Below, piece after piece: positions 1-39,202 of a stretch of DNA of 39,202 nt; the stretch's first letter is position 1; each line of letters starts with the position of its first letter. The DNA is from Opitutales bacterium (GTDB taxonomy: Bacteria > Verrucomicrobiota > Verrucomicrobiia > Opitutales > UBA953). The stretch is taken from assembly GCA_017546455.1 (NCBI GenBank), contig JAFYWY010000072.1, positions 1 through 39,202 on the forward strand, given 5' to 3'. The notes below the pieces were generated by a model. The model was not told the origin of the DNA. It was given only the letters and a program-made list of their open reading frames with translations, and did not search any database. The position numbers and the translations under genes were made by a program.

Positions 1-50
1 CTGCTCACCGATTACCTCTCGGGCACCATGCCCGATTGCGCACACCTAAT

Positions 51-98
51 ATACCACCCTCCCTCTTGGCAAATGTCACAAAATTGTCCCAAAATGCA
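51..98 (-). promoter_or_regulatory. Leftward promoter-like module with tandem TGTCACA-type heptamers (copy 1)
   Basis: On the plus strand two heptamers, TGTCACA (74-80) and TGTCCCA (85-91), lie exactly 11 bp apart and are followed by AT-rich DNA. Read on the minus strand, GTGACA forms a -35-like hexamer, with 17 bp to TGGTAT (positions 56-51). The 17 bases at 68-84 are the exact reverse complement of 242-258, so this copy mirrors the one upstream of the histidine kinase. It should drive a gene left of the window. Direct heptamers at 11-bp pitch are typical of OmpR/PhoB-family operators; regulator binding here is inferred. Confidence 0.55.
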
Positions 99-140
99 TT
101 TTTTTGGAAAAATTTTAGTTTTTTCGAAGAAATCCGCGAA

Positions 141-224
141 TTTTGCCTGCGGCGGTGATTGGTAAGTAAGCAGAGCAATTCCTGCGTGCTATTCACCATT
201 CGCTGCTCACCGCCGCAGGCAAAA
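141..224. repeat. 18-bp perfect inverted repeat enclosing a 7-nt-period spacer
   Basis: The arms 141-158 and 207-224 are perfect reverse complements built around GCCTGCGGCGGTGA, a 14-mer that recurs at 3683-3696 and 3724-3737. The 48-bp spacer is made of degenerate 7-nt units of GGTGATT/TCACCAT type. It separates the two divergent promoter-like modules (68-98 and 242-278). It could be a REP-like element or a bidirectional terminator; no coding gene is seen in 1-310. Confidence 0.7.
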
Positions 225-241
225 AAATCATTTTTAGGAAG

Positions 242-278
242 ATTTTGTGACATTTGCCCGGAATCTCTGTGTTAGAAT
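242..278 (+). promoter_or_regulatory. Promoter-like module upstream of the histidine kinase (copy 2)
   Basis: TGTGACA lies at 246-252. GTGACA (247-252) is followed after 17 bp by TGTTAG (270-275), a -35/-10-like pair about 35 bp before the chosen start codon at 311. The 17 bases at 242-258 match copy 1 exactly in inverse orientation. The upstream heptamer position (235-241) is poorly conserved here, so this copy looks like a half-site. Autoregulation of the two-component genes is an inference. Confidence 0.5.
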
Positions 279-310
279 TTCTAAAAACATTGAAAAACCA
301 GGGTTCAAAA

Positions 311-2014
311 ATGCATATTTCGATAAAAATTGCTGTGACGGCGAGCTTGGCTTTGCTGACGACGCTAACGGTCGGCGGAATTGTTGCGGAGCGCGCCCGA
401 GCGCGGGAAGTCCAAGCGACGCTTGATCAGGAAGGAGCAAAACAGCAACGCTTTGCGGAGGATATTCTGCGCCGAGAGATTCGCTCCCGCACCGAGCAAT
501 ATGATGCGCTCCGTCCGGTTGATTTCTGGCAACTTGCTTCGAATCAGCCGCACAATCCGGATCGTTGGGGAGAATGTATGATTGCGTTTACGGCTTACGA
601 ATTTATCGAGAGCGAGGAACACCATCCCGGAACGCGTGAATTCACGATTTGGGGGCTTGCCGGCTTGGGACCGGAAGACGAAAAAGCGAAGCAAAGTCCG
701 TACACGATTCGATTCTTCAAGAACCGGGCGTTTAAACAACACCGCATCCTTACGTCGGAACAAAATGCCTTGTCCTCCGGAATTATTGATTTTCTTGATA
801 AGAAAATACCTTCGTCTTATCGCACATGGCGGGAAATGTTTACCCCGCGGGAAGCGCCGGATTCGCAAAGCGTCGCCTCGCGTTTCGGCCTATGGTCTTC
901 CTTTGCCTGCGGCTTCGGCGGAGATGTCGATTACGGGGCCGAATCCGTCGGAAGATTTTATTTTGAGGAAGACGGCCTGCGGCTCTTTTTACTTCGAAAT
1001 TGCTATGCGCCGAAAATTCACTCGGCAATTCAGGGAATGCAGGTGAATCCGGCTGTGCTTGCCGAATCGCTGACGCGGGCGCTTTCAAAATCCCTTCCGG
1101 GAGCAAAAATCACCGTTGAACCCTCACCGGACTCCGTAAGCATTTCGGGAGTTCCGATGAAATTCAATTTCCCGCCGACGGCAACGGCGCGCCGGGCCGT
1201 GGAATCGCTCACCGACTTTCGCCTTGCGCTGTTAATCGCTTGGGTCGCGGGGCTGTTATTTGTCGGCGTCATTGTCTCGGTTATTGCTCACACGCACAAG
1301 GTCTCCGAGCTGAGAAAACTATTTTCGTCGGCAATCGTACATGATTTGCGTTCGCCGCTCGCTCGTCTTGAGGCTCAGGCGGAATTGTTAGCGGAACATT
1401 GCCGGGAACAATCACCGCCGGTCGCGGAAGAGTCAGAAGAGCTTTGTCGCGGAATCCGCCACTTCCGCACGCTCACGAACAACTTTTTCTTCGCGGCAAA
1501 AATGGCGCATACGGGAACACGCGGACTGCATTTTACGACTATCCCCGTCGGCGAACTCATCGAAAACATCGTAGCTTCCATAGAGGACAGCCTGAATGCC
1601 CGCCAAATTGATTTGGAAACGGTTTTGCCGGATGCCGCCGCAGAGGCCTTTGTCCTCGCCTCCGAAAACGCCATGGAACGGATATTCGCCAATCTGAGTG
1701 AAAATGCGATCCGATTCACCGACGAGTCCGAAAACGCAAAGGTAACCATTTCGGCAAAAATCGCGGAGAACGGAAAGGCTGTCCATGTATTTTTTGAAGA
1801 CAACGGAAGCGGCATTTCCGAGGAGACAAGGCAGCATCTTTTTTCGTCATTTGCGCCCAAGGGCGACAGGCTCGGCATCGGGCTTTCCCTTTCGAAGGAT
1901 TTAGCACGAGCGCAAGGCGGCGATTTAATCCTGCAAAAAACCGATGCTTCCGGAACGGTGTTCTTGCTCACGCTGAAACGGGTCGCCCCGAAATCAAAAC
2001 CCGAACGTTTCTGA
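311..2014 (+). CDS. Membrane sensor histidine kinase
   Basis: Sensor kinase of a two-component system, 567 residues from ATG 311. A TTG at 254 would add 19 residues, but it precedes the predicted -10 element, and the ATG begins directly with a signal-anchor helix (residues 5-26). A second membrane helix lies at about 305-326, leaving a large extracytoplasmic sensor region (31-304) that I do not recognise; it has several Trp and Cys residues. The cytoplasmic part has an H-box with the phospho-accepting His344 followed by Asp-Leu-Arg-Ser-Pro. It also has an N-box with Asn461 and Asn465, a G1 box DNGSG (497-501) and a G2 region GIGLSLSK near 522-529. There is no obvious HAMP linker. It ends 2 nt before the response regulator start, so the two are almost certainly co-translated partners. 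The signal sensed is unknown. Confidence 0.93.
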   Translation: MHISIKIAVTASLALLTTLTVGGIVAERARAREVQATLDQEGAKQQRFAEDILRREIRSRTEQYDALRPVDFWQLASNQPHNPDRWGECMIAFTAYEFIESEEHHPGTREFTIWGLAGLGPEDEKAKQSPYTIRFFKNRAFKQHRILTSEQNALSSGIIDFLDKKIPSSYRTWREMFTPREAPDSQSVASRFGLWSSFACGFGGDVDYGAESVGRFYFEEDGLRLFLLRNCYAPKIHSAIQGMQVNPAVLAESLTRALSKSLPGAKITVEPSPDSVSISGVPMKFNFPPTATARRAVESLTDFRLALLIAWVAGLLFVGVIVSVIAHTHKVSELRKLFSSAIVHDLRSPLARLEAQAELLAEHCREQSPPVAEESEELCRGIRHFRTLTNNFFFAAKMAHTGTRGLHFTTIPVGELIENIVASIEDSLNARQIDLETVLPDAAAEAFVLASENAMERIFANLSENAIRFTDESENAKVTISAKIAENGKAVHVFFEDNGSGISEETRQHLFSSFAPKGDRLGIGLSLSKDLARAQGGDLILQKTDASGTVFLLTLKRVAPKSKPERF

Positions 2015-2016
2015 AA

Positions 2017-2712
2017 ATGCCGGCCAACACCATTCGCATACTCGTCGTCGAAGATGATTCCGCTTTACTCCGGCAAATCACGAAAATTCTGTCGGAGCAA
2101 AAATATGCCGTTTGCACGGCAGCCTCCTACAACGAGGCCCTCCGCTGCATCGAAAACGAATCCTTCGACCTCGCAATTTTGGATATCGTGCTCGACGATG
2201 CGGGAAGCGGAATCGAAATTTTAAAATACCTTCGCGAACAACGCGGCTACGGGCTCCCCGTAATCATGCAAACTTCCATGTCGGACGACCTCCATTGCGT
2301 CCGCTGCCTCAATCTCGGCGCAGACGACTTCATCGCCAAGCCCGTTCGCCCGGCACCGCTGATTGCACGCATCGAAGCCGCCTTGCGTCGGGCCGGAATC
2401 GCGACCCCGCGCGACACCCGGCTACAACTGCGCGACGGTGCCTATGCCGATTACCTCCGCCGAAAAGTTTTTCTCTCCACGGGCGAAGACATCAATCTGA
2501 CGGTCAAGGAAACCCAATTATTGCGCTACCTTGCCGGGCAGAGCGGAAACCCTGCCACGGCGGAATCCATTTTTATCAACGTGTGGAACTGCACTCCGAA
2601 CGGACACAATCTCCATAAAATAAACACGTTGATCTCCCGGCTTCGCACAAAACTCACCGGACTCGCCGATATCCAATCGCTCTACGGTACCGGACATCAG
2701 CTTAAAATCTGA
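2017..2712 (+). CDS. OmpR-family response regulator
   Basis: DNA-binding response regulator of 231 residues. The receiver domain (about 6-122) has the acidic pair Asp13/Asp14, phospho-accepting Asp56, switch Thr86 and the conserved Lys108-Pro109. The C-terminal part (about 135-231) is a winged-helix output domain of the OmpR/PhoB type, with the typical 'LT.KE..LL..L' opening and an ending resembling 'GxGY.L' (here YGTGHQLKI). It starts 2 nt after the kinase stop, implying translational coupling. OmpR/PhoB proteins normally bind direct repeats about 11 bp apart. Such repeats occur at 74-91, 37996-38013 and 38138-38155, with a half-site at 246-252, making this protein the natural candidate to bind them. 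That link is inferred. Confidence 0.93.
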   Translation: MPANTIRILVVEDDSALLRQITKILSEQKYAVCTAASYNEALRCIENESFDLAILDIVLDDAGSGIEILKYLREQRGYGLPVIMQTSMSDDLHCVRCLNLGADDFIAKPVRPAPLIARIEAALRRAGIATPRDTRLQLRDGAYADYLRRKVFLSTGEDINLTVKETQLLRYLAGQSGNPATAESIFINVWNCTPNGHNLHKINTLISRLRTKLTGLADIQSLYGTGHQLKI

Positions 2713-2801
2713 AAAACCGATCTTAAGCTCCGAGCACCAAGCGAGCTACTGCTTCAGTGAACAACGGATAGAGAATAACACCAAAATTTTTGCTCGGCCC
2801 T

Positions 2802-2836
2802 TTAAGCTTTAAGCATTAAACATTAAGCTCTAATCT
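2802..2836. repeat. Degenerate 7-nt-period repeat, AAAGCTT family
   Basis: Five consecutive heptamers of TTAAGCT type sit immediately before the pseudouridine synthase start. Their reverse complement matches the AAAG[CG]TT units found after the aldolase, queA and asnS genes. The preceding stretch 2713-2801 holds no gene, and no classical terminator is evident for the two-component operon. Confidence 0.6.
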
Positions 2837-2842
2837 TCCGTC

Positions 2843-3679
2843 ATGCTTCCCGAAACGGATTTTCTTCCCTTAAACAAAAACGTACGTCTGCTCGCAGCGG
2901 ATCCGTGCGGCATTTTTGCGCTCGAAAAACCGGCAGGAATCATGACGCATCCGAACGCGCCCGGGCTCGCCGCCGCCAAAAGCGCCATGCTCGTCGCCGA
3001 CTACAGCCTGAAAAACGAATGCTACTTCGTCCGCGACCCCGAAGGTAAGGTCCGGAAAATTTTCGTCCTCAACCGCCTGGATTCTCCGACGAGCGGCGTC
3101 GTGCTTTGCGCCGACAACGAACGGGTTGCCCGGCTCGCCCGCGAGGCCTTTTCCGGCACGGAAGTCAAAAAAACGTATTTTGCCCTGGTGCTCGGCGCAT
3201 TTACGGGCAAAACGCTTTGGCAGGATTTTCTGATTAAGGAAAACCGCAACGGCAATCTGCAGGTACGCGCCGTCCCTCACGGGAAACTTCGCGGAGCCCA
3301 GTTCGCGGAAACGGCAGCAGAGGCCGCACGCCGCGGCTCGCACTATTCGCTCGTAAAACTTTCTCCGCACACCGGACGCACACACCAACTGCGCGTTCAA
3401 TGCGCCGCGCACAATTTCCCGATTCTCGGCGACAAGGCCTACGGCGATTTCTCCGCCAACAAAAAAATGACAGAATCCCCCTTCTCCGAAGCCCGTAGCC
3501 GCCTTTTCCTCCATGCCGCCTACACGGAAATCGCCTTCCCGTGGAAAGGTCAAAAAACGGTCTTCCGCGCGGAATCACCGCTACCCGCCGTCTTCGAACA
3601 AGTCCTCGGCAACGAAATCGCCGAAGCCGCCGCAGGCGAAACCCGCATCGGCCGCTTCTCCGTACGGCTGAGGAAGTGA
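2843..3679 (+). CDS. RluA-family RNA pseudouridine synthase
   Basis: Predicted rRNA or tRNA pseudouridine synthase, 278 residues, isomerising uridine to pseudouridine. The catalytic motif is NRLDSPTSG with Asp80 as the expected nucleophile; most relatives have His where this has Asn78. Other family signatures are EKPAGIMTHP (28-37) and HTGRTHQLRVQCA in the C-terminal half. There is no N-terminal S4 domain, so it resembles the shorter RluA/TruC-like members. Which RNA and position it modifies cannot be told from sequence. It is a single gene, separated from neighbours by repeat-containing spacers on both sides. Confidence 0.88.
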   Translation: MLPETDFLPLNKNVRLLAADPCGIFALEKPAGIMTHPNAPGLAAAKSAMLVADYSLKNECYFVRDPEGKVRKIFVLNRLDSPTSGVVLCADNERVARLAREAFSGTEVKKTYFALVLGAFTGKTLWQDFLIKENRNGNLQVRAVPHGKLRGAQFAETAAEAARRGSHYSLVKLSPHTGRTHQLRVQCAAHNFPILGDKAYGDFSANKKMTESPFSEARSRLFLHAAYTEIAFPWKGQKTVFRAESPLPAVFEQVLGNEIAEAAAGETRIGRFSVRLRK

Positions 3680-3682
3680 AAC

Positions 3683-3800
3683 GCCTGCGGCGGTGAATAG
3701 AAATCTTGCCCTGCGGGAAAGAAGCCTGCGGCGGTGAGCAGAGACCGGTGAATGGTAGCCTCTCGATGGACAGCTTGCTCCGTGATTGCTGACGCTTTGG
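3683..3800. repeat. Repeat island with GCCTGCGGCGGTGA units
   Basis: The 14-mer GCCTGCGGCGGTGA occurs at 3683-3696 and 3724-3737, identical to the arm of the inverted repeat at 145-158. After the second copy the sequence continues in 7-nt steps (GGTGAGC, AGAGACC, GGTGAAT, GGTAGCC). It begins right after the stop codon of the pseudouridine synthase. No protein is supported between 3680 and 4314. Confidence 0.6.
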
Positions 3801-3878
3801 AGCTTAGGACAATAAGGCAGTATCCCGACGCTGACGAGCTTCCCCGCTGGCGAATTCCCGAGACGCGGTAATACTAAC

Positions 3879-4112
3879 GATACCCGCGGGTGCAGACGCT
3901 GTCGAAACCCGCGGATAATTCCCCCCAAAAAGGCGCCGCCAAACGACAGGGAGAACACCATTCACGTACCTGCGGCGCAATGGAATGAAAAGCTAAGCTT
4001 CCTGTTCCACAACGCCGTAGGCACGACGAGGATATATCCAAGCCTCCGAGCGGCGTATGGCGGTAGAACCGCCTATCCGCGGGTTGCGGTTTCACCTGCA
4101 CCCGCGGTTATC
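3879..4112. repeat. 39-bp inverted repeat pair with nested hairpin
   Basis: Positions 3879-3917 and 4074-4112 are inverted copies. The outer 17 bases match with one mismatch and the inner 12 match exactly, around CCGCGGGTGCAG and AACCCGCGGATA; the 10 bases between differ. The 156 bp between the arms contain a further imperfect palindrome (about 3968-4023) centred on AAGCTTAGCTT-like sequence, with arms starting CCTGCGGCG. There is no open reading frame of note inside. It could be a palindromic non-autonomous element or a structured RNA. Confidence 0.6.
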
Positions 4113-4213
4113 CAATGTATTCCCGCCCTGCGGAAAAAAGCCTCCGCGTCCCCGTGGCTCTGTGCCTCCGTGAGAGCCTCAACCATCCCTCGGAGCCCCT
4201 TGGCCGAATTCTG

Positions 4214-4241
4214 TTCACCGATTACCAGTCACCATTCACCG
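4214..4241. repeat. 7-nt-period repeat, TTCACCG family
   Basis: Four heptamers in register (TTCACCG, ATTACCA, GTCACCA, TTCACCG) lie just before the acetolactate synthase terminator. The same family in degenerate form is seen at 1-30 and 159-206. Between 4130 and 4185 another run, with the theme CCTCCGTG/GTGGCTC, also steps in sevens. Confidence 0.6.
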
Positions 4242-4264
4242 CCAAAGGTACCAATATTTACAAT

Positions 4265-4305
4265 AAAAAAAGCTCCGTCCCCGCATATCGGGAACGGAGC
4301 TTTTT
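4265..4305 (-). terminator. Rho-independent terminator of ilvB
   Basis: The stem AGCTCCGT (4271-4278) pairs with ACGGAGCT (4294-4301), with an inner CCCG/CGGG pairing and flanking A- and T-runs. On the minus strand it ends in a T-run about 10 bp after the ilvB stop codon. The A/T symmetry also allows function on the plus strand. Confidence 0.85.
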
Positions 4306-4314
4306 GAAGGAGGA

Positions 4315-6165
4315 TTAGTCCTTAATCTGCCACGGACAACGGCCGCATTGTTTGCAGGCATCCACCGTTTGCTTCGTCATGATGTCGAGTGCCGAGCATT
4401 TCTGCGGAATGAACGGCAAAACGTGCGGCCCGTAGGGCACGACGACGTCGAGCACGAAGGGACCCGGCGTATCGAGCATTTCGCGAATCGCATCGCGGAG
4501 CTCTTCGCGCTTCATCACGCGTCGGCCCTTAACCCCGAAGCCCTTCGCAATCGTGACAAAGTCCGGGTAAAGTCCTTCCGGATTGTCGGGAGAGCCGACG
4601 TTTTGCGCGTCGCCGAGCAGGGTCTGTCCGCGGTTGGAGCCGTAGAAGCAGTCTTCCCATTGGGCGACCATCCCGAGGTGCTGATTGTTCAGAATCATGG
4701 TTTTAACGGCGAGCTTTTCGATCGCCATTGCGCCGAGTTCCTGGATATTCATGAGGACGGAGCCGTCGCCGTCAACATTGATGACAGTCTTGTCCGGATG
4801 CGCAGCAGCTACTCCGCACGCGGCGGCGAAACCGAAGCCCATCGTTCCTGCGCCAAGCGAGGAAATGAAGGTTCGCGGCTTGCTGAACTTGAAGTACTGC
4901 GGCGTCCACATCTGGTGCTGACCGACGCCCGTGCAGACGATCGCGTCGCCCTTGGTTTCTTCGTAAAGGGTTTCGACCGCTTCCTGCGGGAGGATGTGCG
5001 GGCAATCGCCGCGGTCGTAGGAGAACGGGAATTTATGTTCCTTTTTCCAGCCGTCGATCGTTTCGTACCAAGCGGACAAGTCGGGCTTTTTGAAGCCGGT
5101 GCGCTTGATGAGGTCGATAAGACGGACGAGCGCATCGTGCAATTCGCCTTCGATCGGGAACTGCACTTTCTTGTTTTTGTTGTGCTCGGAACGATCGATA
5201 TCAAAGTGAACAATCGTCGCATTCGGCGCAAACTTATCGACGGATCCCGTGATACGGTCGTCAAAGCGCGCGCCCATGGCGATGAGCAGGTCGGAATAGT
5301 AAACCGCCCAGTTGCCGACGACGGTACCGTGCATCCCGAACCAATAAAGCGAGAGCGGATCTTCCGCCGGGAAAGCGCCCAAGCCCATGAGCGTCGAAGC
5401 CACGGGGATGCCCGTCAGGTGGGCGAATTCGCGGAGCAGCTCCGAAGATTCGGAGGAAATCACGCCGCCGCCGATGTAAAGCACCGGCTTCTTTGCCGAG
5501 GAAATGAGGTCGAGGACGAGCTTCAGTTCGTCGTCCATCGCATGCAACTTGCCGGGGATGCGCGGCGCCAAATCGTCCGTCGTAGTCGGGAATTTCGGCA
5601 CGAAGAGCGCCTGTTGGACATCTTTCGGGATGTCGATGACGACGGGGCCCGGGCGTCCGCTCGTAGCGATTTTGAATGCGCGGAAAATGATGCGCGGAAG
5701 GTCTTCGGCCTTGAGTACGAGGAAGCTGTGCTTGACGACGGGGAGCGTCATCCCGAAAAAGTCCGTTTCCTGGAACGCCTGTTTTCCGATGAACTGCGAG
5801 AAGACCTGTCCCGTGATGAAGACGACGGGGATGCTGTCCATGAACGCGTCGGCGATGGTCGTGACGAGGTTGGTCGCGCCCGGTCCGGAGGTGGCGAAGC
5901 AAACGCCGGGCTTGCCGGTAGAACGTGCATAGCCGCCCGCCATGAATCCGCCGCCCTGTTCATGGCGCGGAAGAATCGTGCGGATCTTCGATGAACGCGT
6001 CAGCGCCTGGTTGAGCTCAATTGCAGAGCCGCCCGGATAAGCGAAAACCGTATCGACACCCAATTTTTCGAGGCAGCGGACAACAACGTCTGCCCCGCGC
6101 ATCGGCGTCCCTTCGGGAGCAGTGCTCGTTTTGATGAAAGTCGGTTTATCGGAATCTTGGCTCAT
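4315..6165 (-). CDS. ilvB: Acetolactate synthase, large (catalytic) subunit
   Basis: Catalyses thiamine-diphosphate-dependent condensation of pyruvate to acetolactate (or with 2-oxobutyrate) in branched-chain amino acid synthesis; 616 residues. The N-terminal PYR domain has the catalytic Glu50 in '[10 protein letters not shown]'. The middle FAD/TPP-enzyme domain follows, and the C-terminal domain has the ThDP-binding motif GDGS (466-469) ending in Asn493-Asn494. GSNRGQ and [10 protein letters not shown] are typical AHAS signatures. No small regulatory subunit (ilvN) is adjacent, although the length and sequence fit the biosynthetic enzyme rather than catabolic AlsS. Unusually, the C-terminus carries a short tail with Cys604, Cys607 and Cys610 (CxxCxxC) ending in PWQIKD. 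It is transcribed alone or with the upstream metal genes (113-nt gap) and closed by a strong terminator. Confidence 0.95.
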
Positions 6166-6278
6166 GATAGAAAGTGCGTTAAAAGCGGGGAATTTAATCT
6201 TTTATTCCGTAAGGCGCAAGCGTTGAAAACAAGTGTTTTCGCAGTCCGCATTGACGCCGCCGGAAACGCAAGACGGCG

Positions 6279-6614
6279 TTAAGCCGCTGCGTCCTTTCGG
6301 GCGGCTTCGAGCAATTCCGCCGCCGTCGCCACGCATTGCGGGCAGGGAACGCGGAAGGTCTGCTTCAGCTCATGGCAGGCAACGGCGCCGTTTTTAAGAC
6401 GAAACGACTCAAGCATTTCCGCCCGCTTGGACTCCGGCGCCAATTCCATCGCCGCATAAAGCGCGCCGCAGAGGCCCTCGGGAGCACGTCCGCCGCCGCA
6501 AGTTTTGAATGCTTCGACAAGCCCGTCCTGATCAAAGCCGGCGGCAATCGTTTGCGCGCAATTGTAATTGTGCGGCGGTGTACGAAAAAAAGAGAGCGAT
6601 TTTTCCTTGGACAT
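6279..6614 (-). CDS. C_GCAxxG_C_C family putative redox protein
   Basis: Small cysteine-rich protein, 111 residues, matching the C_GCAxxG_C_C family by its cysteine pattern: Cys19 in NCAQ, Cys39 and Cys49 in a Gly-rich segment 'CGGGRAPEGLCGALYAA', then Cys80, Cys91 and Cys94. Family members are thought to be redox-active or metal-cluster proteins and often lie near electron-transfer or metal genes. No signal peptide is seen, so it is likely cytoplasmic. It starts 2 nt after the stop codon of the P1B ATPase, so it is co-translated with it and probably serves metal handling or redox protection. The exact activity is unknown. Confidence 0.75.
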   Translation of the reverse strand: MSKEKSLSFFRTPPHNYNCAQTIAAGFDQDGLVEAFKTCGGGRAPEGLCGALYAAMELAPESKRAEMLESFRLKNGAVACHELKQTFRVPCPQCVATAAELLEAARKDAAA

Positions 6615-6616
6615 AA

Positions 6617-8626
6617 TTATTTTCCGTTAAATTTTCTTGTTAACAACGATGCCGAATTCATCACGACAAGCAACGATGAAGCATTGTGAACGAGCGCGCC
6701 GCTGACCGGATCGAGGACCCCCGCCGCACTGAGCACGACAGAGCCTGCATTGACGACAATCGACAAAGCAAAATTTGTGTGAATCGTACGCAAAACCGTC
6801 TTGGAGAATTTCACAAGCGCGGGGACAAGCTCGATGCGGTCGTTCAGCAGAGCGATCTCCGCGGTTTCGACCGCGAGTTCGGAGCCGAGCGCCCCCATCG
6901 CCACCGAGCTGTCCGCAACGGCAAATGCCGGCGCGTCGTTCACGCCGTCACCGACCATCAGCACGCCGCGAGCCCCGCCTTCCCTCAATTTTTTCACATA
7001 AGCCGCCTTGCCTTCGGGAAGCAGTTCGGCGACACATTCATCGACTCCGATACGTTCGGCGACACTCGCGCCCGCCGCCGCATTATCCCCGGTGAGCATC
7101 ACGCTGCGAATGCCCGCATGCTTCAGCTCGGCAAGCGTCTCGACGGCATTTTCCCGCAAGGTGTCGGAAAGCGCGACAATCCCGGCGAACACTCCGTCAA
7201 CGGCAAGAAACACGAGGCTTTCGCCGCAAGCCGCCCGGCTATCGGCAAAATGCGCCGCGGCTTCGGGAAGCGCGTACCGCAGGCCCCGACGGGAGCTGAG
7301 CTCCACCTGCTGTCCGCCGACTCTGCAAACGATTCCGACGCCATTTTGCGTTTTAAAATCTTCCGCCGCCGGCCGGGCGGTTTTCCCGCAACGCGCAATA
7401 ATCGCCCGCGCGATCGGATGGCGGGAAGGCAGCTCGGCCGCCGCACAAAGTTCCAAAATTGCCTGTTCGGAAAGCCCTCCGGCGGAGAAAATCGCCTCCA
7501 CGCGCAATTCCGCACGGGTCAGGGTTCCCGTCTTGTCGAACACCGCCGTATCGATTTTCGCAAGGCGTTCAAGCGCCGCGCCGCTTTTAACGAGTACGCC
7601 CCGCCGCGCCGCATTGCCGATCCCGGCGGCAATCGCCGTGGGCGTCGCCAAGGCAAACGCACACGGGCAAAAAACGACGAGAATCGTCACGCCGCGAATC
7701 AAAGCCGCCTCGGCTCCGACCTTCAAAAACGCAAAGGAAAAAATAAAAACGAGCAACGAGCACAAAATCGCGGCGGGAACAATCTTGGCCGCCCAACGGT
7801 CGGCGACATGCTGAATCGGCGCCTTTTTGGCTTCGGCTTCTTCGACGAGGCGGATCAGGCGCGCAATCGCCGTGTCCCCGGAACGCTTCGAAACGCTCAC
7901 CGTCAAAACGCCGTGGAGATTATGCGTCCCCGCCAGCACGGCATCCCCGACAAACTTGTCCGCCGGCACACTCTCTCCGGTCAGCGAGGCCTGATTGACC
8001 GCACTTGCTCCGGCGACCACCGTGCCGTCGGCGGGAATCACTTCGTCGGGACGCACGACAATACAGTCGCCGGGCTTGAGCGCTTCGACGGGAACGCTTT
8101 CCGTCGCCCCGCCGACTCCGACCCGCAGAGCCTGCTTCGGCGAAATTCGGACAAGCGCTTCGATGCCTTCCCGTGTTTTCCGCAGCGTCCGGTTCTCAAG
8201 CATTTGGCCGAGCGCCATCAGAAACGCAATTTCTCCCGCCGCAAAAATATAGCTGTCGTGCGTATGCGTCCCCGACGAATCCGCGCCGCACCCGACAAAA
8301 AACTGGAGCCCGATTGACGCCAAAATCCCGACGGAAATCAGCAGCGAAGACGTAATTTGCTTCCTGCGGGAAAGCGCCTCGCACGCCGCCCGCAAAATCG
8401 GCAACCCGCAGAGCCCGACCGCAATCCACGCCGGATCGCTCAAGGGATACGCGGGAAAACTCAGGTCGAAATACGCAATCAGAAAGCTCGCAAGTAGCGA
8501 CGCAAAAGCAATCCAAAGGGAAAGCGCCTCGCGGGAAGGCTCTTTCGGGGCTCCGCCGCAGCAAGCTCCCGCCTTTTTCGCGGCAGCCTCGGCGGCTTTT
8601 CTCTTTTGACAATGCGGACAGCTCAT
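6617..8626 (-). CDS. Heavy-metal P1B-type ATPase
   Basis: Metal-exporting P-type ATPase of the inner membrane, 669 residues from the ATG at 8626. The open frame continues upstream to 9406, but that part is antisense to the lipoprotein gene and is not credible. Motifs: actuator TGES (216-219), membrane CPC motif (320-322), phosphorylation site DKTGT (Asp364), His403-Pro404 and hinge GDGVNDAP (559-566). In place of an HMA domain the N-terminus has a short Cys-rich stretch (CPHC at 3-6, Cys22-Cys23), plus GTHTHD near 119-124. The last helix has 'VHNASSLLVVMNS', which does not settle the metal; Cu, Zn/Cd and other soft metals are possible. It is divergent from the lipoprotein gene across a 144-bp gap that must hold both promoters. 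Confidence 0.92.
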   Translation of the reverse strand: MSCPHCQKRKAAEAAAKKAGACCGGAPKEPSREALSLWIAFASLLASFLIAYFDLSFPAYPLSDPAWIAVGLCGLPILRAACEALSRRKQITSSLLISVGILASIGLQFFVGCGADSSGTHTHDSYIFAAGEIAFLMALGQMLENRTLRKTREGIEALVRISPKQALRVGVGGATESVPVEALKPGDCIVVRPDEVIPADGTVVAGASAVNQASLTGESVPADKFVGDAVLAGTHNLHGVLTVSVSKRSGDTAIARLIRLVEEAEAKKAPIQHVADRWAAKIVPAAILCSLLVFIFSFAFLKVGAEAALIRGVTILVVFCPCAFALATPTAIAAGIGNAARRGVLVKSGAALERLAKIDTAVFDKTGTLTRAELRVEAIFSAGGLSEQAILELCAAAELPSRHPIARAIIARCGKTARPAAEDFKTQNGVGIVCRVGGQQVELSSRRGLRYALPEAAAHFADSRAACGESLVFLAVDGVFAGIVALSDTLRENAVETLAELKHAGIRSVMLTGDNAAAGASVAERIGVDECVAELLPEGKAAYVKKLREGGARGVLMVGDGVNDAPAFAVADSSVAMGALGSELAVETAEIALLNDRIELVPALVKFSKTVLRTIHTNFALSIVVNAGSVVLSAAGVLDPVSGALVHNASSLLVVMNSASLLTRKFNGK

Positions 8627-8770
8627 AAACGCAATAAAGCTTTTTTCCGGCAAAAAAGCAAATCCGCCAAGAGCTCGAATTGCGACTTCGCCCTCGTCAA
8701 GGCGGCACTGTCGCTCCGCAGACATCTTTCTGTTGTTGCCAAGCGGCGGAAGGGGCGGGAATATGGAGCC

Positions 8771-9298
8771 ATGAAAGCATTTTCTCTCCTTTCCCCCTTG
8801 GCGCTTTTGCTCGGCGCCTGCGCCTTCGGCGGCCCGAAAGCCGTGAGCGATTATTCGTGCGAGGAAGCCATCCGCCTTTACAACGGCGGCATCGCCGAAA
8901 CGGAATGGCTCGCCAAGCTCAACGTCGAACGCCGCGCCCAATCCGTAAGGCTCGCCGACGGCTTCATTTTTTACAAAACCGAAACCCGCGACGGCGCCGA
9001 ATGGGTCACGGAAATCGCCCTGCCCGTTGACGCTCCGGCCGAGCTTAAAACACTTGCCCGCTCGTTCCGCTCGCAAGCCGAAGCGACCAAGGAAATCTGC
9101 CTCAGCGGCGACGCCCTCTGGCTCGACGGCACCATCGTCAGCGAAGAACAGCTGGCCGCCGAAGCCAAGCGCCTGCAGGCCTTTCCGCGCTCCCGCCGCC
9201 CGCATTGCCGCCTCGTCGTCGAAAAAGGCGTCGATGCCGAAAAGCAAAGCCGCGTCCGCAATTTGCTGAAAAAATCCGGCATCGTCATCGAAGAATAA
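8771..9298 (+). CDS. Putative lipoprotein, unknown function
   Basis: Hypothetical lipoprotein of 175 residues. I chose ATG 8771 because it follows a purine-rich ribosome site and begins a lipoprotein signal: a hydrophobic stretch then Leu-Gly-Ala-Cys17. The in-frame upstream extension to 8606 is antisense to the ATPase start and is rejected. The mature part is mainly alpha/beta with a Lys/Arg-rich end (residues about 140-170) faintly like the periplasmic domain of ExbD/TolR proteins; I would not assign function on that. It may share a promoter region with the divergent metal ATPase, but no functional link is visible. Confidence 0.75.
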   Translation: MKAFSLLSPLALLLGACAFGGPKAVSDYSCEEAIRLYNGGIAETEWLAKLNVERRAQSVRLADGFIFYKTETRDGAEWVTEIALPVDAPAELKTLARSFRSQAEATKEICLSGDALWLDGTIVSEEQLAAEAKRLQAFPRSRRPHCRLVVEKGVDAEKQSRVRNLLKKSGIVIEE

Positions 9299-9400
9299 CG
9301 TCGCCGAAACCGCCGTTTTCCCGGAAATACCCTCCGCGAATTCCGAATAAAACAAGTTGCGAAAACGGATAAAAGCGGATTTCATAGCGTTTCGCGTCCT

Positions 9401-9856
9401 ATGCAAGAATCGACTCGAAAAACTATTCTCTTTGTCTGTACCGGAAACACTTGCCGCAGCCCGATGGCTGAGGTGCTCTTTCGTGCAGAGCTGGAGCGCG
9501 CCGGCTTAGCGGACCGTTTTGAGACGGCTTCCTGCGGCGTCGCGGCAATGGACGGCGAAACGGCTTCCGTCAACGCCGTACGAGCGGTCGCCGAATGCGG
9601 CGCGGACTTGAGCTCTCACCGCGCCCGCCGTATTAATCAGGCCATGCTCGACCGCACCCTCTTGCTCGTCGGCCTGACGCACGGACACATCGAAGCCGTC
9701 GAAGAACTTTTCGAAGAGCTCCCGCCGCAGGTCTGCGTCATCAACGTCCCGGATCCCTTCGGTGCGACCTTGGACGGCTACCGCGGCGCTCGCGACGCCA
9801 TCCGCTCGGCATTCCCGCAGATCATTGAATTTTTAAAGCAAGTCCCGGAGGTTTAA
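9401..9856 (+). CDS. Low-molecular-weight phosphatase, YwlE-like (protein-arginine phosphatase type)
   Basis: LMW protein phosphatase of 151 residues. The active-site loop is CTGNTCRS, with nucleophile Cys13 and Arg19, and the general acid is Asp118 in 'DPFG'. Thr17 in the loop corresponds to the Thr that gives Bacillus YwlE its preference for phospho-arginine; tyrosine phosphatases usually have Ile or Leu there. So a protein-arginine phosphatase is the best guess, with tyrosine phosphatase the alternative. No McsB-type arginine kinase is in the window. It ends 3 nt before metX, with the metX ribosome site (GGAGG) overlapping its last codons, so they are co-transcribed. Confidence 0.85.
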   Translation: MQESTRKTILFVCTGNTCRSPMAEVLFRAELERAGLADRFETASCGVAAMDGETASVNAVRAVAECGADLSSHRARRINQAMLDRTLLLVGLTHGHIEAVEELFEELPPQVCVINVPDPFGATLDGYRGARDAIRSAFPQIIEFLKQVPEV

Positions 9857-9859
9857 CGT

Positions 9860-11026
9860 ATGACGGACGACGACGATTTGACGCAGGAAATTAACGGTAA
9901 CGGCGGGGACGACCTCGTTTCTCCGCAGGATTTTACCTACGAACATCCCTTCGAGTTCGAACTCGGCGGCTCCATCCCGAATTTCACGTTGCGCTACGAA
10001 ACTTACGGCAAGCTCAACGCCGACAAGTCCAACGCGATTCTGATTTGCCACGCCCTCACGGGAGACCACCACGTCGCAGGGCGCCACCGCCCGGAAGACA
10101 AGCGCCCCGGCTGGTGGGACCACTTCATCGGCCCCGGCAAAGCCGTTGACACGCGCAAATATTTCGTCATCTGCTCCAACTGCCTCGGCGGCTGCAGCGG
10201 CTCTACGGGACCGACTTCCATCAATCCCGCAACCGGCGACCCGTACGGCATCGACTTCCCGGTGCTCACGTTCCGCGACATGGTGCGCGCCCAGAAACTG
10301 CTCATCGACCATCTCGGCATCCGCACGCTCCACGCCGTCATCGGCGGCTCGATGGGCGGCATGCAGGCGCTGATTTGGGAAATCGAGTTCCCCGACATGG
10401 TGAAAAACGTCATCGCCATGGCCTGCGCCGCCAAGCAGAATACGCAGGCGACCGCGTTCAATACCGTGGCCCGCGCAGCCATCACTCAGGACCCGAACTG
10501 GCTCGGCGGCTACTACGGCGAACTCGAAGGCACGGGCCCGCGCAGCGGACTCGCCGTCGCACGCATGATGGCGCACATCACCTACCTTTCGGACTTCAGC
10601 CTCACCTCGAAAATCCGCCGCACGCCCGAACAGCTCCCCGGCGGACGCATCGCCACGGGAGAATTCCTCCGAAAAATCACCTTCCCGATCGAAAGCTATC
10701 TGCACCACCAGGGCGACAAATTCCTCGATCGCTTCGATGCCAATTCCTATCTCTACATCACGGCGGCAAACGACTTTTTCAACCTCGCAAAAGACCACTC
10801 GCTCGACCAAAGCTTCGCCCCCGTAAAAGCCCGCACGCTCATCGTCGGCTTCTCGACGGACTGGCTCTACCCGCCGTGGCAAAATCGCGAAATCGTCATC
10901 GCCCTCAAACGCGCAGGCAAAGAAGCCCGCTACGTGGAAATCGATGCCATCGCCGGACACGACTCTTTCCTGCTCAACTCCCCCCACCTCTACGAAAACA
11001 CGGCCAAATTTTTAGACGGGGAATAA
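9860..11026 (+). CDS. metX: Homoserine O-acyltransferase (MetX family)
   Basis: Alpha/beta-hydrolase-fold enzyme of 388 residues that acylates homoserine in methionine synthesis, normally with acetyl-CoA. The nucleophile elbow is IGGSMGGMQAL with Ser164; the triad is completed by Asp334 (in STDWLYPP) and His367 (in AGHDSF). The loop 'NCLGGCSGSTGP' is the hallmark of MetX. Some MetX-like enzymes use succinyl-CoA, which cannot be excluded here. The start has a good ribosome site, GGAGG, 8 nt upstream. It is followed after 1 nt by a small gene and then YmdB- and adenosylhomocysteinase-like genes. Confidence 0.95.
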   Translation: MTDDDDLTQEINGNGGDDLVSPQDFTYEHPFEFELGGSIPNFTLRYETYGKLNADKSNAILICHALTGDHHVAGRHRPEDKRPGWWDHFIGPGKAVDTRKYFVICSNCLGGCSGSTGPTSINPATGDPYGIDFPVLTFRDMVRAQKLLIDHLGIRTLHAVIGGSMGGMQALIWEIEFPDMVKNVIAMACAAKQNTQATAFNTVARAAITQDPNWLGGYYGELEGTGPRSGLAVARMMAHITYLSDFSLTSKIRRTPEQLPGGRIATGEFLRKITFPIESYLHHQGDKFLDRFDANSYLYITAANDFFNLAKDHSLDQSFAPVKARTLIVGFSTDWLYPPWQNREIVIALKRAGKEARYVEIDAIAGHDSFLLNSPHLYENTAKFLDGE

Positions 11027-11027
11027 A

Positions 11028-11309
11028 ATGCAGAAAAAGAAAAAAGTCGATTTAGTCGCCCTCCAAAGCCCTTTCATGCGCATCCCGCAGATGCCGGTCG
11101 CCGTCGCCCGCTACCTGCTCGACGCCGGCTACACGGACATCTTTCAGCTGCAGGGCCGCTCTGCGGAATCCCTCCTCGAAGAAATCCGGAAATCCTCCGA
11201 CCTGCTTCCCGGCGCCGACACTCTGCCCGCCCTGCGCTTAGCCATCTATTTTTCCGAAAACGCCGGCAACCCCGACCGATCGCGGCTCAATCTCCACGCC
11301 TGGCAATAA
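11028..11309 (+). CDS. Small helix-hairpin-helix-like protein (Cdd1-type, tentative)
   Basis: Protein of 93 residues, lysine-rich at the start. The segment from about residue 16 ('MRIPQMPVAVARYLLDAGYTDIFQLQ') reads like a helix-hairpin-helix module: a short loop, then a helix ending in a 'GY/GI-x-D/S' turn. The following 'AIYFSEN' resembles the end of Cdd1/pathogenicity-locus-type small HhH proteins. The usual Gly-Pro-Gly of the hairpin is missing (IPQMPVA instead), so the assignment is weak. It starts 1 nt after the metX stop and ends 10 nt before the YmdB-like gene. DNA- or RNA-binding is possible but unproven. Confidence 0.65.
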   Translation: MQKKKKVDLVALQSPFMRIPQMPVAVARYLLDAGYTDIFQLQGRSAESLLEEIRKSSDLLPGADTLPALRLAIYFSENAGNPDRSRLNLHAWQ

Positions 11310-11319
11310 AACTCAGACC

Positions 11320-12108
11320 ATGAAAAAAATCATTTTCTTAGGCGACCTCGTCGGCTCCCCCGGAAGAGAATTCCTTTACAAAAAAGCACGGGAACTCAAG
11401 GCGCGCCACGCAGCCGACTTCCTCATCGTCAACGGCGAAAACGCCGCCGCCGGCTCCGGTATCAACGAACGCATCCTCGGCGAACTGCTCGACGCCGGCG
11501 TCGATGGCGTCACCCTCGGCGACCACACCTGGGACCAACGCGGATTCGACCTTGCGCTCCCGCGACTCGAAAACATCTGCCGCCCCGCAAATTACTACGC
11601 CGGCGTCCCCGGCGCCGACCACCTCATCCTCGAGACCTCCGACGGCTTCCGTCTCCTCGTCTTCACGGTACTCGGGCAAACTTTCATGCGCGGCAAAACC
11701 GACTGTCCCTTTGCCAAAGCCGACGCCATGCTGGAAATGCACGCCGGCCATTATGACGCCGCCTTCGTCGAAATTCACGGCGAAGTCACCTCCGAAAAAA
11801 TCGCCATGGGCTGGCACCTCGACGGACGTGCCGCAGCCGTTGTCGGCACGCACACGCACGTCGCCACGGCGGACAACCGCGTCCTTCCCGGCGGAACCGC
11901 CTACCAGACCGACGCCGGAATGTGCGGCGCTCACGACGGCGTTATCGGCCGCGAAAAAGGCGTTGTCCTCCAATGCCTCCGCGACGGGCTTCCGCGACGC
12001 TTTGAAATTGCGGAGGGCGATGTCCGCCTCTGCGGCTGCCTCATCACCTACGATGAAACACAAGGCCGCGCCGTCTCCATCGAACGCATCGAAATCTTCG
12101 CCGAGTAA
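11320..12108 (+). CDS. YmdB-family metallophosphoesterase
   Basis: Calcineurin-like phosphoesterase of 262 residues in the family of Bacillus YmdB, a 2',3'-cyclic nucleotide phosphodiesterase. Metal-binding motifs are 'FLGDLVGSPGR' (Asp9 region), 'VNGENAAAGSGI' (Asn/Glu), 'LGDHTWD' and the C-terminal 'VGTHTHVATADNRVLPGGTAYQTDAGMCG'. Together these give the dinuclear metal centre typical of the family. There is no signal peptide, so it is cytoplasmic. It lies 10 nt after the small HhH-like gene and 11 nt before the adenosylhomocysteinase-like gene. The physiological substrate is not evident. Confidence 0.9.
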   Translation: MKKIIFLGDLVGSPGREFLYKKARELKARHAADFLIVNGENAAAGSGINERILGELLDAGVDGVTLGDHTWDQRGFDLALPRLENICRPANYYAGVPGADHLILETSDGFRLLVFTVLGQTFMRGKTDCPFAKADAMLEMHAGHYDAAFVEIHGEVTSEKIAMGWHLDGRAAAVVGTHTHVATADNRVLPGGTAYQTDAGMCGAHDGVIGREKGVVLQCLRDGLPRRFEIAEGDVRLCGCLITYDETQGRAVSIERIEIFAE

Positions 12109-12119
12109 TCCCCTTTCCT

Positions 12120-13187
12120 ATGCAACGCATCCACGCCGTCATCGAAAACACCTACACAAAAACGGACTTCCCCGCGCTGAATTATCAGACGGAAACCTGG
12201 TCCCGCACCCGACCGCTCGCCGGTCTGCGCCTCATCGATGCCTCGCCGATTTTCCGCAATACGCTCACGAAATACCGCGCCCTGATCGCGGCGGGAGCGC
12301 AAGTCTCCGTCGGGCTGACGGATTTGTTCCCGCACGACCCGAAAGTAAAACAACTCCTCGAGGAAGCCGGCATTCCCGTCGTCCGCAACGACGGACCGCG
12401 CTTTGAAGTCGATCTGATTTTGGACAACGCCGGATCCTTTTCCGCGTGGACACCGCGTCTCGGCTACGTCGAGCTGACGCGCTCCGGCGCCGAAAAATAC
12501 GCCGCTGCGGCCAAGCCCGTTTTCTTCGCCGACGGCGGACGCATCAAGCGCATCGAAACCTGCCTCGGCACCGGCGAAGGATTCTACCGCGCCATGGAAC
12601 AGCTCGGCCACTCCGACTGGGCCGGAAAAAAGCTCGTCGTCTTCGGTAGCGGGAAAGTCGGTTCCGGACTCGTTTTTTACGCCAAACAAAAAGGCGCACA
12701 CGTCACCGTGATTTCCGATCCGGCCTCGGCGACTCCGCTCGTGCGTTCCCGCGCCGACGCCATCATCGATTTCCGCGATGAGGCCGCCGCGGCTACTGCC
12801 GTTAACGCCGCCTTTGCCGCCGTCTCCGCAACCGGCGTCTGCTGCGCGCACGACCACGGGACACTTCCCGAAGCCCTCGTCCGCTCCCCGGCGCTCCTCG
12901 CCAATATGGGCGTGGAAGACGAATTCGGCCCGCGCGTCTCCGACGAACGCGTTTTGGGCAAGAAGAAATCGCTCAACTTCTTCCTCGAAGAACCGACGCA
13001 TCTGCGCTACATCGACGCGACGCTGGCGCTTCACAACGCCGGTGCGCTTTTCCTCGCAGAAAACGCCGGCACGCTCGCACCGGGTCTGATTACGCCACCG
13101 GACTCCGTCGAAGAAGAAATCCTGCGCGTCACGCGGGAACAGGGAATCATCGCCGAAGAAATGGAAATTCTCGGCGAGCTTGAGTAG
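12120..13187 (+). CDS. S-adenosylhomocysteinase-like NAD-binding protein
   Basis: Protein of 355 residues with a Rossmann fold placed as in adenosylhomocysteinase. The segment 'RIETCLGTGEGFYRAMEQL' (144-162) corresponds to the helix before the NAD domain, followed by 'LVVFGSGKVGSGLVFYAKQKGAHVTV' with GxGxxG at 176-181. The N-terminal substrate domain is shorter than in true enzymes (usually above 400 residues) and I cannot find the usual catalytic Asp/Glu/His/Lys pattern or the C-terminal Lys-Tyr tail. It is therefore a divergent relative, possibly with another nucleoside or amino-acid substrate. It closes a packed cluster with metX, which hints at sulfur amino acid or methyl metabolism. Function unproven. 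Confidence 0.7.
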   Translation: MQRIHAVIENTYTKTDFPALNYQTETWSRTRPLAGLRLIDASPIFRNTLTKYRALIAAGAQVSVGLTDLFPHDPKVKQLLEEAGIPVVRNDGPRFEVDLILDNAGSFSAWTPRLGYVELTRSGAEKYAAAAKPVFFADGGRIKRIETCLGTGEGFYRAMEQLGHSDWAGKKLVVFGSGKVGSGLVFYAKQKGAHVTVISDPASATPLVRSRADAIIDFRDEAAAATAVNAAFAAVSATGVCCAHDHGTLPEALVRSPALLANMGVEDEFGPRVSDERVLGKKKSLNFFLEEPTHLRYIDATLALHNAGALFLAENAGTLAPGLITPPDSVEEEILRVTREQGIIAEEMEILGELE

Positions 13188-13310
13188 CCCGGCCCGACGG
13201 GCACAATCCGCGGAGCCGCCTCGCTCCCGCCGCCTTTCCGCCTGCGAACAAACAATTCGCCCCTGCGGGAACGCTTCTTCTAATATCCTCCGACGAATTC
13301 AAACGAGACA

Positions 13311-15833
13311 ATGAACATTTCCAAGTACTTCGAAACCCTGAAGCACGGGCTTTGTATCGCCGCCCTCTTTACGCTCGCCGCCGTCTGCGCCTTGGCCGAA
13401 GACCTGCGCGTCCGCATTTCGCCCAATCGCGTCACCGAAAACCAGATGGCGCATTTCAATATTTACTGCGACGGCGGCGAAAAAATCCGCAACATCGTTT
13501 TTCCTCAGGTGGACGGAGTGACCTGGCACCCGAACGTCAAAGGCTCGCAAACCAGCATCGTCAACGGCAAGCTTTCCTCCTCGCTCAGCGTCGGCTTTAC
13601 GGTGTCCCGCACGGGTGAAATCGCCATTCCGAAAATCCGCCTCGAGACCTCCGAGGGCGAGCGCTTCACGCAGCCGATTAAATTTACTGTCGGCAAACTT
13701 TCGACCGGGCTATTCCGCGAAGACGGTTCGGAACTCCCGCTCGCGGAAGCGGTTTTCCTCCGCGTCCAACCGAAAGAACAGGGCCGGACGAGCTATTTCG
13801 TCGGCGAAGAAATTCCGCTTTACGTCGTCGTGCTCGCACGCCCGGACCTCAACGTCTCGCTGAGCGCCGCTCCGCAACTCGACGGCAACGATTCCGTTTT
13901 CACCGCGACCGAACGCGGCTCCGCCTCTCAAGCCCTCAATTTCCAAGGCGAAAGCTACAACGCATCGATTTTTCTCTTCGACCTGCGCGCCATGAAGACG
14001 GGCAAATTCGACGCCGCGTTTTCGACGAACGCAAGTTGCTTCATCGGTAACGGCTCCCGCGATCCCTTTGAAGAAAGCTTCTTCGGCGGTAGCTTTGCCG
14101 TTCGCGGACTCGGCATTTCCGGCGGCAACCGCGTCAACCTCCCGCTGAAAGGCGCCCTGAAAGACATCACCATTCTCCCGCGCCCGCCCGTCCCCGCCGG
14201 AGCAATCGACCTCGGCGTCATCGGCGAAAACCGCCCGCAGTGGACACTTTCAAGTACGACGCCCAAGCAAGGCGATCCGCTTTACCTCGACCTGACGCTT
14301 ACGGGCAACAGCACCGGCCTGATTGCGCCCGAACCGAAACTCGAAGGCTTTCGGACCTACCCGGCGGAAATCTCGACGCTTCCCGACAACACGACGCGCG
14401 TCCGCATGATGCTCATCCCGCTCAATGCCGGCGAACAAAAGCTTTCGCTGAGCTTTGCGATCCTCGATCCGAAGACGCAAAAATACGTCCTCACGCAAAT
14501 CGATAAAACGCTTCAAATCGAAAAGAACAACGCGCTCGCCGCACCCGCGACCAACGCCGTCGTTCCGCTCGAAACCGAAACCTCTACCGCAAGCGCAACC
14601 GCCGAAAACGACGCCGCCCAATCCTTCGCTTACCTGCGACCGCTCAATGCGCAGCTGCTCGAAGCCGGGAAAACTCCGCCCGAGAAAAAAATTTGGATGC
14701 CCTTCGCCGGTGCCCTCGCCACCTTGCTCATCTGCGCCGGGACACTGATTTTCCGCGCCCGTCGCAGCAATGATCCCGCCGACGCCCTGCGCAAGCGCGC
14801 CCGCAACCGCAAAAGCGAAGTCCTGAAAAAACTCGCGGCAAGCACGCCGGAAACCTTTGACGCGCTCGTTCGCAACGAAGTCACCGACTACCTCGCCGAT
14901 GCCCGCGGCCAAACCTCCGCCGACGCCGTTCGCCGCTCCATCCGACAAAACAACGCCGCGCTCGCCGAAGTCCTCGACGCCGCAGAAAACGCCGGCTACC
15001 GCCCGCACGCCCGCTGCGAACATTTCGAAAAGTTCCGCGAAATCGTCGTCCGTGCCGTCAAAACGGGGGCTTTCCTCCTTGTTGCGGGAACGGTTTTCCT
15101 CGCGTCTCCGTCGCAAGCCAAAGCCGCCGACGCGCCTCTCGCCGTTGAACAAAAAATCCTCAACGCCGAAAACGCCTACGCCAAAGGCGATTTCGAACGC
15201 GCGAAGGAAGGATTCGCCGAGCTCTGCGAAATGGCTCCCTACGCTCCCGACGCCTGGTTCAATCTCGGCAACACGCTTTACCAGCAAAAGCAGTTTGCGC
15301 CTGCGCTCGCCTGCTACGAGCGCGCCCGCCGCTTGGCCGTCGGACGTTCCGACATCCTGGCGAATCTCAACGCCGCCCGCGTGCAACTCAAGCTCCCGCA
15401 AGTCAACGAAGTCAAAAATCCCGCCGATTTCTTTGTCGTCCTGCGCGATTCCTTTTCTCCGTTTATGTGGACGCTTTTCGCCTGCACGGCTCTGTCGGCG
15501 GGCATCATCGTCTTCACCTTTGTCCGCCGAAAGCGCGCCCTCACGCTCGTAATCACCCTCGCCGTCTTCGGCTACTGCATGGGGAATTTCTTCAGCCAGC
15601 AAAAAGCCCTGCGCGATGCGTCCACGGCAATCGTCGTCGTTGATTCTGCGGCGGTTTACAGCCTTCCGATTAAAGACAACGGCACGGTCCGGGAGCTCAC
15701 GCGTATTCCTGCGGGAACGGAACTTACGCTGCTCGAAACGCGGGAAGGCTGGTTCCTCGTCCGCCTCGCCAACGGCAGCGAAGGCTGGGTCGAAAAGAAC
15801 GCCCTCGCCAAACTCTGGGAAAACCGGGATTAA
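13311..15833 (+). CDS. Fused BatD-BatE-like membrane protein
   Basis: Protein of 840 residues combining two usually separate Bat proteins. Residues 1-29 are a signal peptide. About 30-400 is a BatD-type region of beta domains ('RVRISPNRVTENQ', 'SYFVGEEIPLYVVV'), with a membrane helix at 463-482. About 490-580 is a charged cytoplasmic segment. Residues 584-606 look like an internal signal-like helix ending in 'SQAKAA'. TPR repeats follow (611-690), then two membrane helices (717-737, 742-761) and an SH3b-like domain (774-836), the layout of BatE. BatD/BatE work with MoxR and von-Willebrand-domain BatA/BatB, none of which are in the window. The gene stands alone behind a 123-bp spacer and ends near a long inverted repeat. 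Confidence 0.85.
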   Translation: MNISKYFETLKHGLCIAALFTLAAVCALAEDLRVRISPNRVTENQMAHFNIYCDGGEKIRNIVFPQVDGVTWHPNVKGSQTSIVNGKLSSSLSVGFTVSRTGEIAIPKIRLETSEGERFTQPIKFTVGKLSTGLFREDGSELPLAEAVFLRVQPKEQGRTSYFVGEEIPLYVVVLARPDLNVSLSAAPQLDGNDSVFTATERGSASQALNFQGESYNASIFLFDLRAMKTGKFDAAFSTNASCFIGNGSRDPFEESFFGGSFAVRGLGISGGNRVNLPLKGALKDITILPRPPVPAGAIDLGVIGENRPQWTLSSTTPKQGDPLYLDLTLTGNSTGLIAPEPKLEGFRTYPAEISTLPDNTTRVRMMLIPLNAGEQKLSLSFAILDPKTQKYVLTQIDKTLQIEKNNALAAPATNAVVPLETETSTASATAENDAAQSFAYLRPLNAQLLEAGKTPPEKKIWMPFAGALATLLICAGTLIFRARRSNDPADALRKRARNRKSEVLKKLAASTPETFDALVRNEVTDYLADARGQTSADAVRRSIRQNNAALAEVLDAAENAGYRPHARCEHFEKFREIVVRAVKTGAFLLVAGTVFLASPSQAKAADAPLAVEQKILNAENAYAKGDFERAKEGFAELCEMAPYAPDAWFNLGNTLYQQKQFAPALACYERARRLAVGRSDILANLNAARVQLKLPQVNEVKNPADFFVVLRDSFSPFMWTLFACTALSAGIIVFTFVRRKRALTLVITLAVFGYCMGNFFSQQKALRDASTAIVVVDSAAVYSLPIKDNGTVRELTRIPAGTELTLLETREGWFLVRLANGSEGWVEKNALAKLWENRD

Positions 15834-15850
15834 TGCGGTTCCTCGCGAAG

Positions 15851-16036
15851 AGGGAACCACGAATGAACACGAACACTCACGAATGATTTTGACGAAAGCA
15901 AAACTCCCGAAAATCTAAAAAAACAGCCACTCCCAAGTTTCCGGAGTGGCTGTTTTTTTGAGGAAGTAAGTTTTTCTCAAGCGGTTAGGTTCCGCCTAAA
16001 ACATTCGTGAGTGTTCGTGTTCATTCGTGGTTCCCT
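15851..16036. repeat. 35-bp perfect inverted repeat around a terminator
   Basis: Bases 15851-15885 and 16002-16036 are exact reverse complements over 35 bp (theme CCACGAATGAACACGAA). The terminator at 15917-15959 sits between them. The arms begin 17 nt after the batDE-like stop and end 14 nt before the GH20 stop, so each convergent gene is followed by its own arm. The arm sequence also steps roughly in sevens. Confidence 0.85.
15917..15959. terminator. Bidirectional terminator between bat fusion and GH20 genes
   Basis: The stem CAGCCACTCC (15924-15933) pairs perfectly with GGAGTGGCTG (15943-15952), flanked by seven A and seven T. It can end transcription from both convergent genes. Confidence 0.9.
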
Positions 16037-16050
16037 TTTCTTCCCGAGCT

Positions 16051-18033
16051 CTATTTCTTTTTCTCGGGAGACCAAATCAGGCCTTCGACAGGCGCGTCGC
16101 CCTTCGGCGAAACAAGCGCAAACGTAAACATCCATTTGTACAGGCGCGCCTGCCCGGAGGAGAAGCCCGCCACGGGAAGCTTAATCAGCACCTTGTTCCA
16201 ACCTTGCTTGAGCTGCACGGGAATCGGCGGACGCACTTCAAAGTTTTCGTTTTTAAGTTCCGTTTCCTGATTACGCGACGTGTGTGAATTTTCCCAGCGC
16301 GGCGGCAAAATTTCCTTATCGTTCAGCCAGAAACGGGACTCGCGATAGTCCCACTTGCCCTGCGGCGGCGGCAAATCCGGCTCCGAGGGGCTGATTTTGT
16401 GCGTCTGCGCCCAAAGGCCAACCTTCTGTGCCTTCGGCGACCACACCCACGAGTACGCGTAAACCGTGGAATTTGTTTGCGGCTTTTTGAAAAATGCGGA
16501 AACCGTTCCGAGACCGCCCGGCCCCCAAACGTGGCGCAGGTAAATCGCCGCCCCGCGTGCTTCCCGCGTGCCGACTTTCTTGCCGTCGAAATCGTATTCC
16601 GGCTTCAATTCTTCCTTTTCCGGCGGGAAGACCTTATCGAGCTGACCGCCGTTCGGGAACGGATCGGTGATGCGCCAGCGGACGTCCGCCTGCGGCACCC
16701 ACGGCATTTTCGCGCCGAGTTCTTTTTTTACGAACAGCATGCGACGTTCGAAATTCTTGAACTGCTCGAGCTTCTTGCCTTCGAGCGGAATGTTCGTACC
16801 CGTACCGTGGAAATATTCCTCGCGTCCGCCCTGCCACGCGCTTTCCGCAAACGCGAGAATCGACGGATAGAACGAGTTGTGCGCGAGAAGCGCGTCCGTA
16901 CCGTTGATGTAGCGGTCGCACCAAATCGCCGCAACCCCGCCGGCAATCGTATCGTTCGCCTCCGGCGTTTCCGCGAAATTCGAGAAAAACACCGCAACGG
17001 GATCGGCAAACGAGTCAAAGTGATTAAAGTAATGCAGACGGCAGTCGAGCGACGGCGTGCCTGCAAGCGGGCGGCCGCGACCGCTCCACATTTGAACGAG
17101 ATCGATTTCGCCCGGCTTGTAATTCGCTCCCGGATTCCAGGTCGCAACCTTCTTACCGCGGGCGCGCACAAATGCCACCATGTCCGGCACGAATTTCGGA
17201 TTCGTGATGTGGACTTCGTCCGTGCCGATGTGGAAATACGGTACCGTTTTCGATGCAAACCCCTCGCGGATAATTTCGTCGACGAGCTTCTTCAAAATCT
17301 CCGTACCTTTTTCACTCTGCATGCTGCACTTAAACGTGCGCTCAAACGCGGCGCTGTGCCCCGGCATGTCAATTTCGGGAATCAGCATCACACCGAGCGA
17401 ATCGCAATACGCGACGAGCTCGCGGATTTCCTTAAACGTGTAGAATTTTCCGTGGTCGCGCGTGTAGTTCTTCTTGTCATTGAGCTCCGGATAGACGCGG
17501 CTTTCCGTGCGCCAGCCCTGGTTTTCCGTCAGGTGCCAGTGGAAAATATTGATTTTGTACTCGGCACAAAACGCGACGATTTTCTTCAGGTCCGCAAGCG
17601 GGATGTAGCTGCGTCCGCAGTCCATCATAAAGCCGCGCATCGGATACGCCGGCCAGTCGAGAACTTTGCAATGGGGAACGCCGCGAGGACCCGCATTCTT
17701 AATCATCTGCGCGAGCGTCTTACGCGCATTGATTTCTCCGGCGTCGGAAACACATTTGATTCTTGCGAGAGGCCCTCTTCCGGCTTTTATCGAAATGGAC
17801 CCGACAGCAAGCTCGTAGGCTTCGTTTTGTGCATGCGCGGGAACGCCTTTGAGTTCCTTCACGCGCATCACGGCAACACGCTTATCTAACCCCTGTGCGG
17901 GGACAAATAAGTCCTCCGCCTCCTTGTATTTCTGCGGATGAGGGATCACATTGCACTCCGCAAGTGCATCCCCCGCCGAAACAAAAATACCCAAAACGGC
18001 AAAAAGCAAAATCGAGAAGCAAGACTTAAACAT
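16051..18033 (-). CDS. Secreted GH20 beta-N-acetylhexosaminidase
   Basis: Exported glycoside hydrolase of 660 residues that removes terminal N-acetyl-hexosamine from glycans. Residues 1-25 form a signal peptide ending near Ala-Leu-Ala-Glu. An N-terminal GH20b-like domain (about 27-125) is followed by the catalytic barrel with 'FHWHLTENQGWRTE' (164-177), 'LIPEIDMPGHS' (217-227) and the catalytic pair Asp272-Glu273 in 'HIGTDEV', which supports substrate-assisted catalysis. The last 200 or so residues form an extra beta-rich domain ending 'GLIWSPEKKK', perhaps carbohydrate-binding. It lies downstream of an AEC transporter and a GDSL esterase on the same strand, with a 206-bp gap that suggests its own promoter. 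Host-glycan or chitin-oligomer use is plausible. Confidence 0.93.
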   Translation of the reverse strand: MFKSCFSILLFAVLGIFVSAGDALAECNVIPHPQKYKEAEDLFVPAQGLDKRVAVMRVKELKGVPAHAQNEAYELAVGSISIKAGRGPLARIKCVSDAGEINARKTLAQMIKNAGPRGVPHCKVLDWPAYPMRGFMMDCGRSYIPLADLKKIVAFCAEYKINIFHWHLTENQGWRTESRVYPELNDKKNYTRDHGKFYTFKEIRELVAYCDSLGVMLIPEIDMPGHSAAFERTFKCSMQSEKGTEILKKLVDEIIREGFASKTVPYFHIGTDEVHITNPKFVPDMVAFVRARGKKVATWNPGANYKPGEIDLVQMWSGRGRPLAGTPSLDCRLHYFNHFDSFADPVAVFFSNFAETPEANDTIAGGVAAIWCDRYINGTDALLAHNSFYPSILAFAESAWQGGREEYFHGTGTNIPLEGKKLEQFKNFERRMLFVKKELGAKMPWVPQADVRWRITDPFPNGGQLDKVFPPEKEELKPEYDFDGKKVGTREARGAAIYLRHVWGPGGLGTVSAFFKKPQTNSTVYAYSWVWSPKAQKVGLWAQTHKISPSEPDLPPPQGKWDYRESRFWLNDKEILPPRWENSHTSRNQETELKNENFEVRPPIPVQLKQGWNKVLIKLPVAGFSSGQARLYKWMFTFALVSPKGDAPVEGLIWSPEKKK

Positions 18034-18143
18034 GGGGAAAGACTAAGCGCCGCCTGCTTCCTCCGCGATAAAAAAGCGCACCTTTACCGCCAATAGCGGA
18101 ATCCCGAGAGAGCTCTACACTCCATGTGATTTTCTAATGATTT

Positions 18144-18162
18144 GTGTCTCTCACGGAGACAC
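18144..18162. repeat. Small perfect hairpin in the AEC-GH20 spacer
   Basis: GTGTCTC (18144-18150) pairs with GAGACAC (18156-18162) around TCACG. The sequence TCTCACGGAGACACGG echoes the 7-nt-step run near 4140-4170 in reverse. There is no T-run, so it is not a standard terminator. Confidence 0.45.
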
Positions 18163-18239
18163 GGGGCATCAAGCAACGCGCAACATTTTCATTCCAAAGC
18201 CAACCTTCCGAAGAAGTTTAAATCGGAAGCGTGACGATT

Positions 18240-19196
18240 TTATTGGAGGAGCCAGAAGCCGAGCTTGATCCAGAAAGGAAGCGTGAAGACGCAGGCGGCG
18301 GTGGAAATGAGGACGACGCGGAGCGCCAGCTTGGCATCGCCTTTGTAGTATTGGACGACAACGATCGGGAGCATCGCAGCCGGCATACCGGACTGAATAA
18401 CGAGGATGTAGCGCAGATCCTGCGGGATACCGGGCAACCAAACGGCCGTAGCCACCATCAGCGCAGGAATAATGCCCAGACGCACGATAATCGCGCCGAG
18501 CGAAGCCTTGACGTCGTCTTTAAGCCGAAAGCCGTTAAGCAGAATCGGAAGCGACATCCCGACAAGCAAAACGCCGCTCGGAATCATACACGCTCCGAGT
18601 GATTTTGCCGTCGCCGCGAACCACGCGGGCACCGCCTCCGCCCAACCGCAGAAATTCAGCGTAATCGCAATGACCATCGAAATGAAAATCGGATTTACGA
18701 AAGCCGTCGCAATTTTCTTCGGTTCCAAATTCCCGCTGACAACGGAGAGCCCGATGGTCCAAATCCCGACTTCGACGCCCGTATTAAACAGGAGCATCAT
18801 CCCAACGGTTTCCGGAGAACAAAGCGAAATACAGACGGGAAGCGCCATGTAACCGTAGTTGTAGATCCCGGCGCAGTAACCGAAAACGCGTCGGCGCTCC
18901 GCTTCGGATATCCCGAAAAAGCGCGCCAAGAAAACCGCCAAAACGACGCCGAGCGCAATCGTAAGGAAGCCGGCAGAAAGCACTTTGACGACGACGGCGA
19001 AGTCGCACAAAAGCGAATTCCCCAAGACGCGGTCAATAATCAGCGCCGGCGTAAACGCCCAAATCACCAGGCGCATCAGGCCGTATTGCGTCTCCTGATT
19101 GACCCAGCCTTTTCGGCGGAACAGGTAGCCGACAGCGGCAATAATCACGACCGGCAGGGTCGCCGAAAGCAATGCCATTCCGGAAACTTCAACCAT
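18240..19196 (-). CDS. AEC-family (auxin efflux carrier type) transporter
   Basis: Inner-membrane carrier of 318 residues with about ten hydrophobic helices in two halves, as in AEC permeases. It opens with 'LPVVIIAAVGYLFRRKGWVN', and each half contains a central Pro/Asn-rich break ('FTPALIIDR' and 'LVIQSGMPAAMLPIVV'), the usual AEC pattern. Bacterial AEC proteins move small organic acids such as malonate or malate; the substrate here is unknown. Met7 is an alternative start. It follows a secreted GDSL esterase after 20 nt and is probably co-transcribed with it, so it could take up a product released outside the cell. That link is inferred. Confidence 0.88.
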   Translation of the reverse strand: MVEVSGMALLSATLPVVIIAAVGYLFRRKGWVNQETQYGLMRLVIWAFTPALIIDRVLGNSLLCDFAVVVKVLSAGFLTIALGVVLAVFLARFFGISEAERRRVFGYCAGIYNYGYMALPVCISLCSPETVGMMLLFNTGVEVGIWTIGLSVVSGNLEPKKIATAFVNPIFISMVIAITLNFCGWAEAVPAWFAATAKSLGACMIPSGVLLVGMSLPILLNGFRLKDDVKASLGAIIVRLGIIPALMVATAVWLPGIPQDLRYILVIQSGMPAAMLPIVVVQYYKGDAKLALRVVLISTAACVFTLPFWIKLGFWLLQ

Positions 19197-19216
19197 GACT
19201 AAAAAAACAAAAAAAA

Positions 19217-20872
19217 TTAACGAACCGAGAATGCGGCATCGGAAATTTCCGCACAGCAGGCATTTTCGCCCGAGACGTCGCCGAAGATCAGCTTGTCTTT
19301 GTGGGCGTTGACGACGGCGGAATCCGTGCTTCCCGTGAGCTTTTCGCCGATGAGCTGGTCATCGAGCCACACGAAATAACCTTCGCCCTGCTTGTAAATG
19401 ATGCGGAAATCGTGGGCTGCTTTCGTGAAATAGCCCGCCATGGGATCGGCGGCCGGCGATTTTCCCGAAACCAAATCGGCGAGCTTTTCCTTGCCGTAGA
19501 GGTCCATATTGGAGCCGTAGAGCAATTGCTTGCCGTTCCAGAAAATTCCGTTTTCGCCGATACCGAGCATGCCGACCTGGTCATTTCCGTTGCCGACGAA
19601 AATCGAGAAACGGTTGTTTTTCGTCAGCTCCGTCGGTGCCTTTCCGCCGTCTGCCGGCAACATTTTCACCTTGAAGACGGCGACGCATTCGCGCAGGACC
19701 TTGCTCGACGCGGAGGGCAGCCACTTGAGTTCCCAAGCGCCGTTGCCGCTCACGTCCTTTTCGGCAATTTGCAGGCTGCCCGCCTTGGTTTTAAAGCGCG
19801 TCTTGCCGCCGATTTTCGAGAAATGGCGTGCGTTTCCGCCGCGACGCTTAGCCGTAATCTCGGCACCGAAGTCGATCTGCGAATCCAGCTTTTCCGCCGG
19901 TTTACGGGCGTCCGCCAAGCCGCAGTCGCGTTGCCCGATGCCGAGCGCGCGTGCCAAATTGCCCGCGACAATCAGCTCGCCCTGCGTGTTCGGATGCGCG
20001 CCGCCGGGCGTGTCGCACATCGCACCGTCCTTAGCGTAAAAACCGGCGGAAATGTCGTCCAAGAACACCTTCGAAGTCCGCGTGGACCAATTTTTTTCGA
20101 TGTTCAGGGATTCCAAATAATCGTTGTAAACGCGGTAGCGATAGCCGCTCTTGGCGCCGGTCCCGTTGTTTTTCCCGGTGGGAAGCAATTTGAAGACGTG
20201 GACTTCAATTTTCGGGTTCGCCTTTTGATAGGCTTCGACGATTTCCTTCACCCAGCCGGCGGTCGCCTTCACGGTTTCGGAGTCGCCGCTGTCGTAAATA
20301 TCGTTAATCCCAATCAGAATGCAGAGCGTTTCCGGCAATTTCTTTCCGTAGCGGGAACGATAGGTATCGCCCGCATATTCAACGCGCTTGGCATCGTCAA
20401 AATACGTTTTTTTGTCCTTCGTATGCGGATTCGTCAACCCGAGCTTCAGGGTGACGGGACCGCGATTGGCGACATTGGCAACCGCGCCGGGATCGCTTTT
20501 AAATTTATTCTTCCCCCAAACCCCGCCGCTTGTGGCAGGGTGGCCGGCGTACTGGTAGGCACGTCCGCTGGCGGCGGCTTCGGAAACGTTAACGAACGAC
20601 TTCCCGCGGTATTCGGGCGTGAGGTTGACAACGTTGACCCCGTGGCGGGCGCCGTCGGTCATCCCCATCGGCGTAAAGGCGATGCCGTTGTCGACGAAGT
20701 TTTTAAAAAGCTGGTAGCGATAGCTCGGAACCGTCCCCGCGAGGTAGGTCCCGCCTTGCGTGATAGAGTCGCCGATGAAGACAATCCCGCCGCCGTCTTT
20801 CGGCGCTGCAAGGAGGTTGGAGGCGATCAGAGCAAGGGCTCCGCTTAAAATTGCTTTGGCAGAAAGACGCAT
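19217..20872 (-). CDS. Secreted SGNH/GDSL hydrolase with C-terminal extension
   Basis: Exported esterase-like protein of 551 residues. A signal peptide (1-23, ending LLAA) precedes the SGNH core: 'FIGDSITQGG' with nucleophile Ser36, 'LIGINDIYDSGD' with Asn190, and 'CDTPGGAHPNTQGE' with the catalytic His293. Residues from about 340 to the end form a second, beta-rich region, possibly a carbohydrate-binding or LamG-like domain. Such proteins often deacetylate polysaccharides or sialic acids; the substrate cannot be read from sequence. It starts 21 nt after the parA-like gene and ends 20 nt before the AEC transporter. Confidence 0.88.
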   Translation of the reverse strand: MRLSAKAILSGALALIASNLLAAPKDGGGIVFIGDSITQGGTYLAGTVPSYRYQLFKNFVDNGIAFTPMGMTDGARHGVNVVNLTPEYRGKSFVNVSEAAASGRAYQYAGHPATSGGVWGKNKFKSDPGAVANVANRGPVTLKLGLTNPHTKDKKTYFDDAKRVEYAGDTYRSRYGKKLPETLCILIGINDIYDSGDSETVKATAGWVKEIVEAYQKANPKIEVHVFKLLPTGKNNGTGAKSGYRYRVYNDYLESLNIEKNWSTRTSKVFLDDISAGFYAKDGAMCDTPGGAHPNTQGELIVAGNLARALGIGQRDCGLADARKPAEKLDSQIDFGAEITAKRRGGNARHFSKIGGKTRFKTKAGSLQIAEKDVSGNGAWELKWLPSASSKVLRECVAVFKVKMLPADGGKAPTELTKNNRFSIFVGNGNDQVGMLGIGENGIFWNGKQLLYGSNMDLYGKEKLADLVSGKSPAADPMAGYFTKAAHDFRIIYKQGEGYFVWLDDQLIGEKLTGSTDSAVVNAHKDKLIFGDVSGENACCAEISDAAFSVR

Positions 20873-20893
20873 GGCGGGAATTCGGCTTAGGGG

Positions 20894-21682
20894 TTAGCTC
20901 CGCAGGGCGAAACGGCGAATGCACTCTTTGGAAAGCGCATCGTAAGCGAGCGCTCCGGCGCCGTTCGGATCGTATTCGAAAATACTTTTCCCGTAGCTGG
21001 GCGCTTCGCCGAGGCGAATCGAGCGCGGGATTTTGGCCTTGAAAACCAATTGCGGGAAGGTGTTCGAAATATCGTCGACAATCGCCCGGGAGAGGTTCGT
21101 GCGCACGTCAAACATCGTCATCAGAATCCCGCCGATCGAGAGTTCCGGATTGTTGCCGGATTCGCGGATGCGTTCGACGGTTTCCAGAATCTGGCTCAGC
21201 CCCTCCATCGCGAGGTATTCGCATTGAAGCGTGATAATCAGGTGATTAGCGGCGACGAGGCTGTTCATCGAAAGCATGCCGAGCGAAGGCGGGCAATCGA
21301 TGATAATCGCATCGTACTTCCCCGAGTCCTTAATCGGATCGAGTACGCTCTTAAGGCAGCCCAGATAGTTTTCCTGGCGCAATTGAAGCAGCTCGGATTC
21401 AATCGCCGCGATGTCCGCTTCGGAGGGGATGATGTCCAAATGCTTCGTGCCGGTCGGAATGATTTTTTCCTCGGCGGACGCTTCGCCGAAAAATGCGTTG
21501 TAAAGGCTCCCGCCGACTTTCTTCTCGATGCCGAGCGCGCTCGTCGCGTTGGCCTGTGAGTCCAAATCGACAAGCAAGGTGCGAATGCCGCGGCGCGCAA
21601 GGCCGCATGCGAGATTAACGGCGGTCGTCGTCTTGCCGACGCCGCCCTTTTGATTGGCGATGGAGAAAATCTTAGTGGACAT
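20894..21682 (-). CDS. parA: ParA/Soj-family ATPase
   Basis: Chromosome-partitioning-type ATPase of 262 residues from the ATG at 21682; the open frame runs on to 21844, but the family begins exactly at this Met. It has the deviant Walker A 'NQKGGVGKTTT' (10-20, signature Lys12 and catalytic Lys17), 'LLVDLDSQANAT' and Walker B 'IIIDCPPSLGMLS'. The C-terminal 'IPRSIRLGEAPSYGKSIFEYDP' is highly typical of chromosomal Soj. Unusually, no parB follows. Instead a secreted GDSL esterase starts 21 nt downstream. parB may lie elsewhere. Confidence 0.93.
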   Translation of the reverse strand: MSTKIFSIANQKGGVGKTTTAVNLACGLARRGIRTLLVDLDSQANATSALGIEKKVGGSLYNAFFGEASAEEKIIPTGTKHLDIIPSEADIAAIESELLQLRQENYLGCLKSVLDPIKDSGKYDAIIIDCPPSLGMLSMNSLVAANHLIITLQCEYLAMEGLSQILETVERIRESGNNPELSIGGILMTMFDVRTNLSRAIVDDISNTFPQLVFKAKIPRSIRLGEAPSYGKSIFEYDPNGAGALAYDALSKECIRRFALRS

Positions 21683-21848
21683 GGATTTTTCGATAATGGC
21701 CCAAAGCGCCTGACGCTTAAAGATAAAAATGGAAATTCGAGTACAGCCCCGGATTTCCGCTAAATTTGACGCAATCCGGCTTAATTTAATTGCGTTCCCG
21801 CGCGGGAAAGCGTTCAATTGCCGGACATTTTTAAAGAAAGACAAAACT

Positions 21849-22844
21849 ATGGTATCCTACAAAGAACTCGGTTTGGTGAACACGAAGGAATTGTTCAAGA
21901 AGGCTCACGAAGGCCACTACGCGATTCCGGCGTTTAACTTCAACAACATGGAACAGATGCAGGCCATCATCCAGGCTTGCGTTGAAACCAAGTCTCCGGT
22001 GATCCTCCAGGTCTCCAGCGGTGCTCGCAAATACGCGAACCAGACGCTCCTCCGCTACATGGCACAGGGCGCTTGCGAATACGCCAAGGAACTCGGATTC
22101 GACCTCCCGGTCGTTCTTCACCTCGACCACGGTGACTCCTTCGAACTCTGCAAATCCTGCATCGAGTACGGCTTCTCCTCCGTCATGATCGACGGCTCCT
22201 CGCTCCCGTTCGAAAAGAACGTTGAACTCGCTGCTAAGGTCGTTGAATACGCCCACAAGTACGACGTCACCGTCGAAGGCGAACTCGGCGTTCTCGCCGG
22301 TATCGAAGACGAAGTTCAGCACGAACACTCCAACTACACGCAACCGGAAGAAGTCGAAGAATTCGTTAAGCAGACGGGCGTTGACTCCCTCGCTATCTCC
22401 ATCGGCACCTCGCACGGCGCTTACAAGTTCACGCCGGAACAGTGCACGGTCGATCCGGCAACGGGCCTCCTCGTTCCGCCGCCGCTGCGCTTCGACATCC
22501 TCGAAGAAGTCGAAAAGCGCATCCCGGGCTTCCCGATCGTTCTCCATGGTTCGTCCTCCGTCCCGCAGGAATACGTCAAGATCATCAACGAAAACGGCGG
22601 CGCGCTCAAGGCAGCTGTCGGTATTCCGGAAGACCAGCTCCGCAAGGCTGCTTCGCTCGGCGTTGACAAGATCAACATCGACTCCGACGGACGCCTCGCG
22701 ATGACGGCCGCGATCCGCCAGGTCTTCACCAAGACCCCGGCTGAATTCGACCCGCGCAAGTACCTCGGTCCGGCACGCGAAGAGCTCAAGAAGCTCTACA
22801 TGCACAAGATCAACAACGTTCTCGGCTCCGCCGGCAAAGCTTAA
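21849..22844 (+). CDS. fba: Class II fructose-bisphosphate aldolase
   Basis: Zinc-dependent aldolase of glycolysis and gluconeogenesis, splitting fructose-1,6-bisphosphate; 331 residues from ATG 21849. The frame opens at 21729, but the upstream residues do not fit the family. Features are 'IPAFNFNNMEQMQAII', the metal/catalytic segment 'HLDHGDSFE' (91-99, with Asp93 and His94), 'VEGELGVLAGIED' and 'ISIGTSHGAYKF'. Codon choice is markedly restricted compared with neighbours (many GTT, CTC and AAG), as expected for a highly expressed gene. It is divergent from parA across 166 bp and ends with a 7-nt-period repeat followed by a strong terminator. Confidence 0.95.
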   Translation: MVSYKELGLVNTKELFKKAHEGHYAIPAFNFNNMEQMQAIIQACVETKSPVILQVSSGARKYANQTLLRYMAQGACEYAKELGFDLPVVLHLDHGDSFELCKSCIEYGFSSVMIDGSSLPFEKNVELAAKVVEYAHKYDVTVEGELGVLAGIEDEVQHEHSNYTQPEEVEEFVKQTGVDSLAISIGTSHGAYKFTPEQCTVDPATGLLVPPPLRFDILEEVEKRIPGFPIVLHGSSSVPQEYVKIINENGGALKAAVGIPEDQLRKAASLGVDKINIDSDGRLAMTAAIRQVFTKTPAEFDPRKYLGPAREELKKLYMHKINNVLGSAGKA

Positions 22845-22847
22845 TTA

Positions 22848-22875
22848 AAAGCTTAAAGGTTAAAGCTTAGAGCTT
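22848..22875. repeat. 7-nt-period repeat, AAAGCTT family, after fba
   Basis: Four heptamers of consensus A[AG]AG[CG]TT run in register from 3 nt after the aldolase stop into the terminator A-run. Confidence 0.75.
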
Positions 22876-22915
22876 AAAAAAAGACGTTCCCGTGTTCGCG
22901 GGAACGTCTTTTTAT
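22876..22915. terminator. Terminator after fba (convergent)
   Basis: The stem GACGTTCCCG (22883-22892) pairs perfectly with CGGGAACGTC (22899-22908), with A-run and T-run flanks. It serves fba and possibly the converging minus-strand gene whose stop codon overlaps the T-run. Confidence 0.9.
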
Positions 22916-23430
22916 TTTACGCGTACGGAGAACCTCCGCCCGGAATTTATTCCTAAGAATTCGCGTCTTCTTGCAGCTCCCTCTTTGCTTCCCCGCGGCA
23001 AGCCGAAAACTTCTCCCGGGCGACTTGCCCGAGCCAGAAAAGGAGAAAGCAAAATATAAGCCTCCGTTACCCCATATCCGAGAAATAGAACCGCGCACAG
23101 TGTATCCCGCATTAACCCCGAATTAGCCGACAGCGAAAAGTAGCAGAAATCATAGACACACATCGCCAATAAAAGCACGGCTTGCCTCCGAAATGCCCCG
23201 ACAAACTTAAATCGCCACGAGCAGTAAAAGACCCCGATTGCCGCAAATGCCGTAAGTAGCGCCATAAGTCCTCCGAGAAGCGCAAAAAAGCCTCCCCAAA
23301 GCACACAAACAATGATACTCCCGAGAAACACGCGGCGGGAAAACATCGAAAAAAGGATGGTCCAAGGAAACAAAATCCACATCCCTAACACCAAAAATGC
23401 CGTAACCTGCGTCAAAAGATCTAATTCCAT
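22912..23430 (-). CDS. Small integral membrane protein, unknown
   Basis: Hypothetical protein of 172 residues with four or five hydrophobic helices (about 5-27, 33-52, 54-70, 82-100, 110-132) and a basic cytoplasmic-looking tail rich in Arg and Gly. I recognise no family. Codon use is less biased than in the neighbours. The start codon lies only about 12 nt past the T-run of the terminator at 23443-23481, so its promoter must overlap that terminator, or translation begins at Met17 or later. The gene may be poorly expressed or recently acquired. Confidence 0.55.
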   Translation of the reverse strand: MELDLLTQVTAFLVLGMWILFPWTILFSMFSRRVFLGSIIVCVLWGGFFALLGGLMALLTAFAAIGVFYCSWRFKFVGAFRRQAVLLLAMCVYDFCYFSLSANSGLMRDTLCAVLFLGYGVTEAYILLSPFLARASRPGEVFGLPRGSKEGAARRREFLGINSGRRFSVRVK

Positions 23431-23442
23431 GGTGCGATTATT

Positions 23443-23481
23443 GAAAAAAAAGGCGGAGCGCCATAGAAATCGCTCCGCCTT
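23443..23481 (-). terminator. Terminator of the second GDSL esterase
   Basis: The stem AAGGCGGAGCG (23450-23460) pairs with CGCTCCGCCTT (23471-23481). On the minus strand it is followed by a T-run, about 20 nt after the esterase stop codon. Confidence 0.88.
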
Positions 23482-23500
23482 GCTAAATCATATTTAAAAC

Positions 23501-24535
23501 TTACTTCCGCGCCGGAACGAATTTCACGCCGTTTGCGGACTTAATTTTCGAAGAGACCAACGGGAATGCAGGATCGAGCTGATCCTTTTCGCCGCCGAGG
23601 GCCACCGTAATTTCCTTGCCGGGGGCGATTACCGTCGCGTTTTCAAAAACGAAAACCGCAGCCCCGTTTCCGCGCAACGAGGCGCCGTCAAGCAGGATTG
23701 CCGTGTCGTGCGGGTTTTTCAAAACGATGGACGCCTTGTCTTTCGAGGGAACGCAGCTGGGTTGCGGATTTTTGATTTTAATGCCCGGCAGCTTCGTCGT
23801 CACCAGCTTCGCAAAGGTAAATTCCGCAATTCGGCGGGCGCCCGCGGCATTCGGATGCAGTCCGTCAGGGAGCATCATTTCGGGGTGCGCACAAAGCGGC
23901 GTATAAGCGTCAAAGCCGTGAAGCTTTTCCGTTTTCGTCAGCTTTTCGAGTAATTTTTGGGCTGTCGGGCGATTGGCCGCCGAGCCGTTATCGCGTGCGG
24001 GGAAAGAGAATTCGGGCTTAAAAACATTGCCCGGGAAAGTCGCCTTGCCGTCCGGACCGCGAAAATCCGGTGCAAGTTGCGTCCAAATGAAGACGGGGAC
24101 CTCCTTGCGGTTGCCGCGCCAATCCTTAATCAGGCGTGCGTAGCCTTCGGAGAAAAGCTTCGGATTCCACCAGGCTCCGGTATCGTTGATGCCGAGGTTG
24201 CAGATGTAAATATCCGCCTGCCATTCGCTCGCCGCCTTGTGTTCGACATTATCGCCGTACCAGCGCTTGCGGCCTTTTTCGCCGGGATAATCGCCGCAGG
24301 TCTTGCCCGGGTTGCCGAAATTGCGGACTTCGAAGTCTTTCCCGAGCAATTCGCCGAGCATCTTCGGGTAGTGAGACTTTTCGCGTCCGGGAATCAGATA
24401 GCCGAAGGTAATGGAATCGCCGACACAGGCGACTTTCGTCGGTTCAGCGCCGAAGGAGGAAGCCGTTCCTGCGAGAAAGGCGAGCAACGGAAGGGTTTTT
24501 CGGGAAATACGAGCAAAGAAATCGGAAAACTTCAT
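23501..24535 (-). CDS. Secreted SGNH/GDSL hydrolase
   Basis: Exported esterase-like protein, 344 residues from the ATG at 24535. The frame is open to 24649, but this Met begins a clear signal peptide (1-29, ending SSFGA); a Met six residues upstream is the alternative. The SGNH blocks are 'CVGDSITFGYLIPG' (Ser41), Gly in 'RNFGNPGKTCGDYP', 'NLGINDTGAWWNP' (Asn117) and 'LPDGLHPNAAGARRIAEF' with the catalytic Asp and His. A beta-rich region of about 80 residues follows the core. Proteins of this shape include sialate- and carbohydrate-O-acetylesterases; substrate unknown. It is a single gene closed by its own terminator. Confidence 0.88.
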   Translation of the reverse strand: MKFSDFFARISRKTLPLLAFLAGTASSFGAEPTKVACVGDSITFGYLIPGREKSHYPKMLGELLGKDFEVRNFGNPGKTCGDYPGEKGRKRWYGDNVEHKAASEWQADIYICNLGINDTGAWWNPKLFSEGYARLIKDWRGNRKEVPVFIWTQLAPDFRGPDGKATFPGNVFKPEFSFPARDNGSAANRPTAQKLLEKLTKTEKLHGFDAYTPLCAHPEMMLPDGLHPNAAGARRIAEFTFAKLVTTKLPGIKIKNPQPSCVPSKDKASIVLKNPHDTAILLDGASLRGNGAAVFVFENATVIAPGKEITVALGGEKDQLDPAFPLVSSKIKSANGVKFVPARK

Positions 24536-24647
24536 GGCCTGCGAGTTTGCCATGTGTCGGGCCAAAATCAAGGGAAAAGGCACGGAGACTTGACGAATAA
24601 ACGGAAGAAAGCGGGGTACCGGAAGCGGCAGTCCGGCAAGCGGGCAC

Positions 24648-24680
24648 AAAAAAAATCCCGCACCTTTCGGGCGGGATTTT
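24648..24680 (-). terminator. Terminator of the rpsU/small basic protein operon
   Basis: AAAATCCCGC (24652-24661) pairs with GCGGGATTTT (24671-24680). On the minus strand a T-run follows, 16 nt after the small basic protein stop. Confidence 0.88.
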
Positions 24681-24695
24681 GCGGGATGCCTGCGA

Positions 24696-24854
24696 TTAGG
24701 CTTCCGGACGCGTCTTCGGGAGGTTCGTCAAACGCGTGCGCGTTTCGGACCACTGGCCGCGCTTCTTGAGCAGGTCGATGCGTTCGAAGCGTTTGAGCAC
24801 GGTGCGGTTCGTGGAGCCTGCAGCGGCGCTCTTAAAACTGGCGTGTTGCGACAT
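24696..24854 (-). CDS. Small basic protein of Chlamydia/Verrucomicrobia type
   Basis: Protein of 52 residues. It begins MSQHASFKSA, contains 'NRTVLKRFERIDLLKKRGQW' and ends 'LPKTRPEA'. This matches my recollection of the small basic protein family TIGR04137, confined to Verrucomicrobiota, Lentisphaerae and Chlamydiae and thought to be ribosome- or RNA-associated. It has a strong ribosome site (AGGAAGGAGA) and lies 31 nt after rpsU, consistent with a ribosomal role. Its presence is the best taxonomic marker in the window. Confidence 0.85.
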   Translation of the reverse strand: MSQHASFKSAAAGSTNRTVLKRFERIDLLKKRGQWSETRTRLTNLPKTRPEA

Positions 24855-24885
24855 GGTATCTCGTCTCCTTCCTGATTAAGTGGGA

Positions 24886-25086
24886 TTACATGTTTTCGTA
24901 GCGCTGGCGAAGCATGTTGCTGAACGCCTGAGCTTTTTTCTTACGACGGCGTTCTTCGCACGGTTTTTCGAAGTAGCGCTTAGCACGAACGTCGCGAATG
25001 ATGTTTTCGCGGTCGAGCTTTTTCTTCATGCGGCGAAGCGCTTTGTCCATGCTTTCACCTTTACGAATCTTGATTTCTACGGGCAT
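24886..25086 (-). CDS. rpsU: 30S ribosomal protein S21
   Basis: Small, very basic protein of 66 residues with the S21 layout: 'VEIKIRKGESMDKALRRMKKKLDRENIIRDVRAKRYFEKP' followed by a Lys/Arg-rich helix. It is part of the 30S platform near the 16S rRNA 3' end. It is first in a two-gene unit with the small basic protein and divergent from rpmB across a 196-bp AT-rich gap. Confidence 0.95.
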   Translation of the reverse strand: MPVEIKIRKGESMDKALRRMKKKLDRENIIRDVRAKRYFEKPCEERRRKKKAQAFSNMLRQRYENM

Positions 25087-25207
25087 TGGATTGATTTGTT
25101 TGTTTTAAAATTTTTTGAAATTGGAAAATGTAAGATGCGAGCATGGATTTTTCACACCCCCGCGTCAAACATTTTTTGGCGATAAAATATTTTTCTCAAA
25201 AAAGTGC

Positions 25208-25236
25208 TTGCAATCCCCCCGCAATATGGAGATAGT
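25208..25236 (+). promoter_or_regulatory. Probable rpmB promoter
   Basis: TTGCAA (25208-25213), a 17-bp spacer and GATAGT (25231-25236) lie about 47 bp before the rpmB start. This is a sigma-70-like match by eye only. Confidence 0.4.
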
Positions 25237-25282
25237 TGAGCCTCAATTTTCAAAAACCAACCATTTTAACGAGAAAACTATC

Positions 25283-25513
25283 ATGTCACGAGTTTGCGCA
25301 ATCACAGGAAAACGTCCGACGAAGGGACGCAGCATCGTTCACAAAGGTCAAAGCAAGAAGAGCGGCGGGATCGGTCTCCAACTCGTCAAGCAAACGAAAC
25401 GCACGTTTAAGCCGAATCTTCAACGCATCCGCGTGAAACTCCCGAACGGCAGCATCAAGCGCCTCTGGGTTTCCGTCAAGGCTCTCAAGGCCGGACTCGT
25501 CGAAAAAGCGTAA
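25283..25513 (+). CDS. rpmB: 50S ribosomal protein L28
   Basis: Protein of 76 residues from ATG 25283; the frame is open from 25115, but the family starts at MSRVCAITGKRP. It continues 'GRSIVHKGQSKKSGGIG' and 'FKPNLQRIRVKLPNGSIKRLWVSVKALKAG', which is standard L28. Only one Cys (Cys5) is present, so it is the zinc-free type. It is transcribed alone and ends at a terminator about 25 nt after the stop. Confidence 0.96.
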   Translation: MSRVCAITGKRPTKGRSIVHKGQSKKSGGIGLQLVKQTKRTFKPNLQRIRVKLPNGSIKRLWVSVKALKAGLVEKA

Positions 25514-25538
25514 TCGCCTTTTCCACGTCTTCCTCTAT

Positions 25539-25576
25539 GAAAAATCCGTCGACGCAAAAGGTCGGCGGATTTTTTG
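25539..25576 (+). terminator. Terminator after rpmB
   Basis: AAAAATCCGTCGAC pairs with GTCGGCGGATTTTT (one G-U type pair) across the GCAAAAG loop, followed by a T-rich tract. The Lrp-type gene starts 40 nt later, so its promoter must be close by or overlap. Confidence 0.8.
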
Positions 25577-25615
25577 TTTTACCCTCTCCCCGAAAACAAT
25601 AAATTCATTTCCACA

Positions 25616-26095
25616 ATGAACAAAGTCCTCAAACTGATTCTTGAAGGCGAACAGCTTTCGAGCGAGCAAATGGCCCGTGTTCTCGAGCTTACGCCGGCCG
25701 AAGTCGAAGCACAGATTGCTCAGCTCAAAGACGAAAAAATCCTGCTCGGATGGCGCCCCGTCCTCAACCCCTCGTTTGACGAAGAAACGCGCGTACGTGC
25801 CGTTATCGAGCTGAAAGTCTCGCCGGAAGTCAGCGGCGGCTTCGACCGCGTTGCCGAGCGCATCAGCCAGTTTGACCAGGTGGAAAGCTGTTACCTGATG
25901 TCCGGCGCCTACGACCTGCTCGTCATCGTCAACGCCGACAATCTCTACAAGGTAGCCAACTTCGTTCACAACCGTCTCGCTCGCATTGACGGTGTTTTGT
26001 CCACGGGCACGCACTTTATGCTCCGCGCCTACAAGGAATCCGGTTACGCGATTGCGGCTTCCGAAGCGCCGGAACGCCTCCCCGTCACACAATAA
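25616..26095 (+). CDS. Lrp/AsnC-family transcriptional regulator
   Basis: Regulator of 159 residues from ATG 25616. The N-terminal HTH (about 1-45, 'LSSEQMARVLELTPAEVEAQIAQLKDEKIL') is followed by the RAM ligand-binding domain (about 60-140) with 'VESCYLMSGAYDLLVIV', the family's central G-x-Y-D-L signature. It probably senses an amino acid. The aminotransferase starts 23 nt downstream and is likely in the same transcript, so the pair may control or report amino acid levels. Confidence 0.9.
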   Translation: MNKVLKLILEGEQLSSEQMARVLELTPAEVEAQIAQLKDEKILLGWRPVLNPSFDEETRVRAVIELKVSPEVSGGFDRVAERISQFDQVESCYLMSGAYDLLVIVNADNLYKVANFVHNRLARIDGVLSTGTHFMLRAYKESGYAIAASEAPERLPVTQ

Positions 26096-26118
26096 GCAAC
26101 GCTCAAAAAAACATTAAA

Positions 26119-27282
26119 ATGAGAGATTTTCTGGCTTCCCATGTTCGCACGATGCCGAAATCCGGCATCCGCGATTTCTTTGCTATCGTTTCCCAGATGA
26201 AAGACGCGGTTTCGCTCGGTATCGGCGAGCCGGACTTCGTCACGCCGTTCCACATCCGCGACGTCGCCATCTCCGCGCTGGAACGCGGCCATACGAGCTA
26301 CACCGACAACCGTGGTCTGATTGCCCTGCGCAAGGAAATTTCCAAGTACGTCGCCGCCAATTACGGCGCGGAATACAATCCGGAGACGGAGATTATCACG
26401 ACGGTCGGCGTTTCCGAAGCCCTTGACGCCGTGCTCCGCGCGATTCTCAATCCGGGCGACAAAGTCATTTATCACGAACCCTGCTACGTTTCCTACTGCC
26501 CGTCGATTAAGCTCTGCCATGCGGAAGCCATCGCCGTTGAAACGAAAGCGGAAGACAAATTTGCCATCACGATCGAAGCCCTGCGCAAGGCTTGGCAACC
26601 CGGCGTCAAAGCCCTGCTCATCAACTTCCCGACGAATCCGACCGGCGGGACTGCCTCACGGGAACTGCTCGAAGAAATCGCAAAGTTCGCCATCGAAAAG
26701 GATATGCTCGTCATTTCGGACGAAATTTACTCCGAGCTCACCTTCGACGGCAACCACACCTCCATCGTCTCGATTCCGGGCATGCGGGAGCGCACGGTTT
26801 TCCTGCACGGCTTCTCCAAGGCCTACGCAATGACGGGCTTCCGCGTCGGTTACGCCTGCGGCCCGGCCGACATCATCGACGGTATTTTAAAAATCCACCA
26901 GTACGGCATTCTCTGCGCGCCGACGATTTCGCAGGAAGCCGCGATCGAAGCCCTGCGCAACGGCAGAAAATCCATGCTCGAAATGCGCGAAAAGTACCGC
27001 GAGCGCCGCGACTTCATCGTCCGCCGCTTCAACGAGCTCGGCCTTCGCTGCCACTCGCCGCGCGGATCGTTCTACGCATTTCCGGACATCACCTCGACCG
27101 GACTTTCCTCGATGGAATTTGCGAAGGGCCTCCTCAGCGCCGAACGCGTTGCCATGGTCCCCGGAACAGCTTTCGGTTCCTGCGGTGAAGGTTTCTGCCG
27201 CGCCAGTTTCTCGACATCCTACGCAAACATCGACGAGGCCTGCCTCCGCATTGAGCGCTTCCTGAAAAGCCTGAAGCACTAA
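26119..27282 (+). CDS. PLP-dependent class I/II aminotransferase
   Basis: Fold-type I aminotransferase of 387 residues in the aspartate/alanine/aromatic group. Cofactor residues visible are Asn173 in 'FPTNPTGG', Asp201 and Tyr204 in 'ISDEIYSEL', the Schiff-base Lys234 in 'GFSKAYAMTGFRVGY' and Arg242; the substrate-carboxylate Arg is expected in 'GFCRASFSTSY' near the end. The start 'PKSGIRDFFAIVSQMKDAVSLGIGEPDF' is typical of AlaT/PatA-like enzymes. Exact substrates are unknown. It follows the Lrp-type regulator and ends before a perfect hairpin. Confidence 0.9.
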   Translation: MRDFLASHVRTMPKSGIRDFFAIVSQMKDAVSLGIGEPDFVTPFHIRDVAISALERGHTSYTDNRGLIALRKEISKYVAANYGAEYNPETEIITTVGVSEALDAVLRAILNPGDKVIYHEPCYVSYCPSIKLCHAEAIAVETKAEDKFAITIEALRKAWQPGVKALLINFPTNPTGGTASRELLEEIAKFAIEKDMLVISDEIYSELTFDGNHTSIVSIPGMRERTVFLHGFSKAYAMTGFRVGYACGPADIIDGILKIHQYGILCAPTISQEAAIEALRNGRKSMLEMREKYRERRDFIVRRFNELGLRCHSPRGSFYAFPDITSTGLSSMEFAKGLLSAERVAMVPGTAFGSCGEGFCRASFSTSYANIDEACLRIERFLKSLKH

Positions 27283-27304
27283 AGCGCAAACAGGAAATTT
27301 GACT

Positions 27305-27344
27305 GCGGATAGCCGATAGGGAATTTGACTTATCGGCTATCCGC
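27305..27344. terminator. Perfect 14-bp hairpin after the aminotransferase
   Basis: GCGGATAGCCGATA (27305-27318) pairs exactly with 27331-27344 around a 12-nt loop, 22 nt after the aminotransferase stop. Only a weak T-rich tail (GTTTCTTG) follows, so it may be an inefficient terminator or an RNA-stabilising hairpin. Confidence 0.6.
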
Positions 27345-27425
27345 GTTTCTTGCCCCCGCTCCCGCACGAAAAGTTTTGCCGCTCGGGAAGAAAAAAACTG
27401 TAATGAGCCTTTAACTCCTTTTCCC

Positions 27426-29117
27426 ATGACATCAACAAGCAACACACCCGCAACGCCGGACAACGCCCCCGCAACCGAACAGGCGAAGTCCGGATTCCCG
27501 AAATCCGTTTTCTTCATCGTCGGTAACGAAGCCGGGGAACGCTTCAGCTTCTACGGAATGCGCAGTATCCTCACGCTCTACATCGTTTACGAGCTGATGA
27601 AGGATTCGGTCGCCAGCGGCGAAGAAGGATTGCGCGCAGCGGAAGACTACTCGACGATGGTCGGCCACCTCTTCACGATGGGGGTTTACTTCATGCCGCT
27701 TTTGGGGGCGTGGATCGCCGACAAATATTGGGGACGCTACTGGACGATTATCGTCATGTCGCTGTTCTACGTCCTCGGGAACGCAGTCCTCGCATTGACG
27801 GTCGGTTCTCAATCCGGGCTGATTCTCGGCCTCTCCCTCATCGCCTTCGGTTCGGGCGGGATTAAACCCTGTGTCTCGTCGTTCATGGGCGAGCAATTTT
27901 CGAAAGAACAAAGCCACTTCATTGCCCGCGCCTTCGGAATGTTTTATTGGGCCATCAACTTCGGCTCGTTCTTCGCGTTTTTGCTGATTCCGGTAATTAA
28001 AAACGAAATCGGATACGCCTGGGCCTTCGGGATCCCCGGCATCACGATGGGCTTGGCAACGCTGATTTTCGTCGCCGGCACCTCGGGCTATAAGCGCAAT
28101 CTGGGGGAATGGATCGGCGAACCCGCAGGCAAAACGCTCGGGCGCGTCCTCAGCTCCGCCCTCCTCTACGGTGCATTGCCGACCTGGTTCTTCTGCGCCT
28201 TAGCGCTTTTGACGAAACCCTTCGGCGGAACCGGCCTTGAAGCCCTGAGCTCCTGGATCGGCATCGAAGAAGGTCTCTGGGGCGAATGCTGCGTGCTGAT
28301 CGGTGCGGGGCTTGCCGCATTTGTCGCCGTTTCAATTCTTTTCGCGATCGCCGCATTCGTCCCGAAAGCGGTAATCGGCTTGGCCAAACAAGCGCATCCG
28401 GAAACAAAATCGACCGCCGAAAGCGCGCCCGCGGAAGAAGTTCCGATGAGCCTGGGCGAACGCTTCCGCTCGATCCGCGGCATTCTCCTGCTTTTCGCCG
28501 TGATTCCGGTGTTTTGGGCACTCTTTGACCAAATGACGACCACTTGGGTCCTCCTCGGCGGCGACATGACGGCAAGCAGCCTCTTCGGCTATCCGATCAA
28601 CACGGAAACGATGCAGAACATCAACCCGATTTTCGTGATGTCGCTCATCCCCGTTCTGTCGTTTTTCATCTATCCCGCGCTCAACCGCACGCGCTTCTTC
28701 AAGACGACGCCGCTGCGCCGCATGACGGTCGGGATGGTACTGGCGGCGCTCTCCTTCGTCATTTGCGGCTGGCTCCAAAGCTCCGTGGACGCTTCACTCG
28801 CCGCCGGCACGCCGACGATCTCCGTCTGGTGGATGGCACTCCCGTATTTCGTGCTGACGCTCGGCGAAGTGCTCTTCTCGGCAACGGGACTTGAATTTGC
28901 ATTCTCGCAAGCCCCCGCCGCCATGCGCAGTACGATCACGAGCCTGTGGAATCTGACGACGACCGTCGGTAACTTCCTCGTCGTCCTCGTTGTCGCCGTA
29001 ACGGTCGACTACTCCGAAGCCGATCGCTTCTATCTCTTTGCCGCGCTGATGCTCGCCGTCGCCGTCGTTTTCGGCATTTTCTCCGCCTTCTACAAATACA
29101 AAAGCATCAACGAATAG
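27426..29117 (+). CDS. POT/PTR-family peptide transporter
   Basis: Proton-coupled oligopeptide transporter of 563 residues with 12 or more membrane helices. The family signature is 'NEAGERFSFYGMRSILTLYIVYEL' at about 34-57; ExxERFxYYG in helix 1 is the proton-coupling motif, here with Phe for one Tyr. 'GDYLFGRYWTI'-type spacing is kept as 'IADKYWGRYWTIIV', and 'FGSGGIKPCVSSFMGEQF' is the PTR2 signature region. It imports di- and tripeptides across the inner membrane. It is a single gene between two hairpins. Confidence 0.92.
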   Translation: MTSTSNTPATPDNAPATEQAKSGFPKSVFFIVGNEAGERFSFYGMRSILTLYIVYELMKDSVASGEEGLRAAEDYSTMVGHLFTMGVYFMPLLGAWIADKYWGRYWTIIVMSLFYVLGNAVLALTVGSQSGLILGLSLIAFGSGGIKPCVSSFMGEQFSKEQSHFIARAFGMFYWAINFGSFFAFLLIPVIKNEIGYAWAFGIPGITMGLATLIFVAGTSGYKRNLGEWIGEPAGKTLGRVLSSALLYGALPTWFFCALALLTKPFGGTGLEALSSWIGIEEGLWGECCVLIGAGLAAFVAVSILFAIAAFVPKAVIGLAKQAHPETKSTAESAPAEEVPMSLGERFRSIRGILLLFAVIPVFWALFDQMTTTWVLLGGDMTASSLFGYPINTETMQNINPIFVMSLIPVLSFFIYPALNRTRFFKTTPLRRMTVGMVLAALSFVICGWLQSSVDASLAAGTPTISVWWMALPYFVLTLGEVLFSATGLEFAFSQAPAAMRSTITSLWNLTTTVGNFLVVLVVAVTVDYSEADRFYLFAALMLAVAVVFGIFSAFYKYKSINE

Positions 29118-29130
29118 GTAGAAAAATCAG

Positions 29131-29159
29131 TCTCTGCGCAAAATTTGATTGCGCAGAGA
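29131..29159. repeat. Perfect 11-bp hairpin after the peptide transporter
   Basis: TCTCTGCGCAA (29131-29141) pairs with TTGCGCAGAGA (29149-29159). No T-run follows. A smaller inverted repeat, GATTAAAC/GTTTAATC, lies at 29185-29208. Transcription end is more likely at 29250-29288. Confidence 0.6.
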
Positions 29160-29249
29160 AAGTAATTCCTATTTGTTAAGTATAGATTAAACAATACATC
29201 GTTTAATCACAGCTTTCTGCCTAGCGGCGGGAAATCTAAAACTTGGGTT

Positions 29250-29288
29250 GCGTTCCCGCAGATGCGTCTGCGGGAACGCTTTTTGTTT
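29250..29288 (+). terminator. Strong terminator before priA
   Basis: GCGTTCCCGCAGA (29250-29262) pairs perfectly with TCTGCGGGAACGC (29267-29279) around a TGCG loop, followed by TTTTTGTTT. Confidence 0.88.
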
Positions 29289-29294
29289 AGTAAT

Positions 29295-29350
29295 CGGTAA
29301 ACGGAGGTCAACAAACGGCAAGCGCTCACCGGGGAACAATCACCGGACCG
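29295..29350. repeat. Eight-unit 7-nt-period repeat
   Basis: A C begins every seventh base for eight units (29295, 29302 ... 29344), most units starting CGG or CAA/CGC. It lies directly after the terminator and 47 bp before priA. Confidence 0.7.
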
Positions 29351-29397
29351 CCATTTTCCTTTTACTTTGAGAAGCTAAATTTTTAAGGTCTTTGCAG

Positions 29398-31695
29398 ATG
29401 ACGGAATTGTTTCCCGCAGAAGATTATTCTCAGCCCGGTCCCGCAAAAAAATCACCTTCGGCGCCGCGGGAGTCCTATGCGCGCATCATGCCCTTCGACG
29501 GCGGCGGACGCGCCTACACCTACGTTGTTCCCGAAGAAATCAAAACCCGTCTGGCCGTCGGTTCGCTCGTAAAAATCCCCTTAGGTTCCCGTAAAACCTT
29601 GGGCCTGGTCTGGGAAATGCAGGTCATCCCCGAAGAAAAATTCGTTTCGAAAATGCGGAAAGTCGAGGCGCTCTGCTACGACATCCCCGTACTTGCGCCC
29701 GACGAAATAAAGCTCTGCGAATGGATTGCCGGCTACTACGCCGCACCGCTGAACTCCGTCCTGCAAACCATGTTGCCCGCCGCCGTACGCCAAGGTGTAC
29801 GCGCCGTCGTCGAACGCACCCTTTCGCTTACCCGGGAACTCGACGATGAAGCGCTTGCCGCGCTGAGGCGCCGCGCCAAAAAACAGGCGGAGCTTTACGA
29901 ACTGCTGCGAGATCAAGGCCCCGTTTCCCGAAGTGCTTTGAATTTTTCCGCGCCCGTAATCAATGCCCTGATTCTTGCCGGTATCGCCGGCGAAAAAACG
30001 CAGGCCGTGTCGCGCGTCGCCTATGCCGACATCAACGAAGCTTCCGCCAAATCGATTCCGCAGAAAAAGATTTCGCTCAACGACGAACAGTCCGCAGCGC
30101 TCGAGTCTGTCTGCGCCGGACTCGACTCACGGCAATACCGCACACACCTGCTCCACGGCGTTACCGGATCAGGAAAGACCGAAGTTTATATCGGCGCAAT
30201 CCGCAAAGTACTGGCCGAAGGCGGGAGCGCCATTTTCCTCGTTCCGGAAGTCGCGCTGACGCCCCAGACCGTCGAACGCCTCCGCATGCGCCTCGGCGAT
30301 TGCGGCACCCAAGTCGTCGTCTGGCACAGCCATCTTTCGTCGGGAGAACGCTTCGACGCTTGGATGGACATGGCTCGCGGAAGCGCCCGCGTGCTCGTCG
30401 GCGCACGTTCGGCGATTTTTGCGCCGATGAAAGACCTGCGCCTCATCGTCGTCGACGAAGAACACGAGCCCTCGTTCAAACAGGGGGAAACGCCGTTTTA
30501 CCACGGCCGGGATGTCGCCGTCTATCGCGCCCATCTCTGCGGCGCGGTCTGCGTACTCGGTTCCGCGACGCCGTCATTGGAAAGTTTTTACAATGCGCGC
30601 ATCGGCAAGTACACGCTCAACCGTATTTTAAAGCGCGTTGACGAGCATGCGTTTCCGCCGATGCGGATCATCGACATGCGCCGCGAAATCCTCCACATGC
30701 AGGGGCAAACGACTTTTTCGCGGCCGATGCTCAACGCGATTGCCGAGCGCCTCGAAGGCCACGAGCAATGCATTCTTTTTCTGAATCGCCGCGGCTATTC
30801 CCGCGCCCTGATTTGTCCGGACTGCGGCCACGTCATCACCTGCCCGCACTGCTCGAGCGCATTGACCTTCCACCGGGAAAATCAAAGTCTGCGTTGCCAC
30901 TTGTGCGACCATATCGAATCGGCTCCGTCACGTTGTCCCGCCTGCTCCTCCGCCAATATTCGAAAAAAGGGATTCGGCACGCAACGGGCGGAAGAAATCC
31001 TCGCTCAGCGTTTTCCCGAAGCACGCATTGTCCGCCTCGACGCGGATACGATGAGTAAAAAAAATGAATTCCGGAAAATCCTCGAACGCTTCCGGGCCGG
31101 AGAAATCGATATCCTGATCGGCACCCAAATGATTGCCAAAGGGCTGGACTTTCCGCGCGTCACTCTCGCCGGCATCCTCGACGCCGATTTGTCGCTGCAC
31201 GTCCCGGACTTTCGCGCAGCCGAACGCACCTTCCAGTTGCTAGTCCAAGTCGCCGGGCGCGCCGGACGCGGGCAGCTCGACGGCGAGGTCCTCGTCCAAA
31301 CCTTCACGCCGAGCGCCCCGCCGATCCAATTCGCCAAACGCGCCGAATTCGACGAGTTTTTGGAAGATGAATTGGAGCGCCGCCGCGAATTCCGCTACCC
31401 GCCGGAACGCCATATCATCCGCCACCTGCTTCGCGGAAATGACCGCCAACTCGTCGAAGACACCGCCGAATCCTGGGCACGTTTCCTCGAGGAAAACGCG
31501 CCCGACCTCTGCGAAATCCGCGGCCCGGCGCCCTGCCCGACCGAGAAAATCCAGGATAACTTCCGCTTCCACCTCTGGTATTTCTGCGACCGCGTAAGCG
31601 CCATCATCGGAAAACTCTCCCGCCTGCGCGCAAACTTCCCCTGGCCGGAAGGCGTCATCGAAATCCTCGACGTCGATCCGATGGACGTCAATTAA
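29398..31695 (+). CDS. priA: Primosomal protein N' (PriA helicase)
   Basis: Replication-restart helicase of 765 residues. ATG 29398 is preferred to the TTG two codons earlier because AAGG lies 9 nt upstream of it. The N-terminal DNA-binding domain contains 'GGRAYTYVVPEEIKTRLAVGSLVKIPLG'. The helicase core has Walker A 'HGVTGSGKTEVY' (near 253-264) and a DEEH box ('IVVDEEHEPSFKQ'). Between the helicase lobes is the zinc-binding region (about 473-517) with eight cysteines in CxxC pairs, as required for primosome assembly. 'GTQMIAKGLDFPRVTLAGILDADLSLHVPDFRAAERTFQLLVQVAGRAGRG' completes lobe 2. It is a single gene with a repeat-rich leader. Confidence 0.96.
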   Translation: MTELFPAEDYSQPGPAKKSPSAPRESYARIMPFDGGGRAYTYVVPEEIKTRLAVGSLVKIPLGSRKTLGLVWEMQVIPEEKFVSKMRKVEALCYDIPVLAPDEIKLCEWIAGYYAAPLNSVLQTMLPAAVRQGVRAVVERTLSLTRELDDEALAALRRRAKKQAELYELLRDQGPVSRSALNFSAPVINALILAGIAGEKTQAVSRVAYADINEASAKSIPQKKISLNDEQSAALESVCAGLDSRQYRTHLLHGVTGSGKTEVYIGAIRKVLAEGGSAIFLVPEVALTPQTVERLRMRLGDCGTQVVVWHSHLSSGERFDAWMDMARGSARVLVGARSAIFAPMKDLRLIVVDEEHEPSFKQGETPFYHGRDVAVYRAHLCGAVCVLGSATPSLESFYNARIGKYTLNRILKRVDEHAFPPMRIIDMRREILHMQGQTTFSRPMLNAIAERLEGHEQCILFLNRRGYSRALICPDCGHVITCPHCSSALTFHRENQSLRCHLCDHIESAPSRCPACSSANIRKKGFGTQRAEEILAQRFPEARIVRLDADTMSKKNEFRKILERFRAGEIDILIGTQMIAKGLDFPRVTLAGILDADLSLHVPDFRAAERTFQLLVQVAGRAGRGQLDGEVLVQTFTPSAPPIQFAKRAEFDEFLEDELERRREFRYPPERHIIRHLLRGNDRQLVEDTAESWARFLEENAPDLCEIRGPAPCPTEKIQDNFRFHLWYFCDRVSAIIGKLSRLRANFPWPEGVIEILDVDPMDVN

Positions 31696-31705
31696 GCCCC
31701 CCTTC

Positions 31706-31758
31706 CCGAAAAAAGAAAGGCACCGGACTCTGCACCCGAAAGCGCCTTGTCCGATGCC
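31706..31758 (-). terminator. Terminator of the nanQ-nanA operon
   Basis: GGCACCGGAC (31719-31728) pairs with GTCCGATGCC (31749-31758), G-U allowed. On the minus strand it ends in TTTCTTTTTT, 22 nt after the nanA stop. It may also end priA transcripts. Confidence 0.78.
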
Positions 31759-31779
31759 CGTCATTGAGCTTATTGACGT

Positions 31780-32682
31780 TTACTTACCTGCGATAATTTT
31801 CTTCAGGCGAGCCACGCAATCAGCCTTCTGTTCTTCGTCGAGGCAGGTCAACGGCGGACGAACGCCGCCCATGTCGAGCTTGTGGTAAGCCATCATGGCC
31901 TTGCCGCCGACAACGCCGCCGTACTGAACGAGAATATCGACGATTTTGCAGACCTTTGCCATGCCCTTGTCGATTTTCTTCTGATCGCCGAGCGTGTAGG
32001 CATTCCAAATGTCGTAGTAAATCTTCGCCGCGTAGTTGTAGGTCGAACCGATTGCGGACTTGGCGCCGCAAGCGAGTGCGCCCGCAAACCATTCGTCGAT
32101 ACCCCAAGTGATGTCGTACTTGCCGCCACAGGCGCGGAGGCAGCGCTGATACATGTAGAGGTCCGGATAGTTGAACTTGATCCCGGCGAGCTGCGGAATC
32201 TTGCCGTCAGCCTTGATAAGGAATTGCTCCATGTCGAAGTTCACGCCGGACATACCCGTGTGGTAGTAGTAGAACGGCAGCTTCGGAGCGGCGGAAAGCA
32301 CGGCGTTGAGATAATCGATGAGCGCATCGATCGAGCCCGGCTTGAAGAAGTTCGGCGGAACAATCGAGGTTGCGTCGAGCTTGAGTTCCTGTGCGTAAGC
32401 GGCGAGTTCGCGCGCGTCCGTCACCGAAAGCGCACCGACGTGGGCGATGATGAAGAGCTTGCCCTTGCCGTATTCCGCCCATTTTTTCATGACGGCTTTG
32501 CGTTCTTCGACCGAGCAGCAAATGCCTTCGCCGGTCGTACCGCAGATGTAAGCGCCGATGACGCCCTGCTTGACAAGCACGTCCACCTGCTTCGGAATCA
32601 TATCCAAATTGACGGAGCCGTCCGGGTTAAACGGCGTGTGCGGCGCCGCGATAAGACCTTCCAATTTTTTTACTTTAGCCAT
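31780..32682 (-). CDS. nanA: N-acetylneuraminate lyase (DapA/NanA family)
   Basis: Aldolase-fold enzyme of 300 residues that splits sialic acid into N-acetylmannosamine and pyruvate. The family's 'GTTGEG' is at 48-53, the catalytic Tyr is in 'FYYYHTGMSGV' (Tyr139/140) and the Schiff-base lysine is Lys169 in 'AGIKFNYPDLYMY'. The 'YYHTGMSGV' wording favours sialic-acid lyase over dihydrodipicolinate synthase. It starts 32 nt after a YhcH-type sialic-acid anomerase gene, which supports the assignment. No nanE, nanK or dedicated sialic-acid transporter is in the window. Confidence 0.9.
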   Translation of the reverse strand: MAKVKKLEGLIAAPHTPFNPDGSVNLDMIPKQVDVLVKQGVIGAYICGTTGEGICCSVEERKAVMKKWAEYGKGKLFIIAHVGALSVTDARELAAYAQELKLDATSIVPPNFFKPGSIDALIDYLNAVLSAAPKLPFYYYHTGMSGVNFDMEQFLIKADGKIPQLAGIKFNYPDLYMYQRCLRACGGKYDITWGIDEWFAGALACGAKSAIGSTYNYAAKIYYDIWNAYTLGDQKKIDKGMAKVCKIVDILVQYGGVVGGKAMMAYHKLDMGGVRPPLTCLDEEQKADCVARLKKIIAGK

Positions 32683-32714
32683 AGTTTTTCGGGGTTTTAG
32701 TTAAAAAAGACAGA

Positions 32715-33155
32715 TTAAACGCGAGCCTTAACGATGAGCTTGCGGAACGGCACGGGCGAAATTGCCGGCGCGTGCACGTCTTCCGGAAAATAGACGGCAA
32801 GCTGGCCGGGAACAATCGTCGTGTAAACCTGAGCGGGGCCGTCGTAGAGCGAGCAGTCGCCGGCGGCGTCATAGGGCATCTCGGGCAAATCCGCGCGCGG
32901 GGTCCAGCCGAGCGTTTCCGGCGCCGTAAGCGGCAGATGAACGTCGAGATAATCGTTGTGGCTTTCGAGCTTCGACGTTTCCTTGGTTTTCCCCGGATGG
33001 TCCACGACGTTGATAAACGCATTGTCGCCGTCGATAACGATTTTTCCGGCAGGCACCTGCGTCAGATCGTGCGTTTTGATGTAATCAAAAATTTTTTTGA
33101 AATACGGATTAAGCGCCTCAATCCGTGCGGAGTTTGCTAGGGTATCAATAATCAT
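32715..33155 (-). CDS. nanQ: YhcH/YjgK/YiaL family, probable sialic-acid anomerase (NanQ)
   Basis: Protein of 146 residues of the DUF386/EbgC-like cupin family. Typical segments are 'KIVIDGDNAFINV' and 'LESHNDYLDVHLPLTAPETLGW', with the metal-binding His/Glu in the first half, and 'YFPEDVHAPAISP..FRKLIVKARV' at the end. E. coli NanQ speeds interconversion of sialic-acid anomers. Here it is the first gene of a two-gene unit with nanA, the strongest evidence for that role. Other family members act on sugars unrelated to sialic acid. Confidence 0.88.
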   Translation of the reverse strand: MIIDTLANSARIEALNPYFKKIFDYIKTHDLTQVPAGKIVIDGDNAFINVVDHPGKTKETSKLESHNDYLDVHLPLTAPETLGWTPRADLPEMPYDAAGDCSLYDGPAQVYTTIVPGQLAVYFPEDVHAPAISPVPFRKLIVKARV

Positions 33156-33198
33156 AAGCTACGTAAGTTTCCCCCTTTTAAGGCGGGAAATCAAGACT

Positions 33199-33246
33199 GA
33201 TTGCCACCGGTGAACACCGAACGACAAGCGGTCACCGCTCAAGCAA
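33199..33246. repeat. 7-nt-period repeat between nanQ and an acidic protein gene
   Basis: Seven degenerate heptamers alternate ACCGGTG-, AACACCG- and AGCGGTC-like units. It lies in the 154-bp divergent spacer, which also has a weak promoter-like TTGACT (33267-33272) ahead of the plus-strand gene. Confidence 0.5.
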
Positions 33247-33309
33247 TAAGTCTTGCCTTAAGGGGATTGACTTGAGAAAATAACTTTTCATTCAACAAAA
33301 AGGAAAACA

Positions 33310-34194
33310 ATGCAACAGAAACACAACACATTCGGTTCTTTTATTAAGGTCCTGATCGGCGTCGGTCTCGCCGTTCTGATCTTCATGAGCTACATGCTCG
33401 CCGAACAGCAGGGCTGGGTGAACACCAACATCGCCGGACGCATCCTCCGCGGCGTCGAAGACGGGAAGGCCATCCGCGAAAGCCGAAAGGCCGAAGCCCA
33501 AAACACGCCCGCAAAGAATTCCGATGCCAAAATCTTCGGAGAACCCGCCGCACCTTCGACCGTAACTTTGACCGCTCCGGCGAAAAACGAGGCCCAGGAA
33601 GAAAAACCGGAACCCGCCGCCGACAAGGACGACGCGGATGACTTCGGCTCCGACGATGCCGGCAGCGACGACTCCGGAGACTCCGCAGGCTCGGACGAAT
33701 CGAGCGACGAATCCGCCGACAAGGCAGACAGCAAGCCCGCTCCCGCCGCGAAACCCGCCAAGTCGAAGAAAATCGACTACGCCGAAGTTGCCCGCAAGAA
33801 AAACACCTGGCCGAAAGCCGTCCAAATGCGCGTCAAAGGCACGATGGTTTCGATCCGAGACAAAAACGGCAACGAAGTTACCAAGATCGAAGTTCCGGTC
33901 GGCACGCGTCTCTTCGTCCGTAAAGTCACGGACCGCGGCGTCCTCGAAGTCAAAAACGCCGTCAACGGCCAGATTTTCCAAGTCCACGCCTCCCGCACAA
34001 CCTTCAGCCGCCTCTACACCGGAAAAACGATTTCCGACGGTCTGGTCGCTTCCGGCGATGCCCCGACAAAGAGCAAGTCCTCGTCCTCTTCGAGCTCGAG
34101 CAGTTCCGACGACGATTTCGGTTCTGACGATTCCGACTCCGGTTCGGGCTCCGATGATTTCTCGGACGACGATTTCTTCGACGACGATTTTTAA
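33310..34194 (+). CDS. Membrane-anchored acidic Ser/Asp-rich protein, unknown
   Basis: Protein of 294 residues that I do not recognise. A single N-terminal helix (about 11-31) anchors it. About 100-140 is an Asp/Ser-rich stretch ('GSDDAGSDDSGDSAGSDESSDES' type), then an Ala/Pro/Lys hinge. A compact beta-rich basic domain follows at about 157-243 ('KGTMVSIRDKNGNEVTKIEVPVGTRLFVRK'). The end is a Ser run followed by repeated SDDD/FDDDF units. The domain between two acidic tails could be exposed outside the membrane. A good ribosome site (AAGGA) precedes the ATG. The acidic repeats might bind Ca2+, but this is not shown. It is a single gene closed by a terminator. Confidence 0.8.
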   Translation: MQQKHNTFGSFIKVLIGVGLAVLIFMSYMLAEQQGWVNTNIAGRILRGVEDGKAIRESRKAEAQNTPAKNSDAKIFGEPAAPSTVTLTAPAKNEAQEEKPEPAADKDDADDFGSDDAGSDDSGDSAGSDESSDESADKADSKPAPAAKPAKSKKIDYAEVARKKNTWPKAVQMRVKGTMVSIRDKNGNEVTKIEVPVGTRLFVRKVTDRGVLEVKNAVNGQIFQVHASRTTFSRLYTGKTISDGLVASGDAPTKSKSSSSSSSSSSDDDFGSDDSDSGSGSDDFSDDDFFDDDF

Positions 34195-34202
34195 TCGGAC
34201 AC

Positions 34203-34230
34203 GCTTAAACCTCAGTGCTTAAACGCCGAG
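34203..34230. repeat. 7/14-nt repeat with GCTTAAA
   Basis: GCTTAAA occurs at 34203-34209 and 34217-34223, in register with intervening heptamers, just after a stop codon and before the terminator, as at fba and asnS. Confidence 0.5.
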
Positions 34231-34300
34231 GGCCGAGCATTCAAAGCGCCATCCCGGAAACGGGAAAGAGCCGAATGCCCGGCCCTCGCTTTTATTTTAT
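34224..34300 (+). terminator. Long hairpin terminator after the acidic protein gene
   Basis: CGAGGGCC and AGCATTC on the left pair with GAATGC and GGCCCTCG on the right (to 34288), with an inner CCCG/CGGG stem, then a T-rich tail (CTTTTATTTTAT). Confidence 0.82.
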
Positions 34301-34336
34301 CTTTAAGCCGCGCCGCCGAATCTTTATTTTCCGGGC

Positions 34337-35134
34337 ATGAATAAAAACGTTGTGTTGCATTCCTGGAATGTGAACGGCCTCCGCGCCGCCATCCGCAAAG
34401 GCCTGGAAAATTATGTCGCGGAATACGCGCCGGACATTCTTTGCCTGCAGGAAATCAAATGTCCCGCCGACCTGGAACTGCCGGAGTCGCTGCAAGAAAC
34501 CTTCCCGCACCGCTATCTGCACCCGGCGGATAAAGCCGGCTACTCGGGAACCGCTATTTTTTCCAAATTCCCCGTCCTTTCCGTTTCAACGAATTTTGAC
34601 TCCGAAGAGGCCCACCCGCAGGAAGGCCGCGTGCTGACGGCGGAATTTCCCGGCGTCTTCGTCGTCTGCGCCTATGTGCCGAACGCGCAAAACGAATTGG
34701 CGCGCCTCGACTACCGCATGCGCTGGGATGCCGATTTCCGCGAACACCTCAAGGCCTTGGCGGCGAAAAAACCGGTCGCGGCCTGCGGCGATTTCAACTG
34801 CGCCCACAAGCCGATTGACCTCGCCAATCCGAAGAGCAACGAACGCAGCCCGGGGTATTCGATTGAAGAACGTAACTCGTTTACGGAAACGCTTGCGGCA
34901 GGCTTCATCGACACGTTCCGCGCGGAAAATCCGACGCTTGAAAAAGCCTATTCGTGGTGGAGTTACCGCATGAAAGCACGGGAACGGAACGTCGGCTGGA
35001 GAATCGATTACTGGCTGGTCTCCCAAGCGCTCGAAACGGCGTTTTCCGAAGCCGCCATCCTTCCGCAAGTCGAAGGATCCGACCACTGCCCGGTCGCCGT
35101 CTCGCTCCCGCGCGCCCTTTTCGAAAATCAGTAG
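34337..35134 (+). CDS. xth: Exodeoxyribonuclease III (AP endonuclease)
   Basis: DNA repair nuclease of the Xth/ExoA family, 265 residues, cutting at abasic sites. Catalytic signatures are 'SWNVNGLRAA' (Asn11), 'LCLQEIK' with metal-ligand Glu39, 'YVPNAQNELARLDYRMRWD' and 'ACGDFNCAHKPIDLANPK' (the Asp-Phe-Asn motif). 'GWRIDYWLVS' and the terminal 'EGSDHCPV' with the general-base His complete the set. It is a single-domain cytoplasmic protein, followed 68 nt later by queA on the same strand with no strong terminator between, so they may share a transcript. Confidence 0.95.
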   Translation: MNKNVVLHSWNVNGLRAAIRKGLENYVAEYAPDILCLQEIKCPADLELPESLQETFPHRYLHPADKAGYSGTAIFSKFPVLSVSTNFDSEEAHPQEGRVLTAEFPGVFVVCAYVPNAQNELARLDYRMRWDADFREHLKALAAKKPVAACGDFNCAHKPIDLANPKSNERSPGYSIEERNSFTETLAAGFIDTFRAENPTLEKAYSWWSYRMKARERNVGWRIDYWLVSQALETAFSEAAILPQVEGSDHCPVAVSLPRALFENQ

Positions 35135-35202
35135 CCTTCACGGGGCATCCCGCGTTTTTGTTTTGTGTTTGCGGGCATTTGAGAGGAAATTAAGGCATCT
35201 TT

Positions 35203-36315
35203 ATGAACACGGACCTTTTCGACTACGACCTGCCGGAACGCTTAATCGCACAAACCCCCGCCGCACGACGGGAAGACTCGCGCCTGCTCGTCGTCGAACG
35301 CCGCACGGGAAAACTCAGCCACTGCATTTTCCGGGATCTGCCGGATCTGCTTCCGACCGGAACGCGCCTGTTCCGCAACAACGCCGCCGTCCTGCAAGCA
35401 CGCCTTCCGGGCATCCGCGAAGGTTCCGGCGGGAAAGTCGAATGCCTGCTCCTGCGCCCCGGTGAAATTCCCACGCGCTGGTGGTGCCTGCTCAAACCCG
35501 GGAAAAAAGCCGCCTCGGGAACTTTCGGCATCGACGGCGTTTACCGCGCCCGAGTCATCGACAAAGAAGAATGCACGGAAGGCGGCGGCGAGTACTTGGT
35601 GGAGTTTGAAATCCTCCTCCCGCAAGGCAACGTCCTCGACATCGCCGCGCAAATCGGTTCGCTCCCGCTCCCGCCCTACATCACGCGCTCCCGTCCGAAA
35701 GACCAAGATTTTTCCGCACTCGACAAAGAACGCTATCAGACCGTTTACGCCTTCCGCGACAACCCCGTCGCCGCCGCCGCGCCGACCGCCGGGCTCCATT
35801 TTTCCGACGCTCTTTTGGAACAACTGCGCGAGCGCGGCATTCCGCAATACGACCTGACGCTCCACATCGGGCTGGGCACCTTTCAGCCGATTAAATCGAC
35901 AACGATCGAAGGCCACCCGATGCACAAGGAATTTTACACGATTCCGGCCGCCACGCGCGAACAGCTCGAAATCGTAAAACCGGAAAGCTCCCCGCGCCTC
36001 GCCGTCGGAACGACCAGCCTGCGCGCCATGGAAGACTTTGCCCGCCGCCGCGCCGCCGGAGACCCGCTCATCCCCGCAACGGGAAGCGTCGCCGCCACCG
36101 CCGGGCTCTTCGTCTATCCGCCGCAAACAATTTCCGGCGCAGACATCATGATTACGAATTTTCACCTGCCGAAATCGACGCTCATGTGCCTGATTTCCAC
36201 CTTCCTCGCGCCGGGCGACCTGCGCGGCATCCAATGGCTCAAGGAAATCTACACCGAAGCCGTCTCCCGTGACTACCGCTTCTACAGCTACGGCGACGCC
36301 ATGCTGATTTTGTAG
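35203..36315 (+). CDS. queA: S-adenosylmethionine:tRNA ribosyltransferase-isomerase
   Basis: Enzyme of queuosine synthesis, 370 residues, transferring the ribosyl moiety of SAM to preQ1 at the tRNA wobble base. It starts with the family pattern 'FDYDLPERLIAQTPAARREDSRLLV' and has 'GSLPLPPYITR', 'VAAAAPTAGLHFSDALLEQL', 'LHIGLGTFQPI' and 'ITNFHLPKSTLMCLISTF', all hallmarks of QueA. Length is normal. Other queuosine genes are not in the window; tgt commonly follows but here asnS does. Confidence 0.96.
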   Translation: MNTDLFDYDLPERLIAQTPAARREDSRLLVVERRTGKLSHCIFRDLPDLLPTGTRLFRNNAAVLQARLPGIREGSGGKVECLLLRPGEIPTRWWCLLKPGKKAASGTFGIDGVYRARVIDKEECTEGGGEYLVEFEILLPQGNVLDIAAQIGSLPLPPYITRSRPKDQDFSALDKERYQTVYAFRDNPVAAAAPTAGLHFSDALLEQLRERGIPQYDLTLHIGLGTFQPIKSTTIEGHPMHKEFYTIPAATREQLEIVKPESSPRLAVGTTSLRAMEDFARRRAAGDPLIPATGSVAATAGLFVYPPQTISGADIMITNFHLPKSTLMCLISTFLAPGDLRGIQWLKEIYTEAVSRDYRFYSYGDAMLIL

Positions 36316-36333
36316 CAGTCCCAATCGACGACT

Positions 36334-36354
36334 AAAGAGAAAAGGTTAAAGATT
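36334..36354. repeat. 7-nt-period repeat after queA
   Basis: AAAGAGA, AAAGGTT and AAAGATT run in register 18 nt after the queA stop. The rest of the 132-bp gap to asnS shows no other clear feature. Confidence 0.55.
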
Positions 36355-36447
36355 CGCCGCGAGCAATTCACGTTCGCCGGCACGAATTCATTCTTGTTCC
36401 CGACTCATTATTGATTAAGAATTTCCCGAAATCCCCGATAAAACCCT

Positions 36448-37830
36448 ATGAACAAACTCTCTGTTAAAAACGCCCTCGCCGCCTCCGCACCCGCCGACGA
36501 TGTTCTCGTCCAAGGTTGGGTCCGTACACGCCGCGACTCGAAAACATTTTCCTTCATCGAGCTCAACGACGGTTCCTGCCTGAAGAATCTGCAGATCATC
36601 GTCGATGCCGATTGCCCCGGCTACGAAACCGTGAAAAACGCACTCACGGGAGCCTCCGTTTCCGTTCGCGGCGCTCTCGTGGCTTCGCAGGGCAAAGGCC
36701 AAAGCTGGGAAGTCCACGCCAAACACTTCGAAATCGTCGGCACGGCGCCGGACAATTTCCCGCTCCAGAAAAAAGGCCATACCGTTGAATTTCTCCGCGA
36801 CATCCCGCACTTGCGCGCCCGCACAAACCGCCTCGGCGCGATGTTCCGCGTGCGCTCCCGTCTCGCGTACGCCGTGCACAACTTCTTCCAGGAACGCGGC
36901 TTTGCCTACGTCCATACACCGATTGTCACGACAAGCGACTGCGAAGGTGCCGGCGAGCTTTTCCGCGTAACGACCCTCCCGCAGGAAGCCCTCCCGAAAA
37001 CACCGGACGGCAAAATCGACTACGCGCAGGACTTCTTCGCCCGCCAGTCCTTCCTCACCGTCAGCGGCCAGCTCGAAGCCGAAACCCTCGCCTGCGCCCT
37101 CGGCAATGTTTACACCTTCGGGCCGACTTTCCGTGCGGAAAACTCCCACACCTCCCGCCACGCCAGCGAATTTTGGATGATCGAACCCGAAATGGCGTTC
37201 TGCGACATCTTCGGCGACATCGACATGGCCGAAGCCTTTATCAAACACCTCATCGCCGACGTCCTGAAAAATTGCCCCGACGAAATCGCCTTCTTCGACA
37301 AATTCGTCAGCAAGGGCCTACAGGAACGCCTGCAAGCCGTTTTGGACAATCCCTTCGTCCGCGTTTCTTACACCGAAGCGGTTGAAATCCTCCAAAAATC
37401 CGGCGAAAGCTTCGAGTTCCCGCCGGTTTGGGGCGAAGCGCTTCAGTCCGAGCACGAACGCTACCTGACGGAAAAGCACTTCCGCTCGCCTGTCGCCGTT
37501 TACAATTATCCGCGCAACGCCAAGCCGTTTTACATGCGCCAAAACGATGACGGCAAGACGGTCGCAGCGGCAGACCTGCTCGTGCCCGGCATCGGCGAAA
37601 TCGTCGGCGGCAGCCAACGCGAAGAACGCCTCGAACGCCTGCTCGAAGCCATGAAGGAACACGGTCTGAGCGAAGAAGATTACGGCTGGTACGTCGATTT
37701 GCGCCGCTTCGGCAGCGTCCCGCACTCCGGCTTCGGCTTGGGCTTCGAACGCATGCTGATGTTCGTCACCGGCGAAGGCAATATCCGCGACGTCATCCCG
37801 TTCCCGCGCACACCGGGCAACGCACGTTAG
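36448..37830 (+). CDS. asnS: Asparaginyl-tRNA synthetase
   Basis: Class IIb aminoacyl-tRNA synthetase of 460 residues, charging tRNA-Asn. The N-terminal OB-fold anticodon domain ('[25 protein letters not shown]') is followed by the catalytic domain. This has '[15 protein letters not shown]', motif 2 '[26 protein letters not shown]' and motif 3 '[15 protein letters not shown]'. These wordings separate it from aspartyl-tRNA synthetase. It ends with a 7-nt-period repeat and a strong terminator. Confidence 0.97.
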
Positions 37831-37831
37831 G

Positions 37832-37859
37832 AAAGATTAAAGATTAGAGATTAAAGAAG
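37832..37859. repeat. 7-nt-period repeat after asnS
   Basis: Four heptamers, consensus A[AG]AGATT with a degenerate last unit, begin 2 nt after the asnS stop and lead into the terminator. Confidence 0.7.
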
Positions 37860-37860
37860 C

Positions 37861-37900
37861 AACGAGGGCACTGCCGGAAATTGGTAGTGCCCTCGTTTGC
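37861..37900 (+). terminator. Terminator of asnS
   Basis: AACGAGGGCACT (37861-37872) pairs perfectly with AGTGCCCTCGTT (37886-37897); a short T-stretch follows. Confidence 0.85.
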
Positions 37901-37989
37901 ATTCCTTCCGCACATCTGCACCTAAACGCACACAGAAGAATGGATTTACACGATACTTCGACGATAAAATTCAAAAGGAGATTTTTGCC

Positions 37990-38160
37990 GGGAATTGTCG
38001 CAGAATTGTTACAAAAATTATTTTTTTTTGTAATTTTTTGGGTTTAGGCGGCGGTTTTTTGGGGGTGTTTTCGGCGTTTTGGCCTTTAGTGATGCGGGTT
38101 TGCGGGAAATTAAAATTTTTTTGAAAAAATTGCATTTTGTGACAATTCTGTGACAATTGC
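37990..38160. promoter_or_regulatory. Inverted pair of TGTGACA modules with rightward promoter (copies 3 and 4)
   Basis: Copy 3: TGTGACA at 38138-38144 and again at 38149-38155, exactly 11 bp apart. GTGACA (38150-38155) is followed after 17 bp by TGTTAA (38073+100, i.e. 38173-38178), facing the RHS gene. Copy 4: TGTCGCA (37996-38002) and TGTTACA (38007-38013), 11 bp apart in the opposite orientation. The two arms continue in similar AT-rich sequence and enclose a G/T-rich centre (about 38035-38105). Apart from this, 37900-38234 has no gene. A small hairpin TCGGGA/TCCCGA (38194-38211) precedes the RHS ribosome site. Confidence 0.55.
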
Positions 38161-38234
38161 TCGAAGGGCTCATGTTAAACTGGTTATGCACGCTCGGGAA
38201 ATACCTCCCGAAAGTGCCGGAGGAAATAGGTCTC

Positions 38235-39202
38235 ATGAATAGCTCTAACTTAACGAATCGAAACACATTTTCTAATCCGCGCGGCACGGGCTATTCGATC
38301 GGCGGTGTGCGCAAGACGACGCTCGCCTACGATGCGGCGAGCGGGCGTTTGGTCGGGATGGCCGCGGAAAGCGATAACTTTACGTGGGAATACCTCGCGG
38401 GAACTAACCTGAAATCGAAGCTCACGTACCCGAACGCGGCGACCGCGGAGTGGACATACGAGGCGGAACGTGATTTGATTGCCCAAGTGAAAAACACCGT
38501 CAACGGCAACGTGATTTCGCAATACGACTACGCGCACGACGCGCTTGGTCGGCGCACGTCCGCCGCGAAATCCGGCACGATGATGGCGGCTTCGGAAAAC
38601 CTCGCCTACGGCTACAACGCCCGCTCGGAACTCGTTTCCGCCGTCTCCGACACCGATGCAAACTACAATTACGCTTACGCTTTCGATGATATCGGCAACC
38701 GCAAAACCGCCTCCGAAGCGGGAACGGCATTGACTTACACGGCAAACAACCTCAATCAGTATACGAGTGTTGCCCCAAGCGCCGAAGGCGTGGCGGAGGC
38801 GTTGACGTATGACGCGGACGGGAACGCGACTGTGATTCAAACCGCCACGGGAACGTGGCAAATCTCCTACAACGCGGAAAACCGTCCGGTGCGCTGGACA
38901 AACGCCGAGACGGGAACGGTAATCACGATGACGTTTGATTCGCAGGGACGACGCACGGAATATAAATCCGTGACGAACGGCGCGCAAAACACGTGGTTGC
39001 GCTTCCTCTACGACGGCTATCTCTGTGTACAGGTGCTCTATTCGAACGAGCCGTACAACGTGTTCAAAGAGTTTGTCTGGGATCCGACGGAACCGGTCGC
39101 GACGCGTCCGTTGGTGTTCCGCTACGCGCCGAACAGCCTGAACCTGTTCTACGCTTTCGACGGCAACAAAAACGTCTCGGACGTGTTTTACCGGATGAAT
39201 TC
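38235..39202 (+). CDS. RHS/YD-repeat protein, 3' end beyond the window
   Basis: Open frame of at least 322 codons running off the right edge, so partial. ATG 38235 has a good ribosome site (GGAGG, 38219-38223). After about 25 unrelated residues it enters YD repeats: 'TLAYDAASGRLVGM', 'SQYDYAHDALGRRTSA', 'YAYAFDDIGNRKTASEAG', 'YTANNLNQYTSV', 'LTYDADGNATVIQ' and 'ISYNAENRPVRWTN', then 'WLRFLYDGYLCVQ' approaching the RHS core. RHS proteins form large shells, often around a C-terminal toxin. There is no signal peptide and no long N-terminal region, so this may be a 5'-truncated RHS cassette. The toxin tip, if any, lies outside the window. Confidence 0.85.
   Translation, partial: MNSSNLTNRNTFSNPRGTGYSIGGVRKTTLAYDAASGRLVGMAAESDNFTWEYLAGTNLKSKLTYPNAATAEWTYEAERDLIAQVKNTVNGNVISQYDYAHDALGRRTSAAKSGTMMAASENLAYGYNARSELVSAVSDTDANYNYAYAFDDIGNRKTASEAGTALTYTANNLNQYTSVAPSAEGVAEALTYDADGNATVIQTATGTWQISYNAENRPVRWTNAETGTVITMTFDSQGRRTEYKSVTNGAQNTWLRFLYDGYLCVQVLYSNEPYNVFKEFVWDPTEPVATRPLVFRYAPNSLNLFYAFDGNKNVSDVFYRMN

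Follow-up and report, generated by a model that had tools for sequence, protein, structure and literature searches.

The window, a stretch of 39,202 nucleotides that makes up an entire contig (C63) of an Opitutales genome (G000), opens with two divergent promoter-like modules, the second of which precedes genes for a sensor histidine kinase and a response regulator, and ends within an RHS-repeat gene that is headed by a third module:

48–56, minus strand: extended −10 (TGG TATATT) 17 bp past operator copy 1, at an offset fixed across 13 promoters; predicted promoter of a gene beyond the left end of the contig
74–91, minus strand: operator copy 1, TGGGACA (91–85), ATTT, TGTGACA (80–74), 11-bp pitch; from the sequence and a model match at 46–105 (E = 4.3e-13)
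92–105, minus strand: AAAAAA-TGCATTT, a tract conserved on the upstream side of copy 1, with invariant A and T alignment columns
141–158 and 207–224, no strand: GC-rich inverted repeat (TTTGCCTGCGGCGGTGA...TCACCGCCGCAGGCAAA) lying between the two divergent promoters; a multi-copy element
221–234, plus strand: an A-tract plus a run of T ahead of operator copy 2, from the promoter alignment
235–252, plus strand: operator copy 2, weak TAGGAAG (235–241), ATTT, TGTGACA (246–252); model match at 221–278 (E = 2.2e-10)
270–278, plus strand: extended −10 (TGT TAGAAT) 17 bp past copy 2; start predicted at about 284–286
311–2014, plus strand: sensor histidine kinase, 567 aa (Pfam HATPase_c, E = 1.6e-17; HisKA slightly below the cut-off)
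2017–2712, plus strand: OmpR/PhoB-type response regulator, 231 aa (Pfam Response_reg, E = 1.6e-25; Trans_reg_C, E = 2.2e-10); presumed operator binder
37981–38027, minus strand: copy of the operator that lacks a −10; it derives by duplication from the region of the C61 kinase promoter and has no kinase gene with it; from the sequence and a model match
38138–38155, plus strand: third operator, a perfect TGTGACA-ATTC-TGTGACA with 11-bp pitch (model E = 2.4e-13)
38173–38181, plus strand: extended −10 (TGT TAAACT) 17 bp past the third operator
38188–38217, plus strand: 5' leader stem-loop, similar to leaders on C50, C55, C10 and at the C38 end
38235–39202, plus strand: RHS-repeat protein gene (Pfam RHS_repeat, E = 4.4e-9; YD repeat), continuing past the contig end

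The regulator combines a receiver domain with a winged-helix Trans_reg_C domain, as is characteristic of OmpR/PhoB-type proteins, while the N-terminal sensor region of the kinase is common to its paralogues and matches no Pfam family. The RHS-associated core of the gene at 38235–39202 would fall beyond the contig end and was seen only in its relatives on C62 and C31; this gene is a candidate toxin. In those relatives the core is followed by differing tips (L190 208–633 and 2251–3510 on G000:C62; L191 2088–2705 on G000:C31), C62 also carries an orphan tip with a shortened core, and these genes look like polymorphic RHS cassettes. Elsewhere in the window lies a perfect inverted repeat with 35-bp arms about 116 bp apart (15851–15885 and 16002–16036), and an Rfam search of the window returned no match.

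An identical 17-bp core common to the two divergent modules had been described in the earlier note, and we confirmed that the reverse complement of 68–84 equals 242–258 (ATTTTGTGACATTTGCC); none of 100 dinucleotide-preserving shuffles of the window produced an inverted match of 17 bp at a spacing of up to 300 bp. The two heptamers 11 bp apart claimed for copy 1 are likewise present, as TGGGACA-N4-TGTGACA (91–74, minus strand), while copy 2 has a single good heptamer (246–252) and a weak upstream half-site (TAGGAAG). Direct-repeat half-sites with a pitch of about 11 bp thus lie near the −35 region of the regulator's own promoter. The statement that GTGACA is followed after exactly 17 bp by a TGnTAn element acting as the −10 holds for the distance in both copies but is better refined for the element: once TGn is counted as an extension, the −10 hexamer proper (TAnAnT) lies 20 bp beyond the heptamer. 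By itself, TGTGACA shows only mild enrichment in the window (4 occurrences versus 1.2 expected), and two of the four form the perfect pair at 38138–38155. In full, the module comprises an A-tract with TGCATTT, a heptamer-N4-heptamer at 11-bp pitch, 17 bp, and an extended −10 (TGn-TAnAnT).

A genome scan had been proposed as a check on whether the motif is merely scattered. Using a sequence-only profile of 60 columns built from nine promoters, we obtained 11 matches in the 2.15-Mb genome at E ≤ 3.4e-7, followed by a gap to the next match at E = 0.013, these E-values being rough because the model calibration was shortened. The motif is therefore not scattered: the 11 matches precede four OmpR-type regulator operons, an RHS-repeat gene, TSP3-repeat genes and a small secreted-type array, or sit at contig ends. 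Since the contigs C63 (1), C61 (7460) and C38 (7596) end at or within modules, this count is a lower bound. Two further candidates were set aside: TTTTGTGACATTT at C59:40777 (L053), which has no model match, was rejected as a site, and C36:42985 is a decayed copy that retains the upstream tract only.

The layout is kept in 13 promoters across three genomes, although copies within a genome are not independent because they are partly recent duplicates. Four of the 13 (C38, C50, C55 and C10) lie outside the model-building set, and the −10 stands at the same offset in all four, sites that were partly selected for it since the model includes the −10, as well as in a fifth, cut-off site at the C38 end, which was located independently of the profile model. 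Over the 13 promoters, information amounts to 1.0–1.3 bits per column in the half-sites and the −10 and to 1.35 in the A-tract region, as against 0.21 in the spacer beyond its first three bases. The −10 matches at 4–5 of 6 positions in every promoter and is preceded by TGn in nine, CGn in three and CTG in one, and thus conforms to the sigma-70 extended −10, a TGn-TATAAT-like element at a fixed place that requires no −35. A −35 looked for at 16–18 bp from the −10 scored at best 1–2 of 6 in these promoters, none of them usable.

Searching the genome for the heptamer pair revealed an exact second copy on C61, which encodes a response regulator 52% identical to that of the window. There, minus-strand regulator and kinase genes are followed by a minus-strand module (TGTAACA-ATTC-TGCGACA-17 bp-TGA-TAAATT), which would drive the kinase, and then by a module on the plus strand that the contig end truncates; the intergenic regions of C61 and of C63 at 38 kb are nearly identical. 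On C1, the locus of a third paralogue, TGCAACA-ATCT-TGCAACA-17 bp-TGC-TACACT stands before a small secreted-type gene, which is followed by the kinase and regulator. In a sister species (G005:C30), TGAAACA-AGTT-TGTAACA precedes a kinase-kinase-regulator run, and the adjacent RHS gene carries a box of its own, TGTAACA-AGTT-TGTAACA. On G004:C18 and G005:C34, a box of the form TGCAATC or TGTAATC-ATTC-TGCAAGA, with TAAAAT at the same offset, heads gene runs whose last genes encode a kinase and a regulator. The C38 box lies before a regulator-kinase operon, the C50 box heads an array of small secreted-type genes, and TSP3-repeat genes follow the boxes of C55 and C10; at C50, C55 and C10 no regulator is adjacent on the contig. 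The C50 array (L174, G000:C50:18000–32037) consists of about ten small secreted-type ORFs, several of which share the tail GLFLWLKIRSRRRKN, and those tested matched no family. The GC-rich inverted repeat recurs at C50:21497, C50:27631, C67:5023, C10:1370 and C36:42891, several copies being directly upstream of boxes.

OmpR-type regulator operons with a box were thus found in the window, on C61, C1 and C38, and, in G004 and G005, among relatives. Of the seven regulators from box-bearing operons, six form one clade (support 99/97), while the C38 regulator, whose promoter nonetheless has the box, is placed uncertainly on a long branch at 30–34% identity. Conversely, seven further OmpR-type regulators of the genus, all of which fall outside the clade (C103, G004:C20, G004:C3, G005:C1, G005:C8, G002:C15 and G001:C101), had no box in their surroundings. 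Among the eight genus genomes, box and regulator clade co-occur (3/3 versus 0/5; Fisher p = 0.018, with the top candidates scored per genome), and no box was detected in the family's genomes outside the genus among the top candidates scored in each, a limit that makes the absence elsewhere less than absolute. A scan of contigs with the regulator alignment returned only distant regulators, at 29–36%, mostly from Firmicutes. Regulator and neighboring target promoters carry the same box variant: box identity is 13–14 of 14 positions within a locus versus 10–12 between loci, a match that local duplication could also have caused.

The box-driven genes of surface type share a further feature, a stem-loop (GCAC..CGGG..CCCG or GCUCG..GUGC; shuffle z −1.9 to −4.0) that opens their 5' leaders (also L174 9500–9541, L175 2727–2768, L176 1237–1278 and the end of L173), which the kinase promoters do not show; it is possibly an mRNA-stability or regulatory leader. 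For the gene to the left of position 1, which is off the contig, the leader (1–46) gave no useful match, but the upstream half of the module (130–72) matches C55 at 92% and C50, C10 and C38 at 85–87%; going by comparable modules, it would be an RHS- or TSP3-type gene.

The earlier note had regarded direct heptamers at 11-bp pitch as a known geometry of OmpR/PhoB-family regulators; the adjacent regulator has the Pfam domains of that family, and described systems have the same geometry. The VicR/WalR (YycF) box of Firmicutes reads TGTWAHA-N4-TGTWAHA, and VicR reportedly represses at some sites and activates at others (PMC4168254). In Mycobacterium tuberculosis, PhoP binds a 7 bp-N4-7 bp direct repeat as a head-to-tail dimer (PMC4832192). 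With the former, the present box shares the heptamer-N4-heptamer arrangement, the initial TG, the A at position 5 and an OmpR-type regulator, and the RHS box of G005:C30 fits that consensus exactly; however, position 4 is G in the window boxes, the regulator reaches 96 bits where the YycF NCBIfam cut-off is 340, and the regulon here consists of RHS/TSP3 genes and the regulator itself. With PhoP the 7-N4-7 geometry is shared, while the half-site sequence and the targets differ. The pho box is similar in its 11-bp direct-repeat pitch in the −35 region, where it replaces the −35, but its TGTCA half-sites run with transcription, whereas here the complementary TGTGACA does; moreover, the −10 lies further downstream, no phosphate genes were seen, and the PhoB profile, second-best for the regulator, gives 118 bits against a cut-off of 296. 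The regulator falls below all curated NCBIfam cut-offs among its best matches. In its mode of action the box would resemble a WalR/VicR or PhoP site; we do not assign it as one.

Taken together, these results make it very probable that each module combines a promoter and an operator on which the adjacent OmpR/PhoB-type regulator, or a close paralogue, acts; this regulator would activate its own operon and neighboring RHS/TSP3-type genes. The autoregulated operator proposed earlier is supported by a motif that is concentrated at regulator-operon promoters and by the single clade formed by six of the seven regulators, and the predicted regulon is larger than had been envisaged. In such a system, the sensor kinase would phosphorylate the regulator, which would bind as a head-to-tail dimer in the manner of its family, occupying both half-sites between about −50 and −33; the bound regulator would recruit RNA polymerase, substituting for the missing −35 contact at the extended −10, and thereby switch on the kinase-regulator operon together with the neighboring RHS/TSP3-type surface-protein genes. 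The system has been duplicated in the genome, each regulator promoter and neighboring target promoter keeping the same box variant.

If GTGACA were instead an ordinary sigma-70 −35 hexamer, the module would be a constitutive promoter; three copies indeed match TTGACA at 5 of 6 positions, and a spacing of 17 bp would suit a −10 read as TGnTAn. Yet in the other ten promoters the hexamer drops to 2–4 of 6 while the box core TGnnA persists, the better −10 (TAnAnT) is 20 bp away, and a −35 needs no second half-site at a fixed 11-bp pitch, which renders this explanation very improbable. We give even less credence to the idea that the likeness stems only from a recently copied intergenic element, its motif having no regulatory role: box and −10 are kept in other species despite differing spacer and flanks, conservation falls to 0.2 bits in the spacer and recovers at the −10, and the orphan copy at 37981–38027, which no kinase gene follows, has no −10, even though the near-identity of the C61 and C63 regions and the multi-copy repeat (141–224) beside several boxes would be expected of such an element.

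Binding by another, unlinked regulator that coordinates the loci would accommodate the divergent C38 regulator behind a box-bearing promoter, as well as the C50, C55 and C10 boxes at genes without an adjacent regulator; however, the co-occurrence of box and clade (3/3 versus 0/5 genomes) and the pairing of regulator and target by box variant inside a locus leave it little probability. The same operator and regulator might also act by repression, or by repression plus activation, which we consider unlikely. The site does overlap the −35 region, and either function is possible for VicR sites (PMC4168254). Without a usable −35, however, a repressor would be guarding a weak promoter. Furthermore, activators usually have a layout in which a proximal operator accompanies an extended −10, and activation thus seems likelier than repression.

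Operator, promoter layout and regulon are here defined from sequence alone in a lineage that is uncharacterized, and a duplicated two-component family is connected with surface proteins of RHS/TSP3 type, about the control of which little is known. RHS repeats, as well as the RHS-associated core and orphan tips at C62 and C31, are shared with RHS polymorphic proteins, but some of the genes here carry the type of promoter that belongs to a dedicated, duplicated two-component system, and our literature search on RHS genes under two-component control found no such description. More tentatively, the locus-specific operator variants, matched between regulator and neighboring RHS/TSP3 promoters, might reflect several duplicated, mutually insulated sensor-regulator systems in which operator and regulator co-diverged after duplication. 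If so, single surface or competition proteins could be switched separately. The matched box variants offer a natural set for studying how paralogous regulators and operators become insulated.
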